Part shown: one piece after another, positions 1 through 64,000 of the stretch
Layout: every line of letters starts with the position of its first letter
How positions within the stretch are numbered: position 1 is the first letter of the stretch
Assembly: GCA_013204985.1 (NCBI GenBank)
Contig: JABMLG010000002.1
Span: forward strand, 186,001 to 250,000
Direction: 5' to 3'
DNA length: 64,000 bases
From: Microbacteriaceae bacterium VKM Ac-2855
GTDB taxonomy: Bacteria; Actinomycetota; Actinomycetes; Actinomycetales; Microbacteriaceae
Program-made: the position numbers and the translations under genes
The notes under the pieces: model-generated
What the model saw: only the letters and a program-made list of their open reading frames with translations
Database searches by the model: none
Told to the model about the DNA's origin: nothing

Positions 1-821
1 CCCGCGACCGGCACGACCAGCGCCGAGACGTGCGCGACGCGGATGCCGAGTCGGTACGCCTCCGCCGCGTGCTCGTCGACCACGGCGATCTCGCGCTCGG
101 TGGCGTTCGCGGCGCGTACGGTGCGCACGGCGCTGATCGCGCGTTCGACCGCCGCGGCGAGGTCGCCGACCTTCTCCTGCGCCTGCTGGCTCGCCGTGCG
201 GATGCCGCGGCCCAGCGTGAGCGCGAGGGTGAGGGCGACGACCACCACGGCGACGATGATGATCAGCAGCACGGGGTCGATGATCGCCATCGCGATGATC
301 GCTCCGACGAAGACGAGCGATCCGGCGATCGAGTCGACCAGGCCCTGCGTCAGCACCGCGCGCAGCAGCGTGCTGTCGGAGCCGACCCGCGACACGAGAT
401 CGCCGGTGCGACGCGCATCGAATTCGCGGATGGGCAGGTTCAGCATCCGCGCGACGAGACGGCGGCGCGAGGAGAGCACGATCCCCTCACCGGTGCGCTG
501 CAGCAGGTAGTGCGCGAAGCCCGAGATGAGACCCGAGACGACGACCAACCCGATCAGCGCCCAGACCAGCGAGCCGAGGGTGTCGCCGTTCTGCACCAGG
601 GTGATCACCTGGCTCACGAGCAGCGGTTGGGCGAGGCTCGCGGCCGCGCCGAACAGGCTGAGCACAACGACGATAGAGAGGACGCCCTTGTGCTCGAGCA
701 GGTAGGGCAGCAGCTGCGAGAAGCTGGCGCGCGGGCCGTCCTGCTTGCGTCCGCGTCGCGGTCGGCCGGGGCGGGTTCGGTCGGCACGGGTTCGGTCGGC
801 ACGGGCATCCGTGGTGGTCAT
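1..821 (-). CDS. ABC exporter half-transporter, transmembrane domain (partial, runs off left edge)
   Basis: About 273 N-terminal residues of a type IV (MsbA/LmrA-like) ABC exporter are visible. The ATPase half lies beyond the left edge, so no Walker motifs can be checked. After a basic tail come four hydrophobic segments and the loop EFDARRTGDLVSRVGSDST, which matches the 'G-D-L-x-S-R' loop of exporter transmembrane domains. The ATG at 821 is 6 bp after the stop of the small HTH gene, so the two form an operon. Residues RADRTRADRTR come from a short direct DNA repeat near the start. The substrate is unknown; multidrug or lipid export is the family default. The frame is open to the edge and the topology is convincing. 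Confidence 0.85.
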   Translation of the reverse strand, partial: MTTTDARADRTRADRTRPGRPRRGRKQDGPRASFSQLLPYLLEHKGVLSIVVVLSLFGAAASLAQPLLVSQVITLVQNGDTLGSLVWALIGLVVVSGLISGFAHYLLQRTGEGIVLSSRRRLVARMLNLPIREFDARRTGDLVSRVGSDSTLLRAVLTQGLVDSIAGSLVFVGAIIAMAIIDPVLLIIIVAVVVVALTLALTLGRGIRTASQQAQEKVGDLAAAVERAISAVRTVRAANATEREIAVVDEHAAEAYRLGIRVAHVSALVVPVA

Positions 822-827
822 CGTGGT

Positions 828-1043
828 TCAGGCCTTCCCGTACTTCTTGTGGACCGCTTGCCGGCTCACTCCGAGGCAGAGTGCGATCAGTTGCCAGGAG
901 GCGTTGGCGTTGCGGGCTCGCCGCACCGCCAGGGCTTCGACGCGATCCAGTTCGCGATGGAGGCGGTGGATGGCGCGGAGGGCCTCGATCGGATCCTCGG
1001 ATCCGGCTTCTCCGGCCAGGGTGTGGATCGTGCCGACATCCAT
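828..1043 (-). CDS. Small helix-turn-helix protein
   Basis: This is a 71-residue protein with a predicted helical N-terminus and a C-terminal HTH-like stretch (ASWQLIALCLGVSRQAVHKK), ending in a basic tail. Such small proteins are common in actinobacteria next to ABC exporters or proteases. The start ATG at 1043 has a strong ribosome site (GGAGGAG, 6-base spacing). It lies directly upstream of the exporter gene and directly downstream of two palindromes that overlap the promoter, so autoregulation and control of the exporter is a reasonable inference. I cannot assign it to a named regulator family. Confidence 0.75.
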   Translation of the reverse strand: MDVGTIHTLAGEAGSEDPIEALRAIHRLHRELDRVEALAVRRARNANASWQLIALCLGVSRQAVHKKYGKA

Positions 1044-1090
1044 TGTGCGCTCCTCCGAACCGCTGACGTGTCGGCGCGTGCCGACGCGTT

Positions 1091-1134
1091 GTCAACTTAC
1101 GTTGACGCGCCGATTTTTGTCAACTTGAGTTGAC
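1091..1134 (-). promoter_or_regulatory. Promoter with two tandem palindromic operators
   Basis: Two palindromes of the form GTCAAC-N4-GTTGAC lie at 1091-1106 and 1119-1134, with centres 28 bp apart. Read on the minus strand, TTGACA in the upstream palindrome and TAAGTT in the downstream one make a -35/-10 pair with an 18-bp spacer. Both promoter boxes are therefore inside the operators, an arrangement expected of a repressor-controlled promoter. The likely ligand is the small HTH protein at 828-1043, by position only. Confidence 0.7.
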
Positions 1135-1144
1135 ACGCGAAAGA

Positions 1145-1188
1145 GGTTGTCACCGCATCCCACAGGTCCGCGGGACGCGGCGACAACC
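1145..1188 (-). terminator. Stem-loop terminator of the MFS gene (repeat family member)
   Basis: Arms at 1145-1161 and 1172-1188 pair over 17 positions with two mismatches and a 10-base loop. The hairpin begins 13 bases after the MFS stop codon and has no T-run, as is usual for actinobacterial terminators. The arm sequence GGTTGTCACCGCATCCC is nearly the same as the arm of the hairpin at 8669-8719, so this is one of two related elements. Confidence 0.6.
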
Positions 1189-1200
1189 CCCTGCGTGGCG

Positions 1201-2592
1201 TTACGTGACGTTGTCGGCGTACGACGCGTCCTTGGTCTCCTTGGAGATGAACAGCGCGATCAGCGTGATCAAGGCAGCGGCACTGAGGTACAGACCCACG
1301 AGCACGGTCGAGCCGTTGGCGGCGGTCCACAGGGCGACCGCGATGAACGGCGCGAGCGCCGCACCGAGGATCGACGCCAGGTTGTACGAGATCGCCGAGC
1401 CGGTGTAGCGCACGTTGGTCGGGAACAGCTCGGGAAGCACCGCACCCATCGGGCCGAAGGTGAGACCCATCAGAGTGAAGCCGAGGATCAGCACGGCCAT
1501 CACGCCGACGAAGCCGCCGCCGAAGAGCGGCACGAAGAGCAGACCGAAGACCAGGATGCCCGCGGTCACCGTCATCAGCATCTTGCGGCGGCCGTACTTC
1601 TCGGCGAGCGGGCCGGAGACCAGCGTGAAGATACCGAAGAAGACGACGCCGACGATCAGCATGATCAAGAAGTCGTTGCGCGTGTAGCCGAGGCCCGCGA
1701 CGAAGGTGTCGGCGTTGAACGGCTTGCCGGCGGCCTCGGCAGCGGCGGCAGCGGCTTCCGCGGACGACGCCGTGGTGCCGTAGGTGAGCGTGAACGTGGT
1801 CATCAGGTAGAAGAGCACGTAGGTCGCCAGCATGATGAACGTGCCCAGGATGAGCGGGCGCCAGCTCGTCTTGAAGACACGCGCGATCGGCAGCTTGGCC
1901 ACCTCACCCGATTCGACGACCTTCTGGAAGGCGGGGGTCTCGACGAGCTTGAAGCGCACGTAGAGGCCGACGATCACCAGGATCGCGGAGGCGAGGAACG
2001 GGATGCGCCAGCCCCAGGCGGCGAAGGTCTCGGCCGACATGGTCAGGTTCAGCACCAGGAACAGCACGTTCGCGACGATGAAGCCGATCGGCGCGCCCAG
2101 CTGGGGGAAGGTGCCGTAGATGGCGCGCTTGTTCGCGGGAGCGTTCTCGGTCGCGAGCAGGGCCGCACCCGACCACTCGCCGCCGAGCCCGAGGCCCTGG
2201 CAGAAGCGCATCAGCACGAGCAGCGCCGGCGCGAGGAACTCCCAACCGGGGGTGAGGGCCGTCGGCAGGCAGCCGATCAGCACCGTCGCGATTCCCATCG
2301 TCAGCAAGGATGCGACGAGCGTGCCCTTGCGGCCGATGCGGTCGCCGAAGTGTCCGAAGACGATGGAGCCGATCGGGCGCGCGATGAACGCGACGCCGAA
2401 TCCGGCGAAGGATGCGAGCAGCGCGGTCGTCGGGTCGGCGTTCGGGAAGAACAGGGCGGGGAAGACGAGGACCGCCGCCGTCGCATACGCGTAGAAGTCG
2501 TAGAACTCGATCGACGTGCCGATGAGGCTGGCCAGGATGACACGGCCGCGAGTGTTCTGCTGGGCGGGAGCCGCAGTACTGGTGGTAGACAA
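1201..2592 (-). CDS. MFS transporter, metabolite:H+ symporter (MHS) type
   Basis: This is a 12-helix major facilitator protein of about 463 residues. The loop after helix 2 contains ARPIGSIVFGHFGDRIGRK, the MFS signature as seen in MHS-family symporters (ProP, ShiA and KgtP relatives), and MRFCQGLGLGGEWSGA is also typical of that family. It likely imports a carboxylate, osmolyte or aromatic acid by proton symport; the substrate cannot be told. I chose a TTG start at 2592 because GGAG lies 7 bases upstream, giving the N-terminus MSTTSTAAPAQQN. An in-frame ATG at 2613 has no ribosome site and is the alternative. The gene stands alone between the exporter operon and ribH. Confidence 0.88.
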   Translation of the reverse strand: MSTTSTAAPAQQNTRGRVILASLIGTSIEFYDFYAYATAAVLVFPALFFPNADPTTALLASFAGFGVAFIARPIGSIVFGHFGDRIGRKGTLVASLLTMGIATVLIGCLPTALTPGWEFLAPALLVLMRFCQGLGLGGEWSGAALLATENAPANKRAIYGTFPQLGAPIGFIVANVLFLVLNLTMSAETFAAWGWRIPFLASAILVIVGLYVRFKLVETPAFQKVVESGEVAKLPIARVFKTSWRPLILGTFIMLATYVLFYLMTTFTLTYGTTASSAEAAAAAAEAAGKPFNADTFVAGLGYTRNDFLIMLIVGVVFFGIFTLVSGPLAEKYGRRKMLMTVTAGILVFGLLFVPLFGGGFVGVMAVLILGFTLMGLTFGPMGAVLPELFPTNVRYTGSAISYNLASILGAALAPFIAVALWTAANGSTVLVGLYLSAAALITLIALFISKETKDASYADNVT

Positions 2593-2783
2593 GGGGATAC
2601 TCCGAGTAGGCATGACTGTGCGGCCAGCAGGCGAGGCGTCGATCGGGCGTCGCGGACCAGTGGAGCGCAGGGGGTAGAGGCGCGGGGACCGCTCGTGGCG
2701 GCCCGACAACCCTACGCCAGCATCCGGCTTCCGTCCGCGATCATCCCTCGGATGTGGGCTGTGCCGGCCCGCGGCACCGCGGA

Positions 2784-3257
2784 TCAGGCCCGAAGCTCCC
2801 GGAGCAGCACAGCGGTGGCGAGGGCGGCCTCGGCGGCCTCGCGGCCCTTGTCCTCCTTCGAGCCGGGGAGTCCTGCCCGGTCGAGACCCTGCTCCTCGGT
2901 GTCGAGCGTGAGCACGCCGAAGCCGACGGGCTTGCCGGTCTGCAGAGTGACGTTCGTGAGACCCGACGTGGCCGCATCCGAGACGTACTCGAAGTGGGGG
3001 GTGCCGCCGCGGATGATCACACCGAGGGCGACCACCGCGTCCGCACCGGCTTCGAGGGCCGCCTTCGACGCGACGGGCAGCTCGAAGGATCCCGGCACGC
3101 GCTTGAGCGACCAGGTCGCGCCGGACTCGTCGAGAGCCGCAGCCGCTCCGGCGATGAGGCCGTCGGTGATCACCTCGTGCCAGGTGCCGGCGATGACGAC
3201 GACCGTGAGGCCGGAGCCGTCGATGTGGAAAGCGGTGGGGGAGCCGGATCCGGCCAT
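2784..3257 (-). CDS. ribH: 6,7-dimethyl-8-ribityllumazine synthase
   Basis: This 157-residue enzyme condenses 5-amino-6-ribitylamino-uracil with 3,4-dihydroxy-2-butanone 4-phosphate to give lumazine, the penultimate step of riboflavin synthesis. The family motifs are present in order: GSFELP (substrate pocket), [14 protein letters not shown] (with the His expected to act in catalysis) and [16 protein letters not shown]. Length is normal for the family. It is the last gene of the rib operon, 45 bp after the ribBA stop, so it should be co-transcribed and controlled by the upstream FMN riboswitch. Confidence 0.95.
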
Positions 3258-3302
3258 GATGATGCGTCCTTCGTTCTGGTGCGGTCTGGTGTGCGGGCGG
3301 GT

Positions 3303-4562
3303 CTAGTTCTGGGTCGGGTTCAGCGAGACGATCGCGTGGCCCATCCGATCGCGCTTGGTCTCGAGGTAGCGCGTGTTGAATGCGCCGATGCCGACGATCA
3401 GCGGCACGCGCTCGGAGACGGCGATGCCGCGATCGGTGAGCTGGCGCACCTTCTCGGGGTTGTTCGTCAGCAGTCGCACGTCGTCGATCTTGAGGTCCTC
3501 GAGGATCGCGGCGGCCGCGCCGTAGTCGCGCGCGTCGACGGGCAGACCCAGCGCGAGGTTCGCATCGAGCGTGTCGTAGCCCTCCTCCTGCAGCTGGTAC
3601 GCGCGCAGCTTGTTGATCAGCCCGATACCGCGACCCTCGTGGCCGCGCAGGTAGATCACCACACCGCCGTCGCGCTGGACGGTGTCCAGCGCCGCGTCGA
3701 GCTGCGGGCCGCACTCGCACTTCAACGAGCCGAACGCCTCACCGGTCAGGCACTCCGAGTGCACGCGCACGAGGGTCGGCAGCCCGTCGCCGACCGTGCC
3801 GGCGACGACCGCCATGTGATCGGCGCCGGTCATCCGGTCGCGGTAGGCCCGCATCCGGAACGGCCCGTGCGTGGTGGGCACGGTCGTCTCGACTTCGAAG
3901 ATGACGCGCGAGGTCTCGGGGATCGCCTTGGGCTGATCGACCTCGGTCTCGGCGTGGTGCTCCTCGAGGTACTCGACCAGCGCCGCGATGGTCGTGACCA
4001 GCACGTCCTCGCGCTCGCCGAGCTCGATGAGGCCCGGCAGACGCATCATCTCGCCGTCGTCGGCGACGATCTCCGAGATCGCGGCGACCGGCACCAGCCC
4101 GGCGAGCTTCATCAGATCGACCGCGGCCTCCGTGTGTCCGTCGCGTTCGCGCACCCCGCCCTCCACAGCGCGCAGGGGCAGGATGTGCCCCGGCCGGTTC
4201 AGGCTCGTCGGCGTGGACGCGGGGTCGGCGAGCACGCGGAGGGTGTGCGCGCGGTCGGCGGCGCTGATGCCGGTCGAGAGGCGGTCGGCCGCGTCGACCG
4301 AGACGGTGTACGCGGTGCCGCGCGGATCCTGATTCTCGGCGACCATCATCGGCAACTCGAGCGCATCCGCGATCTCGTTGGTCATCGGGGCGCAGATGAA
4401 CCCGGAGGAGTGCTTCACCAACCAGGCGATCCACTCCTGGCTCGCGAGCTCCGCCGAGATGATGACGTCACCCTCGTTCTCGCGTCCTTCATCGTCGGCC
4501 ACGATGACCGGCCGGCCCTGGCGGAGCGCCTCGACGGCGGCGGGGATGCTGGCGATGCTCAT
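3303..4562 (-). CDS. ribBA: Bifunctional 3,4-dihydroxy-2-butanone-4-phosphate synthase / GTP cyclohydrolase II
   Basis: This 419-residue fusion makes both riboflavin precursors: the four-carbon unit from ribulose 5-phosphate and the pyrimidine from GTP. The N-terminal domain has DDEGRENEGD at residues 23-32 (metal and substrate binding), TSLNRPGHILPLRA and GHTEAAVDLMKLAG. The C-terminal GTP cyclohydrolase II domain has HSECLTGEAFGSLKCECG, whose three Cys around residues 271-284 bind zinc, and RGHEGRGIGL. The start ATG at 4562 follows AAAGGA and overlaps the ribE stop by four bases (ATGA), so translation is coupled. Confidence 0.95.
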   Translation of the reverse strand: MSIASIPAAVEALRQGRPVIVADDEGRENEGDVIISAELASQEWIAWLVKHSSGFICAPMTNEIADALELPMMVAENQDPRGTAYTVSVDAADRLSTGISAADRAHTLRVLADPASTPTSLNRPGHILPLRAVEGGVRERDGHTEAAVDLMKLAGLVPVAAISEIVADDGEMMRLPGLIELGEREDVLVTTIAALVEYLEEHHAETEVDQPKAIPETSRVIFEVETTVPTTHGPFRMRAYRDRMTGADHMAVVAGTVGDGLPTLVRVHSECLTGEAFGSLKCECGPQLDAALDTVQRDGGVVIYLRGHEGRGIGLINKLRAYQLQEEGYDTLDANLALGLPVDARDYGAAAAILEDLKIDDVRLLTNNPEKVRQLTDRGIAVSERVPLIVGIGAFNTRYLETKRDRMGHAIVSLNPTQN

Positions 4563-5191
4563 ACTGCGTTCCTTTCGACGGACGCCGCGTTCACCGCGAG
4601 CATCCGTTCGACGTGACGGGCGAGGATGTCCGTCTCGATGTTGACCTGATCTCCCACGACGCGCTCGCCGAGGGTGGTGGCGGCCAGGGTCTCGGGGATG
4701 AGCGAGACCTCGAACCACTGCTCGGCGTCGTCCGCCGGGCTGATGCCGCTGACGGTGAGCGAGACGCCGTCGACGGCGATCGAGCCCTTGTCGGTGACCA
4801 AAGGGGCGGCGGTGGCCGGTAGCGAGAACCGCAGCACCCGCCAGGCGTCGCCCGGGGTGATGCGGAGCAGCGTGGCGGTGCCGTCGACGTGCCCCTGCAC
4901 GATGTGGCCCCCGAGCCGGTCGCCCACCAGAGCGGCGCGCTCGAGGTTGACCGCGGTGCCGACACCGGCGCCGTCGAGGGTGGACATCGCGAGCGTCTGC
5001 GCCATCACGTCGGCGGTGAACGACTCGGGGGTCTGCTCGACCACGGTCAGGCAGACGCCCGAGACCGCGATCGAGTCGCCGTGCCGGGCGCCGGTGACGG
5101 CGAGCGGACCGCGCACGGTGAGACGGATCGCATCCGCGCCGCGCTCGATCGCGGTGATCTCGCCGCGTTCTTCGATGATTCCGGTGAACAT
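4559..5191 (-). CDS. ribE: Riboflavin synthase, alpha chain
   Basis: This 210-residue enzyme dismutates two lumazine molecules into riboflavin. It starts with the family hallmark MFTGIIEE and has the two internally repeated barrel domains; GVCLTV in the first and GVSLTV in the second are the matching positions. Its ATG shares one base with the ribD stop (TGATG) and its own stop overlaps the ribBA start, so the three genes form a tightly coupled unit. Confidence 0.95.
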   Translation of the reverse strand: MFTGIIEERGEITAIERGADAIRLTVRGPLAVTGARHGDSIAVSGVCLTVVEQTPESFTADVMAQTLAMSTLDGAGVGTAVNLERAALVGDRLGGHIVQGHVDGTATLLRITPGDAWRVLRFSLPATAAPLVTDKGSIAVDGVSLTVSGISPADDAEQWFEVSLIPETLAATTLGERVVGDQVNIETDILARHVERMLAVNAASVERNAV

Positions 5192-6261
5192 CAGTGGGCC
5201 TCCATGTACAGGGCGGGATGCGCGGCGGCCGCGGCGGTGGTGTCGGCGGATGCGGCCGGCCGCGCGGTGATCAGGATGTCGTCGCCGAGTTGCTCGACGC
5301 CGCGCAGGCGCAGGCGGCGCGCCTCGCCGATCGAGTCGATGCCGATGTCGCCCAGCGCGAGGCGCGGGCCGCCGAGCAGGGCAGGGGCGAGGAAGACGAG
5401 GTACTCGTCCACCAGTCCGGCGGCGACGAGAGCGGAGGCGAGGGTCGGCCCGCCCTCCACGTAGAGGTGGCGGATATCGGCGGCGAAGAGGTCGCGCAGG
5501 ATCGCCGGCAGATCGTGGCCGCGCGCGAGGACGGGGCGGCGTGGATGCGAGAACACCCGAGCCGTCGCGGGGATCGGGCGTTCGCCGATCACGATCGGTA
5601 CGGGTTGCTCGCCGAGCAGCTCGCCGCCGTCGCCGCGCGCGGTCAGGCTGGGGTCGTCCGCGAGTACGGTGCCCGTGCCGACGGCGATCGCGTCCGCACT
5701 CGCCCGCTGCTCGTGCACGCGCTGCCGAGCCGCAGCTCCGGTGATCCATCGGCTGGAACCGTCGGCTGCAGCGGTGCGGCCGTCGAGCGTGGAGGCCCAC
5801 TTGAGACTCACGTAGGGGCGCTGCAGCCGCGTGGCGGTCAGCCAGATCCGCAGGAACGCCTCGGCCTCGTCGGCGAGGACGCCGGCGACGACCTCGACGC
5901 CCGCCGAGCGCAGGGTCTCGGCGCCGCCCGAGGAGCGCGGGCCCGGGTCGTCGATCGCGTAGACGACGCGGGTGATGCCGGCGTCGACGAGAGCCCGACT
6001 GCAGGGGCCGGTTCGGCCGGTGTGATTGCACGGCTCGAGCGAGACGACGGCGGTCGCACCGGCGGCTGCTCCGGGCGCGAGTCGAGAGAGTGCATCCACC
6101 TCGGCGTGCGCGGTGCCGGCCCCGTGGTGCCAGCCCTCGGCCAGCACGGAGCCGTCGGGAGAGAGGATGACGCAGCCCACGCGCGGGTTCCCGCCGTGAC
6201 GCGGCCCGCGCTCGGCGAGCGCGATGGCCCTGCGCATCGCCTGCTGGTAGCTGTCGGTCAT
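5191..6261 (-). CDS. ribD: Bifunctional diaminohydroxyphosphoribosylaminopyrimidine deaminase / 5-amino-6-(5-phosphoribosylamino)uracil reductase
   Basis: This 356-residue protein carries out the deaminase and reductase steps after GTP cyclohydrolase II. The N-terminal zinc deaminase has HAE at residues 52-54 and C78/C87 in SLEPCNHTGRTGPC, the standard ligand and proton-shuttle set. The C-terminal RibD reductase domain begins near VSLKWASTLDGR (about residue 146) and contains the VEGGPTLASAL motif. The ATG at 6261 is chosen because the usual RibD N-terminus begins here and everything upstream is riboswitch leader. It is the first gene of the rib operon. Confidence 0.95.
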   Translation of the reverse strand: MTDSYQQAMRRAIALAERGPRHGGNPRVGCVILSPDGSVLAEGWHHGAGTAHAEVDALSRLAPGAAAGATAVVSLEPCNHTGRTGPCSRALVDAGITRVVYAIDDPGPRSSGGAETLRSAGVEVVAGVLADEAEAFLRIWLTATRLQRPYVSLKWASTLDGRTAAADGSSRWITGAAARQRVHEQRASADAIAVGTGTVLADDPSLTARGDGGELLGEQPVPIVIGERPIPATARVFSHPRRPVLARGHDLPAILRDLFAADIRHLYVEGGPTLASALVAAGLVDEYLVFLAPALLGGPRLALGDIGIDSIGEARRLRLRGVEQLGDDILITARPAASADTTAAAAAHPALYMEAH

Positions 6262-6358
6262 TCCCGGATCTCTCGTTCGCTGACGAACTCCGGGGGTAAT
6301 GCGCGGTGTCGCCTTCGGGCTCGACCGTGTCGCGGTCACGCGGGGTCGCGTGATCGCT

Positions 6359-6496
6359 CGTGCTGCCTCCCATCCGGACTTTAACCGTCGGTTCCGGAAT
6401 TCCACCGGATCAACCGCGCGATGCACCTCACGGTGGACCGAACGGCTCGCGGACTATGACCGCCGGTTCGGATTCTCACCGACCCCGGAGCACGTT
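6359..6496 (-). promoter_or_regulatory. FMN riboswitch (RFN element) of the rib operon
   Basis: Read on the minus strand, this leader contains the conserved RFN landmarks in order: CGTGCTCCGGGGTCGGTG, GAATCCGAACCGGCGGT, AGTCCGCGA, GATCCGGTGGAATTCCGG, AACCGACGGTTAAAGTCCGG and GATGGGAGGCAGCACG, closing the P1 stem with the first block. It lies about 100 bases upstream of ribD. Binding of FMN is expected to reduce expression of ribD-ribE-ribBA-ribH. I could not decide from sequence whether control is by transcription termination or by translation. Confidence 0.96.
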
Positions 6497-6630
6497 TCTT
6501 GTCTTCATGCTAACCGAACGTGATCACGCGAAATGTATTCCCCCGTAACACGTGCATTGCGCCGGGCCCAACCCCGTCGTGGTGCGGATGCGGCGGGGAA
6601 TCCGCGCCGGAAACGGTTACCGTGGAGGCG

Positions 6631-7479
6631 ATGAACGAGGACAGGTACGGGCAGGATGTGCTCGCCGGCGACTGGCGTGCGAAGAACAAGGTCGTCGTCG
6701 AAGTGGTCGCCGCCGAGCGCGATCTGGTGGTCGAAGAGGTCACCAGCGGATTCGTCGGCGCCGTGGTGGGGGTCGAGCTGCGGATGGTGCAGCTGGAGGA
6801 CCGCCACGGGAAGGTCCGCGTGTTCCCGCTGGGTCCGGGGTTCCTCATCGACGGCAAGCCCGTCTCGCTCAAAGCGCCGGGGCTCAAGCGCGATGCCGAC
6901 CTCGCGCCGGGGCGCAGCGCCTCCGGCTCGATCTACGTGCCGGATGCGAAGGCGCGCGTCGCGCTGCCGAGCCGGATCTACGTCGAGGGCAAGCACGACG
7001 CCGAGCTGGTGGAGAAGGTGTGGGGCCACGACCTCCGTGTCGAGGGCGTGGTGGTCGAGTTCATCGAGGGCGTCGACAACCTCGACGAGCTCGTGCGCGC
7101 CTTCAAGCCGGGCCGCGGACGCAAGATCGGCGTGCTGGTGGACCACCTCGTGCCGAACTCGAAGGAGTCGCGGATCGCGGATGCGGTCGCGGCGGGACCG
7201 TACGGCGCGCACGTTCTCGTGGTGGGCCACCCGTACGTCGATATCTGGCAGGCGGTGAAGCCCGAGCGCGTGGGGCTGCAGTCCTGGCCGACGATTCCTC
7301 GGAACATCGAGTGGAAGAAGGGCATCTGCCGCTCTCTCGGGTGGCCGGCGGAGGAGCAGGCCGACATCGCGCGCGCGTGGCAGCGCATCCTGAGCCGTGT
7401 GAGCACGTTCAAGGACCTCGAGCCCGCCCTGCTGGGCCGCGTCGAGCAACTCATCGACTTCGTCACGGACCCGGCATGA
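6631..7479 (+). CDS. DUF3097 family protein
   Basis: This 282-residue soluble protein matches what I know of the actinobacterial DUF3097 family: an N-terminus with YGQDVLAGDWRA, and the core LPSRIYVEGKHDAELVEKVWG, which resembles a TOPRIM-type 'EGKxD' strand with the following acidic IGVLVDHLVPNSKE. A nucleic-acid role has been guessed from that fold, but no function is known to me. The ATG at 6631 is preceded by TACCGT seven bases upstream, fitting leaderless transcription; GGAGG is too close to serve as a ribosome site. It overlaps the next gene by four bases. Confidence 0.85.
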   Translation: MNEDRYGQDVLAGDWRAKNKVVVEVVAAERDLVVEEVTSGFVGAVVGVELRMVQLEDRHGKVRVFPLGPGFLIDGKPVSLKAPGLKRDADLAPGRSASGSIYVPDAKARVALPSRIYVEGKHDAELVEKVWGHDLRVEGVVVEFIEGVDNLDELVRAFKPGRGRKIGVLVDHLVPNSKESRIADAVAAGPYGAHVLVVGHPYVDIWQAVKPERVGLQSWPTIPRNIEWKKGICRSLGWPAEEQADIARAWQRILSRVSTFKDLEPALLGRVEQLIDFVTDPA

Positions 7480-7838
7480 AGCGGCCCGTCGCGGCGCTCG
7501 CGACCGACCTGCTGCTCGTGCTCGTGTTCGTGCTGATCGGGCGACGCAGTCACGACGAGGAGAACCAGATCTCGGGGCTGCTGGTCACGTTCTGGCCGTT
7601 CGCCGTCGGCGTGCTGCTCGGCTGGGCGGCGACCTTCGCCTGGCGCCGGCCGCTCGCACTCTGGCCGAGCGGGGTGGTCGTCTGGTTCTCGGCGGTGCTG
7701 CTGGGCATGCTGCTGCGCGTCGCTACAGGTCAAGGCGTGCAGTGGAGCTTCGTGATCGTCACCACGATCGTGCTCGCCGCCTTCCTCCTGGGCTGGCGCG
7801 CCCTCGTCGCCCTGCTGCGCCGCCGCCGCGCCCGCTGA
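7476..7838 (+). CDS. DUF3054 family membrane protein
   Basis: This 120-residue protein has four predicted membrane helices and the DUF3054 pattern: DLLLVLVFVLIGRRSH after the first helix, TFWPFAVGVLLGW, and WPSGVVVWFSAVLLGMLLR. Function is unknown. Its ATG overlaps the stop of the DUF3097 gene, so both are translated from one message. It ends in an Arg-rich tail, 41 bases before a large palindromic repeat that may end the transcript. Confidence 0.85.
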   Translation: MKRPVAALATDLLLVLVFVLIGRRSHDEENQISGLLVTFWPFAVGVLLGWAATFAWRRPLALWPSGVVVWFSAVLLGMLLRVATGQGVQWSFVIVTTIVLAAFLLGWRALVALLRRRRAR

Positions 7839-7878
7839 CCCGCCCCGCCCTGCCACCCCCACCCTGCCGCCCCCCGTT

Positions 7879-7955
7879 CCTGCGAGGGACCCCTTCTGTG
7901 CACGAGGGACCCGCCCAGAGGGGGTCCGACGTGCACAGAAGGGGTCCCTCGCAGG
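7879..7955. repeat. Palindromic intergenic repeat, copy 1
   Basis: A perfect 26-bp inverted repeat (arms 7879-7904 and 7930-7955) encloses a 25-bp loop that holds a second, smaller inverted repeat (GGGACC/GGTCCC-like). It lies between two converging genes. A second copy with the same 26/25/26 geometry is at 28039-28115 in the opposite orientation. It may act as a bidirectional terminator; its spread suggests a REP-like or MITE-like element. Confidence 0.85.
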
Positions 7956-7997
7956 ACGGCGCGGGGGCGCAGGAAGGCGCGGGGCGCGGGGCGCGGG

Positions 7998-8657
7998 TTA
8001 CTCGACGCGGATGCCGAAGTGGGCGGCGAAGAGGCCGGCCATCAGCGAGACCTGGAACTCGCTCAGGGTGACGCCGGCCATGCCCTCCAACCCGGCGAGC
8101 GTGCGGAGCTCGGCCGCGCGGAGGTCGACGTTCGTGAACCTCCCACCCGCGAAGTCGATCGAGCGCACCTCGGAGTCGACGATCGCGACGCGCGTGCCGG
8201 TCGCCCCGCCGAGATCAAGCTCGTCGATCGTGCAGCGCTCGAACAGCACGTCCTGCAGCTTCGCGCCGCGCAGGTTCACGTAGCCGAGCTTGCAATCCCT
8301 GAAGCGCACCGACTCGATCGTCGACTCATAGAGTTCGCCCGAGCCGATGCGCGAATGCTCGACCACGACGTCCTTGAGGCGGCTCCGCGGCGCCCGCAGG
8401 ATCGGCGCATCCAACCGGCTGAACAGGGTCTCGACGAACGAGCTCGCGCGCAGATCGGTGTCGCTGAACGACGCCTCGGTGAAGCGGCACTCGCTCACCG
8501 CGAGACCGGTGAGCACGGCCCCGCTGACGTCGAGCCCGTCGAAGTCGAGCCCTTCGACACTCTCGCGTGCCCCGAGGTCACCCGCGTAGCCGGGCGCGAG
8601 GTCGTGCAGACGAAGAGGGTCGATGCGCGGAGCGAGGGTGCTGGATCTGGATGCCAC
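7998..8657 (-). CDS. Pentapeptide-repeat protein
   Basis: About 219 residues. From residue ~35 onward the sequence repeats in five-residue steps with a central Leu or Phe (for example GLDFDGLDVSGAVLTGLAVS, LGYVNLRGAKLQDVLFERC and VDLRAAELRTLAGLEG), which builds a right-handed quadrilateral beta-helix. Members are linked to protection of DNA gyrase or have unknown roles; nothing here identifies a target. I chose GTG 8657 because TACCTT lies six bases upstream (leaderless), while an ATG at 8681 falls inside the inverted repeat that ends the APC gene. Confidence 0.85.
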   Translation of the reverse strand: MASRSSTLAPRIDPLRLHDLAPGYAGDLGARESVEGLDFDGLDVSGAVLTGLAVSECRFTEASFSDTDLRASSFVETLFSRLDAPILRAPRSRLKDVVVEHSRIGSGELYESTIESVRFRDCKLGYVNLRGAKLQDVLFERCTIDELDLGGATGTRVAIVDSEVRSIDFAGGRFTNVDLRAAELRTLAGLEGMAGVTLSEFQVSLMAGLFAAHFGIRVE

Positions 8658-8668
8658 CCGACAAAGGT

Positions 8669-8719
8669 AGGGGGTTGTCACGGCGTCCCGCTGAGCGCGG
8701 GACGACGTGACAACCCCCT
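8669..8719 (-). terminator. Stem-loop downstream of the APC permease gene
   Basis: Arms starting AGGGGGTTGTCAC and ending GTGACAACCCCCT pair over about 20 positions, with the inner GCGTCCC/GGGACG also pairing. It starts 17 bases after the APC stop. The arm core is close to that of the hairpin at 1145-1188, so both belong to one family. The last bases of the left arm overlap the -10 box proposed for the pentapeptide gene. Confidence 0.6.
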
Positions 8720-8735
8720 CAGGGGCGACGCCGGT

Positions 8736-10499
8736 TCAGGGTTCGGCGTCGGGGTTCGGAGGTTCGGGGGCCTCCGAAGCGCTGCGGCGACTCGAGCGCC
8801 GCTTCTGGAACTTCTCGCCCGACTCGAGGTCGATCGCGATGCGGCCGGTGGGCAGGTTCGAGAGATCGGGGGCGATCACAGTCGTCTCCTCCGAATCCGG
8901 CAGCCGGATGCCCTGCGGGTAGCCCTCGCCGTAGAGGATGAGGTCGCTCCGCTTCTCGAGCGTCTGCCCGCGGAAGAAGGCGGGCCGGCGCCACTGCCAG
9001 ACGAACATCAGCACCACGCCGAGCAGCATCGCGCCGATGCCGACCACCGCGACCGCGCCGATCCCGAAGATCGTGACGTTGTCGCCGTTCGCATCCGTAA
9101 GCCAATCGGGCAGTGCGTACTGCACCAGCCCGAAGACGAAGATCGCGGTGAGCATCAGCCCGCCCAGCAGCGGCAGCGCGCCGCGCATCATGAAATCGCG
9201 GAACGAGTGCGTCAGCGTCTTGCGGTAGAACCACACGCAGGCGTAGCCGGTGAGACCGTAGTAGAACGCGATCATCAGTCCGACGGATCCGATCAGTGCC
9301 GAGAGCAGATCGGGCGAGATGAGCGTGAACAGCAGGTAGAAGGCGGCCGAGATGATGCCCATCCCGATGGTCGACCAGGTCGGCGTGAGGAACTTCGGGT
9401 GCACCTTGGCGAAGCTCGCGGGCACCGCCTTGTAGACCGCCATCGACAGCGCGGTGCGAGCGGTCGGCAGGATCGTCGTCTGCGTCGAGGCGGAGGCGGA
9501 GGTGAGGATGGAGATGTACAGCAGGTTCAGCAGCACGACGCCGACCGCCGAGCCGCCGAAGAGTTCGGGTCCGATCGCGCTGAAGACGTCGTCGGCGTTG
9601 TCCGGGTTGCCGAGACCCACGCCTTCGGTGCCGACTCCGGCGAAGGCGATCACGGCGACGGCGACCAGCGCGTATGTCGCCAAGAGCAGCACGGTCGAGA
9701 TCACGGCCGCGCGGCCCGGGGTAGTGCCGGGGTCGTCGCTCTCCTCGTTCACCGAGACGGCCGTGTCCCAGCCCCAGTAGATGAAGATCGCGGTGAGCAA
9801 CGCCGGGGCGATGATCGAGCCGAAGTCGAGATCGAACGGCCAGAACCAGCTGAAGTCGGGCATGAGCGAGTAGCTCTCGCCGGTGCCGGAGTACACGCGC
9901 ACTAGGGCGAAGACGGCGAACGCGACGAGGATGACCACCTCGATCCCCAACAGCGCGTACTGCAGCCGGGCCGACACCTCGATGCCGCGGTAGCAGATGT
10001 AGGTCATGATCGCGATCCAGAGCAGGCCCGCCACCGTCGACCAGACGACGTCGCCGCTCAGTGCCGAGATGTCGGGGTTGTTCACCAGCCCGCCGACCAG
10101 GGTGAAGGAGTACGAGCCGGCTATCTGGGCGAGGTTCGCCATCACGATCACATCGGCTGCGATGATCCCCCAGCCGCCGAGCCAGCCGGTCCGGGGCCCG
10201 AAGGCGCGTGACGCCCAGGTGAAGGTGGTGCCGCAATCGGGCTCGGCCTTGTTCAACTCCTGGTAGGCGACGGCGATGAAGTACATCGGCACGAAGGCGA
10301 GCAGGATGATGCCGGGTGACTTGACGCCGGCGAGCAGCGCACCGCCCGACGCCACGATGAAGCCGAGGCTGGCCGCGAGCGAGTAGGCGGGTGCGGTGGA
10401 GGCGATGCCGACCACGATGCTGCCGACGAGCCCGAGAGCCCCGCCCTTGAGGCCTTTACTGTCGACGGAATTGCTCGTCCGAGGTGCCGTTGCGGTCAT
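8736..10499 (-). CDS. APC-superfamily amino acid/polyamine permease
   Basis: This 587-residue protein has about 12 membrane helices and a long charged cytoplasmic C-terminus. The start of helix 1 contains GALGLVGSIVVGIASTAPAYSLAASLG, the unwound 'G-[ST]-x-[AV]-P' type segment of amino acid-polyamine-organocation permeases, and GTTFTWASRAFGPRTGWLGGW follows helix 2-3 as usual. It imports or exchanges an amino acid or amine; the specificity cannot be read. The ATG at 10499 follows GGTAGG with a short spacer. The gene is transcribed away from the MOSC gene, and their starts are about 200 bp apart. Confidence 0.88.
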   Translation of the reverse strand: MTATAPRTSNSVDSKGLKGGALGLVGSIVVGIASTAPAYSLAASLGFIVASGGALLAGVKSPGIILLAFVPMYFIAVAYQELNKAEPDCGTTFTWASRAFGPRTGWLGGWGIIAADVIVMANLAQIAGSYSFTLVGGLVNNPDISALSGDVVWSTVAGLLWIAIMTYICYRGIEVSARLQYALLGIEVVILVAFAVFALVRVYSGTGESYSLMPDFSWFWPFDLDFGSIIAPALLTAIFIYWGWDTAVSVNEESDDPGTTPGRAAVISTVLLLATYALVAVAVIAFAGVGTEGVGLGNPDNADDVFSAIGPELFGGSAVGVVLLNLLYISILTSASASTQTTILPTARTALSMAVYKAVPASFAKVHPKFLTPTWSTIGMGIISAAFYLLFTLISPDLLSALIGSVGLMIAFYYGLTGYACVWFYRKTLTHSFRDFMMRGALPLLGGLMLTAIFVFGLVQYALPDWLTDANGDNVTIFGIGAVAVVGIGAMLLGVVLMFVWQWRRPAFFRGQTLEKRSDLILYGEGYPQGIRLPDSEETTVIAPDLSNLPTGRIAIDLESGEKFQKRRSSRRSASEAPEPPNPDAEP

Positions 10500-10695
10500 G
10501 TCGCCTACCGAATCGTCGTTGGATCGCACAACGGAATCAGTCGAGAATTCCGGATGCGAGTGCTGAAATCAGCGGATATCACCAGTTCTACGCTCGAAAA
10601 TCGTTGTGGCTGTGACTCTAGTGTGACGAACAGCGCACCGCACCTGAATTTCGTCTCATCTTGGGATGCGCGTCTCCGACCGGCACGATGGGGGT

Positions 10696-11331
10696 GTGCC
10701 CGAAATCCGCGCCGTCTGCCGCGTCAACCGCTTGCGCCCCGATCCCGGTGCGGTCGGCATCACCGCGATCGACAAGACGCCGGTCGACGGTGCGGTCCGC
10801 GTCCGCGACCTCGGGCTCTACGCCGATGTGCAGGCCGACCGCGCGAACCACGGCGGGGAGGCGAAGGCGTTGTACGCCTATGCGCAGGAGGACGCCGACT
10901 GGTGGGGCGAGCGGCTGGGCCGCGACATCGTGCCGGGCCTCTTCGGCGAGAACCTGCGCACGAGCGGGATCGACCTCGGCGGCGCCCTGATCGGCGAGCG
11001 TTGGCGGATCGGTGCCGCGCTCGAGGTCGAGGTGACCATGCCGCGCACGCCGTGCGCCACCTTCCAGCGGCACCTCGACGAGCCGCAATGGGTGAAGCGG
11101 TTCGCGGAGGCGGGGCGAACCGGCACGTACCTGCGGGTGCTGCGTCGCGGATCCGTGCAGGCCGGCGATGAGATCGCGGTGCTCTCGCGCCCGCACCACA
11201 AGGTGTCGATCGCCGGCTGGTTCACGCGGCGACTCCGGGCGGATGCGGAGGCGCTCTACGTCGCCGAACGCTCGGGCGAGCTGCGCATTGCCGCCGACCT
11301 GCGGGAGTACCTGGACCGCGCGCTGGCGTAG
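10696..11331 (+). CDS. MOSC domain protein
   Basis: About 211 residues. The MOSC core covers most of the protein: ADRANHGG, AYAQEDADWWGERLGRDIVPGLFGENL (the family's 'FGENL') and MPRTPCATF with the invariant Cys near residue 120. MOSC proteins bind sulfur on that Cys or carry molybdenum cofactor in reductases of N-hydroxylated compounds. I chose GTG 10696 (MPEIRAV) because CACGAT sits six bases upstream, the same leaderless layout as many genes here; an ATG at 10666 would add ten atypical residues. Confidence 0.85.
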   Translation: MPEIRAVCRVNRLRPDPGAVGITAIDKTPVDGAVRVRDLGLYADVQADRANHGGEAKALYAYAQEDADWWGERLGRDIVPGLFGENLRTSGIDLGGALIGERWRIGAALEVEVTMPRTPCATFQRHLDEPQWVKRFAEAGRTGTYLRVLRRGSVQAGDEIAVLSRPHHKVSIAGWFTRRLRADAEALYVAERSGELRIAADLREYLDRALA

Positions 11332-11372
11332 CGGAACCCGAACCCGAGTCGCGGGCCTGGGAGAATGGCCGG

Positions 11373-13895
11373 ATGACCGCCTCCCTGCTCGACCGGATGC
11401 CCCCGCAGCTCAGCGACGGGAGCATCGACGAGGATGCGATCTACCTCGCCTTCGCGGATTGGGCCGCCTCGCGCGGCCTCGCGCTGTATCCGGCGCAGGA
11501 CGAGGCGATGATCGAGATCGTCTCCGGTGCGAACCTGATCCTCTCCACCCCCACCGGCACGGGCAAGTCGCTGGTCGCGATCGGAGCGCACGCCTACGCC
11601 CTGGCGCAGGGTCGGCGCAGCTACTACACCGCGCCGATCAAGGCGCTGGTCAGCGAGAAGTTCTTCGCACTCGTCGACATCTTCGGCGCCGCGAACGTGG
11701 GCATGGTCACCGGGGATTCGTCGGTCAACGCCGACGCGCCCATCATCTGCTGCACCGCCGAGATCCTCGCGAACCTGGCGCTGCGGCACGGTGCCGAGAC
11801 CGACGTCGACCAGGTCGTGATGGACGAATTCCACTTCTACGCGGATCCGGATCGCGGCTGGGCCTGGCAGGTGCCGCTGCTGACCCTGCCGCACACGCAG
11901 TTCATCCTGATGTCGGCCACACTCGGCGACGTCACGGAACTGAGTAAAGACCTCAGCCGCCGCACCGGCCGCGAGACCGCCTCCGTCACCGGGGTCGAGC
12001 GCCCCGTGCCGCTGCACTACTACTACGAGATCCTGCCGATCCACGACTCGATCGAGGAGCTGCTGCACACGAACCAGTACCCGATCTACATCGTGCACTT
12101 CTCGCAGATGGCGGCGTTGGAGCGGGCGCAGGCGTTGACCAGCGCGAACATCGCCAGCCGCGAGCACCGCGACCGCATTGCCGAGGTGATCGGCGGCTTC
12201 CGCTTCACGACCACGTTCGGCAAGACCCTGAGCCGGCTGCTGCGGCTCGGGATCGGCGTGCACCACGCGGGGATGCTGCCCAAGTACCGCCGCCTGGTCG
12301 AGCAGCTCGCCCAGCAGGGCATGCTCCGGGTGATCTGCGGCACCGATACGCTCGGCGTGGGCATCAACGTGCCGATCCGCACGGTGCTGCTCAGCGCCCT
12401 GACCAAGTTCGACGGCACCCGGATGCGCCAGCTCACGGCCCGCGAGTTCCACCAGATCGCGGGGCGCGCGGGCCGCGCCGGCTACGACACCGCGGGCACC
12501 GTGGTGGTGCAGGCGCCCGAGCACGAGTCCGAGAACCGCAAGGCGCTGGCGAAGATGGGCGACGACCCGAAGAAGCGCCGCAAATGGGTCTCGAAGAAGG
12601 CGCCGCAGGGCTTCGTCTCGTGGGGCGAGCCGAGCTTCCGCAAGCTGGTGGAGGCCGACCCCGAGACTCTCACCTCGAACATGCAGATCACCTCCGCGAT
12701 GCTGCTGAACGTCATCGCGCGCGGGGGCGACGCCTACGCGAACGTGTACTCCCTGGTCTTCGACAACCACGAGCCCTGGAAGCGTCAGCTGCAGCTGGCC
12801 CGGCGGGCGCTCGGCATCTACCGCACGCTGCGCGCTGCGGGAGTCGTCGAGCAGTTCCCGCAACCCGACGGGTCGGTGCAGATCCGCCTCACCGTCGACC
12901 TGCAGCCGAACTTCGCGCTGAATCAGCCGCTCTCGCCGTTCGCGCTCGCCGTGTTCGAACTGCTCGATCCGGAATCACCGAGTTTCGCGCTCGACGTGAT
13001 CTCGGTGCTCGAGGCGACCCTCGATGACCCGCGGCCGATCCTGAGCCAGCAGCAGTTCCAGGCACGCGGCGAGGCCGTGGCCGCGATGAAGGCCGAGGGC
13101 ATCGAGTTCGACCAGCGGATGGAACTGCTCGAATCGGTCACGCATCCCAAGCCGCTCGACGAGCTGCTCGACGCCGCCTTCGAGACGTACACCGCCTCGC
13201 AGCCGTGGGTGCGCGACTTCGAGCTCTCGCCCAAGTCGGTCGTGCGCGACATGTACGAACGGGCCATGACGTTCGGCGAGTACACCGCGATGTACAAGCT
13301 CTCCCGCTCGGAGGGCCTGGTGCTGCGCTACCTGTCGGACGCGTTCCGTGCGGCACGACAGACGATTCCGGACGAGATCAAGAACGAAGAGCTGCACGAT
13401 CTCATCGAGTGGCTCGGCGAACTGGTGCGGCAGGTCGACTCCTCGCTGGTGGACGAGTGGGAAGAGCTGATCAACCCGAGCCTGCACGACGCCGACGGAG
13501 CGATCGTGCCGCCCGCGCCCCGCCGACTCTCGGCGAACGTCCGTGCCTTCCGTGTGCTCATCCGCAATGAGCTGTTCCGCCGCGTGCAGCTGGCGGCGCT
13601 CGAGAACTGGGAGGCGCTCGGTGAGCTCGACGCCGCGGCCGGCTTCGACGCCGACGCGTGGGCCGACGCGATGGACCCGTACTGGGACGAGCACGACGAC
13701 CTCGGCACCGGTCCGGATGCGCGCGGGCCGAGCATGCTGCTGGTCACCGAGACGGCGACTCAGTGGCGGGTGCGGCAGATCTTCGACGACCCGTCGGGCG
13801 ACCACGACTGGGGTATCAGCGCCACCGTCGACCTCGCGGAGTCGGACGAGGCGGGCACGGCCGTGGTGCGCGTCACCGCAGTCAGCCGCCTCTAA
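11373..13895 (+). CDS. DEAD/DEAH-box (Ski2-like) helicase with C-terminal DUF3516
   Basis: This 840-residue superfamily 2 helicase carries Walker A STPTGTGKS near residues 58-66, motif II DEFH near 152, motif III SAT near 182 and motif VI HQIAGRAGRAG near 360. This is the Ski2/RecQ-like layout, with a variant DEFH box. The C-terminal half (from about residue 400) matches the actinobacterial DUF3516 region that follows this type of helicase. It probably unwinds RNA; the substrate is not shown by sequence. GAGAAT six bases before the ATG fits leaderless transcription. The gene is full length. Confidence 0.9.
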   Translation: MTASLLDRMPPQLSDGSIDEDAIYLAFADWAASRGLALYPAQDEAMIEIVSGANLILSTPTGTGKSLVAIGAHAYALAQGRRSYYTAPIKALVSEKFFALVDIFGAANVGMVTGDSSVNADAPIICCTAEILANLALRHGAETDVDQVVMDEFHFYADPDRGWAWQVPLLTLPHTQFILMSATLGDVTELSKDLSRRTGRETASVTGVERPVPLHYYYEILPIHDSIEELLHTNQYPIYIVHFSQMAALERAQALTSANIASREHRDRIAEVIGGFRFTTTFGKTLSRLLRLGIGVHHAGMLPKYRRLVEQLAQQGMLRVICGTDTLGVGINVPIRTVLLSALTKFDGTRMRQLTAREFHQIAGRAGRAGYDTAGTVVVQAPEHESENRKALAKMGDDPKKRRKWVSKKAPQGFVSWGEPSFRKLVEADPETLTSNMQITSAMLLNVIARGGDAYANVYSLVFDNHEPWKRQLQLARRALGIYRTLRAAGVVEQFPQPDGSVQIRLTVDLQPNFALNQPLSPFALAVFELLDPESPSFALDVISVLEATLDDPRPILSQQQFQARGEAVAAMKAEGIEFDQRMELLESVTHPKPLDELLDAAFETYTASQPWVRDFELSPKSVVRDMYERAMTFGEYTAMYKLSRSEGLVLRYLSDAFRAARQTIPDEIKNEELHDLIEWLGELVRQVDSSLVDEWEELINPSLHDADGAIVPPAPRRLSANVRAFRVLIRNELFRRVQLAALENWEALGELDAAAGFDADAWADAMDPYWDEHDDLGTGPDARGPSMLLVTETATQWRVRQIFDDPSGDHDWGISATVDLAESDEAGTAVVRVTAVSRL

Positions 13896-13905
13896 GGGTC
13901 AGCGG

Positions 13906-13940
13906 CCCGCCGCCCGCCGCCCGCCGCCCGCCGCCGCCGG
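13906..13940. repeat. Heptanucleotide tandem repeat
   Basis: Four exact copies of CCCGCCG (13906-13933) are followed by a degenerate fifth. They lie just after the helicase stop and about 30 bases before the proposed SDR promoter. Such arrays can change copy number by slippage. Confidence 0.85.
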
Positions 13941-13968
13941 CAGGAGTGACAGCCCCTACTCTGAGGGC

Positions 13969-14784
13969 ATGAACCAGCCAGCACTGTGGGGCAAGTCCGT
14001 GCTCGTGACCGGAGTGTCGCGGCGACGGGGGATCGGCTTCGCGGTCGCCAAGCGATTCGCACAGCTCGGCGCCTCCGTGTACATCCAGCACTGGGCGGCG
14101 CACGACGAGCGGCAGCCGTGGGGTGCGGATGCGCTCAGCCAGCTCCGCGGAGAGCTGCGTGCCGAGCTGTTCGCCGGTGCCTCGTTCGGCGAGCGCAGCG
14201 TCGACCTGCGCGACGCCGCCGAGCTGGAGCCGTTGATCGACGCGGCCGTCGAACTCACCGGGCGACTGGACATCCTGGTGTGCAACCACGCGCAGAGCGG
14301 CGGCGACGGCTCGATCTTCGAGCAGACCGCGGAGAGTCTGGACGCGCACTGGCAGGTGAACGCCCGTTCCAGCCTGCTGCTGACCCGGTACTTCGCCGAG
14401 CGGTTCGGCCCGGCGGGGGAGGAGAGCGACTTCGGTCGGGTGTTCTGGATGACCTCCGGTCAGGGGCACGGCTCGATGCGGGGCGAGGTCGCCTACGCCA
14501 CCAGCAAGGCGGGGCTCGCGGGCATCACCCGCACGGTCGCGGCCGAGTTGCTGCCGCGCGGCATCATCCTGAACACCGTCAACCCCGGTCCGGTGAACAC
14601 GGGCTACCTCGACGAGGCGACGACGGATCGTCCCGACGACCTCGAGGGGATCCTGGCCGCGATGCCCATGGGCCGCTTCGGTGCCCCGACCGATCCGGCC
14701 CGATTGATCGGCTGGCTCGCGACTCCGGAGGGCCGATGGATCGTCGGTCAGGTACTCACCTCCGACGGCGGCTTCTCTCTCTGA
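13969..14784 (+). CDS. Short-chain dehydrogenase/reductase
   Basis: This 271-residue Rossmann-fold oxidoreductase has the coenzyme loop TGVSRRRGIG near residues 11-20, the LVCNHA motif (variant of NNAG) near 104, and catalytic Tyr176/Lys180 in VAYATSKAG. It resembles the 3-oxoacyl-ACP reductase-like SDRs annotated FabG-like, but the substrate is unknown. The pair of Arg after the Gly-rich loop favours NADP. TACTCT six bases before the ATG suggests a leaderless message. The neighbour downstream is an acyltransferase, with no obvious shared pathway. Confidence 0.9.
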   Translation: MNQPALWGKSVLVTGVSRRRGIGFAVAKRFAQLGASVYIQHWAAHDERQPWGADALSQLRGELRAELFAGASFGERSVDLRDAAELEPLIDAAVELTGRLDILVCNHAQSGGDGSIFEQTAESLDAHWQVNARSSLLLTRYFAERFGPAGEESDFGRVFWMTSGQGHGSMRGEVAYATSKAGLAGITRTVAAELLPRGIILNTVNPGPVNTGYLDEATTDRPDDLEGILAAMPMGRFGAPTDPARLIGWLATPEGRWIVGQVLTSDGGFSL

Positions 14785-14848
14785 GGGAGGCTCACTCGCG
14801 TGGGAGCGCCCGTCAGCGATACTGGACGCTCGACGCGCAGGGGGTGCA

Positions 14849-15925
14849 GTGCACGCAGACGGCAGGGTGCAGAACGAACGACTGGCGTGGCCCGACGTCA
14901 CCCGCGCGCTCGGCGTTCTCGCCGTCGTGCTGTTCCACTCGCTGATCTGGAACCTCGACGTGGTCGCCGGTCCGGGCATCGCCGCGACCGTGTGGGACCA
15001 GATCGGCAGCTCGCTCGGCCGGATCCGGATGCCCATCCTCTTCGGCCTCGCCGGGCTGCTGGCCGCTTCGGGGCTGGCGCGCGGATGGGGGCGCGGCTCC
15101 GTGGTCACCCGTCTCGTCTCGAACGCGTACCTCTACCTGGTGTGGCTCGTGCTCTACGGGCTGTTCTTCCTCGTGCTGGCACGCCCCGACTTCCCGCACT
15201 CGATCGACGACATGTCGCAGTGGCTGCGCAATCTCTACTACCCCACGACCACCCTCTGGTTCATCTTCGCTCTCGCGCTGTACCCGGTGGTCCTGGTGGG
15301 GTTACGGACGCTGAGGTTCCCGCCGTGGCTGATCGTGGTGGTCGGCGCAGCGCTGTGGGGGCTCGGCACCTTCACGACGGCGCCGCTGTTCGGTGGCGCG
15401 CTGATGCTCAACTTCGTCTTCTTCGCCCTCGGCGTGTTCGCCGGCCCGCTGCTGCGCTCCTTCGCCGAGCCGGGCATCCTGCGCGTCATCGGCCCGCTCG
15501 CGGTCTTCCTCGTCGCGGTCGCACTCGGACACGTTCTCGGCGACGCGCTGAAGGAGCCGTTCGGACTGATCGCCAGTGCTTCGGCGATCCCGCTCGCGAT
15601 CGCGTGTGCGGCGCGGATCTGCCGTTGGGCGCCGGCCGCGCGACTGGGGGCGCTGATCGGCGCGCGCACGCTGCCGATCTACCTGCTGCACGTGCCGCTG
15701 CTCGGGTTCTGGTCGCTGCTGAGCTACCCGCAGCCCGCCTGGCTGACCGGGCCGCTCTCGAATCCGGTCATCGCGCTGCTGTACCCGCTGCTGCTGACGA
15801 CCGCGCTCGTGTCGATCAGTCTCGCGGTCGGCGCTCTGCTGCGCCGGATCCCCGGTGATCCGCTGCTCAGCGTGCCGAGCGTGCTGCTGAACGCGGTGAA
15901 GCCGCGACGCCGCGCGCACCGCTGA
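14849..15925 (+). CDS. Membrane acyltransferase, acyltransferase-3 family
   Basis: This 358-residue integral membrane protein has about ten hydrophobic segments. The first contains WPDVTRALGVLAVVLFHS, matching the family's 'D..R..A...V...H' start with the conserved His near residue 30. Family members O-acetylate sugars or glycopeptides of the cell surface. The GTG at 14849 is the only reasonable start in frame. The stop overlaps a palindrome shared with the converging gene. Confidence 0.85.
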   Translation: MHADGRVQNERLAWPDVTRALGVLAVVLFHSLIWNLDVVAGPGIAATVWDQIGSSLGRIRMPILFGLAGLLAASGLARGWGRGSVVTRLVSNAYLYLVWLVLYGLFFLVLARPDFPHSIDDMSQWLRNLYYPTTTLWFIFALALYPVVLVGLRTLRFPPWLIVVVGAALWGLGTFTTAPLFGGALMLNFVFFALGVFAGPLLRSFAEPGILRVIGPLAVFLVAVALGHVLGDALKEPFGLIASASAIPLAIACAARICRWAPAARLGALIGARTLPIYLLHVPLLGFWSLLSYPQPAWLTGPLSNPVIALLYPLLLTTALVSISLAVGALLRRIPGDPLLSVPSVLLNAVKPRRRAHR

Positions 15926-15940
15926 GCGTCGGCGACGCTC
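15924..15940. terminator. Bidirectional terminator hairpin
   Basis: GAGCGTC-GGC-GACGCTC is a perfect 7-bp stem that spans the 13-bp gap between the converging acyltransferase and beta-helix genes and includes parts of both stop codons. It could serve both transcripts. Confidence 0.5.
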
Positions 15941-17273
15941 AGGCCCAGATGCTCGCCAGGTAGGCGTCGTCCGGCGCAGGGCTGAGCCGGCGGATGTCGT
16001 CGGCCGACCAGTCCAGGATGCTCGGGTCCACGGCCCACTCGCCCGATCGGGGCTCGGCTCCGGTGCTGGCGTAACCGACGGTCGAGCCGGTCACCTCGGC
16101 CCACGTCGCGGCTCCCATCGAGCCGATGAAGGTCGAGTCGACGGCGGTGCAGCCGAAATCGGCGCCGGGTCCGTTCGAGGCACCGTGACCGCCGTCGGTC
16201 GCAGCCCCGTCGGGCAGCGGATACACGGCCTTGCCGACAGCGCCGCCCACCACGAGGCAGTGCTGATAGCGGATGTTCGGGGCGGAGCCGATCTGGAACG
16301 CGGTGTTGGTCGAGGCGAAGTCGATGCAGTCGATGCTGGTGAAGTCGCCGTAGTAGTTGTTGTTCTGGCCCGAGAACTGCACGGTGTCGGTGTGCGCCTT
16401 CGACCCTGCTTCCTTGTAGCCCGGTGCCGTGTAGCAGCCGATGCGACTCACGTAGCGCAGGCCGCCCGAGCCGCTCGTGGGCGTGCGCATCCCGGTCACG
16501 TCCTCGTTGCGCAACTGCGCCTCCGGGATCACGATCTCGACCAGCTCGACGTTCTCGGTCGAGTCGACGCCATCGACGCCGTAGACGTTGTAGGCCGCAT
16601 CCACCTTGATCCGCGCGAAGGCCGACCCGGAGCATCCGGTGGCCATGAAGCCGCCCTGGGTGACGATGCCGGCGAATGTGACGCCGTACACACGGATCCA
16701 ACGCCACGAGTTCTCGACGGTGACGGTGCCGTAGCCGTCGCGCGGGTAGACGAGGATGCGGGTCTTGCGCTCGACCGAGCCCAGGTCTTTCAGCGTCGCG
16801 GGCGCGCCGGAACCGGCACCGTAGCCCGGCAGAGTGCCGGGAGCGATCAGGATGCGCACTGTCGCGTCCGCGGATTCCTTCTCGACCGCCTCCGCGATCG
16901 CCTCCTCGATGGCCGGCCAGCTGCACTCGACCTCGACCTCGCTATCGACCTCTCCGGTGATCCACGGCGTGCCTCCGGGCCAGTGGGTGCCGTTGGGGCC
17001 GAAGGACGCGACCGGCTCCGGCACGCCGTCGAGCCGCGGTAGGGCGGCCGGGGTCGTGGTCGGGACACCGGCGCCGCTGGGGCCCGAGCCGAGCGCGCCG
17101 CGCAGTTTGTCGCTCAGAACGTTCACGCCCACGGCGCCGCCGGCGACGACGACCGCACCGACGCCGATACCGATCAGCAGGCCGCGCCGGCCGACGCGGC
17201 GGCGGGGCGTGGGTTCGTCGTCGTCGGAGGGCGTGAAGAGGTCGGGCTCGTCGGTCACGGCGGCGGATCCCAT
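15939..17273 (-). CDS. Membrane-anchored or exported protein with probable right-handed beta-helix
   Basis: About 444 residues. Residues ~1-30 are acidic and disordered. They are followed by RRRVGRRGLLIGIGVGAVVVAGGAVGV, which is either a signal anchor or a Tat-type signal. A Pro/Thr-rich linker and GPNGTHWPGGTPWITGEV precede a region rich in short repeating beta-strands (VTVENSWRWIRVYGVTFAG, NVELVEIVIPEA), which looks like a pectate-lyase-type helix. The sequence does not identify a substrate; polysaccharide binding or cleavage is an inference from the fold. The ATG at 17273 is uncertain, since no clear ribosome site is visible, and a GTG about nine codons upstream is an alternative. Confidence 0.7.
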   Translation of the reverse strand: MGSAAVTDEPDLFTPSDDDEPTPRRRVGRRGLLIGIGVGAVVVAGGAVGVNVLSDKLRGALGSGPSGAGVPTTTPAALPRLDGVPEPVASFGPNGTHWPGGTPWITGEVDSEVEVECSWPAIEEAIAEAVEKESADATVRILIAPGTLPGYGAGSGAPATLKDLGSVERKTRILVYPRDGYGTVTVENSWRWIRVYGVTFAGIVTQGGFMATGCSGSAFARIKVDAAYNVYGVDGVDSTENVELVEIVIPEAQLRNEDVTGMRTPTSGSGGLRYVSRIGCYTAPGYKEAGSKAHTDTVQFSGQNNNYYGDFTSIDCIDFASTNTAFQIGSAPNIRYQHCLVVGGAVGKAVYPLPDGAATDGGHGASNGPGADFGCTAVDSTFIGSMGAATWAEVTGSTVGYASTGAEPRSGEWAVDPSILDWSADDIRRLSPAPDDAYLASIWA

Positions 17274-17490
17274 CAGGGCGGTGGTCGGAACGCCCCGCAC
17301 TTCGGGTGTCGGCGGGACGGTGTACCTGGATCCGAATCGTAACAGGGTGCACTCCGGCGACTCCTGGGAGCTTGCCCGCGCATCGGCGGACACCCTTGTG
17401 CGAGTGCCTCCCTGACGGGGGAGGGTCGGATGTGACAGCCCACCGATCCGCTTGATAGCGTCGAAGACGGTTCTTCGGCAGGGGGTGTAC

Positions 17491-18330
17491 ATGAGGAGAC
17501 GTCAGTTCGGCGAAGGTCGGGAGGGTCGAAGCCGGCGTCGCCGCATCTCGCTCGTCATCAGTGCCTTCGTCGTTGTGCTCGCGCTCGTCGCCGGCGCCTG
17601 GTTGGTGCTGCCGCACGCGGGCGGATCCAAGGCGGTCGGCGCCCCTCGCCCCGTGCCTCATGCTCCCGCCGCCAGTGTCATCCCCCGCCCCGTCGTGCCC
17701 GCCGGGACCGTGGTCGCGACCGGCACCATCACCTCCCAGGACGGCCGAACGAGCGGATCCGTCGAGGTCACGGCGATCGCTCGCCGCGCGGCGTCGGCGT
17801 TCGCGCTGCTGCTTCCCACATTCTCGACGAACTACGGCGCCAGCCTCGAGGTGGTGGCCAGTGCGGCCCCCATCGCCGACGACGCGATCTGTCTGGGCAG
17901 CGGTGCCGTGTATCCGGTGGGTTCTCTGGCGAGCCTGCGCCGCAGCGCCGTCTCGCTCTCGGATGCGAAGACCGGCGGAGACCCGAGCTTCGTCGACAGC
18001 CTCGCCCTGGTGCTGCCGACCGGGGATGCGGATTGTGTCGCGCGCGTCGTCGCACTGGCGCAGCTGGTGTGGAACATGCCCGACATGCGCCCCGACATCC
18101 AGGTGGTCGATACCGGTGCCGCCGAGGGCGCCACCGGCCCGGTGAACACGGATGCCGGGGCGGTCGTGAGCTACACGGTGGTCGACGGCGATCAGATGGC
18201 GGCGATCGCGAATCGATTCGATCTCGCGCTCGACGACGTGCTCTACCTCAACCCGGGACGCTCGCCCGATCCGCTCGACCGGGTCGCGCATCCGGGTGAG
18301 ACTCTGAACCTCGACAAGTCGCGGCGCTGA
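17491..18330 (+). CDS. Membrane-anchored LysM-domain protein
   Basis: This 279-residue protein starts with an Arg-rich tail and a single membrane segment (RRRRISLVISAFVVVLALVAG), leaving the rest outside the cell. The last 55 residues (YTVVDGDQMAAIANRFDLALDDVLYLNPG) form a LysM module, which binds peptidoglycan. The middle region is not recognised. GGGGG five bases before the ATG at 17491 supports this start. It is divergent from the beta-helix gene, and the shared 217-bp region should contain both promoters. Confidence 0.8.
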   Translation: MRRRQFGEGREGRSRRRRISLVISAFVVVLALVAGAWLVLPHAGGSKAVGAPRPVPHAPAASVIPRPVVPAGTVVATGTITSQDGRTSGSVEVTAIARRAASAFALLLPTFSTNYGASLEVVASAAPIADDAICLGSGAVYPVGSLASLRRSAVSLSDAKTGGDPSFVDSLALVLPTGDADCVARVVALAQLVWNMPDMRPDIQVVDTGAAEGATGPVNTDAGAVVSYTVVDGDQMAAIANRFDLALDDVLYLNPGRSPDPLDRVAHPGETLNLDKSRR

Positions 18331-18390
18331 TCGGGACGGAGCCGATCGGGACGGAGCCGCTCGGGACGGAGCCGCTCGTGACGGAACCGC
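18331..18390. repeat. 15-bp tandem repeat
   Basis: Four consecutive copies of a 15-mer (TCGGGACGGAGCCGC and close variants) run from the LysM stop codon toward the PhzF gene, followed by a partial fifth. The fourth copy has two changes. It is non-coding in the accepted gene models and lies in the leader of the PhzF/EamA operon. Confidence 0.85.
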
Positions 18391-18424
18391 TCGTGATTGG
18401 ACACGGCGGCATCTCGCGGGAAGA

Positions 18425-19267
18425 GTGGAGGATGTGACTCCGCCCCGCCTCCGTGACTTCGCCCAGGTCGACGTGTTCTCCGCCGAGCCGCTGCTCGGCA
18501 ACCCCGTCGCCGTCGTGCTCGATGCCGACGGGCTCACGGATGAAGAGATGGCCGCGTTCGCGCGCTGGACCAACCTCTCCGAGACCACGTTCGTGCTGCC
18601 GCCGACGACACTCGAGGCCGACTACCGGTTGCGCATCTTCACGCCGGGCCGCGAGCTGCCCTTCGCCGGGCATCCGACCCTCGGCTCCGCGCACGCGTGG
18701 CTGGAGCACGGCGGCCAGCCGGCGGGGGAATACCTGGTGCAGGAGTGCGCCGCCGGGATGATCCGGCTGCGGTTCACCGAGACCGGGCTCGCCTTCGCGG
18801 CTCCGCCGACGCTCCGCAGCGGCGCGCTCGAGAAGGCGGATCTCGCCGGGATCGCCGAGAGTGTGGGCATCGGTCGAAAGCGATTCGTGGCGCACCAGTG
18901 GGTCGACAATGGTCCCGGTTGGGCCGCGGTGCAACTGCCCTCGGCGGAGGAGGTGCTCGCGCTCGAACTCGTGTCGCTGCCGCCGGTACCGTTCGGGGTG
19001 TTCGGGGCGTACCCCGCCGGCTCCGCCCACGCCTACGAGGTGCGCGTGTTCGCGCCCGGGATGGGCATCGTGGAGGACCCGGTCACGGGCAGCTTCGCGG
19101 CGGGCCTCGCGCAGTGGCTGCGGCGCGAGGGCGCTGCCGACGCGTACTCGCTGTCGCAGGGCGCGCGCGTCGACCGAGCCGGAGTGATCGACGTTCTCGT
19201 CGAGGGCGAAGAGATCTGGATCGGCGGCGCGAGCCGAACGCTCATCCGCGGCGCCGTGTCGCTGTGA
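18425..19267 (+). CDS. PhzF-family isomerase/epimerase-like protein
   Basis: About 280 residues with the two-fold repeated diaminopimelate-epimerase-like fold of the PhzF family. QVDVFSAEPLLGNPVAVV opens the protein, the expected catalytic Glu is in LSETTFV (about residue 53), and FTPGRELPFAGHPTLGSAH and EDPVTGSFAAGLAQWL are the conserved loops. Apart from PhzF itself, most family members have no known substrate. GTG 18425 and GTG 18434 are both possible starts, and the ribosome site GGAGG lies between them. It is translationally coupled to the EamA transporter gene. Confidence 0.88.
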   Translation: MEDVTPPRLRDFAQVDVFSAEPLLGNPVAVVLDADGLTDEEMAAFARWTNLSETTFVLPPTTLEADYRLRIFTPGRELPFAGHPTLGSAHAWLEHGGQPAGEYLVQECAAGMIRLRFTETGLAFAAPPTLRSGALEKADLAGIAESVGIGRKRFVAHQWVDNGPGWAAVQLPSAEEVLALELVSLPPVPFGVFGAYPAGSAHAYEVRVFAPGMGIVEDPVTGSFAAGLAQWLRREGAADAYSLSQGARVDRAGVIDVLVEGEEIWIGGASRTLIRGAVSL

Positions 19268-20148
19268 TCGCCGGCGTCGTCTCGCTGCTCGCGGCGACGC
19301 TGTTCTGGGCCGGCAACTACGTCGTCGGAGCATCGGCCGTCGCCGAGATCCCACCGCTGAGCCTGGTCCTGCTCCGCTGGGCGTTCGCGGTGCTGCCGCT
19401 GTTCGCGATCGCACAGCTCGTAGAGCGGCCACGCTGGCGCGAGCTTCTGCTCGCCTGGCGCCGGCAGCTTCTGCTGAGCGTGCTCGGGATGCTCGGCTAC
19501 ACCCTCTTCCTCTACGCGGCCCTGCAGTTCACGGATGCCTTCAACGCCTCGCTGATCAACGCGTTCAATCCCGCGCTGATCACGATCGCGGCCGTGCTCT
19601 TCTTGCGCGAGAAGCTGACCCGGACGGCGGTGCTGGGCATCCTGATCGCGCTCGTCGGTGTGCTGATCGTGCTGAGCGGTGGCGACGTCGCTCGGCTGCT
19701 CAGCACCGGATTCGGCACCGGCGACCTGCTGATGATCGGGGCGATCCTGGTCTGGACCGCCTACACGATCGTCGGCCGGAAGGGCCCGCGGCTGCCGCCG
19801 ATCTCGTCGACAGCCGTGCAGGCGGGGTTCGCCGTGATCGTGATGGTGCCGGTCGTGCTGCTGACCGGCGGACTCGTGCTGCCCAGCACGGGTGGTGGCT
19901 GGGGCGCGCTCGGCTTCATCGCGCTCTTCCCGTCGGTGCTGTCGTACGTGCTGTGGAATCGAGCGCTCACCGTCATCCCGCCCGCTCGAGCCGGGGTCTT
20001 CCTGAACCTGATCACCGTGTTCACCGCCGTGTTCACGGTGCTCGCGGGACACCCGTTCACCCTCGCGCAGATCATCGGCGGCGTCGTCGTGATCGCCGGG
20101 GTGGCGCTCGCGAACGAGCGCGCGTTCCGCCGCGCCCCCGTCGCGTGA
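19264..20148 (+). CDS. EamA/DMT-superfamily transporter
   Basis: This 294-residue protein has ten membrane helices arranged as two EamA repeats (ATLFWAGNYVVGASAV in the first, LLMIGAILVWTAYTIVGRK in the second). Such proteins usually export metabolites or amino acids. The GTG start overlaps the PhzF stop (GTGA), so the two are produced together; the pair may modify and export one small molecule. Confidence 0.85.
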   Translation: MIAGVVSLLAATLFWAGNYVVGASAVAEIPPLSLVLLRWAFAVLPLFAIAQLVERPRWRELLLAWRRQLLLSVLGMLGYTLFLYAALQFTDAFNASLINAFNPALITIAAVLFLREKLTRTAVLGILIALVGVLIVLSGGDVARLLSTGFGTGDLLMIGAILVWTAYTIVGRKGPRLPPISSTAVQAGFAVIVMVPVVLLTGGLVLPSTGGGWGALGFIALFPSVLSYVLWNRALTVIPPARAGVFLNLITVFTAVFTVLAGHPFTLAQIIGGVVVIAGVALANERAFRRAPVA

Positions 20149-20179
20149 GGCCGCGTCGCGCCGGGCTCGCCAGCGCGAC

Positions 20180-21184
20180 TCAGATGCGCACGATCATCTT
20201 CCCGATGTTCGCGCCGTGCATCATGCCGGTGAAGGCCTGGAAGGTGTTCTCGATGCCGTCCACGATGGTCTCGTCGAAGACGATCTCGCCCGCCGCGAGC
20301 CAGCGCGTCATGTCGTCGCGGAACGCGGGCGCCGCGTCCAGGTAGTTGCCCACGGTGAAGCCGGTGAGGTTCAGGCCGCGCGTGACGAGGTTCGACATGA
20401 AGCGGATGCCCGGGGCTTCGCCCTCGACGTTGTAGCCCGAGATCGCGCCGCACAGCGCCGCTCGGCCGCCGTCGTTGAACGAGTTCAGCGCCGCCTCCAG
20501 GTGCTCGCCGCCGACGTTGTCGAAGTAGACGTCGATGCCGTCGGGTGCCGCGGACTCGAGCTGCCCGATCACGTCGCCCTTCTTGTAGTCGAAGACCGCG
20601 TCGAAGCCGTACTTATCGGTGAGCAGGGCTAGCTTCTCGGCGGAACCGGCGCTGCCGATCACGCGGGATGCGCCCTTCAGCCGGGCGATCTGACCCACCA
20701 TGGTGCCTACGCCGCCCGCGGCGCCCGATACGAAGACCACGTCGCCCTCCCGCATCCGAGCGACGCGCTCGAGGCCGACCCAGGCAGTGAGTCCGGTCAC
20801 GCCGAGCACGCTGAGATGCAGCGACAGCGGCAGCTCGGCCAGGCGCGGTGCGGGTCGGAACGCGGAGGCCGGCGCCTGCGCGACATCGCGCCAGCCGAGC
20901 ATCGACTGCACCGTGTCGCCCACGGCCAACCCTGCGGCGCGCGACTCGATCACCTGGCCGACGGCGCCGCCGGTCATCACCTCGCCGAGCGCGTAGGGCG
21001 GGGTGTACGAGCGCACGTCGTTCATCCGACCGCGCATGTACGGGTCGACGGAGAGGAACTCGTTCGCGACCCGCACCTCGCCCTCGGCCAGCGGCGGCAG
21101 CTCGACCTCGACCTTCGCGACGTCGGAGGCGGTCGGCTCGCCGGAGGGGCGCGCGACGAGGTTCCACTGGGTGCTGATGGTCAT
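20180..21184 (-). CDS. NADP-dependent MDR-family oxidoreductase (LTB4DH/curcumin-reductase type)
   Basis: This 334-residue zinc-free medium-chain reductase reduces activated double bonds with NADPH. Family features are FLSVDPYMRGRMND, the nucleotide loop GAAGGVGTMVGQIARLKG, and ALCGAISGYN. No zinc-binding Cys cluster is present. The ATG at 21184 is preceded by AAAGG with six bases between. It converges on the EamA gene, and its start faces the GCAAC-rich regulatory region of the monooxygenase cluster. Confidence 0.9.
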   Translation of the reverse strand: MTISTQWNLVARPSGEPTASDVAKVEVELPPLAEGEVRVANEFLSVDPYMRGRMNDVRSYTPPYALGEVMTGGAVGQVIESRAAGLAVGDTVQSMLGWRDVAQAPASAFRPAPRLAELPLSLHLSVLGVTGLTAWVGLERVARMREGDVVFVSGAAGGVGTMVGQIARLKGASRVIGSAGSAEKLALLTDKYGFDAVFDYKKGDVIGQLESAAPDGIDVYFDNVGGEHLEAALNSFNDGGRAALCGAISGYNVEGEAPGIRFMSNLVTRGLNLTGFTVGNYLDAAPAFRDDMTRWLAAGEIVFDETIVDGIENTFQAFTGMMHGANIGKMIVRI

Positions 21185-21252
21185 GAGGGGCCTTTCGAGA
21201 TGGTGCGGGTTGCGGATCACTCCGACCCTACGTCGGGGGTCCGACAGTCAGG

Positions 21253-21344
21253 GCCCGCCCCGCGCGACAGGGCGGCAACGCCGCGCACAATAGGGCGGCA
21301 ACGCCCCGCGCAACACGGCGGCAACAACGGCGGTTCGGCGCAAC
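21253..21344 (+). repeat. Array of GCAAC half-sites
   Basis: Five copies of GCAAC on the plus strand lie at 21275, 21298, 21310, 21321 and 21340, mostly inside a degenerate ~23-bp repeat (GGCGGCAACGCC). Spacing is 23, 12, 11 and 19 bases. The last copy is the first half of the conserved motif at 21337-21385. The array probably serves regulator binding; the spacing is close to one or two helix turns. Confidence 0.55.
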
Positions 21345-21385
21345 AGCGACTTAACCCGGCGGCGCCGCTGCGCGTCACATCCGCT
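21337..21385 (+). promoter_or_regulatory. Conserved upstream motif, copy 1 (GCGCAAC...GCGTCACATCCGCT)
   Basis: GGCGCAAC, a TTAACC six bases later, and CGCTGCGCGTCACATCCGCT align along their length with sequences at 31485-31532 and 32706-32753. All three end 43 to 53 bases before a start codon. The motif probably contains a promoter plus operator for the monooxygenase cluster. Confidence 0.6.
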
Positions 21386-21437
21386 GCATAGACATGAGGT
21401 CAGCGCCTCTCGCCCGCGGGGCCCGGAAGGATGACGC

Positions 21438-22772
21438 ATGTTCCATCTCGGATGGTTCCTCGGAGCCGGTTTCGGCATCCAGCCCTGGAGTGCGGCCAAC
21501 GGACAGGGGCCGTGGACGGGCTCGAACGGCGAGGACTGGATGACGCCGACCATCTACCGCGAGCTGGCGCAGACGCTGGAGCGGGCGCGCTTCGACTTCA
21601 TCCTCATCGAGGACACCTCCATGATCGAGGACACCTACGGCGGGTCGATGGAGACCACCTTGCGCCGCGGCTTCATGGCGCCGAAGAACGATCCGATGCC
21701 GCTCGTGCCGCTGATGACCGAGGTCACCAAGCACATCGGCATCATCCCGACCGCGTCCACGATCCAGTACCCGCCGTTCCTCGCCGCGCGCCTGTTCACC
21801 ACTCTCGATCACCTCACCGAGGGCCGCGTGGGGCTGAACGTGGTGACCAGCGTCTCCGACCGCGTCGCCCAGAACTTCGGCTACGCCGAACACCTCGCGC
21901 ACGACGAGCGCTACCGGATGGCCGACGAATGGATCGACGTGGTCACGCAGCTCTGGGAGTCGTGGGAGCCGGGGGCGGTGCTGAACGACGTCGAACGCGG
22001 CGTCTACGCCGATCACACCAAGGTGCACCCGATCGACTTCCGCGGGAAGTACTTCTCCTCCCGGGGCCCGATGAACACGATCCCCGGCCCCCAGCGCCAG
22101 GTCCCGATCGCGCAGGCGGGCAATTCGGGCCCTGGTCGCGAGCTCGCGGCGAAGAACGCGCAGACGATGCTGGTGCAGTGCCACACCGTCGAGCAGATGA
22201 AGGCGTTCCGTCTCGACATGCACGAGCGGATGGCGAGGTACGGCCGCGCGCCGGAGGAGTTGAAGATGCTCTTTCTGGCCGGTCCGATCGTCGCACCGAC
22301 GGACGACGAGGCGCGCGAGCGCGCGGAGGCCGAGAAGGCGGGCCGCTGGAGCAAGCTGCAGATCGAGTACAACCTCTGGAACATGTCGTACGTCTCCGGC
22401 GGCCGGATCGATTTCGGCGCCTACGATCTCGACACCCCGGTCGAGGAGATCGACCTCTCGCGCGGCAACGGCGAGCACTCGTCGATGGCGAATCTGTTCA
22501 CGGGCTCCGAGGGCAAGTCGCTGCGCGAGATCGCGGCCACCAGCCACCAGATCACCGACATGGGTCTGGTCGGTTCGCCCGAGACGGTCGCCACGATGAT
22601 GGGCGAGATGATGGATGAGGTCGGCGGCGACGGCTTCCTGATCCGCCTGCCCGTCACCCGCACGGCGGTCGCGACCATCGCCGACGGACTCGCGCCGGTG
22701 CTGCGGCGCAAGGGTCTCATCCGCGACGGCTACGAGCACACGACGCTGCGCGAGAACCTGCTGGCGTTCTAA
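21438..22772 (+). CDS. FMN-dependent monooxygenase, NtaA/SnaA/DszA family (first of four)
   Basis: This 444-residue bacterial-luciferase-like TIM barrel uses reduced FMN and oxygen to hydroxylate a C-N or C-S compound. Family signatures are the MFHLGWF start, FDFILIEDTS, ASTIQYPPFLAARLFTTLDHLTEGRVGLNVVTS, RYRMADEWIDVV and the C-terminal GDGFLIRLP. Known members attack nitrilotriacetate, EDTA, dibenzothiophene sulfone and pristinamycin; the substrate here cannot be read. AAGGA six bases before the ATG supports the start. It is followed at once by an ABC transporter operon. No flavin reductase gene lies in the window. Confidence 0.9.
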   Translation: MFHLGWFLGAGFGIQPWSAANGQGPWTGSNGEDWMTPTIYRELAQTLERARFDFILIEDTSMIEDTYGGSMETTLRRGFMAPKNDPMPLVPLMTEVTKHIGIIPTASTIQYPPFLAARLFTTLDHLTEGRVGLNVVTSVSDRVAQNFGYAEHLAHDERYRMADEWIDVVTQLWESWEPGAVLNDVERGVYADHTKVHPIDFRGKYFSSRGPMNTIPGPQRQVPIAQAGNSGPGRELAAKNAQTMLVQCHTVEQMKAFRLDMHERMARYGRAPEELKMLFLAGPIVAPTDDEARERAEAEKAGRWSKLQIEYNLWNMSYVSGGRIDFGAYDLDTPVEEIDLSRGNGEHSSMANLFTGSEGKSLREIAATSHQITDMGLVGSPETVATMMGEMMDEVGGDGFLIRLPVTRTAVATIADGLAPVLRRKGLIRDGYEHTTLRENLLAF

Positions 22773-22862
22773 CGGCGGAGTGACAATCCCTCCTCGAGGG
22801 CACTCGCCTCAGGCGTAACACGTTGCGCACGAGGCCGACATGTGTCGGAAACAGGCGGCTCC

Positions 22863-22886
22863 TAAAGTTGAACTAATCGATTCAAC
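22863..22886 (+). promoter_or_regulatory. Promoter with operator-like palindrome, ABC transporter operon
   Basis: TAAAGT (22863-22868) is a good -10 box, followed immediately by TGAACTAATCGATTCAA. That 17-mer matches 13 of 17 positions of TGAACTGTTCAGTTCAA downstream of the -10 box of the second monooxygenase gene (30056 region). GTTGAA-N8-TTCAAC makes it an inverted repeat. A local TetR or GntR regulator is the likely binder. Confidence 0.6.
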
Positions 22887-22902
22887 TGAACGGAGCGGGC
22901 GC

Positions 22903-23721
22903 ATGTCCACGAGCCCTGACCTCACGATGCCGGCCACCGCCGCCGGCACCGCGGCCGTCTCGATCCGCGGCGCAGAGAAGGTGTTCCCGCTCGGCCGGGG
23001 CAAGACGCTGCAGGCACTGGCCGACGTCGACATCGAGATCGCCGAGGGCGAATTCGTCGCGATCATCGGCCCGTCGGGCTGCGGGAAGTCCACGGTGCTG
23101 CGCCTCGCCGCCGGCCTCGACACCCCTACGACCGGCGAGGTCGAGATCTTCGGCGACGACCCGCAGCGACTGGCGAAGCAGCACCGGCTCGGCGTCGCTT
23201 TCCAGGAGCACGCACTGCTGCCCTGGGCCTCCGTCCGCGCCAACATCGCCCTGCCGTTCCGCGTGGCCGGTCGCCGCGTCGACGACGCCCGCGTCGACGA
23301 GCTGATCCAGCTCGTCGGTCTCGCCGGCTTCGAGAACGCCCGCCCCAAGCAGCTCTCCGGCGGTATGCGCCAGCGCGCCTCCATCGCGCGCGCCCTCGCG
23401 CTCAGCCCCGACCTCCTGCTGCTCGACGAGCCCTTCGGTGCGCTCGATGCCGTCACCCGGCGGCGGATGAACGCCGAGCTCGCCCGGATCTGGGGCGAGG
23501 AGAAGATCACGACGATCCTGATCACCCACGACGTCGACGAGGCGCTCATCCTCGCCGACCGCGTGATCGTGATGACCGGCCGACCCGGTCGCATCCGCAC
23601 GGTGAAGAAGGTCGACTTCGCCCGCCCTCGCGATGCGGCGACCACGCGCAGCCCCGAGTTCCACGAACTCGTCGACGAGCTCACCGCCCTGCTCGACCAC
23701 AGCGACGCGGACGCGACGTGA
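22903..23721 (+). CDS. ABC transporter ATP-binding protein, NitT/TauT (SsuB/ThiZ-like)
   Basis: This 272-residue ATPase drives the importer encoded by the next three genes. Walker A is GPSGCGKST, the signature is LSGGMRQR, Walker B is LLLLDEPFGALD and the switch His is in ILITHDVDEA. The Q-loop reads VAFQEHALLPWASVRANI, typical of nitrate/sulfonate/taurine/pyrimidine importers. Start ATG 22903 follows CGGAG. Its stop overlaps the next start by four bases. Confidence 0.92.
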   Translation: MSTSPDLTMPATAAGTAAVSIRGAEKVFPLGRGKTLQALADVDIEIAEGEFVAIIGPSGCGKSTVLRLAAGLDTPTTGEVEIFGDDPQRLAKQHRLGVAFQEHALLPWASVRANIALPFRVAGRRVDDARVDELIQLVGLAGFENARPKQLSGGMRQRASIARALALSPDLLLLDEPFGALDAVTRRRMNAELARIWGEEKITTILITHDVDEALILADRVIVMTGRPGRIRTVKKVDFARPRDAATTRSPEFHELVDELTALLDHSDADAT

Positions 23722-24455
23722 GACGGGCGCTCTACGGGATCGGCGGGGCGCTGCTGCTCGTCATCGGCGCCGAGCTGATCGGTCGACTCGGCATCGCCGG
23801 CCGCGCATGGCCGCCGCTGACGGATGTGCTCGCCTACCTCTCGACGCCGGCCGGCGCGAGCCTGCTGCAGCGCAACGGCCTGGTCACCCTGACCGCAGCT
23901 GCCCAGGGACTCGTGCTCGGCGTCATCGTCGCGGTACTCGGTGCCGCGCTCGCGCTGATCGTGCCGCTGCTGCGGCCCGGCCTCGACCGCTTCGCCGCGA
24001 TCCTCAACGCCGTGCCGACCATCGCGCTGGCGCCGCTGCTGATCACCACGGTCGGCCGCGAGAACACGCCGCTCGTGATCGCCGCCCTCAGCGTCGGTTT
24101 CGTGATGTTCGTCACCATGACCTCCGCCTTCGCAACGGTGCCGGCGGCGCACGCCGACGTCTTCACCGTGCTCGGCTCCAGCCGCATCCAGCGTCTGCTG
24201 CGGCTGGAACTGCCTCGTGCGGTGCCGGCCTTCTTCGATGGACTCACCCTCAGTGCCCCCGCCGCGATCCTGGGTGCGACCATCGGCGAATGGTTCGGCG
24301 CCCCTAAGGGCCTCGGTCTGCTGCTGGTGAGCGCGATGCAGAACTACCAGATGGCGTTGCTGTGGTCGGCGGCGCTGGTCGCGACCGTGCTCTCGCTCGC
24401 GGCGTACCTCGTGTTCGTGCAGCTGCAGCGCCTCGCCGTGGGGAGATTCGGATGA
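23718..24455 (+). CDS. ABC transporter permease, NitT/TauT type (1)
   Basis: This 245-residue membrane protein has about six helices and the coupling-loop motif LGSSRIQRLLRLELPRAVPAFFDGL, the EAA-like loop of SsuC/TauC/ThiX permeases. The GTG start overlaps the ATPase stop. With the following, diverged permease it most likely forms a heterodimer, which is less common for this family, where a homodimer is usual. Confidence 0.88.
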   Translation: MRRALYGIGGALLLVIGAELIGRLGIAGRAWPPLTDVLAYLSTPAGASLLQRNGLVTLTAAAQGLVLGVIVAVLGAALALIVPLLRPGLDRFAAILNAVPTIALAPLLITTVGRENTPLVIAALSVGFVMFVTMTSAFATVPAAHADVFTVLGSSRIQRLLRLELPRAVPAFFDGLTLSAPAAILGATIGEWFGAPKGLGLLLVSAMQNYQMALLWSAALVATVLSLAAYLVFVQLQRLAVGRFG

Positions 24456-25207
24456 GCCGCGTTCGTACCATCGCCGGGGCGCTGCTGCACCTCTGGCCGA
24501 TCGTCCTGGTGCTCGTCGCCTGGGACGCCTGGGTGGTGCTGAACGGCTACACCTCGACGGTCGCCCCGCGCCCGTGGCCCGTGATCGCCGACGTCGTGCT
24601 CGGCTTCGGCGACTACCTGCCCGACATCACGTACACGCTGGGCGTCGCCCTCGCCGGCCTCGTCGGCGGGACGCTGATCGGTTTCGTCGCCGCGATCCTG
24701 GTCTGGTCCTCCGCCGCGGTCGCGGGCGTCGTGACTCCGGCGGCCCTGATCATCCGCTCGGTGCCGATCACCGCGATGATCCCGATCATCGCCCGCATCG
24801 TGGGCTACGGCGACCCCGCCGTGCTCACCTCGACCTCGCTGATCTGCTTCTTCCCCGCGTTCGTCTTCACCCTGTCGGGCCTGGCTGCGATCCCGGCCGC
24901 GGGCCGCGACCTCTTCCGCGTGCTCGGTGCGAACAAACTGCAACTGCTCGGCCGTCTCGGGCTCCTGTACGCGTTACCGAACCTGATGGTCTCCATCCGC
25001 ATCACCGCCCCCACCGCCGTGCTCTCGGCGATGCTCGCAGAGTTCCTGATGGGCGCGCACGGCCTGGGCGCGCTGTTCTCCGAATCGCGCAGCTACATGG
25101 ACATGGAGCGCGCCTGGGGAGTCGCCCTGGTCGCGACCGTCGTGTCCGTCGTCGTCTTCATCGCCGCGCGCGCACTCGAGCGCCGCGTCGACGCCCGGGT
25201 CACCTGA
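24452..25207 (+). CDS. ABC transporter permease, NitT/TauT type (2)
   Basis: This 251-residue permease of the same family as its neighbour has the coupling loop VLGANKLQLLGRLGLLYALPNLMVSIRI and VLSAMLAEFLMGAHGLGALF. It starts with ATG overlapping the previous stop (ATGA). Two distinct permeases in one operon imply a heteromeric channel. Confidence 0.88.
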   Translation: MSRVRTIAGALLHLWPIVLVLVAWDAWVVLNGYTSTVAPRPWPVIADVVLGFGDYLPDITYTLGVALAGLVGGTLIGFVAAILVWSSAAVAGVVTPAALIIRSVPITAMIPIIARIVGYGDPAVLTSTSLICFFPAFVFTLSGLAAIPAAGRDLFRVLGANKLQLLGRLGLLYALPNLMVSIRITAPTAVLSAMLAEFLMGAHGLGALFSESRSYMDMERAWGVALVATVVSVVVFIAARALERRVDARVT

Positions 25208-25291
25208 CCCTGCACGCCCCCGGCCGAGCGGCCGTGGGCTCCACCCTGCCCGAAACCACCCCCCAACCACCCTGAATCCTGAAGGAGCACC

Positions 25292-26338
25292 ATGTTCCGC
25301 ACCCCCAAGCGACTCCTCCGCGCCGTCGGCATCGGACTGGTCGCGGTCACCGCGACCGCCCTCGCCGGCTGCTCCGGCACGGCGACCGCCGAGTCCGACT
25401 CCGACGACCTCACCACCATCCGCGTCTCGCTCGGCTGGATCACCAACGTCGAGTGGGCGGGCTTCTGGCTCGCCGACTCGAAGGGCTACTACGAGGACGA
25501 GGGCCTCGACATCGAGTGGATCGGTGGCGGCCCCAACGCCCCCACGACAATGGCGACCGTCGCCGCGGGCGACGCCGACCTGGGCGTCGAGCCCGGCTCG
25601 CAGGCCTGGCTCTCGAGCTTCGCCGACGGCAACGACTGGACCGCGATCGGCACCGTCTACCAGGACAGCCCGAGCTCGATCGTCTCGCTGGCCTCCGACC
25701 CCGTGACCTCGGCGGAGGACCTCGTCGGCAAGACGGTGCTCGGCCAGGAGGGCACCCAGATCGACTACGACGCGATCTTCACCATCGCGGGTCTGGAGCC
25801 CGACTACGAGTTCATCCCCGCGGGCTTCGACATCGCCCCGCTGGTCGAGGGCCAGGGCGTCGCCTACACCGCCTACGCAACGAACCAGCCGATCACGCTC
25901 GAGGAGCAGTACGGCCTCGCGCCCGACGACTACGTCGTCACGCTCTACTCCGAGCTGGGGATCCCGACCTACGGAAACATCATCTACGGCGACTCCGCGT
26001 ACGTCGAGGAGAACGGCGACGAGATGGAGGGCTTCCTCCGCGCCTCCGCCAAGGGCTGGACCGAGAACAGCGACGACCCCGCGGCCGCCGCTGAGCTCGC
26101 GGTCAACGAGTACGGCGTCGACCTCGGCCTCGACCTCACCCAGCAGACCCGCGAGAACGAGCTGCAGCAGCCGTTGGTGCTCGGCGACACCGGCGCCGAC
26201 ATCCTCTCGATCAGCGTCGACCGGATGACGAACGAGATCTACCCCGGCCTCACCGCCGCCGGCTACGAGGATCTGCCGGAGCCCGGCGACTACATCGACA
26301 TGAGCTACCTCGAAGCGGCGCTCGCCGAGCTCGGCTGA
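25292..26338 (+). CDS. ABC transporter substrate-binding lipoprotein, NMT1/ThiY-like
   Basis: This 348-residue lipoprotein has a signal peptide with lipobox LAGC (Cys27), so it is anchored outside the membrane. The mature part begins RVSLGWITNVEWAGFWLADSKGYYEDEGLDIEW, the NMT1/ThiY/SsuA pattern for binding pyrimidines, sulfonates or similar small molecules. AAGGAG precedes the ATG. Its leader contains CCCTGCCCGAAACCACC (25244-25260), which also occurs before the second binding-protein gene at 36559. With a deaminase-family gene next, a nitrogenous ring compound is a plausible ligand. Confidence 0.9.
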   Translation: MFRTPKRLLRAVGIGLVAVTATALAGCSGTATAESDSDDLTTIRVSLGWITNVEWAGFWLADSKGYYEDEGLDIEWIGGGPNAPTTMATVAAGDADLGVEPGSQAWLSSFADGNDWTAIGTVYQDSPSSIVSLASDPVTSAEDLVGKTVLGQEGTQIDYDAIFTIAGLEPDYEFIPAGFDIAPLVEGQGVAYTAYATNQPITLEEQYGLAPDDYVVTLYSELGIPTYGNIIYGDSAYVEENGDEMEGFLRASAKGWTENSDDPAAAAELAVNEYGVDLGLDLTQQTRENELQQPLVLGDTGADILSISVDRMTNEIYPGLTAAGYEDLPEPGDYIDMSYLEAALAELG

Positions 26339-26359
26339 GTCGACCTCGATCGCACCCGC

Positions 26360-26387
26360 GGGAGGGGCGACGCACGTCGCCCCTCCC
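26360..26387 (+). terminator. Stem-loop between binding protein and deaminase genes
   Basis: A perfect 12-bp stem (GGGAGGGGCGAC / GTCGCCCCTCCC) with a GCAC loop lies 22 bases after the binding-protein stop. It may be a terminator, or a partial one that gives high binding-protein and lower deaminase expression. Confidence 0.65.
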
Positions 26388-26414
26388 TCCACCTCCTGCA
26401 ACGGAAGCGCACGC

Positions 26415-27392
26415 ATGACCCGCAATCTGAAGGACCTGCCCAAGGGCCACCTGCACCTGCACATGGAGGCCGCGATCCGGCCGTCCACCCTCACCGAGCT
26501 CGCGGCGACCCTGGGCATCGAACCGCCGCGGACGACCGTGTTCAGCGGGTTCAGCCAGTTCGACATCGTCTACCGCACGCTGCTCGCCGTGCTCGACGAG
26601 CCGGCGCACATGGCGCGGCTGATCGATGAGATCTTCGAGGACCAGGTCGCGAACGGCGTCGTCTATCTCGAGCTGGGCGTGGATTCGTCCTTCTACGTCG
26701 AGCGGTACGGATCGCACGTCGCCGCTCTCGATGTGATGCTCGCTCACGCGCGAGCCGCATCCGAGAAGCACGGCCTCGCCTTCGGCTTCATGGTCACCAT
26801 CGACCGCACCGCGAGCATCGAGCACTCCATCCTGATCGCGGAGGCGGCGGCATCGCTGGCCGGCCGGGGCGTCGTCTCGCTCGGGCTCGCCAGTGACGAG
26901 CGCGGTCACCCGTGCGCCGATTTCGCCGAAGCCTTCGCGATCGCCAAGGCCGCCGGCCTGCAGTCGACCCCGCACGCCGGCGAACTCGTCGGCCCGGAGT
27001 CCGTGCGGGAGGCGATCGACGTGCTGCACGCCGATCGCGTGCTGCACGGGGTGCTCGCCATCGAGGATCCGGAACTCGTCGCCGAACTCGTCGCCCGCGG
27101 GATCACCCTGGATGTGTGCCCCACGTCGAACGTGCTGCTCGACGTCGTCGAGGAGATCGGCGTGCATCCGCTGCCGCTGCTGCTCGCCGCCGGGGTGCGC
27201 TGCTCGATCAACGCCGACGACCCGATCATCTTCGGACCTGACATCCTCGCCGAGTACGAGCTGTGCCGTGCCGAGCTGGGGCTGACCGATGCGCAACTCG
27301 CCGACTGCGCTTGGAGCTCGATCGAGACCACGCTCGCACCGGCCGAGGTCAAGGCGGCTGCGCGCGAGCGCATCACCGCCTGGCTCGCCTGA
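26415..27392 (+). CDS. Adenosine-deaminase-family hydrolase
   Basis: This 325-residue TIM-barrel zinc hydrolase has the HxH zinc ligands in KGHLHLHMEAAIRP (His14/His16), the HAGE motif in STPHAGELVGP with the catalytic Glu, LHG in DRVLHGVLA and the distal Asp in SINADDPIIFG. The usual 'LEGS' after the HxH is MEAA, and the region around it is unlike true adenosine deaminase, so another amino-purine, pyrimidine or related ring may be the substrate. It follows the ABC importer and precedes a TetR gene, so import then hydrolytic deamination is the likely sequence of events. Confidence 0.85.
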   Translation: MTRNLKDLPKGHLHLHMEAAIRPSTLTELAATLGIEPPRTTVFSGFSQFDIVYRTLLAVLDEPAHMARLIDEIFEDQVANGVVYLELGVDSSFYVERYGSHVAALDVMLAHARAASEKHGLAFGFMVTIDRTASIEHSILIAEAAASLAGRGVVSLGLASDERGHPCADFAEAFAIAKAAGLQSTPHAGELVGPESVREAIDVLHADRVLHGVLAIEDPELVAELVARGITLDVCPTSNVLLDVVEEIGVHPLPLLLAAGVRCSINADDPIIFGPDILAEYELCRAELGLTDAQLADCAWSSIETTLAPAEVKAAARERITAWLA

Positions 27393-27444
27393 CGTGTCGC
27401 TGCTGCCGCGCGAACGGCTGCGTGCGCCCGGTAGAGTCGGGGGC

Positions 27445-28032
27445 GTGGCGGGGACGGCGGAACGCGATCGACTGCTCGAACTCGTGGTCGACCGCATCCT
27501 CGATCAGAGCATGATCCAGATGAGCCTCAGCGGCATCGCCCGCAGCATCGGCTCGAACAATCGGATGCTGCTGTACTACTTCGGCTCACGCGAGGATCTT
27601 CTCGACGAGGCCGCGGTGCGGGCGTTCGACCGGTTCCCGCGGTTGCGCGATCTGTTCGTGCGCTTCGCCGAACCGGGCGACCTGGGCGAGCGCCTCATCC
27701 AGGCGTGGGCCGATCTCTCCGCGCCCGAGCATCTGCCCTATCTGCGGCTGTACTTCCAGCAGCTCGGCATCGCGATCCACGCGAGCCACGTCTGGGCGCC
27801 CTTCATCAGCCGATCGGCGACGCAGTGGCTCGACCTCCTCGGCGACCAGTTCCGGGTCGAGGGGTACGGCGAGCAGCGCAGCCGTTACGCGGCGATCGAG
27901 ATCTCGTCGCTGTGGCGCGGGCTGCAGATCCTGCTGCTCACCGGGGCGGATGCGGATGAGCTCGCTGCCGCGTACGCCGCCCGGGTGCGCGCGCTCGTCG
28001 CCGAACTCGACGCGGCCCGCGCGGCCGGCTGA
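27445..28032 (+). CDS. TetR-family regulator
   Basis: About 195 residues. The N-terminal HTH reads MIQMSLSGIARSIGSNNRMLLYYFGSREDLLDEAAVRAF, the TetR recognition pattern, and the C-terminal ligand domain has no recognisable motif. I chose GTG 27445 because TAGAGT lies seven bases upstream (leaderless) and the protein begins properly there. It is the natural candidate to bind the 17-mer operators at 22869 and 30056, but only by proximity. Confidence 0.85.
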   Translation: MAGTAERDRLLELVVDRILDQSMIQMSLSGIARSIGSNNRMLLYYFGSREDLLDEAAVRAFDRFPRLRDLFVRFAEPGDLGERLIQAWADLSAPEHLPYLRLYFQQLGIAIHASHVWAPFISRSATQWLDLLGDQFRVEGYGEQRSRYAAIEISSLWRGLQILLLTGADADELAAAYAARVRALVAELDAARAAG

Positions 28033-28038
28033 CGTCAC

Positions 28039-28115
28039 CTTGCGAGGGACCCGCCCTGTGCGCGTGGGACCCCCTCTGGGCGGGTCCGACGTGCACAGGA
28101 GGGGTCCCTCGTGGG
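28039..28115. repeat. Palindromic intergenic repeat, copy 2
   Basis: Arms 28039-28064 and 28090-28115 form an imperfect 26-bp inverted repeat around a 25-bp loop. Its centre GGACCCCCTCTGGGCGGGTC is the reverse complement of the centre of copy 1 (7879-7955), so the copies lie in opposite orientation. It starts 7 bases after the TetR stop and ends 82 bases before a DUF222/HNH gene. Confidence 0.85.
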
Positions 28116-28197
28116 ACGGCGGCGGGTGCGGAGGTGTGTTCGAGTTGCGGCGATGGGCGCCGCATTCAATGTCGGAGGTGTCCCCTAACGTGGGGGT

Positions 28198-29721
28198 ATG
28201 ACTTGTTCGACGCTCAGCAGCCGCATCACCGCCCTCGCGGCGACCGTGCGCGCGGAAACGTCGGCGGTGGAGTGGCGGCGGATGACCGAGACCGAACTCG
28301 TCGAGACCGCGGTCGCATTCGCCGAGCTCGAGCGTGCCGTGACGGGTGGCGGTGTGCGGCTGGCCGGGCTGATCGAGGCCGCGTCCGGGCGTGAGCGCGG
28401 GGCGGATTCGCTGGCGCGGAAATACGGGCAGCGCACCGGGAAGCTGTTCCTGGCCTTGCTGACGGGGGCGTCGGAGGCGACGGTCGCGCGGCGGATCCGG
28501 CTCGCGCAGGGCGTGTACGAGCGGCCCGGGTTCGTGGGGCAGGACGTGCCGGCACTGTTCCCCGCCGTCGGGCAAGCGGTCGAGGCGGGGCTGTTGCATC
28601 CGGATGCGGCCGAGGTGATCGTGTCGATCCTCGGCCCGTCCGCCGCGCGGATCCACCCCGACGACCTCGCGGTGGCGGAGGCGTCGATCCTCGCCGCCGC
28701 TATCGATCCCGAGAGCGAAGCGGCGACTGTCGGCGGTGTGACCGGGATCGGGATCGCGGCCGATCTGGTGAAGGTGCAGGCGCTCGCCTGGCGGGCACGC
28801 CTGGATCCCGATGGGTTGGAGCCGACCGAAGAGGAGGCGTTCGAGCGACGCAACGCGGTCTGGCGCAGAGGGAAGAACGGGCTCGAGACGTTCGTGCTCA
28901 CGTTGACCGCGGAGCAGGCTGCCGCGGTCAAGGCGTCGCTGTCGCCGCACACCAGCCCGCGCAAGCCGCGGTTCACGGATGCGGACTGCGAAGCCGCCCA
29001 GAGCGGTGAGGTCGACGACGCGGCGATCTTCGCGGATACGCGAACGTCGGGGCAGAAGACGGCGGATGCCGCCGTGTCGTTGATCGTCGCCGGTGGCGCA
29101 TCCGAGTCGCCAGTCGGCACGACGCCGCAGATCACCGCATACGTCAACGCGGCCGATTTAGCCGATGAGGACGCCGTGGGCCCCGCGTATCTCGACCACG
29201 CCGACGAGCCGATACCCGCATCGACCGTGCGGCGGATGCGGTGCTTCGGAGAGGTGCGCATCGCGATCACCGGCGACCGGGAGCAGACCGACGCGCTCGG
29301 CCGCGCGGTGCGGGACTTCACCGAGAACCAGAAGCGCCTGCTGGCCGCGCGCGACGGCGGTTGCGCCTGGCAGGGTTGCACCGCCCCACCCGCGTGGACG
29401 GAAGCGCATCACGTCACCTGGTGGAGCCGCGGCGGCGCGACCTCCGTCGAGAACGGGGTCTTGCTATGCAGCTTCCACCATCACGTGATCCACGGGAACC
29501 TCGGCTGGCGCATCCAAATGCTCGCCACGGACGACGGCCTCCGACCCCATTTGATCGCACCACCCCACATCGACCCGAGGCAGACACCGCGCCGGATGGG
29601 CAACCAACGCGCCACCATCGCCGGCGTGAACAGGCAAGGCCCGCCACGGGAGCGAGATCCCGACCCCGGCCCGGCGCCGGGCCTGAGCATCTGGAATCCA
29701 CCCGAGGATGTCGAGTCGTGA
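28198..29721 (+). CDS. DUF222 and HNH endonuclease domain protein (13E12-repeat-like)
   Basis: This 507-residue protein has an N-terminal DUF222 domain (about residues 20-330) and a C-terminal HNH nuclease: RDGGCAWQGCTAPPAWTEAHHV, then WSRGGATSVENGVLLCSFHHHVIH, with the HH, N and H residues of the motif and a Cys pair for zinc. Such genes are abundant and variable in number in actinobacteria (the 13E12 family in Mycobacterium) and behave like mobile genes. TAACGT six bases before the ATG indicates a leaderless start. It interrupts the catabolic region. Confidence 0.9.
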   Translation: MTCSTLSSRITALAATVRAETSAVEWRRMTETELVETAVAFAELERAVTGGGVRLAGLIEAASGRERGADSLARKYGQRTGKLFLALLTGASEATVARRIRLAQGVYERPGFVGQDVPALFPAVGQAVEAGLLHPDAAEVIVSILGPSAARIHPDDLAVAEASILAAAIDPESEAATVGGVTGIGIAADLVKVQALAWRARLDPDGLEPTEEEAFERRNAVWRRGKNGLETFVLTLTAEQAAAVKASLSPHTSPRKPRFTDADCEAAQSGEVDDAAIFADTRTSGQKTADAAVSLIVAGGASESPVGTTPQITAYVNAADLADEDAVGPAYLDHADEPIPASTVRRMRCFGEVRIAITGDREQTDALGRAVRDFTENQKRLLAARDGGCAWQGCTAPPAWTEAHHVTWWSRGGATSVENGVLLCSFHHHVIHGNLGWRIQMLATDDGLRPHLIAPPHIDPRQTPRRMGNQRATIAGVNRQGPPRERDPDPGPAPGLSIWNPPEDVES

Positions 29722-30094
29722 CGCATTCCGCTGGTGGATGCGAGCCATCTGTGCGGCTGAACCGAGCGGGAGCGAACGGATCCGAAGCATCGCGGATGCT
29801 ACGCACCGCCACTCCGCCGCGATGGGGCCGGTCAGACCGGCCATCCACCACACGCGTCTCGGAACGCATCGGAACGCGACGGTGAAGGCGCAGAGCCGGA
29901 AAGTCGCACGGGGTGCCGTCAGCAGAGCGTCACGGGGCTCTCTTCGGAAGCGCCTCCTCACCTCGAGCGCGCGAGAGGCGCATGCATCACGCCTCTTGCT
30001 GCGGCTCCCCGTCCTCGAAGCAATTCACACCGCCGAAACATCCACCGCCTACAGTGTGAACTGTTCAGTTCAAAAGGCGTGACAGGAGAAGACG
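29722..30094. other. 373-bp intergenic region with the promoter of the second monooxygenase gene
   Basis: I see no gene in the first 300 bases; several stop codons occur in every plus frame of useful length. The right end holds a -10 box TACAGT (30050-30055) and the perfect palindrome TGAACTG-TT-CAGTTCA (30057-30072), which would lie on the transcription start site. The word CGAAACATC (30033-30041) also occurs at the ends of the conserved motifs at 31485 and 32706. Confidence 0.6.
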
Positions 30095-31444
30095 ATGGCG
30101 GCACCGTGGAAGATCGGGATGTTCCAATCGGCCATGTTGATGGGTTCGTGGCGGCTGCCCGAGAACACCTCGACCGATTTCTTGGAACTGCGCCACTGGA
30201 TCGAGATGGCGCAGCGGTGCGAGGCCGCCGGCGTCGACTTCCTCTTCATGGCGGATGACTACGGCTACCCGGTCGTGAACGACGCGGTGCCGGCCGCCGC
30301 GATCCGTAACGGGGTGCAGACCCCGAAGGCGGACCCGTCGATGATCCTTCCAGCCCTGGCTGCTGTGACGGAGCGACTCGGGCTCGTCACCACGCTGTCG
30401 ACCTCGGTCGAGAAGCCGCCGATGGTCGCCCGCAAGATGGCGACGCTCGACCACCTCACGCGCGGTCGCATCGGGTGGAACATCGTCACCGGAGCCGGGC
30501 AGAACGCATCCGCTCGCCTGTTCGGTGCGCCGATGGTCGAGCACGACAAGCGCTACGAGATCGCCACCGACCACGTCGAGCTCACCCTCAAGCTCTGGGA
30601 GGGCTGCTGGGACGACGACGCCGTCGTGCTCGACCGCGAGGGCGCCGTCTACGCCGACCCCGACAAGGTGCGCGAGATCGAACACAACGGCCCGTACTTC
30701 CAGTCGAAGGGGATGCTCAACATCCCGCCCGGGCCGCAGCGCACGCCGATGCTCTTCCAGGCCGGCGCCTCCGGGCCGGGCCGCGACCTCGCGGCGAAGT
30801 ACGCCGAGGGGGTCTTCCTCGCCGCCGAGGTGCCGGCCGTCGCCGAGCAGATCGCCGACATCCGCCGCCGCGCCGCCGACTTCGGTCGCGATCCGCAGTC
30901 GATCAATTGCCTGATGGCGGGCACCTTCATCGTCGCCCCGACGAGCGCGGAGGCGCACGAGCTGCGGGCGCGGCAGATCGCGACTCGCACGCTCGACGAG
31001 GCTGCGGCGTCCTACTCCTTCTACACGGGCGTCGACCTCTCGGTGATGGACCCGGACAAGCCGATCGACCCATCGACGGTCACCCAGACCGGCCGGACGA
31101 ACCTCGAGCGCTTCCTGGGCCCGAACGCGCCGACCGTGCGCGAGGTGCTCGAAGAGTTCCAGCGCAACAACGTGATGGGCGCGCCGTTCATCGGTTCGCC
31201 CAGCGAGGTCGTCGATCAGGCGGAGGCGGCGATGGCCGCCACCGACGCCGACGGCTTCCTGGTGCAGCCCGACCCGTACGGCAACTTCGACTCCTTCATC
31301 GACCTGGTCATGCCCGAGCTGCGCGCTCGCGGCCTGGTCGTCGAGGCGCAGAAGGGCGAGACACTGCGCGGACGCCTCCGCGGCGACGGTCGCGCGACTC
31401 TGCCGGCGGATCACCCGGGTGCCGGCATCCGCGCCGCGGTGTAG
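30095..31444 (+). CDS. FMN-dependent monooxygenase, NtaA/SnaA/DszA family (second)
   Basis: This 449-residue luciferase-like monooxygenase is the most divergent of the four in this family here. It starts MAAPWKIGMFQSAMLMGSWR instead of M.LGWF. It keeps GVDFLFMADD, LVTTLSTSVEKPPMVARKMATLDHLTRGRIGWNIVTG, RYEIATDHVELTLKLWEG and a C-terminal DADGFLVQPDPYG. AGGAGA precedes the ATG. A palindromic operator sits at its start site. It is followed by the RutA-like gene behind a separate regulatory motif. Confidence 0.9.
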   Translation: MAAPWKIGMFQSAMLMGSWRLPENTSTDFLELRHWIEMAQRCEAAGVDFLFMADDYGYPVVNDAVPAAAIRNGVQTPKADPSMILPALAAVTERLGLVTTLSTSVEKPPMVARKMATLDHLTRGRIGWNIVTGAGQNASARLFGAPMVEHDKRYEIATDHVELTLKLWEGCWDDDAVVLDREGAVYADPDKVREIEHNGPYFQSKGMLNIPPGPQRTPMLFQAGASGPGRDLAAKYAEGVFLAAEVPAVAEQIADIRRRAADFGRDPQSINCLMAGTFIVAPTSAEAHELRARQIATRTLDEAAASYSFYTGVDLSVMDPDKPIDPSTVTQTGRTNLERFLGPNAPTVREVLEEFQRNNVMGAPFIGSPSEVVDQAEAAMAATDADGFLVQPDPYGNFDSFIDLVMPELRARGLVVEAQKGETLRGRLRGDGRATLPADHPGAGIRAAV

Positions 31445-31484
31445 CAGCCCGGCGAACGGTTCTCTGCCTCTCCTCCGCCTGTCC

Positions 31485-31532
31485 GGCGCAACGGTGGTGT
31501 TACCGCAGCCGTGGCTGCGCGAAACATCCGCT
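31485..31532 (+). promoter_or_regulatory. Conserved upstream motif, copy 2
   Basis: GGCGCAAC, a GTTACC seven bases later and GGCTGCGCGAAACATCCGCT match the motifs at 21337 and 32706. GCAAC-N6-GTTAC is an imperfect inverted repeat in this copy and in copy 3. It ends 43 bases before the ATG of the RutA-like gene. Confidence 0.65.
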
Positions 31533-31574
31533 TGGTTGACTGCGGATCACCTTCACCACCACCGAGAGGCGATC

Positions 31575-32573
31575 ATGTCGGACGGCTTCGAGCTGGGCGT
31601 ATTCTTGCCCACCGTCACACGCGGCTACGTGCCCTCGCACGCCGCGCCGACGTTCGAGCCCACCTGGCCCGCCGTGCTCGACATCGCGCGGCGGTGCGAG
31701 GCCGCGGGCTTCGACTCCGCTCTCGTGATGTCGAAGTTCCGCGGCCCGCACGGCGCGAGCGACTACTGGAACGACTCGCTCGAATCGTTCACGCTCTCGG
31801 GCGCGCTGCTGGCGGCGACCGAGCGGATGCGGGTCTACGCGACCGCGGGCGTCCCCGCCTTCGCCCCCGGCATCGTCGCCAAAATGGGCGCGACCCTCGC
31901 GGCGATCGGTCCCGGCCGCTTCGGTCTCAACATCGTCACCGGTTGGAACCCGCAGGAGTACGAGCAGTACGGCATCTGGCCGGGCGACGACTTCTTCGCC
32001 GAGCGCTACGCGGTCGCCGCCGAATACGTCACGATTCTGCGCGAGCTCTGGCAGACCGGCCGCAGCACCTTCGCCGGTCGCTACTTCAGCACGATCGACG
32101 CCGAGTGCACACCGGCGCCCGGTCGCCTGCCGATCGTCACCGCCGGCACCTCCGCGGCGGGAATCGCCTTCGCCGCCGAGCACGCCGATTCGAGTTTCGG
32201 GATGAACGGACCCGGCCACCGCCTCGTGATGGTCGTCATCGCCGACACCGATGAGGAGGCGTACGAGCGGGTCGCCCGCTACAACGTGGCGACCGATCAC
32301 GACGCCATGGCGTCGCGCCACGCTCAGGCCGCGCGCAACCCGGAAGCCGGTGGCGGAACCGGCACTGCGACGCGCGCCCTGCTCAACAGCGACGCGCTGC
32401 CCGCCGGCAACGCGTGGATCGGCTCTCCCGCGACGATCGCGGAGTGCTTGCGGCAGGCGCGCCATGACCCGGAGGTCACCGGCGTCATGCTCCAATTCGA
32501 CGACTGGAACGAGGGTCTGGACCGCTTCGCCGCCGAGATTCTCGCCCCGAGCGAATTGTTTCGTCGTGCGTAA
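31575..32573 (+). CDS. RutA-like flavin monooxygenase
   Basis: This 332-residue luciferase-like protein is clearly of the pyrimidine-oxygenase RutA group: ELGVFLPTVTRGYV, DSALVMSKFRGPHGASDYWN, LESFTLSGALLAATERMRVYATAG, GRFGLNIVTGWNPQEYEQYGIWPGDDFF and GVMLQFDDWNEG correspond block by block to Escherichia coli RutA as I recall it. RutA opens the uracil ring with reduced FMN. This protein is about 30 to 50 residues shorter, mainly between SSFGMNG and MVVIAD. No rutB to rutF homologue is nearby, so the true substrate may differ. GAGAGG precedes the ATG. Confidence 0.85.
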   Translation: MSDGFELGVFLPTVTRGYVPSHAAPTFEPTWPAVLDIARRCEAAGFDSALVMSKFRGPHGASDYWNDSLESFTLSGALLAATERMRVYATAGVPAFAPGIVAKMGATLAAIGPGRFGLNIVTGWNPQEYEQYGIWPGDDFFAERYAVAAEYVTILRELWQTGRSTFAGRYFSTIDAECTPAPGRLPIVTAGTSAAGIAFAAEHADSSFGMNGPGHRLVMVVIADTDEEAYERVARYNVATDHDAMASRHAQAARNPEAGGGTGTATRALLNSDALPAGNAWIGSPATIAECLRQARHDPEVTGVMLQFDDWNEGLDRFAAEILAPSELFRRA

Positions 32574-32705
32574 CATTCCGTCGCGCCCGCCCGCGCGCTC
32601 CATTGCGCCACGCACATCCGCAGGATCACGCGGGGTGCGGGCCCCATTGCGCCGCTGCGGACCGCGAAAGCACGGCGCGGACGCGGCGACGGGGCCCCGA
32701 AACCT

Positions 32706-32753
32706 TCGCGCAACGGTGTTGTTACCTCCGCCGCGGCCCGGCGAAACATCACG
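32706..32753 (+). promoter_or_regulatory. Conserved upstream motif, copy 3
   Basis: CGCGCAACGGTGTTGTTACC and CGGCGAAACATCACGT match copies at 31485 and 21337. It ends 53 bases before the first gene of the second ABC transporter, so it probably controls that operon together with the monooxygenase genes. Confidence 0.65.
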
Positions 32754-32806
32754 TCGAGAGACTTCCACCGCACCCAACATGCACGGCCGCAACACGAGAG
32801 GGAACC

Positions 32807-33709
32807 ATGTCGCGAACAGACAGCACTGACGCCCCACGCGCCCTCCTCACCGTCGAGGATCTCAGCGTCACCTTTCAGAACGGCGAGATCGTCGCCGCCG
32901 AGGGAGTGAGCTTCACGGTCGCTCCGGGCGAGCGTCTGGCGATCGTGGGCGAGTCGGGCTCGGGCAAGAGCGCCAGCTGCTCGGCGATCGGCGGCTACGT
33001 CACCGACGTCGGCTCGGCCGTGACCGCTTCGAAGCTCGACTTCGACGGCATCGATCTGCTGGCGCGCACGAAGAGCCGGCTTCCGAAACGGACCCCGGGC
33101 ATCACGATGATGTTCCAGGATGCGATGACGTCGCTGGACGCGGTGTGGACGGTGGGCAGCCAGCTCAAGGCGGCTCTGCGCGCCAACCCTGCGGTGCCGA
33201 ACGCGACATGGAAGAAGGCCGCCGTCGAGTGGCTGCACCACGTCGGCCTCACGGACACGGACCGCGTGCTGCGTGCCCGACCCTACGAACTCTCCGGCGG
33301 CATGCGTCAGCGCGTGATGCTCGCGATCGCCCTGTGCGGGGCTCCCCGCCTGCTGATCGCCGACGAACCCACCTCGGCCCTGGACGCGTCGCTCTCGCAG
33401 GACGTGATGGAACTCATGGTGACGCTGACGAGCGAGACCGGAGCCGCTCTCGTGATCATCAGCCACGACATCCGTCTGTGCCAGGAGTACTCGGACCGGA
33501 TGGTGGTGATGTTCCGCGGACACCAGGTGGAGGAGGTCGTTTCGGCCGACATCGTGACCGCGGCGAAGCATCCGTACACCCGCGGCCTGATGAGCTGCGT
33601 GCCCACGCTCGACAACTACGACGTGGAGGAGCTGCCGACCATCGACCGCTTCATCCTCGCCGAGGTGAAGAACGAGGAGGTGCGTGAGGATGAGCTCCGC
33701 GTCGCCTGA
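32807..33709 (+). CDS. Oligopeptide/nickel-type ABC transporter ATPase (DppD/OppD-like)
   Basis: This 300-residue ATPase has Walker A GESGSGKS, signature LSGGMRQR, Walker B LLIADEPTSALD, switch VIISHDIRL and the family's C-terminal HPYTRGLM. With the next four genes it makes a complete importer of the Opp/Dpp/Nik type. The ATG at 32807 follows GAGAGGGAA. Its end overlaps the next coding region by 20 bp. Confidence 0.92.
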   Translation: MSRTDSTDAPRALLTVEDLSVTFQNGEIVAAEGVSFTVAPGERLAIVGESGSGKSASCSAIGGYVTDVGSAVTASKLDFDGIDLLARTKSRLPKRTPGITMMFQDAMTSLDAVWTVGSQLKAALRANPAVPNATWKKAAVEWLHHVGLTDTDRVLRARPYELSGGMRQRVMLAIALCGAPRLLIADEPTSALDASLSQDVMELMVTLTSETGAALVIISHDIRLCQEYSDRMVVMFRGHQVEEVVSADIVTAAKHPYTRGLMSCVPTLDNYDVEELPTIDRFILAEVKNEEVREDELRVA

Positions 33710-34598
33710 GAGCACCGTGCCTGAGAGCACCGTCACCGCCAGCACCGTCACCGCCAGCACCGTCACCGCCGGGATCGGCGGCATGCCGTTCGAGGCGCTG
33801 GAGGCCGTCGACGTCGTGCGTCACTACGGTTCGCGGCGCCACCCGCACGCCGCGCTCGACGGTGTGAACGTCTCGCTGCGCCCCGGTTCGGCGATCGGCA
33901 TCGTGGGGGAGTCGGGCTCGGGCAAGAGCACGCTCAGCCGGATCCTCGTCGGGCTCGAACGCGCCACCACGGGAAGCATCACCCTCGACGGCACGCCGAT
34001 CGCGGCCATGCTGGCCAAGCCGGAGACGACCGCGCGCTTCCGCCGCACGGTGCAGTACATCGCGCAGGACACCACCTCTTCCTTCGACCCGCGGCACGAC
34101 CTGCTGCAGGCCGTCAGCCAGCCGCTGCGAACGCTCTACGACCTCGGAGCCGCAGAGTCGCGCCGGCTCGCGCTCGAACAGCTCGACAGGCTGGGGCTGG
34201 ACGAGTCGCTCGCGCACCGACGCCCGCATCGCGTCTCGGGCGGGCAACGCCAGCGCTTCGCGATCGCGCGCGCTCTGGTGCTGCGACCCAGCGTGATCCT
34301 GTGCGACGAGGTCGTCTCGGCACTCGACGTCTCGGTGCAGGGCTCGATCCTCAACCTGATCAAGCGCTACTGCCGCGAGACCGGGGCCGCGATGGCCTTC
34401 GTCTCGCACGGTCTGCCCGCCACCGCCTTCGTGAGCTCGGAGATCATCGTGATGAAGTCGGGCCGGATCGTGGAGCAGGGCCGCACCGCCGACGTCATCG
34501 AGCGCCCCACGGATCCTTACACCAAGCGCCTCCTGGAGGCCTACGCGTTCACGCGTGACCAGAGCCGATCGCGCATCGGGACAGGAGCGGCCGCATGA
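33690..34598 (+). CDS. Oligopeptide/nickel-type ABC transporter ATPase (DppF/OppF-like)
   Basis: This 302-residue second ATPase of the importer has Walker A GESGSGKST, signature VSGGQRQR and Walker B VILCDEVVSALD, where the usual ADEPTSALD is altered but the DE pair is kept. The N-terminus carries a repeat STVTASTVTASTVTA, encoded by three copies of a 15-bp unit (about 33726-33770). The ATG at 33690 is chosen because GGAGG lies nine bases upstream; GTG 33684 is too close to it. Confidence 0.9.
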   Translation: MSSASPESTVPESTVTASTVTASTVTAGIGGMPFEALEAVDVVRHYGSRRHPHAALDGVNVSLRPGSAIGIVGESGSGKSTLSRILVGLERATTGSITLDGTPIAAMLAKPETTARFRRTVQYIAQDTTSSFDPRHDLLQAVSQPLRTLYDLGAAESRRLALEQLDRLGLDESLAHRRPHRVSGGQRQRFAIARALVLRPSVILCDEVVSALDVSVQGSILNLIKRYCRETGAAMAFVSHGLPATAFVSSEIIVMKSGRIVEQGRTADVIERPTDPYTKRLLEAYAFTRDQSRSRIGTGAAA

Positions 34599-35635
34599 GT
34601 CTCTGGAACAACCACCGCTGGTGGATCCTGCGCCTCGCGGTGCTGCCGATCCACGTCCTCGTCTTCGCCCTGATCGCCTTCTTCCTGGTGCGGCTCGTGC
34701 CGGGTGACCCGGTGCTGATGATCCTGCGCGAGGGTGCGCCCACCGCCGAGGACTACGCCCGGGTGCAGGCGGCCCTCGGCCTGGACGGCACGCTGTTCGA
34801 CCAGTTCCTGCGCTTCCTCGGACGCCTGGTGCAATTCGACTTCGGCACCTCGCTCATCTCGAGCAAGCCGGTGATGGGCGAGCTGGCCCAGCGCCTGCCG
34901 ATCACGCTGCAGCTGACCCTGATCGGCATGGGGGCGACCATCGTGCTCGCCTTCGTCGGCAGTGCGATCGCCTCGCTCGCCCCCACCACCGTCCCGGGCC
35001 GGATCTTCCGCGCGTACGCCCGTGCCGCCGGTGCCGTTCCCGACTTCGTTCTCGGCATCGTCAGCATCTTCCTCTTCTATGTGCTGCTGAAGTGGGCGCC
35101 CGCCCCGATCGGCCTGGTCGGTGCGACGCAGTCGCTGCCGGACCAGATCACCGGCTTCTCGCTGGTGGACGCCCTGCTCGTGGGGGACTGGGCGATCGTC
35201 GGCTCGATCCTGCAGCACCTCGCACTGCCGGTACTGGTACTCGCCATCGGCTTCGCTCCGCTGATCATGAAGATCCTGGTGCTCACCCTCGACGACGCGA
35301 TCGATGCTCCCTCCACCCGGTTCCGCGTTTCGACCGGGGCCAGCCGCTTCACCGTCACCCTCAGCGTGTTCCGGCGGGCGCTGCCTCCGGCGGTCGTGGT
35401 CTGCGGGATGCTCTTCGGCGGCCTGCTCGGCGGCTCCGTGGTGCTGGATCAGCTCTTCAGCCTCGGCGGAATGGGTCAGTACGCGGTCAGCGCGATCGCC
35501 TCGAACGACTTCCCGGTGATGCAGGGCTTCCTGATCCTCACCGCCGCCATCTCTCTGGTCGTCTACCTCATCGTCGACATCGTGAACATGCTGCTCGACC
35601 CCCGGCGTCGTCCGGGTGTCCGTTCGGAGGCCTGA
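34595..35635 (+). CDS. Oligopeptide/nickel-type ABC transporter permease (DppB-like)
   Basis: This 346-residue permease has the family's opening helix followed by LVPGDPVLMILREGAPTAED, and a coupling loop FRVSTGASRFTVTLSVFRRALPPAVV in the second half. About six helices. The ATG overlaps the stop of the second ATPase gene. Confidence 0.9.
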   Translation: MSLWNNHRWWILRLAVLPIHVLVFALIAFFLVRLVPGDPVLMILREGAPTAEDYARVQAALGLDGTLFDQFLRFLGRLVQFDFGTSLISSKPVMGELAQRLPITLQLTLIGMGATIVLAFVGSAIASLAPTTVPGRIFRAYARAAGAVPDFVLGIVSIFLFYVLLKWAPAPIGLVGATQSLPDQITGFSLVDALLVGDWAIVGSILQHLALPVLVLAIGFAPLIMKILVLTLDDAIDAPSTRFRVSTGASRFTVTLSVFRRALPPAVVVCGMLFGGLLGGSVVLDQLFSLGGMGQYAVSAIASNDFPVMQGFLILTAAISLVVYLIVDIVNMLLDPRRRPGVRSEA

Positions 35636-35637
35636 CC

Positions 35638-36501
35638 GTGACCGTCCTCACCGCCATCACCGGCTCGCTCGCCGTGCTGCGCCCGCGCCGCGTCGGCGTG
35701 CGGGTCTGGCTGCCGCTCGTGCCCGCCGCCCTGTTCATCCTGCTCGCTCTCGTCGGCCCGTTCATCGTGCCGTTCAGCGCGACGACGGTGGTCGGTCCGT
35801 CCACCACCGCCCCGAACGCCACGCACTGGTTCGGCACCGACTCCGCCGGCATGGATGTGTTCTCCCGGTCCATCGCCGCGATCCAGGTCGACCTCGCCAT
35901 CGCCGCCTCCGTCACCGTGCTCGCGACGGTGGCCGGGGTGCTGCTCGGCGTCCTCGTCGGGATGGGGGAGGGCAGCGGCGGAGTCGTCGGTCTGCTCGCC
36001 CGCGGCATCGCGCGCATCCTCGACCTCGCCGACGCCGTGCCGGTGATCGTGGTCGCCATGGTGGTCGTCGCGTTCTTCGGCGCCACGCCCACCACCCTGG
36101 TGATCGCGCTCTCGATCGTGCTCGCCCCCAGCCCGGCGCGGCTGACCCGCACCGAGGTGCTCCGCATCCGCTCCGAGGCGTACCTGGATGCGGCTCGGCT
36201 CGGCGGGATGTCGGAGGCGCGGTTGAGTTTCCGCCACGTGCTGCCGAATGCGGCGGTGCCCGCGGTCGAGAACACCTCCGTGATCTTCGGCATCGCCATC
36301 GCGGTGGCCGCCGCCCTCGGCTTCCTGGGTGTCGGCGTCACTCCGCCGACACCGGAGTGGGGCTCGATGATCGCGCGGGGCACCTCCGACATGATCTCGG
36401 GCCGCTGGTGGTCGGCGCTCTTCCCCGCCATCGTGCTCGCCCTGGCCATCGCCAGCTTCGCCGTCGCCGGCGGCCGGCTGGTGGAGCGCCTCAAGAACTA
36501 G
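35638..36501 (+). CDS. Oligopeptide/nickel-type ABC transporter permease (DppC-like)
   Basis: This 287-residue permease has HWFGTDSAGMDVFSRSIAAIQVDL, the DppC hallmark after the first helix, and the coupling loop YLDAARLGGMSEARLSFRHVLPNA. CGGAGG lies seven bases before the GTG start, and the gap to the previous stop is two bases. It pairs with the DppB-like subunit. Confidence 0.9.
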   Translation: MTVLTAITGSLAVLRPRRVGVRVWLPLVPAALFILLALVGPFIVPFSATTVVGPSTTAPNATHWFGTDSAGMDVFSRSIAAIQVDLAIAASVTVLATVAGVLLGVLVGMGEGSGGVVGLLARGIARILDLADAVPVIVVAMVVVAFFGATPTTLVIALSIVLAPSPARLTRTEVLRIRSEAYLDAARLGGMSEARLSFRHVLPNAAVPAVENTSVIFGIAIAVAAALGFLGVGVTPPTPEWGSMIARGTSDMISGRWWSALFPAIVLALAIASFAVAGGRLVERLKN

Positions 36502-36529
36502 CCCCACCCGCCGATCTCCCCCTCGATTT

Positions 36530-36549
36530 CGGACGCCTCCCCGCGTCCG
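36530..36549 (+). terminator. Stem-loop between permease and binding-protein genes
   Basis: CGGACGC-CTCCCC-GCGTCCG is a 7-bp stem 28 bases after the permease stop. It is a weak candidate terminator or processing site. It is followed at 36559 by CCCTGCCCGAAACCACC, a sequence also present in the leader of the other substrate-binding gene (25244). Confidence 0.45.
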
Positions 36550-36621
36550 GATGCTCCGCCCTGCCCGAAACCACCCTGATCCAGAGTCCTCTGGCTTTCC
36601 CGCACCGTTTTGGAGAACCCC

Positions 36622-38295
36622 ATGTCCACGACCCCTTCCGGCTTCAATCGCCGCGTCTTCCTCCGCGGAGCCGGTGCCGTCACGGCCTCCGCCGGCATCG
36701 CCGCCTTCCTCGCGGCGTGCAGCGGCGAGACCGCGGCCTCGACCACTGCGACCGACGACGGCCCGGCCGTGACCTCCGTGGTCGTCGCTGCAGCGGGCAT
36801 CCCCACCAGCTGGGCGCACGATTCGGGCGTCGCCAGTACCTCGAAGTACGACTACCTCATCTCTGCGATGGGCTTCCTGCTGCAGAACCCGTACGTGCTG
36901 AGCGACGACGGCGTGACCATGATCCAGGACATCTACAACTTCGAGGGCCAGCTCGCCGAGAGCTACGAGGTCAGCGACGACGGCCTGGTCTACACCTTCC
37001 ACCTGCGCCCGGATGTTCTCAGCGCCGCCGGCAACCCGTTCACCGTCGACGACGTGCTCTGGAGCTACGAGCGCAAGTTCGCCACCAAGACCAGCTCGGT
37101 CTCGTTCGTGAACCGCCCGGTGCTGACCGACCCGGCCACGCAGTTCGCGAAGATCGACGACCTCACCTTCACGATCACGCTCGCTCAGGCGGGCTACGGC
37201 TTCACGCTGCTCTCGCTGCTCTCGAACTCGACCGGCGGCATCTTCGACTCGACGCTGCTCAAGGAGCACGTCACCGCCGAGGACCCGTACGCGGTGACCT
37301 GGTCCGACACGAACTTCGACTCGAGCTACAGCTACGGCCCCTACATCGTCGAGAGCGTGGACGGCGACACCGAGATGGTGCTCGCGGCCAACCCGAACTG
37401 GTGGAAGGGCACGCCCACCGTCACGAAGATCACCTTCCGCGCCATCCCCGACCCCGGCACCCGGGCCACCGCGCTGAAGACCGGCGAGGTGCAGGCCGCC
37501 ATGGCGCTGCGCCCGATCGACACCGCCGACCTCGCCACCTCGCCCGACGTCTCGGTGCCCGACAACGACTGGTCGAACGCCTTCCTGCTCGCCCCGCTGG
37601 TCACCAACAAGGCGCCGTTCGACAACGTGCTGGTGCGCCAGGCGTTCGCCTACGCGGTGCCCTACGACCAGATCATCGAGTCGGTCTACCACGGCCGAGC
37701 GACCAAGCCGGCGGGCTTCCTCGACCCCGAGTTCCCCTCCTACGACGCGTCGGGCCTGCCCGAGTACGACTACGACACCGACAAGGCCAAGGAACTGCTC
37801 GACGAGGCCGGGATGTCGACGGTGTCGTTCACGCTCACCTACGCCTCCGGCACTCCCGACACGGCGGATGCGGCGGTGCAGATCCAGAGCCTCGCGGCGG
37901 ATGCGGGCTTCACGATCGAGCTGGAGGAGCTGCCCCTGGCCACGTTCACCCAGGGCCGTGCCGCCGGCGAGTACCAGGCGATGCTGCTGCGCGATGCGGC
38001 GATCGTGATGGCGCCTTCGTACGAGATGCTGCTGTTCACCGGCCGCGGCTCGACCACCAACTACCCCAAGTGGGAGGACGAGTCCTTCTACTCCGCCGTG
38101 GATGCGGCCATCGCTGCGGGCGACGCCACCTCCGAGGCCGCTGGCAAGGCCTGGAACGCGGCCGAGTCGATCCTGCTCACCGAGAGCCCGATCGTCTTCA
38201 TCGCCAAGCCGAAGTCGAACTGGGCCGTCTCGTCGACCCTGTCCGGCCAGGCGTTCCGCACCGACGGCGTCATCGACTACTCGAACGTCTCCTAG
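36622..38295 (+). CDS. ABC transporter substrate-binding lipoprotein, family 5, Tat-exported
   Basis: This 557-residue lipoprotein has a twin-arginine signal (NRRVFLRGAG) followed by lipobox LAAC, so it is folded before export and then lipid-anchored. The mature part has the family-5 (OppA/DppA/NikA) features: SYEVSDDGLVYTFHLRPDV, FTVDDVLWSYER and ALRPIDTADLATS with a long C-terminal lobe. GGAG precedes ATG 36622. It delivers the ligand to the four preceding subunits. A separate leader with a hairpin suggests its own expression level. Confidence 0.92.
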   Translation: MSTTPSGFNRRVFLRGAGAVTASAGIAAFLAACSGETAASTTATDDGPAVTSVVVAAAGIPTSWAHDSGVASTSKYDYLISAMGFLLQNPYVLSDDGVTMIQDIYNFEGQLAESYEVSDDGLVYTFHLRPDVLSAAGNPFTVDDVLWSYERKFATKTSSVSFVNRPVLTDPATQFAKIDDLTFTITLAQAGYGFTLLSLLSNSTGGIFDSTLLKEHVTAEDPYAVTWSDTNFDSSYSYGPYIVESVDGDTEMVLAANPNWWKGTPTVTKITFRAIPDPGTRATALKTGEVQAAMALRPIDTADLATSPDVSVPDNDWSNAFLLAPLVTNKAPFDNVLVRQAFAYAVPYDQIIESVYHGRATKPAGFLDPEFPSYDASGLPEYDYDTDKAKELLDEAGMSTVSFTLTYASGTPDTADAAVQIQSLAADAGFTIELEELPLATFTQGRAAGEYQAMLLRDAAIVMAPSYEMLLFTGRGSTTNYPKWEDESFYSAVDAAIAAGDATSEAAGKAWNAAESILLTESPIVFIAKPKSNWAVSSTLSGQAFRTDGVIDYSNVS

Positions 38296-38309
38296 TCCCC
38301 ACCCGGCCG

Positions 38310-38369
38310 CGCTGTCGTTTTCACCGCGTGCGGGTGGCAGATCACCCGCGCGCGGGCAGAACGACAGCG
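38310..38369 (+). terminator. Large stem-loop after the binding-protein gene
   Basis: Outer arms CGCTGTCGTT and AACGACAGCG (38310-38319 and 38360-38369) pair perfectly, and GCGGGTG/CACCCGC pair inside. It fills the gap between the binding-protein stop and the ribosome site of the next monooxygenase gene. It may terminate most transcripts, or attenuate them into the last two monooxygenase genes. Confidence 0.6.
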
Positions 38370-38398
38370 CAGCCTCCTCGAAACGAAAGAAGTACCTC

Positions 38399-39706
38399 AT
38401 GCCTCAGAAAAAGATGCACCTCGGCTGGTTCATGAACTTCAGCAAGCCGGCCTGGAACTCGCAGTGGACGATCGAGAGCGAGGCCCGCGGCTGGATGAAC
38501 GGCGACTTCCACATCGACTGGATTCGCTCCATGGAGCGCGCCTGCATGGACTTCGCCATGCTCGAGGACTCCTCGATGGTCTCCGACACCTACGGCAGCT
38601 CGATGCAGATCGACCTCAAGCACGGCCTCTACGCCCCCAAGGGCGACCCGCTCTCGATCGCGCCCGTGCTTGCGAAGGCCACCTCGCGCATCGGCATCAT
38701 CTCGACCGCCTCCACCTCGTTCTACCCGCCGTTCCTGCTCGCCCGCGCGATGGCGACCATCGACCACATCTCCGAGGGCCGCGCCGGCTGGAACATCGTC
38801 ACCTCCTCGGAGGACCGCGCTGCGCAGAACTACAACATGGACAAGCTCTACGAGCACGACACCCGCTACGAGATGGCGGATGAATTCCTCCAGGTCGCCG
38901 AAGCGCTCTGGAACTCGTGGGACGCGGATGCCCAGGTGATGGACCGCGCGACCGGCACCTACACCGACTTCGAGAAGGTCAACCCGATCAACCACAAGGG
39001 CACGTACTACCAGGTTCGAGGACCCTTGAACCTGCTGCGCCCGCCGCAGGGTCGACCCGTGTACTGCCAGGCCGGCGGCTCGCCGCGCGGCCGCGCTTTC
39101 GCCGCAGCCCACGCCGAGGTGATCATCTGCGCCGCGCAGGGCGAGGCCGACATGATCGAGTTCCGCGACGACATCCGCCGCCGGATGATCGCGATCGGCC
39201 GCGATCCCGAGAGCTGCAAGGTGATGTTCATCGTCGCGCCGGTTCTCGCCGACACCCAGGCCGAGGCCGAGCGCAAGTTCGAGGAGATGGCGCACCCCTC
39301 CTCCAACTCCGTCGAGGTGTCGCTCGGTCACATGGGCGCACTGACCGAGATCGACTTCTCGGGTCTGGACTTCGACGCACCGTTCCCCGAGAACCTGCGC
39401 ACCAACGGCCACACCACCACGCTGGAGAAGTTCCTCGGCCTCGGCACCACCTTGCGCGAGGCGACCGGCAAGTGGGCGACCCGCTACACGGATGCTCGTT
39501 TCGTCGGCACCCCCGAGAAGGTCGCGCACGAGATGGGCGCGGTTTTCGAGGCGGTCGGCGGCGACGGCTTCCTGATCGCGGGCGGCGGCACCCGCCGCGG
39601 CATCACCGAGATCACCGACGGCCTGATCGGCGCACTGCAGCAGCAGGGCCACGCGCGCACCGAGTACGAGTACCCGACGCTGCGCGAGAACCTGTTGGCG
39701 TTCTGA
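38399..39706 (+). CDS. FMN-dependent monooxygenase, NtaA/SnaA/DszA family (third)
   Basis: This 435-residue luciferase-like monooxygenase has MHLGWFMNFSKPAWN, DFAMLEDSSMVSDTYGSSMQ, ASTSFYPPFLLARAMATIDHISEGRAGWNIVTS, RYEMADEFLQVAEALW and a C-terminal PTLRENLLAF almost identical to the first copy's ending. GAAAGAAG lies before the ATG. Its stop and the next start share one base (TGATG). Together with the following gene this is a tandem paralogue pair. Confidence 0.9.
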   Translation: MPQKKMHLGWFMNFSKPAWNSQWTIESEARGWMNGDFHIDWIRSMERACMDFAMLEDSSMVSDTYGSSMQIDLKHGLYAPKGDPLSIAPVLAKATSRIGIISTASTSFYPPFLLARAMATIDHISEGRAGWNIVTSSEDRAAQNYNMDKLYEHDTRYEMADEFLQVAEALWNSWDADAQVMDRATGTYTDFEKVNPINHKGTYYQVRGPLNLLRPPQGRPVYCQAGGSPRGRAFAAAHAEVIICAAQGEADMIEFRDDIRRRMIAIGRDPESCKVMFIVAPVLADTQAEAERKFEEMAHPSSNSVEVSLGHMGALTEIDFSGLDFDAPFPENLRTNGHTTTLEKFLGLGTTLREATGKWATRYTDARFVGTPEKVAHEMGAVFEAVGGDGFLIAGGGTRRGITEITDGLIGALQQQGHARTEYEYPTLRENLLAF

Positions 39707-41010
39707 TGCACCTCGGCTGGTTCACGAACTATCTGCCGCCGGCCTGGAATCGGGCGTGGTCGGGCCGCGCGGCCGACACCTGGGCGTCGGGCGACTTCCA
39801 CATCAACGTCGCCCGGCGACTGGAGGAGGCGCGGCTGGACTACCTGCTCTTCGAGGACTCCAGCTACCTCTCCAACAGCTACGGAGGGAACTTCGAGCTC
39901 GAGCTGCGGCAGATGTCGCGGGGCCCGAAGCACGATCCGATGCCACTCGCCGCGGCGATCGCCCGCGAGACCAGCAATCTCGGCATCGTGGTGACCGGCA
40001 ACACCTCGTACTACCCGCCGTTCCTCCTCGCCCGCCTGGTGTCCACGCTCGACCACCTCTCGAAGGGGCGCATCGGCTGGAACATCGTCACGGGTGCGCC
40101 GAACCAGGCTCTGGCCAACTTCGGCAACACGGATCCGCGGCTGCGGGACTCGAAGGACGCGCACGAGCTGCGGTACGAGATGGCCGACGAGTTCGTGCGC
40201 CTCGTCTTCGAGCTCTGGGAGTCGTGGGAGCGGGACGCCGTGATCCAGGATCGCGAGACGGATCACTACATCGACGCGTCGAAGGTGCGCACGATCGACT
40301 TCGAGGGCGAGTTCTACAACTCCCGGGGGCCGCTGAACACCATCCCCAGCCCGCAGTACCGGCCGGTGATCTGCCAGGCCGGCGGCTCGCCGACCGGGCG
40401 AAAGTTCGCCGCGCGTTACGCCGACACGATCGTCGCGCTGCCCAAGGGCGTCGACGAGATGAAGTCGTACGTCGACGACGTGCGTCGGGAGGCGGAGGCG
40501 GCGGGTCGTGATCCGCAGTCGATCAAGGTGATGTACCTGATCTCGCCCACCGTCGGCGAGACGGATGCGGATGCGCACGAACTGCGCCGCCGCGAGGCCG
40601 ACCGCCGCGACGAACGCATCCGGCAGCGGCTGTCGCTGATGTCGGGCGGCGAGACCGACTACTCCGTCTACGCGCTGGAGGACGAACTGCCGATGCTGCC
40701 CGACACCGGGCAGTCCTCGAACGAGACCTTCCTCCGCGTCAACCAGGGCCGCAACTTCGCGGACGCGCTCGCCGAGGACCAGACCGAGGCGGTGCCGCTG
40801 ATCGGTTCTCCGGCCACGATCGCCGAGCGGATGAACGAGGTCATCGAGCAGACGGGCGGCGACGGCTTCCTCTTCTACTCGGGCAGCGGTCGGCTCACGA
40901 TGCGCTACGTCGACGAGATCGTCGATGGCGTCGTGCCCGAGTTGCAGCGCGCAGGCGTCGCCCGTCGCGAGTACGAGGCCACCACCCTCCGCGGCAACCT
41001 CCTGTCCTAG
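39706..41010 (+). CDS. FMN-dependent monooxygenase, NtaA/SnaA/DszA family (fourth)
   Basis: This 434-residue protein has MHLGWFTNYLPPAWN, DYLLFEDSSYLSNSYGGNFE, NTSYYPPFLLARLVSTLDHLSKGRIGWNIVTG and ends TTLRGNLLS. Its start is fixed by the one-base overlap with the third copy. No reductase partner is encoded next to it; a chromosomal flavin reductase must supply FMNH2. The GntR regulator follows after 31 bases. Confidence 0.9.
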   Translation: MHLGWFTNYLPPAWNRAWSGRAADTWASGDFHINVARRLEEARLDYLLFEDSSYLSNSYGGNFELELRQMSRGPKHDPMPLAAAIARETSNLGIVVTGNTSYYPPFLLARLVSTLDHLSKGRIGWNIVTGAPNQALANFGNTDPRLRDSKDAHELRYEMADEFVRLVFELWESWERDAVIQDRETDHYIDASKVRTIDFEGEFYNSRGPLNTIPSPQYRPVICQAGGSPTGRKFAARYADTIVALPKGVDEMKSYVDDVRREAEAAGRDPQSIKVMYLISPTVGETDADAHELRRREADRRDERIRQRLSLMSGGETDYSVYALEDELPMLPDTGQSSNETFLRVNQGRNFADALAEDQTEAVPLIGSPATIAERMNEVIEQTGGDGFLFYSGSGRLTMRYVDEIVDGVVPELQRAGVARREYEATTLRGNLLS

Positions 41011-41041
41011 ACCCTCCGAGCTCTCCACCGGAATCGAGATC

Positions 41042-41893
41042 ATGTCACTCCCACAGCTGCGCACGCCCGCGACAATGGAGCAGAGAATCCTGCACCTCGC
41101 CCCTCGTGACCCGGAAGGGAGCGCTCGACTCGTGCCCGCCGACGACCAGTCCAGCCAGCGCGCTGCCTTCGCGCGCGCCAATCGGGTGCGGCAGGGTGAC
41201 GAGCCCAAGCAGCGCGAGTCGCGCCGGGTCTACTCGATCCTGCGCACCGCCATCCGCGACCGCACCATCGGTGCGAACGAGCTCCTGGTCGAGAGCACGC
41301 TGATGCGCGAGCTCCGGGCCACCCGCACCGCGGTGCGGCACGCGCTGTCGCAGCTCGCGGCCGACCACCTCGTGATCCGGCTACCGCGCGTGGGCACCGT
41401 GGTGCGCGATGTCTTCGAACGCGTCGAGTTGGGCGTGCAGGTGCACACCGACGACAAGTTCGTGATCACCACCATCGACACCCGCATCATCACCACCGCG
41501 CCGGTGATCTGCGAGAAGCTCGGTCTCCCCGCGGATTCGCCGGTGCTGATGGCCGAGTACTTCATCGAGGCCGGCGACCAACCCTTCTGCATCGAGACCT
41601 GCTACTGGGCGCCGGATGCGGTGCCGCGCGTCCCGTTCGTCCTCGACGTCGGCGACGACCTGCCCTCCTCCTTCGAGCGGCACTTCGGTCGTCCGCTCAA
41701 GCGCAGCGAGACGACGGTCGAGGCGATCCGCTGCGACGAGCACACCCAGAAGGCACTCGACGTCCCGGCGGATGCGCCGCTGCTGCTGAGCCAGAAGGTG
41801 CTGATCGACGCGGACGACGTGCCCCGCGAGGTGCAGTACATCTATTACGCGGCCACTCGCGCCTACTTCTCGCTCGAGCAGACCTTCGAGTGA
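41042..41893 (+). CDS. GntR-family regulator, HutC/UTRA type
   Basis: This 283-residue protein has a long unstructured N-terminus (to about residue 55), a winged HTH (SRRVYSILRTAIRDRTIGANELLVESTLMRELRATRTAVRHALSQLAADHLVIR) and a UTRA effector domain to the end. It is probably the ligand-sensing repressor of the catabolic region. The ATG at 41042 is the first with reasonable spacing after GGAATCGAG. Its stop overlaps the MFS start. Confidence 0.88.
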   Translation: MSLPQLRTPATMEQRILHLAPRDPEGSARLVPADDQSSQRAAFARANRVRQGDEPKQRESRRVYSILRTAIRDRTIGANELLVESTLMRELRATRTAVRHALSQLAADHLVIRLPRVGTVVRDVFERVELGVQVHTDDKFVITTIDTRIITTAPVICEKLGLPADSPVLMAEYFIEAGDQPFCIETCYWAPDAVPRVPFVLDVGDDLPSSFERHFGRPLKRSETTVEAIRCDEHTQKALDVPADAPLLLSQKVLIDADDVPREVQYIYYAATRAYFSLEQTFE

Positions 41894-43332
41894 GCACCGT
41901 CGACCGCGATCAGGCGGCGACGGAGACGCAGGTGGCGGCACCGCTGCGCCTGCGCACCCTCCTGCGCCCGATGTCGGGCCTGATGATCGCCCAGTTCGTG
42001 GCCGCGCTCAGCGCGACCATCGTCGCAACGTCCATCCCTACCATCACGACCACTCTCGAGGGGCCGGCCAGCGCCGCGACCTGGCTGGTCGCCGCGACCA
42101 TCCTGGGCAATACGGCGACGACGCCAATCTGGGGACGGCTCTGCGATCTCTATCCGCCCAAGCGCATCGTGCTGGTCGGCATCCTGATCTTCGTGATCGG
42201 CTCGGCCCTCGCCGCACTCTCGCCATCGACCGCGGTGCTGCTGGCGGCCCGCGCGCTGCAGGGCATCGGGCTCGGCGGCATCCACCTCGGCGCCACCGTG
42301 GTCGTCGCCGGGCTCGTCGCCCCGCGGGAGCGCGGCCGGGCGAACAGCCTGCTGCAGAGCATGAACACCACCGGCACTCTGCTCGGCCCCATCGTGGGCG
42401 GCGTGATCGTCGAGTTCGTCGGCTGGCGCTGGAGCTTCTTCGTCTCGCTGCCGGTGGCCGCGATCGCCGTAGCGGTCATCCTGTGGACCCTGCCGACCGT
42501 CGCCGCCGTGGTCAGCGGTGCCCGCACCGACTACGCGGGGGCCGCCCTGATCGCCACCGGCATCCCCGCCTTCCTGATCGCTCTGACGATGGTGGGCGAT
42601 GGCGGCTTCACCCCGGTGGCGATGATCTTCGGCGGCTACGGCGTGCTGGCGATCATCGCGCTGGTGATCGTCGAACTGCGGATGGAGGCTCCGGTCGTGC
42701 CGCTGCGGGCGCTGGGCGACCGCATCCCGCTGCTGTGCTCGATCGCCGCGTTCCTGCTCGGCAGCACGATGTTCGGCGGTTCGGTATTCATCACGCAGTA
42801 CCTCCAGCTCGGTCTCGGCGTCGAGCCGGCGCTCGCCGGCTTGCTGCTGGCGCCGATGGCGATCGGATCCGTGTGCTCGGCCTGGATCTCGGGTCGGCTG
42901 ATCAGCCGCAGCGGCCGGGTACGTCCCGTGCTGCTGCTGGGCGTGTCCCTCATCCTGAGCGGCAACGTGCTGATCGCGGTGAGCCCGCTCGCCCCGATGC
43001 CGCTCGCCCTCGCGGGTGCGTTCCTTCTCGCCTCGGGCCTCGGCATGGGGTTGCAGAACCTGGTGCTGGTGGCGCAGACCGTGGCTCCGCCGGGGCGGAT
43101 CGGCTCGGTCTCGTCGATCATCAGCTTCTTCTTCGCCCTCGGCGGCACCGTCGGGCTGGTCGCCTACGGCGCGGTGCTCACCGCGCGGATCGCGTCGCTC
43201 GGCGCGGTGCCCGTGTCGGTGCAGTACGCGCTCGGGATGCCTACGGTCTTCGCCGTCTCGGCCTCGGCCGTGCTGGTGGGGCTCGCCGCGATCCTCTTCC
43301 TGCCGAACGTGCGGTTGCGCTCGACGCTGTAA
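41890..43332 (+). CDS. MFS transporter, DHA2-like (14-helix) drug/metabolite exporter
   Basis: This 480-residue MFS protein has LDATIVATSIPTI-like SATIVATSIPTITTTL in helix 1, WGRLCDLYPPKRIVLVG after helix 2, ARALQGIGLGGIHLG in helix 4 and LLGPIVGGVIVEFVGWRWSFFVSLPV in helix 5, the antiporter motif C region. It starts with GTG overlapping the GntR stop. As the last gene of the cluster it may export an end product or the substrate itself. Confidence 0.88.
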   Translation: MSTVDRDQAATETQVAAPLRLRTLLRPMSGLMIAQFVAALSATIVATSIPTITTTLEGPASAATWLVAATILGNTATTPIWGRLCDLYPPKRIVLVGILIFVIGSALAALSPSTAVLLAARALQGIGLGGIHLGATVVVAGLVAPRERGRANSLLQSMNTTGTLLGPIVGGVIVEFVGWRWSFFVSLPVAAIAVAVILWTLPTVAAVVSGARTDYAGAALIATGIPAFLIALTMVGDGGFTPVAMIFGGYGVLAIIALVIVELRMEAPVVPLRALGDRIPLLCSIAAFLLGSTMFGGSVFITQYLQLGLGVEPALAGLLLAPMAIGSVCSAWISGRLISRSGRVRPVLLLGVSLILSGNVLIAVSPLAPMPLALAGAFLLASGLGMGLQNLVLVAQTVAPPGRIGSVSSIISFFFALGGTVGLVAYGAVLTARIASLGAVPVSVQYALGMPTVFAVSASAVLVGLAAILFLPNVRLRSTL

Positions 43333-43368
43333 GGGGGTCGACGCGGTGATGGGGTCGGCGCTGTGAAC

Positions 43369-43758
43369 TCAGCGCGACGGGCCCTGCAGGCGCCGGATCT
43401 CGGCCTCGACGTCCTCCTCGGAGATGTCGCGCTTGCCCGGGCCCCAGATCGCGGCGGCCTGGCTGGCGACCCCGATACCGACGCCGATCATGGGCCAGAT
43501 CGGCCAGAAGTAGTAGTCGGCTCCGGTGACGGCCCAGATCACCGTGGTCACGGCGGAGATGCCGATCCAGCCGGTGAGGGTGCCGCGGAACTCCTGCTTG
43601 CGCTTGAGTCTCTTCACCGCGGCGGCGCGCACGACCTCCTCGCGAGACGGCAACGGCGCGGCGGCGCCGGCAGCCGGACGCACCGCGGGCGGCGGGTAGT
43701 TCGGCGCGTCCTGCTTCGCCTGGTCGCCCCGGCTGTCGGGCGTTCCCCAATCGGTCAT
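43369..43758 (-). CDS. 2TM-domain small membrane protein
   Basis: This 129-residue protein has a disordered, Pro/Ala-rich N-terminus, then VKRLKRKQEFRGTLTGWIGISAVTTVIWAV and YYFWPIWPMIGVGIGVASQAA, two hydrophobic segments with the basic lead-in of the 2TM domain seen in bacteria. The C-terminus (RDISEEDVEAEIRRLQ) is helical. GGGG precedes the ATG at 43758. Function unknown. Confidence 0.75.
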   Translation of the reverse strand: MTDWGTPDSRGDQAKQDAPNYPPPAVRPAAGAAAPLPSREEVVRAAAVKRLKRKQEFRGTLTGWIGISAVTTVIWAVTGADYYFWPIWPMIGVGIGVASQAAAIWGPGKRDISEEDVEAEIRRLQGPSR

Positions 43759-43857
43759 CGTGGTGTCCCCTCAAAAGGTCCTGTCACCCACCGTAGCCAC
43801 GTCGGGGTGCGCCCGCCTCAACCGAACGGGTGAGGCTGAGCGGCCGGGGGTGGGCGC

Positions 43858-44715
43858 TCAGCCGGCCGTCCGCACGTGCGTGCGGTCCATGATCGCCGTG
43901 GTCAACGCGTCCACCGGCTCCTTCGGTGCCATCGGGCCCTGCAGCAGCCGGAAGTCGATGTCCTCCAGCTCGGGCAGCCCGAAGCGGTTCGACACGGTGA
44001 CCAGATCGTTCGGGATGAGCGACCGCGGGAAGACCGCGATGCCGATGCCCGCGCGCACGGCGGCGAGCACGCCGTTCACCTCGCGGGTGTTGCAGGTGAT
44101 CCGCCAGGTCCGCCCGGCGGCTTCGAGCGCGTCGATCGCGATCTGCCGCGACACGCTCGGCCCCCGGTACGCGATCAGCGGTACCGTCTCGTGCGGCTCG
44201 ACCACGGTCTTCTCGTGCGCGACCCAGACCATGGTGTCGCGCCGCACCAGCCGCCCGTCGGGTGCGCCGGGCGCGGTCTTCACGAAGATCAGGTCGAGCT
44301 GACCGGCCTCGAGCTTGCGCCGCAACGGCGCACTCTGGTCGACGGTGAGCTCGAGCTTGACCTGCGGATGCAGTTGCCGGAAGTGTCGCAGGATGCGCGG
44401 CAGCTGCGTGATCGCCAAGTCGTCCGCGGATCCGAAGCGCAGTCGCCCCTTCATCGCGGTACCCGTGAAGTAGTTCTCGGCCGAAGTGTGCGCCGCGAGG
44501 ATCGTTCGAGCGAAGCCGGCCATCGCGACGCCGTTGTCGGTGAGCTCGACGTCGCGGGTGTCGCGCGAGACGAGGATGCGGCCGGCCGCATCCTCGAGGC
44601 GACGCACGTGCTGGCTGACGGTCGGCTGGCTAAGTCCGAGCTGCGCGGCGGCCCGCGTGAATCCGCGGGTCTCGGCCACGGCCAGGAATGTCTTCAGCAG
44701 AACGGGTTCGAACAC
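43858..44715 (-). CDS. LysR-family regulator
   Basis: This 285-residue protein has the LysR winged HTH at residues 1-60 (LLKTFLAVAETRGFTRAAAQLGLSQPTVSQHVRRLE) and the two-lobe effector domain after it. Upstream, ATTGC-GTTAG-GCAAT (44739-44753) fits the T-N11-A LysR box. Its first 58 codons and 60 bases of upstream sequence are duplicated at 50709-50942. In the ancestral arrangement it would have been divergent from the MFS gene at 51031, so that transporter is the likely target, now 6.2 kb away. Confidence 0.92.
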   Translation of the reverse strand: MFEPVLLKTFLAVAETRGFTRAAAQLGLSQPTVSQHVRRLEDAAGRILVSRDTRDVELTDNGVAMAGFARTILAAHTSAENYFTGTAMKGRLRFGSADDLAITQLPRILRHFRQLHPQVKLELTVDQSAPLRRKLEAGQLDLIFVKTAPGAPDGRLVRRDTMVWVAHEKTVVEPHETVPLIAYRGPSVSRQIAIDALEAAGRTWRITCNTREVNGVLAAVRAGIGIAVFPRSLIPNDLVTVSNRFGLPELEDIDFRLLQGPMAPKEPVDALTTAIMDRTHVRTAG

Positions 44716-44775
44716 GGGAGCCCTCCGACGTCGTCGTCATTGCGTTAGGCAATGGGAGTTATAGCCGCAATTTAC
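44542..44775. repeat. 234-bp direct repeat, left copy
   Basis: This segment covers codons 1-58 of lysR, its operator and the bases up to the insertion. It is repeated at 50709-50942 with one difference (A at 44632, G at 50799, silent in Leu28). Sequence to its left continues lysR; sequence to its right is island DNA. Confidence 0.97.
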
Positions 44776-44801
44776 CAGAGTTGCACCGGCGGCCCCTAGT
44801 T

Positions 44802-47800
44802 CTAGCGCCTCTCACGCTCAACACTCCAGGCCTGCAAGCCGTCGTAGGAAAATCCAATAACGGCTGAGACTATAGCATTATCATCCTGGCCCGTAAGGAA
44901 GTTTCCGATGGATGGTGTGAAGAACGCCTCGATATCGTTCTTCAGGAGGATGGTGCCTCGTGTAGGACCACGCAATTCGTTGACACGTCCCCTGACACGC
45001 ATCAATTTGGCTGGTGGCGACTGGCTTGTACGGCGCTCCCAACCCGCAACGTCCGCCTTATTGACTAACCGATCCAAGCCGGTACCATTGCCGAGCCAGT
45101 CAAAAACCGTTCGTCGCTGTTTGAAATCTCGGCTTCTCGACTTCATCCGCTCTATCTTGCCGGAGAGTTCGTCAGCCGACACCAGGCCGCCATTCAATGC
45201 ATGAATTGACGTCAGCACGCAATCATAATAGAGCGCGTCACGGGACGTGTCATGTTCGACCCAGGTGGAAACAACCTCTAACGCGCGCGATAGGCTGATG
45301 CCGCCAACGCGCCCAGCCTTCAGCCATACCCGCAGAGTTGCGCCGTCTGTCGGGTTGTCTCGGAGGCTGGCGTTGAGCAGACTCATAGCGGCCTCGACGT
45401 CAGTGGGGGATGCGGAGCTCCATCCGCCGCTCCTCTGCCCATAAAGTCGTGCGAGCCGAACTCGAAGGGCGGTTTTCGATCCCATCGTCGTGTCGAGTAT
45501 GTTTCTGTAGCCCTCAATCATTGCAGAGTAGTCGTCGTATACTCCTTCGAGTCGAGCTCGGACGCTCCTAATGGCGTTGGACGGCTGATCGTCTCCCTCC
45601 ACCTCGCCTACCGCGTCGACGCAATCTTCGGCCTTGTCGAGAAGCTCCGAATAGAACGCAGAGCTGACCTTTCGAAGGAACCCCGCATAACTGACTGAGC
45701 CGTCTATTGACTTTCCCCATTCAATCACGCTGAGACAGAGTTCTGCTGTCGAAATGAGGGGGTAGTCGGAGGTGTCGTCCAGCTGGGTCGCTCGATCGTA
45801 GGCGTCAATCGCCATGCGGGCTATTCGCTCGACCTCCCCGCCCACCTCATTCTTGAGGACGGGGGTCAATTCTGGGTGGCGGTGGCGTTCGAGGTAGTCG
45901 AAAAGTTCTCGGCGTGCATTTGTGCCCTTCATGTGGAGGATGACCGGATCGTCATTCCTGATTCGGATGGCCTCGTCCATACTTTCGCGGGCCGCGTCAT
46001 GATTTCGCAGATCCGAACTCTGCCAGCGGGAGAAATGGGCCCAATAGTGCGCTTCTTCAGGAAAACATTCCGTGAGCGCCACAAAAACACGTTCCCGACT
46101 TTCATATGGAAGGGAGTCGATCAAGTCGGAGTATCTGGCGCGGTCACTCTCGCCACGCACCTCGCGTTTGATGAAAAGCTGCTTTAGGAGTTCGTCATAG
46201 TCGAACGACAGTTCTCCTGTAGTGGCTTCTGCCACGTACTTGATTAACGTCTCTGACCAGTAAGCGAGATTTGTTTTCCACGCACCGCGCGAGTTACGGC
46301 TTGCGCCTTCGATCGGGGTGAGGCATTCCCGTAGAATTTGCTCGGCGATGAGTGAATGTGGAGTTCGCCAATACCCTGCTCTCTCTTCGAGAAGCAAACC
46401 ATCAAACTTAGTCCCAAAATAGTCTCGGAGCGCAACAGCCTCATCAGCTGTGCGGGCAAGCATGCGAGAAAACATGCTTGAATGGATTGAGGTGGCTCCG
46501 TACCTGTGGGACAATGCTGTTAATATCACGACGGGCAAAAGATCTACTTCGACTTCTTCGAGGAAGGCGTGCACGTACTCCGACAGACCTACAAAATCGT
46601 CATGAAAGGCGGTCAAAGCAAATATGAAGGGAACGGGCGACTCGGGACTCGAAGCTGCTCCCAGTCGACTGATGGCGCTGTGACGATCTGGCCTAATTGC
46701 CGTGAAGAACCGCTTGAAGTCCACTGCCTCGTCGTGGTCCATGGGCGGGAGCATCTTGGCAGCGTCGGCGATCTTTGGCGTGTAGGAAGCCCTCGAGACG
46801 AGGAGGATTAGTGCCGCGACAGAGTTGGATCGCAATCGGTCATATAGTGCATCGGTTACTTGCGAACTGGCCGCTTCGATGACCACAAGCACCTTCTGGT
46901 CCGTCAATTTCGCAAGAAGTTCAATCCGGTCGGCAAGTGCGTTACTCTCCGCGAGCCGGGACACCACAATCACCGGGTATGAATCTCTAAACTCCCAAGC
47001 GACTCGTCGAGTTACGGTCGTCCCGCCGGCCCCTGGAAAGTGACCAAATACATGTCTGTCCGTCGAACGCTTCGCCAATTTCGACGCCAGAGCCCGCTTA
47101 AGGGCCCCGACCGCTGGATCGCGAAATAGGTCGACATCGTTACTTAGTTCGAACCAAGTAATCTGTCTGCCGCTGTAAAAATCTACTCCGACCCCATCTA
47201 TCGATTCTGACTCGAATACTATCAAGCTATGTAGAATCTCATAGCCATCTTCGAGGTACTTGCGATTAATCGGGCTTAACACCACCCTGCCGCCATCGTT
47301 TCCTGGCAACGTGGCAAGTGCGTCCGGCATGAGGTTGACTATAGGCTTTGGATTGATTGCGAGTGCAACGGTATTTGCGTCGTGTGCGAGAAGGCGAGCC
47401 GAATAGCCACCCAGAAGTGCTGATTCACGCTGGTGGACGAGGGTTACTAAAGCTCGGTCACCGGCGGCGTCCAAAATGGCGTCGATAACGGAGCGAGCGC
47501 GATCGTCGGGTTCCCCGAAGACAAACAATTTGAATGGCTGCACGAATGAGGTGGCCAGATTGCTGGCAAGCAACTCGATACTCGGGAGTAAAGTCCTGCG
47601 CCACTCTCGAAAACTTCGGTCGGTTCTCGTGGAACTCCCAACAGGTTCTAACCCTGCAGCTGCGAGCCACGTTGTCCAGTTTCGTGACCAACTCGGCTGT
47701 TGGGTGGGAATGAGGAGTCGTACTTGGTCTCCTACCTCCTTCATGAAGCGGTAGCTGCCGTTGACCTCGTCGGTCAGGGTATCAAAATCTACGACGACAT

Positions 47801-49154
47801 CCCAGCCGGCGCTAGCAAGCCTCACTCGTTCCCAGTGGTTTAGCCCGCCATCAGGTATGACAGCGATCGATACAACTCGCGCGTCGAAGTTGCAGCATTC
47901 AGCAGAGATCTCCCGCGCTGCTGCGATTGCCGCCTGTTGGTCTGGGCTGATTTCTGGACCAATGGTGGCCTGGCTCGTGTCATCAAACTTGAGTTTGCTG
48001 ATTAATATCCATTGAGTTGCGGCGATGGATGCAAGTTCGAAGAACCATAATCTCGTATCCTTTGCTAAGCGATCGCGGCTGCTCAATACGAGTGCGGAGC
48101 CACAAATCGATAGCCAAAATTGTGTCCGCCATTCGCTGCCGTAATTACGCTCAAGCGCCAGTCGGCTGCCGCATTCCTCCACTGAGGACCATGCGTCGGT
48201 GATTGCAGCTAGTTCCGAAGGCAGGCGTGAGTCGTCCCTTTCCTCGATCCAATCAAGTAGAGAAGCGCTTAGTCCTGTCGGCCAAGATGCAACCGCTCTT
48301 TCGATTTCAGATAGGAGTAAGTTCGCGGGGTCGTCGCTCAACGATCGATCTGTGTCGAAATGCGCGAGGTCGATCAACCGATACAAATCGGGCTGCGCTT
48401 GTTGCATGATTGGCAACAAGACATTCTCGACATGTAGGTCGCCGTGAGAATTTCCCACTAACGCAATGGTTCGGTAGTCTTGGTTTTCTGGTCGAGCGAG
48501 TATTAGGGGATTATAGAGGAGCCGATCCCCTTTCGAGGCAGTGAACCGAAGCCTTGTTGCTGAAACGCATTCTTCGCCAAATTCATCGGCGAGCCATGTA
48601 GGGATGCGACCATTTGGAACGGTGCGTTTGGCGACCCGTGCGCCGAGGATCTCTAAGGGTGGTGCCTCTTTGGCTCGAACATCGTCATTCCAATCCTTGA
48701 TGATGGATGTGGTGATCGTGGCAAGGCTCCTGGTCATGTCCTTCTTGCCTGTGAGTGATGACAAAGGCTGCCATACCTGTCGATCTCCGCCGGCGAACTG
48801 TTGAAGAATCAAGCCGCTTCCGTCGCTGAGGGGGAGCGGTTCGCAAAAGAGTTCAACCAGGTGTGCTTCCGCAAATTTCCTGTCCGCGTCCAGAGCTCGT
48901 GAGTGTCGCTCACCTTCGTCGGAGTTGGCGGCGCCCGGGTTTAATTTCAGTACCAAGCGACGATCGCCGTGGCCCGTCGTTGATCTGGCGGTGACCATTC
49001 CGACTACTGCCCCGCTGAGTCCTGGGGTCAGAAGTCGTTCGGGCTCGATGATTACGTTCATTCCGAATGCCCAAGCGGTCACCTCGACTGCTCGCTCATG
49101 GCCGATCCATTCGGCTAGCGTGGAGAGGGGTCGGTCCATAGGCAGATCGGTCAT
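44802..49154 (-). CDS. Large SAMD9-like STAND NTPase with N-terminal kinase-like domain (candidate defence protein)
   Basis: About 1450 residues. At the N-terminus TPGLSGAVVGMV (about 43-54), VLKL with Lys70, SHGDLHVENVLL (His237) and LIDLAHFDTD (Asp262) read as the Gly-loop, Lys, catalytic loop and metal-Asp of an aminoglycoside-phosphotransferase-like kinase. DFYSGRQITWFEL (about 658) precedes a P-loop FGHFPGAGGTTVTRRVAW (about 703-720), which lacks the usual Lys and resembles the GxGGTT loop of SAMD9 proteins; VLVVIE (about 756) is a possible Walker B. TPR-like helices follow (about 1030-1130), and the last 65 residues (RVRGRVNEL, FFTPSIGNFL, IGFSYDGLQAW) look like the SAMD9 OB-fold. ATG 49154 follows AGAAGGA. 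The codon use is unlike its neighbours, showing transfer. Confidence 0.7.
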   Translation of the reverse strand: MTDLPMDRPLSTLAEWIGHERAVEVTAWAFGMNVIIEPERLLTPGLSGAVVGMVTARSTTGHGDRRLVLKLNPGAANSDEGERHSRALDADRKFAEAHLVELFCEPLPLSDGSGLILQQFAGGDRQVWQPLSSLTGKKDMTRSLATITTSIIKDWNDDVRAKEAPPLEILGARVAKRTVPNGRIPTWLADEFGEECVSATRLRFTASKGDRLLYNPLILARPENQDYRTIALVGNSHGDLHVENVLLPIMQQAQPDLYRLIDLAHFDTDRSLSDDPANLLLSEIERAVASWPTGLSASLLDWIEERDDSRLPSELAAITDAWSSVEECGSRLALERNYGSEWRTQFWLSICGSALVLSSRDRLAKDTRLWFFELASIAATQWILISKLKFDDTSQATIGPEISPDQQAAIAAAREISAECCNFDARVVSIAVIPDGGLNHWERVRLASAGWDVVVDFDTLTDEVNGSYRFMKEVGDQVRLLIPTQQPSWSRNWTTWLAAAGLEPVGSSTRTDRSFREWRRTLLPSIELLASNLATSFVQPFKLFVFGEPDDRARSVIDAILDAAGDRALVTLVHQRESALLGGYSARLLAHDANTVALAINPKPIVNLMPDALATLPGNDGGRVVLSPINRKYLEDGYEILHSLIVFESESIDGVGVDFYSGRQITWFELSNDVDLFRDPAVGALKRALASKLAKRSTDRHVFGHFPGAGGTTVTRRVAWEFRDSYPVIVVSRLAESNALADRIELLAKLTDQKVLVVIEAASSQVTDALYDRLRSNSVAALILLVSRASYTPKIADAAKMLPPMDHDEAVDFKRFFTAIRPDRHSAISRLGAASSPESPVPFIFALTAFHDDFVGLSEYVHAFLEEVEVDLLPVVILTALSHRYGATSIHSSMFSRMLARTADEAVALRDYFGTKFDGLLLEERAGYWRTPHSLIAEQILRECLTPIEGASRNSRGAWKTNLAYWSETLIKYVAEATTGELSFDYDELLKQLFIKREVRGESDRARYSDLIDSLPYESRERVFVALTECFPEEAHYWAHFSRWQSSDLRNHDAARESMDEAIRIRNDDPVILHMKGTNARRELFDYLERHRHPELTPVLKNEVGGEVERIARMAIDAYDRATQLDDTSDYPLISTAELCLSVIEWGKSIDGSVSYAGFLRKVSSAFYSELLDKAEDCVDAVGEVEGDDQPSNAIRSVRARLEGVYDDYSAMIEGYRNILDTTMGSKTALRVRLARLYGQRSGGWSSASPTDVEAAMSLLNASLRDNPTDGATLRVWLKAGRVGGISLSRALEVVSTWVEHDTSRDALYYDCVLTSIHALNGGLVSADELSGKIERMKSRSRDFKQRRTVFDWLGNGTGLDRLVNKADVAGWERRTSQSPPAKLMRVRGRVNELRGPTRGTILLKNDIEAFFTPSIGNFLTGQDDNAIVSAVIGFSYDGLQAWSVERERR

Positions 49155-49308
49155 CTGAGTCCTTCTACACTTCGAAACTGGGTCGAGTTCTGCGTGAAAT
49201 CGGAGCATGACACGTCTCTCTGAACTGGGCAAGGTCGCCTGGCTCGAGGAGGATGTTTGAGTTCAGGGGTCATCGCAAGGGGGCTCGGTGTGTCGATGGG
49301 ACATAGCT

Positions 49309-50708
49309 GGCTCTTCGCAATTGATGGTGTAGCCGTACGGGTGTGAGGTTGGCGCGTCGGTGCGGGGAATGAGGTCGAGGTCTTCCCAAGATGGAAGTTC
49401 TCACACTCACCGTCCGGAAGACCTCGACATGCCTCACGCCACCTTCAGTGACCCTGATCTCACGAGCTCTGCCGCTTGGACGAGCTCGGCCTGCACGCCA
49501 TCGGTCAGCTGCTCGAGCCCGACCGGGCCGTGCTGGAGTGCCGCGTCGTCGACGCGGATCGGTGGTGCAAGACGTGCGGCGCGGGGCGCGTCGTTCGTGA
49601 CACGGTCGCGCGGCGTCTCGCGCACGAACCGTTGGGTTCGCGACCCACGATTCTGCTGATCCGGGTGCGCCGCTACTGCTGCACCGGCTGCGGCCAGGTC
49701 TGGCGGCAAGACACCACGAAAGCAACGGAGCCGCGCGCGAAGATCTCGCGTCGCGGTCTGCGGTGGGCGCTGGAGGGCCGCGTCATCGGCCACCTCACCG
49801 TCACCCGCGTCGCCGCCGGTCTGGGCGCGTCCTGGCACACCGCGAACGACACCGTCCTCGCCGAAGGCAGACGGATGCTGATCGATGACCCGACCCGGTT
49901 CGACGGGGTCACCACGATCGGTGTCGACGAGCATGTCTGACGGCACACCCGCCATGGCGAGAAGTACGTCACCGTGACCATCGACCTCACCCCGATCCGC
50001 GCAAAGACGCGCCCGGCGCGGCTGTTGGACGTGGCCGAGGGAGGCTCCAAGGCCGTGTTCAAATAGTGGCTCGCCGACCGCCTGCAAGTCTGGCGGGCCA
50101 GAGTCGAGGTCGTTGCGATGGACGGCTTCACCGGCTTCAAAACGGCCGCTGCGGAGGAACTTCCCGACGCGGTCCCGGTGATGGATCCGTTCCACGTCGT
50201 CCGCCTCGCCGGCGACGCTCTGGACCGTTGCCGGCAACGGATCCAACAGCACACGATGGGGCATCGCGGCCGATCCGGTAACCCGCTCTACTCCGCCCGG
50301 CGCACCTTGCATACTGGCGCAAACCTGCTCACTGACAAGCGGCGCGCCCGCCTCGAGGCCGTGTTCGCGACTGAGGAGCACGTCGAGGTCGAAGTGACCT
50401 GGGGTATCTACCAGCGCATGATCGCCGCCTACCGCGACCCCGACCGCGCGAGCGGCAAGACCGTGATGCAAGCCCTGATCGCCTCGATCGGCAGCGGCGT
50501 TCCCCGGGCCCGAAGGAGTTGGTCACGCTGGGCCGGACCATGAAATTCCGCGCCGCTGACGTCCTGGCCTACTTCGACCGTCCCGGCACCTCCAACGGGC
50601 CCACCGAAGCGATCAACGGCCGCCTCGAACACCTCCGCGGCTCCGCCCTCGGATTTCGCAACCTGACCAACTACAGCGCCCGATCACTACTCGAAACCGG
50701 CGGCTTCA
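49309..50708 (+). mobile_element. ISL3-family insertion sequence remnant
   Basis: The left end starts near GGCTCTTCGCAATT (49309), which looks like an ISL3 terminal repeat. The transposase reading starts at 49429 after a perfect 12-bp inverted repeat (TCGAGGTCTTCC at 49375, GGAAGACCTCGA at 49416) that would hide its start in a hairpin. The right end, including the last codons and the right terminal repeat, is missing and is replaced by the right 234-bp repeat at 50709. Confidence 0.85.
49429..50706 (+). pseudogene. ISL3-family transposase, broken
   Basis: The protein can be followed across three frames: MPHATFSDPDL, then after a frameshift near 49463 LDELGLHAIGQLLEPDRAVL with the zinc-finger WCKTCGAGR and YCCTGCGQVWRQD, then DEHV followed by TGA at 49938 where the family has Trp. 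After KYVTVTIDLTPIRA comes TAG at 50064, then VVAMDGFTGFKTA and PVMDPFHVVRLAGDALDRCR. A second frameshift near 50505 leads into VLAYFDRPGTSNGPTEAING. It stops at LLETGGF, about ten residues short. Two stops, two frameshifts and a lost end rule out activity. Confidence 0.92.
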
Positions 50709-50882
50709 GAGCTCGACGTCGCGGGTGTCGCGCGAGACGAGGATGCGGCCGGCCGCATCCTCGAGGCGACGCACGTGCTGGCTGACGGTCGGCTGGCTGA
50801 GTCCGAGCTGCGCGGCGGCCCGCGTGAATCCGCGGGTCTCGGCCACGGCCAGGAATGTCTTCAGCAGAACGGGTTCGAACAC
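50706..50882 (-). pseudogene. 58-codon LysR fragment (DNA-binding domain only)
   Basis: This is the duplicated 5' end of the lysR gene: codons 1-58, identical in protein sequence, ending ...RDTRDVEL, and then TGA (50706-50708) formed exactly at the junction with island DNA. It has the same start codon, leader and operator as the intact gene. It may be a mere remnant, but as an open frame it could produce an isolated winged HTH. Confidence 0.85.
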
Positions 50883-50942
50883 GGGAGCCCTCCGACGTCG
50901 TCGTCATTGCGTTAGGCAATGGGAGTTATAGCCGCAATTTAC
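50709..50942. repeat. 234-bp direct repeat, right copy
   Basis: Matches 44542-44775 at 233 of 234 positions. Its right border (50943) continues into the leader of the MFS gene at 51031, so this copy keeps the ancestral promoter side of the locus. The LysR box ATTGC-GTTAG-GCAAT is at 50906-50920. Confidence 0.97.
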
Positions 50943-51030
50943 TCCGCTTATGCCTGGCGCGCGAGTAGCGTTCTGTGAGAACGCATAGCCCGGCGATCCA
51001 GCCGCGGCCGAACTCGTAAGGAAACACTCC

Positions 51031-52401
51031 GTGGCCCTGTCCAACACCGACGTCTCGACGCCGGCCACCGCCCAGCCGTCCACCGTCCAGCCGTCCACCA
51101 CCCAGCCGTACACAGCCCAACCCGCGACCGTCCCGCTCACCATCGTGTCCGAGCGCCCGCAATGGCGGCACACCTTCGTCGCTCTCACCGTGCCGAACTT
51201 CCGGATCTACACCGGCGCGCACTTCATCGGCTCGACAGCCATGTGGATCCAGCGGATCGCGCAGGACTGGTTGGTGCTCGAACTCACCGGCAGCGTGGTG
51301 GCCGTCGGCGTCACCGTCGCCCTGCAGTTCGCGCCGATGCTGTTCTTCGGTCTCTACGGCGGCGTCCTCGCCGACCGGTACCCGAAGCGCCGGCTGCTGG
51401 TTCTCGCACAGTCCACGTCGGGCGCGCTCAGCGCGGTGCTGGGCATCCTCACCCTCGTCGGTGCGATCCAGGCCTGGCACATCTTCGTGGTAGCGCTCCT
51501 GCTCGGCTTCGTCACCGTCGTCGACGTGCCGAGCCGGCAGTCGTTCGTCAACGAGGTCGTCGGCTCGAGCCTGCTGCGCAACGCGATCAGCATGAACGCG
51601 ACCGTCTTCCAGCTGGGTGCGCTCGTCGGCCCCGCGATCAGCGGCGCGCTCATCCTCGCGGTCGGATCCGGGCCCGCGTTCCTGATCAACGCGGCGGCGT
51701 GCCTGGTCGCCGTGTCGGGCCTGCTCTCGATGAACGCCTCCAAACTGCAGACCGTCATCCCGATCCCCCGTGCGAAGGGTCAGCTCCGCGAGGGCCTGCA
51801 GTATGCGCTGGCCAAGCCGGCGATCGCCTGGTCGCTGCTGTTGATCGCGATCGCCTCCATGTTCGCCCTCAACACCGCGGTGGTGTTCGCCGATTACGCC
51901 GATTCGGTCTTCGACGCCGGCCCGGGCGGCTACGGACTCTTCAACTCGATGGCCGCCATCGGCGCCGTCATCGGAGCGGTGTCATCCACACGTCGCGCCA
52001 GCCTGCGGCTACGGACGGTGGTCGGCGGCGCGGTCGTGCTCGGCTGCTTCGAGATCGTGGCGGGCCTGATGCCCGTGCAGGCACTGTTCGCGATGACGCT
52101 GATCGGCGTCGGAGTCGGCAACCTCCTCTTCGTGACCGCGGCGAACACGCTGATCCAGTCCTCCTCGAACGTCGCCGTGCGCGGCCGGATCATGGCCCTG
52201 TACATGCTGACGCTGCTCGGCTTCCAGACCCTCGGCGCGCCTTTGGTGGGTGCGCTGTGCGACGCGTTGGGCGCATCCGCGACGTTCGTGCTGATGGGCG
52301 GAACCTTGGTCGTGGGCGCAGCGACCGTCTCGGTGATCGTGGCGGCGCGGGCGCAGATGGGTCTGCGCTTCTCGACGCACGGCGTCCGCATCGTCGACTG
52401 A
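51031..52401 (+). CDS. MFS transporter, EntS-like (MFS_3) exporter
   Basis: This 456-residue protein has a Thr/Pro-rich N-terminal tail containing a QPST-type repeat, then FRIYTGAHFIGSTAMWIQRIAQDWLVLELTGS and GGVLADRYPKRRLLVLAQ, typical of 12-helix exporters related to enterobactin exporter EntS. AAGGAAA precedes GTG 51031. It is the probable target of the LysR regulator; the operator lies 110-125 bases upstream in the right repeat. Confidence 0.88.
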   Translation: MALSNTDVSTPATAQPSTVQPSTTQPYTAQPATVPLTIVSERPQWRHTFVALTVPNFRIYTGAHFIGSTAMWIQRIAQDWLVLELTGSVVAVGVTVALQFAPMLFFGLYGGVLADRYPKRRLLVLAQSTSGALSAVLGILTLVGAIQAWHIFVVALLLGFVTVVDVPSRQSFVNEVVGSSLLRNAISMNATVFQLGALVGPAISGALILAVGSGPAFLINAAACLVAVSGLLSMNASKLQTVIPIPRAKGQLREGLQYALAKPAIAWSLLLIAIASMFALNTAVVFADYADSVFDAGPGGYGLFNSMAAIGAVIGAVSSTRRASLRLRTVVGGAVVLGCFEIVAGLMPVQALFAMTLIGVGVGNLLFVTAANTLIQSSSNVAVRGRIMALYMLTLLGFQTLGAPLVGALCDALGASATFVLMGGTLVVGAATVSVIVAARAQMGLRFSTHGVRIVD

Positions 52402-52442
52402 CCCTGCCCCGCTGGGGGAGGGCCCGCGGCTAGGCTCGCACC

Positions 52443-54239
52443 ATGACGCGGATCCCAGCCGTCCTGGCCGTCCTGCTGCTCGTACTGATCGGCGCTCCAC
52501 TCGCGAGCGCCGATACGGACGACTTCCGTTTCGCGAACTACGACGTCGTCTACGACCTCGGCCGCGACGCCGACGGCCATTCCGCCCTGACCACGACCGA
52601 GACCTTCGTCGCCGTCTTCCCCGAGATCGACCAGAATCGCGGGATGCGGCGGGCGATCCCGACATCGTTCGACGGGCATCCGACCGAGGTCGATCTCGTC
52701 TCGGTGACGGATGAGAACGGCGCGGCACGGCCGGTCGACACCGAGACCGACGACGGCTTCCTGATCGTGACGAGCGCCGCCGACGACTACGTGCACGGTG
52801 AGCAGACCTACGTCTTCACCTACACGCAGCGCAACGTGACACTGTCGGCCGACGAGACCGCCTCGGGCCAGGACGAGTTCTACTGGGACACCAACGGCAC
52901 GGGGTGGGCGCAGCCCTTCGACGCGTACAGCGTCCGGGTCGTTGCCGATCCGGGTCTGGCGCAGACCGGATCCGTCGCCTGCTACCGCGGCGCGGCGGGT
53001 TCGACGCAGGGCTGTGAGATCGCGGCCGACGGCACCGTCACCGGCGTCGGCCTCGCTCCCGGCGAGAACGTGACGGTCGCGATCGGCTTCGAACCCAGCA
53101 CGTTCACCCCGCGCGACGACTCCTACTTCGGCTCGCCGTGGGCCTACCTGCAGCTGTTCGGCTTCGTGGTCGCGCTCGCAGCGCTGGTCGGCGCGATCGT
53201 GCTCCGCGCCACACTGCTGCGGGATGCGCGCGGTCGCGGCACCGTGATCGCCGAGTACGACCCGCCGCCGGCGAGCATCTTCTCGGCGGCCGAGGTCGTC
53301 GGCAAGACCTCGAAGGCGACGGCGGCGGCGTTCGTCGACCTCGCCGTGCGCGGCGTGCTGCAGATCGAGGAGCGCACGACGACGGGCCTCTTCGGGCGGG
53401 AGAAGGAGCACTACGTGCTGCGCCTGATCGACCCGAACGGTGTCGCGAGACGGCGCTTCGTGCGGCCACGGGATCTCACGGCCGACGAGCGCGAGTTCGT
53501 CAGCATGATCTTCGGTTCGACACTGGTGCCCGGCACCGAACGCGACCTCGAGGAGAAGGACGCGGAGTTCGGCAAGAACCTCACGGCCTTCATGACCGGG
53601 CTCCCCGGGCGGGTGAAGGCCGAGGGCCTGCGTCGCAAGCGCACCGGCGGAGCGTCGGCGTGGGCGATGATCGCGGCCTTCGTGGGCGCCGGGCTGACGA
53701 TCGGTGGTGGGGCCGCCCTGCTGGTCGACGACCGCGGTGGCGTCGTGCCGCTGGTGCTGATGATCGCGTCGTTCGTCTCGATCTTCGTGGTGTGCATCCT
53801 GGTGATCGTCCGGCCGCTCACCCGCACGGGCGCCGAGCTGCGCGAGCACCTCGAGGGCCTGGAGCTGTACATCCGCTTGGCCGAGGCCGACCGCCTGGCG
53901 ATGCTGCAGTCGCCCGAGGGTGCGCAGCGGCGCGTGGTCGACTCGACCGAGATCGTCGCGCTCACCGAGCGCCTGCTGCCGTACGCCGTGCTCTTCGGCC
54001 TCGAGCAGGAGTGGGCGAAGGAGCTCGCGGTCGCCTATGAGCAGGCGGGCACCGATCCCGGCTGGTACGCGGGATCGCACGGTTTCAACGCCGCGCTCTT
54101 CGCCGGATCCCTCTCGTCGTTCTCGAGCACCGCGACCTCGACGTGGTCCGGATCCGCCACGAGCTCGTCGAGCGGCGGCGCCTCGGGCGGCGGTTCATCG
54201 GGCGGCGGCGGAGGCGGTGGCGGGGGCGGCGGGGTCTGA
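52443..54239 (+). CDS. DUF2207 membrane protein
   Basis: This 598-residue protein has a signal peptide (to about residue 23), an extracellular beta-rich domain with FRFANYDVVYDLGRDADGHSALTTTETF, one membrane helix near residue 240, a cytoplasmic segment with VVGKTSKATAAAFVDLAVRGVLQIEE, a second helix pair near 410-460 and a Ser/Gly tail ending in a run of Gly. This is the full DUF2207 architecture; function is unknown. TAGGCT six bases before the ATG indicates a leaderless message. Confidence 0.88.
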   Translation: MTRIPAVLAVLLLVLIGAPLASADTDDFRFANYDVVYDLGRDADGHSALTTTETFVAVFPEIDQNRGMRRAIPTSFDGHPTEVDLVSVTDENGAARPVDTETDDGFLIVTSAADDYVHGEQTYVFTYTQRNVTLSADETASGQDEFYWDTNGTGWAQPFDAYSVRVVADPGLAQTGSVACYRGAAGSTQGCEIAADGTVTGVGLAPGENVTVAIGFEPSTFTPRDDSYFGSPWAYLQLFGFVVALAALVGAIVLRATLLRDARGRGTVIAEYDPPPASIFSAAEVVGKTSKATAAAFVDLAVRGVLQIEERTTTGLFGREKEHYVLRLIDPNGVARRRFVRPRDLTADEREFVSMIFGSTLVPGTERDLEEKDAEFGKNLTAFMTGLPGRVKAEGLRRKRTGGASAWAMIAAFVGAGLTIGGGAALLVDDRGGVVPLVLMIASFVSIFVVCILVIVRPLTRTGAELREHLEGLELYIRLAEADRLAMLQSPEGAQRRVVDSTEIVALTERLLPYAVLFGLEQEWAKELAVAYEQAGTDPGWYAGSHGFNAALFAGSLSSFSSTATSTWSGSATSSSSGGASGGGSSGGGGGGGGGGGV

Positions 54240-54272
54240 GCCCCGCCGCCACGCGTCACTCCTCGATCCGCG

Positions 54273-54725
54273 TCACTCCTCGATGCGGAGGCGTACCTCG
54301 AGCGTGCGATCGCCCGCGGCGACCTCGACCACGACCTCGCCGGGCGCGTCGCCCGCGATCAACCCGTACGCCGTGGCCACACCCGACGTGTCGGTCGTGG
54401 TGGTGAAGACGTCGTCGGCGAAGGCGGCGTCGCCGGAGGCGACCGAGAAGGTCACCGCGGCGTCGGCCACGGCGGCTCCGCTCGTGTCGGTGAGCAGCAC
54501 GTTCACCGGCGCGAACTCCTCACCCGGCGCCGCCGTGGTGGGGGCGTCGCCGGTTACCGCGAGGCCGGGAAGGGCAGCAGCGGAGGCGGCGGCGGATCCA
54601 GCGGCGGATGCGGACGGTGCCGGGTCGGCCGCCGGTGCGCAACCGCCCAGCAGCAGCACCGCGAGCAGGCCGACGGCCGGCGCCGCACGAAGCGACGCCG
54701 GCCGACGGATGGTGCGGTGGCTCAC
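54273..54725 (-). CDS. Small lipoprotein with Ig-like domain
   Basis: This 150-residue protein has a lipobox LLGGC near residue 29, an Ala/Ser-rich linker and a single Ig-like (big_1/invasin-type) domain: VNVLLTDTSGAAVADAAVTFSV and TDTSGVATAYGLIAGDAPGEV. It is probably surface-anchored. The GTG start overlaps the stop of the preceding gene (GTGA). It is the third gene of the extracellular nuclease operon. Just after the stop, GCGTCACTCCTCGAT is repeated in tandem. Confidence 0.75.
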   Translation of the reverse strand: MSHRTIRRPASLRAAPAVGLLAVLLLGGCAPAADPAPSASAAGSAAASAAALPGLAVTGDAPTTAAPGEEFAPVNVLLTDTSGAAVADAAVTFSVASGDAAFADDVFTTTTDTSGVATAYGLIAGDAPGEVVVEVAAGDRTLEVRLRIEE

Positions 54726-55165
54726 GGAACGATCGTGAGGGTGGTGCTGGCGGTAGCGGATCCGCTGGTGAGCGTGATCGTCACCGTCACGGCCCCGCTC
54801 GCGTCGATGGGGAACGGCGCGACGCCGTCCTCCTCCGTCGTGTACGAGGCGGTGAGGCCACCCGCAGGCGCTTCGTCGGGGAAGAGGAAGACTGCCGACG
54901 GGTTCGCCGACATCGTCGCGATGACGCCCGCCGCGACGGTGCTGCCGGTCGAGTCGTAGACGAAGGCCACCACGGTCACGCCCTCCTCGATCGACTGCGT
55001 CGTGTCGCTGACGACCTCGATGCGGGCGGGCACCCCGGCGGAGGCGGCCGCCAGGGGTGCCGCGACCGCGGCCGCGATCACCGGAACCGACCAGGCTGCT
55101 CCGGTGACGATCGTGCGGCGACTGGGGGTGGACGGGGTGTTCGTCATGTTCGTCGTGTTCGACAC
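54722..55165 (-). CDS. Secreted protein with probable Tat signal and Ig-like domain
   Basis: About 147 residues. SRRTIVTGAAWSVPVIAAAVAAPLAAASAG is a twin-arginine-like export signal, and the mature part VVAFVYDSTGSTVAAGVIATM...TEEDGVAPFPIDASGAVTVTITL forms one Ig-like fold resembling the C-terminal domain of the nuclease upstream. I chose GTG 55165 because GGAGAA lies about eight bases upstream; ATG 55147 is the alternative. It starts 45 bases after the nuclease stop. Confidence 0.7.
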   Translation of the reverse strand: MSNTTNMTNTPSTPSRRTIVTGAAWSVPVIAAAVAAPLAAASAGVPARIEVVSDTTQSIEEGVTVVAFVYDSTGSTVAAGVIATMSANPSAVFLFPDEAPAGGLTASYTTEEDGVAPFPIDASGAVTVTITLTSGSATASTTLTIVP

Positions 55166-55209
55166 GGGACTCTTCTCCAGGGGATTCTCCAAGGGCTGCG
55201 AGGAGCGCA

Positions 55210-58200
55210 TCAGTTGGCGCTCGCCGCGGCGTAGGGCGTGGGGTACGTCAGTTGCGAGCCGTCGGCCGCGGTGACCACCACGGATGCGGTGCCCGCCGGG
55301 ATCGACGCGAGGTACGTCTTCGCGGTGTAGCTGACGGTGGCGCCGGGGGCGACGCCGATGTACTTCTTGCTGCCGTACTTGGTGGTGATCACGATCTGTA
55401 CCGGGGCGTCGCCGTTGTTCGTGGCGGTGACGGTCAGCGAGACCTTCCCCGACACGATCGCGGTCGAGGCCGAGGTGGTCACGTCGATCGACGTGGCCGG
55501 TTCGACCACCGAGACGCTCGGCAGAGCCGCCGACGCGGATCCGGCCGTCGCGGTGATGCTGACCGGTCCCGCGATCGGCCCGGCCGTGATCGCGGGGGTG
55601 GTCGCGATGCCCGCCGCGTTGCTCGTCGCGGTGGCGGTGAAGCCGCCGCCCACGAACGAGGCGGGGCCGGTGATCGTGAAGGTCACCTCGGCGCCGGCCG
55701 CGAAGGAGCCGTCGGCCGTGCGCGCCTCGACGCTGCGCGGTGCGACGGACGCGCCCGTCTCGACGGTCTGAGCGGATCCGAGCGACCGCAACGCGGTGAC
55801 CGCGTTCGGGTCGACGTCGGCTGCGAGGTCGAGACCCACGACCACCGGGTCGTGGTCGCTCGAGCGGTAGGCCGAGGTGTCGTAGAACAGCGTCGCGTTG
55901 TAGTTGTAGCGGCTGTACTCCAGCGCCACCGACTCGCCGCTGTTGATGTTCCAGGTGTCGACGCCGGTGACCTTCGCGTCGCCGGCCGTGGAGGCGAAGA
56001 CGTGGTCGAGCGAGCCGACCGCGCCGTCGAACGAGTACGAGTACTTGCCGTCCTTCGAGCCCTGGTCGACGAAGCCCGCGTCCACGAGCACGCGGATCGG
56101 GTCCTCCTGCGTGTAAGCGTTGAAGTCTCCGAGCAGGTAGACCAGGTCGGTCGCCTTCTCGCTCTCCAACTGCGCGGCGAACGCCACGAGCGCGTTCGCC
56201 TGAGCGACCCGCGAGGCGTTCGAGGCGCCCTGACCGTCGTTCTGGTCGGCGTCCGCGCCCGAGCCGGAACCCTTCGACTTGAAGTGGTTCACGATCGCGA
56301 GGAACTCGGTCGAGGCGTCCCCGACGAGTCGGAACTCCTGCGCGAGTGGCTTGCGAGCGTTGGAGAACGCGACATCGTCATCGAGGATGACGGACTCGCC
56401 GACGGGTTCCACGGTCGCCTTCTTGTAGATGAAAGCGGTGCGGATGACGTCCTCGCTCGCGAGGCTCGGCAACACGCTCGGCGAGGCGACGTACGCCCAC
56501 ACCTCGCTGCCGGCCGCCGCGTTCAGCGCCGCGGTCAGCGTGGCCAGAGCGGTGTCGCGCGGCTTGCCGAACTTCGCCGAGTTCTCGATCTCCTCGAGCG
56601 AGACGACGCTCGCCCCGAGGCTGTTGATCGCGGTGACGATCTTCGCCTGCTGACGGGCGAGGTCGTCGGCGTTCGCGGCGCCGCGGGCGTCGCATCCGCT
56701 GTTCACCGTGACGGGGTTGCCGTCGCGGTCGGTGTAGAACGAGCAGCCGGCGATGGAGTCGCCCGTGGTGGGGAAGTAGTTCAGCACGTTGAACGAGGCG
56801 ATCGCGATGTCGCCGCCGACGGCCTCCGGAGCCGCCTCGCGGGTGTTCTCGAACGTCGCCGGTTGCACAGTCGCCGCGTTGGCGACGGTGAGCTGCTGCG
56901 TGGGCTGGAAGGCCCAGGCGGTGTTGCGGTAGTCGAGGATCACGGGCGCAGTGAACGTGGTCGCCGCCCCGACCCGAACGGGCGTGTCGATCGTGAGGTA
57001 CGGCAGGGGGATCGCCTTGTTCGCGGTCGATCCGAGGAAGTTGATCGACGCGCCGTCGTCGAGGATGACCCCGCGGGCGGCGTTGTCGGCCACCACGGCG
57101 GTGTAGGCCGCGGTGCCGGGGCGAGCGACCTCGGTCGGCGTGAGCAGCGGGCTGGTGCCCGAGGCGAGACCGATCGAGCCGTAGCTGTTCAGGTCGTAGG
57201 TGTCGCTGATGGTGAAGTCGCCCTGCGGCGCGATCAGCATGCTCTCGAGCGACTCGCGCTGGGCGGTCTCGCGGGGCAGGGTCACGGTCGCGGCGACCGG
57301 AGCCGCGGCGGCGGGCAACGGCACGACGCTCGCGGCCGAGGTCGGGGTGAGCTCGGTGAGACCGTTGAACTCGCTCACCGCGCCGGTGATCTGCACGTGG
57401 TCGCCGATCGCGACGGCACCGACGGATGCGGAGGAGTAGACGAAGACCGCATCCGATGCCGTGTGGCTGGCGAAGTCGATCGCGCCACCGGTGCCGGGCG
57501 TCTGGATGACGTAGCCGTTGTAGCCGCCCGAGGGGTAGCGCGCGGTCACGACACCCGAGGTGGTCACGGTCTGACCGACCAGCGGCGACGCGTCACCCGT
57601 GCCCTGGAGCTGTGCGATGGAGACCGTCGGCACCTCGGTGGGGGTCGGCGTGGGGGTCGGTGTGGGGGTCGGCGTCGACGTCGGTGTGACCGTGGGCGTG
57701 GGCGTGGGGGTGCTGCCGCCGGCGGCCTGCGGGGTCATCGCGCCGACGCTGAAGTCGGTGCTGTTGCTGTTCGCGTCGGCCCCGTTCGCCGAGCGGGCGA
57801 TCGACTCCGTGTAGGTCGGCGCTGCCGCGACGGCGCCTTCGAAGGTGTTCGAGGTGCCGTAGCCGACGAGGTCGATGATCTGTGCATCCGTGGTCAGCGA
57901 GCCGGTCGCCGGAGCGACGAGCGTGCTGGTGCTGTCGACCAGGAAGAGGGTGCCGCCGGCCGCGCCGAAGTTGATGCTGGTGACCTGATCGGGTGTGGGC
58001 AGGTCGGCGCCGTTGGCGCCGTTGCTGGCGCCCTGGATCAGGAAATGCCCTCCGGCCGGGACCGTTCCGCTCAGCGCGATGGTCGTCGTCGGATTGCCGG
58101 TGCTGGCCGGGGCGCGGTACTGCATCGAGGTGCCGGCGAGCGCGACATCGGCCGATGTGGGGTTGTAGAGCTCGACGAAGCGGTTCTTGTAGGTGGCGCC

Positions 58201-58398
58201 CGCGGAACCGCCGCGCGCGAAGACCTCGCTGATCACGAGGTCGGTACCGGCGGGGTTCGCCGTGGCGGGCGCTGCCACGAGGGGCGCCGCGACGAGAGCG
58301 AGGCCGACCAGGCCGGCGAGTGCGAGGAACCTCGCTCCGGGCCGACGCGAGCGAGTCGTCGGCTGCGGCCGAATGGATGGGGGGACGACCTCGGTCAT
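55210..58398 (-). CDS. ExeM/NucH-family extracellular endonuclease
   Basis: This 1062-residue secreted enzyme has a signal peptide ending near residue 47, then a lamin-tail domain (LVISEVFARGGSAGATYKNRFVELYNPTSADV), a Thr-Pro linker (about 229-250), an OB-type region, and an endonuclease/exonuclease/phosphatase domain (about 530-855) with ASFNVLNYF, SLEEIEN, IVNHFKSKG, LLGDFNAY and SSDHDPVVVG. The latter hold the Asn, Glu, Asp and His of the DNase I-like active site. An Ig-like domain and a Lys-containing C-terminal domain follow. It likely degrades extracellular DNA. GAGAGGA precedes the ATG. Confidence 0.93.
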   Translation of the reverse strand: MTEVVPPSIRPQPTTRSRRPGARFLALAGLVGLALVAAPLVAAPATANPAGTDLVISEVFARGGSAGATYKNRFVELYNPTSADVALAGTSMQYRAPASTGNPTTTIALSGTVPAGGHFLIQGASNGANGADLPTPDQVTSINFGAAGGTLFLVDSTSTLVAPATGSLTTDAQIIDLVGYGTSNTFEGAVAAAPTYTESIARSANGADANSNSTDFSVGAMTPQAAGGSTPTPTPTVTPTSTPTPTPTPTPTPTEVPTVSIAQLQGTGDASPLVGQTVTTSGVVTARYPSGGYNGYVIQTPGTGGAIDFASHTASDAVFVYSSASVGAVAIGDHVQITGAVSEFNGLTELTPTSAASVVPLPAAAAPVAATVTLPRETAQRESLESMLIAPQGDFTISDTYDLNSYGSIGLASGTSPLLTPTEVARPGTAAYTAVVADNAARGVILDDGASINFLGSTANKAIPLPYLTIDTPVRVGAATTFTAPVILDYRNTAWAFQPTQQLTVANAATVQPATFENTREAAPEAVGGDIAIASFNVLNYFPTTGDSIAGCSFYTDRDGNPVTVNSGCDARGAANADDLARQQAKIVTAINSLGASVVSLEEIENSAKFGKPRDTALATLTAALNAAAGSEVWAYVASPSVLPSLASEDVIRTAFIYKKATVEPVGESVILDDDVAFSNARKPLAQEFRLVGDASTEFLAIVNHFKSKGSGSGADADQNDGQGASNASRVAQANALVAFAAQLESEKATDLVYLLGDFNAYTQEDPIRVLVDAGFVDQGSKDGKYSYSFDGAVGSLDHVFASTAGDAKVTGVDTWNINSGESVALEYSRYNYNATLFYDTSAYRSSDHDPVVVGLDLAADVDPNAVTALRSLGSAQTVETGASVAPRSVEARTADGSFAAGAEVTFTITGPASFVGGGFTATATSNAAGIATTPAITAGPIAGPVSITATAGSASAALPSVSVVEPATSIDVTTSASTAIVSGKVSLTVTATNNGDAPVQIVITTKYGSKKYIGVAPGATVSYTAKTYLASIPAGTASVVVTAADGSQLTYPTPYAAASAN

Positions 58399-58673
58399 TG
58401 CGGGTCCTCTCGGGGCTGGGTAGTCGAGCGCGTGTCACCGTCACGATGACGCGCGAATTAGCCACGCTATGCATTGAAAGCGCCTCTCGTGTGAACCATA
58501 TGTTTCGTGAACGTAAACTCAGGGAGCTGAAACCGTGTCACCTTTCCGGGGGTACCGGGTAATCGTTCACGCGCACGAAACACGGCTCCGTCTAGCGTGG
58601 AGGGACCACGTGAGTTCAACGGCAGACACCTCCACGTGTGGTCCTCATCCGACTCACACCTCAGGAGCGTTCC

Positions 58674-59714
58674 ATGACCTTCCACGTCCCCACTGTCGAC
58701 ATCTCCGCTTACGTGCACCGCGGGTCAGCCGCCGATCGCGCCGCCGTCGCCGCCGCGATCGACGAGGCCTGTCGCACCGTCGGCTTCATCCAGATCACCG
58801 GCCACGGCATCCCGCTCGACGTGACCGAGGGCCTCGCCGAGGCGATGGACGAGTTCTTCGCCCTCGACCTCGAGACCAAGAAGCAGTACCGCGCGCCCGC
58901 GAACCGCGGCTACTCGCCGCCCAAGTCGGAGTCGCTCTCGCTCTCGCTCGGCGTCGAGTCGGCCAACCGGATGAACGACTTCTTCGAGGCGTTCAACATC
59001 GGCTCCGCCCGATCCGATCACCCCGACCTCGAGCTGCCCTCGGGCCACTACGCGGAGAACACCTGGCCCGGCGCCGCGCCCGGCTTCGAGGCGCCGGTGC
59101 GCGCCTACTTCGTCGAGGCGGCCCGCGTGGCCCGCACCATGGTCCGCATCTTCGCCGACGCCCTCGATCTTCCCGAGGACTACTTCGACGCGTTCACGGG
59201 GCACTCGCTCGACGTGCTGCGGATGAACAACTACGCGCTGCCTGAAGGCACCGACGTCACCCTCGACGGCGATCTGACCGGCATGGGTGAGCACACCGAT
59301 TTCGGCATCGTCACCGTGCTGTGGGCCGATCAGGTCCGCGGCCTGCAGGTCCTCGGGGCCGACGGATCGTGGAACGACGTCAGCCCCGCCGACGGAGCGC
59401 TGCTGATCAACCTCGGCGACCTCACGGCACGCTGGACGAACGAGCGCTGGATGTCGACCCTGCACCGGGTCAAGCCGCCGGTGATCGACGGAACGATCCA
59501 GCGGCGGCGATCCGCGGCGTTCTTCCACGACGGCGACTGGGACGCGGTGATCCGCACGCTCGCCGGAACGATCGACGACGCGCATCCGGAACTGTACGGG
59601 CCCATCACTGTCGACGAACACATCACCGCCAAGCTCGCCGGATCGCGCGCGGGGCGATCGAACGACAAGGCCGTGCGCGAATCCGCTCGCCTGTCGACCG
59701 CGCGGAATTCGTGA
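58674..59714 (+). CDS. 2-oxoglutarate/Fe(II) oxygenase, isopenicillin-N-synthase-like
   Basis: This 346-residue double-stranded beta-helix oxygenase has an N-terminal DIOX_N region (VPTVDISAYV, GFIQITGHGIP) and iron ligands HxD in GEHTDFGIVTVLW (about 206/208) and His in STLHRVKPP (about 263); RRRSAAFF (about 281) supplies the 2-oxoglutarate-binding Arg. The substrate is unknown. GGAG precedes ATG 58674. An imperfect inverted repeat (GGACCACGTG / CACGTGTGGTCC, about 58603-58655) in the leader could be an operator. Confidence 0.9.
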   Translation: MTFHVPTVDISAYVHRGSAADRAAVAAAIDEACRTVGFIQITGHGIPLDVTEGLAEAMDEFFALDLETKKQYRAPANRGYSPPKSESLSLSLGVESANRMNDFFEAFNIGSARSDHPDLELPSGHYAENTWPGAAPGFEAPVRAYFVEAARVARTMVRIFADALDLPEDYFDAFTGHSLDVLRMNNYALPEGTDVTLDGDLTGMGEHTDFGIVTVLWADQVRGLQVLGADGSWNDVSPADGALLINLGDLTARWTNERWMSTLHRVKPPVIDGTIQRRRSAAFFHDGDWDAVIRTLAGTIDDAHPELYGPITVDEHITAKLAGSRAGRSNDKAVRESARLSTARNS

Positions 59715-59733
59715 GAGTCGCGATAATGGGGCG

Positions 59734-60174
59734 ATGATCTCCTCCGAGCTGGCGCGGGCGTTGCGCACGACCGGCGTGCGCTGGCGCCCCGCGACCGGCG
59801 ACGTCTTCCGCATCGAGCGCGACGGCTTCGAGAGCGACGTCTTCACGGTCAGCGACATGACCATCGAGGCGCACGAGTACCCGGGCGGTACGATCCTGGG
59901 CTTCAACGGCACCACGGAGTGGGCGCTCGACTCGGTCTCGGTGGAGGACTCGCTGTGGCTCCCGCGGGAGGATCAGCTGCGCACCCTGCTCGGAGGCACT
60001 TTCCGCAGTCTGCAGCGCGTGGTCGGCGACGGTGGCGCCGTCTACTTCGAGGTGACCATCGAACTGCGCGGGGTGGTCGAGATCGTCACCGATCCCGACC
60101 CTGCGAACGCCTACGCCGAGGCGCTGCTCACCCTCGCCGCGTCGGTCACGACCGACCTCGACGACGTCGAGTAG
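59734..60174 (+). CDS. Small conserved actinobacterial protein (often named CpaE-like)
   Basis: This 146-residue soluble protein contains ELARALRTTGVRWRPATGD, VFTVSDMTIEAHEYPGGTILGFNGTTEWALDSV and LWLPREDQLRTLLGG. I recognise this pattern from short proteins annotated as pilus assembly CpaE in related genera; it has no ATPase motifs, so that name is doubtful and function is unknown. GATAAT six bases before the ATG supports a leaderless start. Confidence 0.7.
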   Translation: MISSELARALRTTGVRWRPATGDVFRIERDGFESDVFTVSDMTIEAHEYPGGTILGFNGTTEWALDSVSVEDSLWLPREDQLRTLLGGTFRSLQRVVGDGGAVYFEVTIELRGVVEIVTDPDPANAYAEALLTLAASVTTDLDDVE

Positions 60175-60177
60175 CGG

Positions 60178-60711
60178 TCACGGCAGGCGCTCGAACAGGC
60201 CCGGGTACACCAGGACGAAGCCGTCGGCGTCGACCTCGATGTCGCGGGTGAAGTCGGAGTCGAGGGATTCGTACCGGTACACGCGTTCCGCGAGTCGCGT
60301 GTAGCGCTGCGGGTCCGGCGTCACCGTCAGGCTCGGCACGTCGACGTAGACGGTGACGATCTCTGCGCTCGCTCCGATCGACAGGCTGAGGCGGCGGATC
60401 GGCAGGACGTTCGTCAGCGGGGTCGCGCTGACGTCGACATCGAGGGCGCCGGCGAGTTCGGGGAGCGGTGCGCCGTCGCTCCACGAGCCTCCGCCAGCGC
60501 TCGTGAGTATTCGGATGCGATCGCCGACCCGCAGCTCGAGCCGGCGGGTTCGCCACGAGGCATCGCACTCGAGGGCATAGTGCAGGGTGAGGTCGCCGCC
60601 CTCGACATCGCCCTCGACATCGCCCTCGGCGCGGAAGCCGTCTGCATCGATGACGACTCTCGTCCGCTCGATGCCGGGCTCGTCGAGCCGACGCCAGGCG
60701 AGTTCGGGCAT
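60178..60711 (-). CDS. Putative glycolipid-binding-domain protein
   Basis: This 177-residue protein has the pattern of the putative glycolipid-binding family (DUF1089-like): LAWRRLDEPGIERTRVVIDADGFRAEG, LHYALECDASWRTRRLELRV, and YTRLAERVYRYESLDSDFTRDIEVDADGFVLVYPGLFERL. The 'binding' name in the family is itself weakly supported. A 12-bp repeat encodes VEGDVEGGD. It starts two bases after the Ku stop, so it is co-expressed with Ku. Confidence 0.75.
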   Translation of the reverse strand: MPELAWRRLDEPGIERTRVVIDADGFRAEGDVEGDVEGGDLTLHYALECDASWRTRRLELRVGDRIRILTSAGGGSWSDGAPLPELAGALDVDVSATPLTNVLPIRRLSLSIGASAEIVTVYVDVPSLTVTPDPQRYTRLAERVYRYESLDSDFTRDIEVDADGFVLVYPGLFERLP

Positions 60712-60713
60712 CG

Positions 60714-61610
60714 CTATTCGCCGCTCGCTTTCTTCTTCGCCGGTGCCTTCTTCGCCGTCGCCTTCGCAGCGGGCGCCTTCTTCTCGGGTGCCTTCGTGGC
60801 GGCGCCGGCCTTGGTGCGCTTGCTGTCGACGGAGCGCTTCAGCGCCTCCATCAGATCGATCACGTTGCCGTCGCCCTCGGCCTTCTCCTCGGCCTCGGGG
60901 ACGTCGCCGAAGGTGGCAGCGGTGTCGAGGGTGTCGCCGTGCTCGAGTTTCGCGTCGATGAGGACCCGCATCTCCTCCTGGTACTCGTCGCGGAATGCGG
61001 TCGGGTCGAAGTCCTCCGAGTACGACTCGACGAGCTTCGCCGACATGTCCAGTTCACGTTTCGCGATCCGGATGTCCTCGTCCAACGCGGGGAAGGACAC
61101 CTCGCGCACCTCGTCCGACCAGAGCAGCGTCTGCAGCATCAGCAGTTTGCCGCGCACCCTCAGCGCCGCGAGGCGGGTCTTCTGGCGCAGGGCGAACTCG
61201 ACGATCGCGGTGCGGTCGGTCTCCTCGAGGGTGCGGCGCAGCAGCACGTAGGCCTTGGGGGAGGAGCCGTCGGGCTCGAGCACGTAGGCGCTGTCGAACA
61301 TGATCGGGTCGATCTGGTCGTTCGGCACGAACTGCACGACGTCGATCTCGCGGTCGCGCTCGGCGGGCAGCGACTTGATGTCCTCGGCGGTGAGCACAAC
61401 GGTCTTCTCGCCGTCGTCATAGGCCTTGTCGATGTGCTCGTACGGCACGATCTTCGAGCAGATCTCGCACCGGCGCTGATAGCGGATGCGCCCGCCATCC
61501 GCGTCGTGCACCTGATGCAGCGCGATGTCGTGACTCTCGGTCGCGCTGTAGATCTTGACGGGCACGTTCACGAGCCCGAACGTGATCGCGCCCTTCCAGA
61601 TGGCTCTCAT
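60714..61610 (-). CDS. ku: Non-homologous end-joining protein Ku
   Basis: This 298-residue bacterial Ku starts MRAIWKGAITFGLVNVPVKIYSATESHDI and contains RIRYQRRCEICSKIVPYEHIDKAYD, AYVLLRRTLEETDRTAIVEFALRQK and ELDMSAKLVESYSEDFDPTAFRDEYQE, the Ku-core landmarks. The C-terminus is a Lys/Ala-rich tail, expected to contact DNA. It forms a ring on DNA ends and recruits ligase D; no ligD is in the window. The leader holds half of a 10-bp inverted repeat. Confidence 0.95.
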   Translation of the reverse strand: MRAIWKGAITFGLVNVPVKIYSATESHDIALHQVHDADGGRIRYQRRCEICSKIVPYEHIDKAYDDGEKTVVLTAEDIKSLPAERDREIDVVQFVPNDQIDPIMFDSAYVLEPDGSSPKAYVLLRRTLEETDRTAIVEFALRQKTRLAALRVRGKLLMLQTLLWSDEVREVSFPALDEDIRIAKRELDMSAKLVESYSEDFDPTAFRDEYQEEMRVLIDAKLEHGDTLDTAATFGDVPEAEEKAEGDGNVIDLMEALKRSVDSKRTKAGAATKAPEKKAPAAKATAKKAPAKKKASGE

Positions 61611-61617
61611 GAAGCCA

Positions 61618-61668
61618 TTACATACCGGGATGTTCCTGAGTGGAAGGGAGTGGCGACGCGGTATGTAA
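61618..61668. promoter_or_regulatory. Inverted repeat between ku and the acyl-AMP ligase gene
   Basis: TTACATACCG (61618-61627) and CGGTATGTAA (61659-61668) are perfect complements, 31 bases apart. They lie in the divergent promoter region, just upstream of the ku ATG. Spacing suits two sites for one regulator or a looped operator. Confidence 0.55.
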
Positions 61669-61762
61669 ACAAGATGAGAATTCTCTCGACGCGCACTCGG
61701 CTACACGCTAGGTTGTGGGCGAACCGCACTCCGCGGCCCCCTGGACCCGAGCGGGCGAGCCC

Positions 61763-63472
61763 ATGGCCGGAAGGCTCTTCATCGATGAATTACGCGGATC
61801 CGCGTCTGAGCAGCGCGGGCTGACGTTCGCGGCCTCGCCAACGGCATCCAGGCGATTGAGCTACTCCGAGCTCGATGCGCAAGCCGCGGGGCGCGCGGTC
61901 GCGCTCAACGCCGCCGGCTTCGGCCGCGGCGAGATCGCCCTGCTCGCGTTCTCGGCCGGGCTCGATGTCGCCCGCGCCCTCACGGCGGCGATGTACGCCG
62001 GCCTGGTCGTCGCCCCCGTGGCCGTCACCGCATCGGCGCCGGCGCCGGTGATCGCCGAGCGGATGCTGGTGATGCTCCGGCACAGCGGCGCTCGGTTGAT
62101 CCTCACCGATACGGCGACGTGGACGGTGTTGGCGGAGAGCACGCGCGGTGCGCTCGACGGGGTCACGGTGCACCTCGTCGACGTCGACGATGCGGGGGAT
62201 CCGGCCGATTGGCGACGCCCCGATCTCGGGCCCGACGATCAGGCGATCCTGCAGTACACCTCCGGCTCGACCGGCACGCCGAAGGGCGTGATGATCACCC
62301 AGGCGAATCTGCTCGCGAACCAGTCCGTGATCCGGAGCGCGCTGCGCACCTCGGCCGATGGCGTCGCCGTCGGCTGGCTGCCGCACTATCACGACATGGG
62401 GCTGATCGGCCTCCTCCTGCACCCGATGTTCGTCGGCATGGACGCGGTACTGACCTCGCCCCTGCAGTTCTTGAAGCGCCCCGCGTTCTGGCTCCGGCTG
62501 CTGTCGGAGCACCGGGCGACGACGACGGTCGCCCCGGATTTCGCGTACGCGATGTGCGCGCGCCTCGTCACCGATGAGGTGGTGGCCGAGCTCGATCTCT
62601 CGTCCCTGGCCGTCGCGATCACGGGGGCGGAGCCGGTCAAGGCCCGCACCCTGCAGCAGTTCGCCGACCGCTTCGCTCCGGCCGGATTCCGGGCGGACGC
62701 TTTCGCTCCCGCCTACGGAATGGCCGAGACCACCCTGCTGGTGTCCGGATTCCGACCCGCCGGCGAACCCGTCCGCATCCGCCGTACCGATCTCGCCGCT
62801 CTTGCGGAGGGGCGTTTCGAGGAAGCCGTCGACGGGGCCGCCGCCGTGGAGTCGGTCGCGTGCGGAGCGGTCGCGGAGGGACACGCGGTCAGCGTGGTCG
62901 ATCCGGTGACGAGGCGACGACGCGCGCCGGGCGAGATCGGTGAGCTCTGGGTCAGCGGGCCGAGCGTCTCTGCCGGCTACTGGCGCGACGAAGCGGCGAC
63001 GCTCGCCGATTTCGGAGCCGAGATCGCGGATGAAGGCGGGGTGCGCCGACTGCGCACCGGTGATCTCGGGATCGTGGTGGACGGCGATGTCATCGTGACC
63101 GGCCGGATCAAGGATCTGATCATCGTGCGGGGCAAGAACGTCTATCCGCAGGATGTGGAGGAGCGCGCCGCCGTCCTGTTGCCGGGCGTGGTCGGGGCGA
63201 ACAGCGCCGCATTCTCACACGGCATCGACTCGGATCGCGTCGCGCTCGTCCTCGAGATCGAGCCCCGAGCGCTCAGCGTGCCGGGCGCCGGCGATGACCT
63301 CGAGCGGATCCGGCTCATCCTCGTGCGCGAATTCGGTCTGCCCTCTTTGGATGTGGTGACCGTGCGCCGGGGATCGCTGCCGCGAACGACGAGCGGCAAG
63401 ATCCAGCGCTCCGGCACCCGTGAGCTCTTCGAGACGAACGCCCTGCAGCGGGTCGAGTTCGTAGCCTCATGA
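61763..63472 (+). CDS. Fatty acyl-AMP ligase (FAAL) family protein
   Basis: This 569-residue adenylating enzyme has the ATP loop YTSGSTGTPKGVM (about 166-178), WLPHYHDMGLIG typical of FAALs, YGMAETTLLVSG (about 317), LRTGDLGIV and GRIKDLIIVRGKNVYPQDVE in the C-terminal hinge. FAALs activate fatty acids and pass them to acyl carrier proteins for lipopeptide or polyketide-like lipids. TAGGTT at 61709 is a probable -10 box that touches an in-frame GTG at 61715, so that GTG would precede the transcript; ATG 61763 is the better start. It is coupled to the next gene by ATGA. Confidence 0.9.
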   Translation: MAGRLFIDELRGSASEQRGLTFAASPTASRRLSYSELDAQAAGRAVALNAAGFGRGEIALLAFSAGLDVARALTAAMYAGLVVAPVAVTASAPAPVIAERMLVMLRHSGARLILTDTATWTVLAESTRGALDGVTVHLVDVDDAGDPADWRRPDLGPDDQAILQYTSGSTGTPKGVMITQANLLANQSVIRSALRTSADGVAVGWLPHYHDMGLIGLLLHPMFVGMDAVLTSPLQFLKRPAFWLRLLSEHRATTTVAPDFAYAMCARLVTDEVVAELDLSSLAVAITGAEPVKARTLQQFADRFAPAGFRADAFAPAYGMAETTLLVSGFRPAGEPVRIRRTDLAALAEGRFEEAVDGAAAVESVACGAVAEGHAVSVVDPVTRRRRAPGEIGELWVSGPSVSAGYWRDEAATLADFGAEIADEGGVRRLRTGDLGIVVDGDVIVTGRIKDLIIVRGKNVYPQDVEERAAVLLPGVVGANSAAFSHGIDSDRVALVLEIEPRALSVPGAGDDLERIRLILVREFGLPSLDVVTVRRGSLPRTTSGKIQRSGTRELFETNALQRVEFVAS

Positions 63473-64000
63473 CGCCCGACGAGTTCGACGACGCCCTCGG
63501 CGAGCCCACCGAGCCGGGATCCGTGATCGATTTCGCCACCTCCCTGGCCGACGACGAGCGCTCCGCGTTCCCGCAGTCGGCCGTCGACGCGATCGACGCG
63601 CTCGGTCTCGCGCGGCGCTACGTGCCGAGAGAGTTCGGTGGTGACCTCGGCGACGTGCTCGAACCGATGAGGATGATCCGATCGATCGCCGCGCGTGATC
63701 TCACCGTCGCTGTCGCGCACGGCAAAACGTTCCTCGGGTCGGTCAGCACCTGGGTAGCGGGCGGAGCCGATGTGCGCCGTCGGGTGGCCGACACGGTGCT
63801 CGCCGCGCAGCCCGTCTCGTGGGGTCTCACCGAGCGCGGCCGTGGCAGCGACCTCGGGGCCACCGCCACGACGGCGCGCTTCGGTGCCCGCGGCATCGAG
63901 GTGAACGGCGAGAAGTGGCCGATCAACAACGCGACGCGTGGCCGGGCGATCACCGTTCTCGCTCGAGTGGATGACCGCACCGGGCCCCGCGCGCACACCC
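63469..64000 (+). CDS. Acyl-CoA dehydrogenase family protein (partial, runs off right edge)
   Basis: 177 residues are visible: ALGLARRYVPREFGGDLGD, an N-terminal helical domain, then PVSWGLTERGRGSDLGATATTARFGARGIEVNGEKWPINNAT, the acyl-CoA dehydrogenase middle-domain pattern 'LTE...GSD' and 'G.K..I.N'. The ATG overlaps the FAAL stop. Next to a FAAL, it probably desaturates an acyl chain, possibly on a carrier protein; carrier and synthase genes may follow outside the window. Confidence 0.88.
   Translation, partial: MTPDEFDDALGEPTEPGSVIDFATSLADDERSAFPQSAVDAIDALGLARRYVPREFGGDLGDVLEPMRMIRSIAARDLTVAVAHGKTFLGSVSTWVAGGADVRRRVADTVLAAQPVSWGLTERGRGSDLGATATTARFGARGIEVNGEKWPINNATRGRAITVLARVDDRTGPRAHT

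Follow-up and report, generated by a model that had tools for sequence, protein, structure and literature searches.

SAMD9 and SAMD9L are animal proteins that restrict poxviruses and whose mutations cause human disease (available parts of PMC13245274 and PMC5445408). The accessible text of Mekhedov et al. (2017; PMC5445408) gives as features of the SAMD9 family a GGT/S P-loop, in which glycine takes the place of lysine, together with a conserved upstream histidine, and describes many bacterial members with an N-terminal Ser/Thr kinase. Kinases of the APH type are proposed effectors in other STAND-linked conflict systems (PMC7159879 and PMC8195603, in the portions available), and the domain TCAD9 is named in the accessible part of PMC10910872 as associated with vWA-MoxR-VMAP.

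The 64-kb window, meaning the whole stretch of DNA that was analysed, contains a gene which combines a SAMD9-like core with an N-terminal kinase-like domain. Inspection of the open reading frames shows a real and intact minus-strand gene, 49154 to 44802, of 1,450 codons without an internal stop, as the original prediction had claimed. The mechanical reading frame spans 49232 to 44802 and the ATG at 49154 gives a product of 1,450 residues; upstream of the alternative TTG start at 49232 no Shine-Dalgarno-like site was seen. The motifs that had been quoted from the translation were all located: HGDLHVEN at residues 237-244, LIDLAHFD from about residue 260, HFPGAGGTT at residues 705-713, and both FFTPSIGNFL and GFSYDGLQAW close to the C-terminus. 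The features of the gene are as follows.

44802 to 49154, minus strand: SAMD9-like protein with N-terminal APH/TCAD9-like kinase, 1450 aa (open reading frame; full-length relative of the same architecture at locus L037)
49160 to 49166, minus strand: Shine-Dalgarno-like AGAAGGA, 5 bases before the ATG (upstream sequence)
47925 to 49154, minus strand: kinase-like domain, residues 1-410, with K70, HGDLHVEN 237-244 and D262 (invariant residues in an eight-domain alignment; TCAD9 E 1.2e-7)
47235 to 47921, minus strand: SIR2-like region, about residues 412-640 (the human SAMD9 profile alignment begins within it; largely modelled with low confidence)
46665 to 47183, minus strand: STAND-like P-loop domain, about residues 658-830 (nSTAND_NTPase5 27.6 bits, below the 34-bit cut-off; SAMD9 profile)
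47016 to 47042, minus strand: Lys-less P-loop HFPGAGGTT, residues 705-713 (HxPGxGGTT in 9/9 family proteins, window included)
45132 to 46286, minus strand: TPR-like helical repeat region, about residues 957-1341 (model helices; in the PDB its fold matches TPR proteins and SAMD9)
44814 to 44996, minus strand: C-terminal beta module, OB-like, about residues 1387-1447 (five modelled strands; superposes on the SAMD9 C-terminus; AFFxP in 9/9)

A bacterial SAMD9 core

The assignment of the window protein to the bacterial SAMD9 family is strongly supported by its sequence profile, the signature of its P-loop, the order of its domains and the fold predicted for it, in agreement with the original prediction. 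A profile built from seven cores matched human SAMD9 at E 2.9e-31 over profile positions 39-728, with similarity across the SIR2-like, NTPase and TPR regions (hmmsearch), whereas the window protein as a single-sequence query against SAMD9 reached E 0.18 only, and the best PDB fold match of the predicted core, a structure model, is SAMD9. The hallmark HxPGxGGTT, with glycine in place of the Walker lysine, is kept in all nine family proteins, and the upstream His of the GGT/S P-loop is present as in the SAMD9 family; the Lys-less P-loop was thus correctly predicted, and the P-loop does show the SAMD9 similarity whose lack would have spoken against the prediction. The canonical STAND Walker A lysine is absent (GAGGTT at the P-loop) and, because its loss is characteristic of the SAMD9 family, the domain is termed STAND-like and not canonical STAND. 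At the C-terminus, where AFFxP recurs in all nine proteins, the likeness to SAMD9 lies in the strands and superposition of the model, the sequence match being non-significant by itself (i-Evalue 1.3e+02). No Pfam match to AlbA_2 was found in the window protein, which has the kinase-like domain at that place; family membership stands nonetheless, because AlbA_2 is reported missing from many bacterial SAMD9 members (PMC5445408, accessible text).

The SIR2-like middle region had been missed in the original prediction. As a membership test, Pfam nSTAND_NTPase5 was rejected as non-specific: at E <= 0.001 it matched 243 of the 246 genomes of the phylum as well as all 14 controls. Ten genomes lie above its cut-off, the strongest being G054 with 63.6 bits (loci L007 and L074); the letters GGTT are absent from its 1,319-codon frame, in a check that covered the GGTT form only. 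The sole open reading frame of at least 500 aa in locus L015 resembles an FtsK-like ATPase by eye.

The kinase-like domain and the N-terminal slot

Judged by its sequence, the N-terminal domain holds as a putative kinase, TCAD9-like and of the APH type, in which the catalytic residues are intact. K70, HGDLH 237-241, N244 and D262 are invariant across eight aligned domains; we take these to fill the kinase active-site roles of the catalytic Lys, the HGD(L/I)xxxN loop and the metal-binding Asp, and we assign the HGDLH loop to APH-type kinases. TCAD9 (PF19974) matches all eight domains at E <= 1, the window domain at E 1.2e-7. There it scores 31.7 bits over residues 1-410 and 27.8 bits over the complete protein, short of the 40-bit Pfam gathering cut-off, for which reason the domain is named TCAD9-like only; the highest score among relatives scanned in full is 39.2 bits (L039). 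The APH and Kdo profiles each match two of the eight domains weakly (best E 0.00029 and 0.00068 respectively), and none of the Ser/Thr kinase models matched the window domain. The kinase claim of the original prediction is therefore upheld by the invariant Lys, HGDLHxxN and Asp and by the TCAD9 matches, and not by fold: an AlphaFold model from five sequences reached a pLDDT of 35.6, unusable for fold, and PDB profile searches with five and with eight kinase domains gave chance-level rows only. At E <= 1e-8 TCAD9 is found in two of 148 class genomes, neither above the cut-off and neither being the window genome.

On the SAMD9 core of the nine family proteins the N-terminal position is occupied by a kinase in six, by a nucleoside phosphorylase (PNP) in two and by a weak DUF4145 match in one. 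The kinase-bearing proteins form two lineages, a single clade being rejected (AU p 0.003). These differing domains make the N-terminal position look like an exchangeable effector slot.

The kinase-like domain might instead be an adaptor or regulator, acting through partner docking or autophosphorylation, with the SIR2-like region or a different protein supplying the killing activity. The Pfam name of TCAD9, Ternary complex associated domain, points that way, as does the recurrence of TCAD9-like domains with varied partners. On one Streptomyces plasmid such a domain is N-terminal to an NTPase/TPR protein and occurs again in a second protein, whose tail is beta-propeller-like by eye, both proteins adjoining an S-4TM putative pore-forming effector; in L005 it lies at the C-terminal side of an NTPase/TPR protein, whereas in L006 it precedes a TPR protein. 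EADs are described with this arrangement, a single copy being attached to an NTPase and further copies to effectors (PMC8195603, in the part available), and the accessible text of PMC7159879 reports that the catalytic residues are disrupted in the majority of the S/T kinase domains found in ternary systems. However, the Lys, HGDLHxxN and Asp are retained in all eight aligned domains and would be superfluous in a pure adaptor, the PNP relatives have a recognized enzyme domain at the same slot, and no partner gene was recognized within the insert, so that we regard an adaptor role as rather unlikely.

The insert and its distribution

The gene lies within an insert, 44776-50708, whose additional features are listed below.

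44542 to 44775, plus strand: left copy of a 234-bp direct repeat, comprising the 5' portion of a LysR-type gene together with the sequence upstream of it (repeat comparison)
50709 to 50942, plus strand: right copy of the repeat, with one mismatch (repeat comparison; single copy in L063)
49476 to 50543, plus strand: ISL3 transposase in two broken pieces (profile positions 2-132 and 184-310 of 370)

The flanking repeat copies, which differ by one mismatch, are represented by a single copy in a genome of the same genus (G598, locus L063) from which the insert is absent. This empty site supports horizontal acquisition of the gene at an otherwise empty position, and with it the predicted transfer of the insert. 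The gene has a GC content of 0.551 and a GC3 of 0.591; GC3 is at least 0.84 in 40 of 50 other window open reading frames, with only 38464-38883 (0.46) below the gene, although the picking of these frames favoured high GC3. The low GC predicted for the insert as a whole is confined to the gene and its immediate upstream region, the remainder (49331-50708) having a GC of 0.676. No other intact gene was recognized in 44776-50708, in accordance with the prediction of a sole intact gene. That the gene is a decaying passenger of the transposon-borne insert, with no present function, might be suggested by the broken ISL3 transposase; against a frame of 1,450 codons with no stop, and the retention of the relatives' invariant P-loop and kinase residues at core identities of 34% or less, this is very improbable.

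Relatives are rare and patchy, being found in 3 of 199 family genomes (single-protein search) and 2 of 394 class genomes (profile), the window genome counted in both. Viral contigs gave two pattern matches, neither of them a relative; phages yielded no relative by protein search and none by a DNA search over 901 bases of the gene; three plasmid records match in the kinase part only. The Streptomyces relatives bear a C-terminal extension; relatives also occur in Actinomadura and Labedella. Some relatives adjoin integrase or methyltransferase genes, so that homologues are not restricted to the stable metabolic contexts which would have spoken against the original prediction.

At E <= 1e-10 no clear defence system was seen among 39 other window open reading frames, whose matches were to HamB helicase models, mad3 (two frames), a CARF/ADA model, PDC-M23B and SngC; the HamB matches are probably to the DUF3516 helicase at 11373-13895. 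The window as a defence island is not supported by these matches, and the window protein itself matched no PADLOC family at E up to 10. The near neighbours of the gene look metabolic or regulatory, and the accessible text of Mekhedov et al. (PMC5445408) proposes only signal transduction for bacterial members, both of which fit a STAND-type signalling protein of normal development or stress physiology carried on a mobile insert by chance. Such a role is improbable given the rare, patchy occurrence, the empty site in the genus-mate, the variation in N-terminal domains and the antiviral action of SAMD9 and also of Avs5, whose predicted structure is reported as SAMD9-similar (PMC12931631, available part). 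The gene is probably a one-gene immune switch.

A proposed immune switch and its known counterparts

The mechanism we favour, and hold with some confidence, is that of a bacterial SAMD9 member acting as a single-protein immune switch, probably by abortive infection, with a kinase effector and a C-terminal sensor. The TPR and OB-like C-terminal part would sense a ligand linked to infection, for which RNA and a phage protein are candidates. As the SAMD9 literature suggests, the Lys-less STAND-like module may bind NTP rather than hydrolyse it, keeping the protein closed and permitting assembly upon the trigger. The released APH-type kinase would then phosphorylate a host or phage target, with a small molecule, a translation protein and RNA as candidates, and growth would stop. 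A broader and doubtful, if possible, extension is that SAMD9 belongs, as one branch found in animals, to a modular chassis of bacterial immunity with a freely swapped N-terminal warhead: a tRNA nuclease in animals and, in bacteria, a nucleosidase, APH-type kinases recruited on two separate occasions and perhaps a HEPN-like RNase. The kinase version would then stop infected cells by phosphorylating a small molecule, RNA or a translation component, a chemistry so far unreported for immune effectors of this chassis.

Bacterial proteins on the P-loop/TPR/OB chassis with easily assayed warheads (kinase, nucleosidase) would allow trigger and Lys-less switch to be studied using phages, while the repeated kinase at the N-terminal slot predicts a kinase effector whose substrate is searchable by standard phosphoproteomics.

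The original prediction knew of no earlier description of a system headed by a kinase-like domain; this does not hold in general, since bacterial SAMD9 proteins that begin with a kinase had been published by 2017 (PMC5445408, accessible text). The window protein shares with these members the order of kinase and SAMD9 core and an occurrence in bacteria, particularly actinomycetes, but its kinase has an HGDLH loop and matches TCAD9, a distinction drawn against their text description, so that the window protein may overlap with their set. No report of a fusion between an APH-type kinase and a SAMD9 core was found in the open-licence PMC literature, including the accessible text of Mekhedov et al. 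The STAND-linked conflict systems with PF19974 (PMC7159879; PMC8195603, available portions) have the same kind of kinase domain, which in the window protein is fused to a SAMD9 core and scores under the Pfam cut-off; no MoxR, vWA or VMAP gene was recognized within the insert. Avs5, a SIR2-STAND antiviral protein, has a comparable single-protein layout of Sir2, STAND and helical repeats (Foldseek 9jap, E 1.8e-6) but is described with Sir2 and nSTAND3 domains and no mention of a kinase in the accessible part of PMC12931631, and the window protein matches no PADLOC model. Compared with animal SAMD9 and SAMD9L, the window protein has an APH-type kinase at the place where neither a SAM nor an AlbA/tRNase domain was found, while the SIR2-like region, the Lys-less GGT P-loop with its upstream His, the TPR region and, as far as the structure model indicates, the C-terminal OB-like module are common to both and follow in the same order.

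The gene and its insertion site

The SAMD9-like gene encodes 1,450 amino acids and contains every sequence motif quoted in the original prediction. Its ATG at 49154 is preceded, five bases upstream, by AGAAGGA, and no AGAAGGA-like site lies before the longer TTG start at 49232. Gene GC is 0.551 and GC3 0.591; among 50 further ORFs of the window, chosen by a script biased towards high GC3, 40 have a GC3 of at least 0.84 and one (0.46) falls under the gene's value. The insert and its borders comprise:

44542-44775 and 50709-50942: direct repeat of 234 bp with one mismatch, bounding the insert
49154..44802, minus strand: SAMD9-like gene
49476-50543: disrupted ISL3-family transposase, present as two fragments

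The repeat spans the upstream region and 5′ portion of a LysR-type gene. In a genus-mate (G598) the LysR region is contiguous with the far-side transporter region, with one repeat copy and no insert, while 4.2-kb pieces from three further genus genomes carry the LysR region once and do not match the gene. The single-copy repeat and the empty site thus indicate that about 5.9 kb was inserted and 234 bp duplicated. This length is too great for the usual target duplication of a transposon; single-crossover integration of a circle bearing that piece is one possibility.

An APH-type kinase-like domain ahead of the SAMD9-like core

The Pfam TCAD9 profile (PF19974) matches the window kinase domain with an E-value of 1.2e-7, although its 31.7 bits fall short of the 40-bit cut-off. 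All eight kinase domains compared match this profile at E ≤ 1; the APH and Kdo profiles each match two of the eight. K70, HGDLH 237-241, N244 and D262, which we take to be the catalytic residues, are invariant in the alignment of these eight domains, and two loci outside it (L040 and L071) carry the same HGDLHxxN loop. HGDLH is an APH-type loop, whereas HRDLK is that of Ser/Thr kinases. Neither structure prediction nor PDB profile searches (one with 5 kinase domains, one with 8) confirmed a kinase fold.

The protein is rare. A single-protein search matched one of 396 genomes of the phylum (its own) and 3/199 of the family, and a search with the core profile at E ≤ 1e-15 matched 2/394 of the class, the window's own genome being present in all three samples. 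Scanning genome contigs with a profile of the core of the window protein and two relatives gave 319 stretches matching the pattern, six of which encode a relative (L038, taken as the same contig as L002, was counted once). With L003 and L071 added to these relatives, nine full-length family proteins are available, the window's included. By the HGDLHxxN loop six have an N-terminal kinase: the window protein and those of Actinomadura bangladeshensis (L037), Streptomyces (L039, L040 and L042) and genome G854 (L071); within the nine, TCAD9 was run on the window, L037, L039 and L042 proteins only. Two others begin with a nucleoside phosphorylase domain, PNP_UDP_1 (L038, which scores 70.3 bits where 25.1 is the cut-off; L003, by alignment), and that of a Bacteroidota MAG (L041) begins with a weakly matching DUF4145 (18.4 bits, short of the required 23.1) and has a cold-shock domain C-terminal to the core. 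As the search was seeded from the window and PNP types, these proportions are no census. After the core, L039, L040, L042 and L071 have about 150 additional residues, LOTUS/OST-HTH-like by eye; Pfam at E 0.1 found no match in the extension of L039.

Apparent exchange of the kinase, and genomic surroundings

The same kinase domain occurs elsewhere, with NTPase/TPR proteins (L004, a Streptomyces plasmid locus, and L005) and with TPR (L006). In a 10-row kinase tree the window kinase and that of Actinomadura cluster with those of L004 and L005, and the Streptomyces-type kinases with L006 (100/99). A single clade of the six SAMD9-core kinases was rejected (AU p 0.0032, on a 10-row tree of few rows and long branches). 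In the core tree a single group of the kinase-bearing cores is neither supported nor refuted (59/48). The simplest reading of these sequences is that this kinase type was joined to a SAMD9 core on at least two separate occasions, or that it moved out of a SAMD9 core.

On the Streptomyces plasmid (L004:8687-16985) three proteins are encoded together, adjoining transposase genes. One combines the kinase with NTPase and TPR parts, another is an S-4TM putative pore-forming effector, and the third, which adjoins the effector, also carries the kinase and has a tail that is propeller-like by eye. These genes may form a conflict system built on this kinase domain. The Actinomadura locus also encodes, one gene away from the kinase-SAMD9 gene, a protein of 1,165 aa whose C-terminal part is an APH domain (L037:13989-17486).

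A phage integrase lies directly upstream at L037; at L042 the ORF immediately upstream resembles an integrase by eye, without a Pfam match, and a methyltransferase lies further upstream; and downstream of L038 is a methyltransferase match covering the C-terminal part of the profiles only. At L039 and L041 Pfam found no mobility gene among two neighbours each. PADLOC run on 37 pooled neighbours of the relatives gave four mad2 matches and two each for several methyltransferase models; in ten neighbours scanned singly, matches came from L038 and L042 only. A pooled PADLOC scan of 39 other window ORFs revealed no clear defence system; the pool as a whole gave matches to the models mad3, CARF5--CARF_ADA, PDC-M23B and SngC. 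Elsewhere in the window an ordinary FMN riboswitch (RF00050, 95.5 bits; 6357-6496, minus strand) overlaps a RibD-type gene (5191-6426) at its listed start.

Comparison with known systems

The N-terminal slot is held by a tRNase in SAMD9 (PMC13245274), by a PNP domain in L038 and by the kinase in the window protein. PNP is described as the ATP-cleaving effector of Detocs (PMC11249213), and by position the kinase should likewise be the effector here. The TPR/OB part would then act as sensor and the Lys-less P-loop as switch, and phosphorylation by the kinase may lead to growth arrest. APH-type kinases are given as effectors in ternary conflict systems (PMC7159879 and PMC8195603), and defence by system DS-6 is reported to depend on the residue predicted to be catalytic in a HipA-type kinase (PMC13092281).

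The original prediction knew of no described system with a kinase-like domain in first position, but kinase-first bacterial SAMD9 proteins were reported in 2017, as Ser/Thr kinases (Mekhedov et al., PMC5445408). An APH-type kinase on a SAMD9 core was not found in the open-licence PMC literature searched, the 2017 figure and supplement lying outside that search, nor were the two lineages of that kinase or its exchange with PNP. Because the kinase-first layout is already known and the APH-type form was not found in print, the window protein is regarded as a variant within a known kind of protein.
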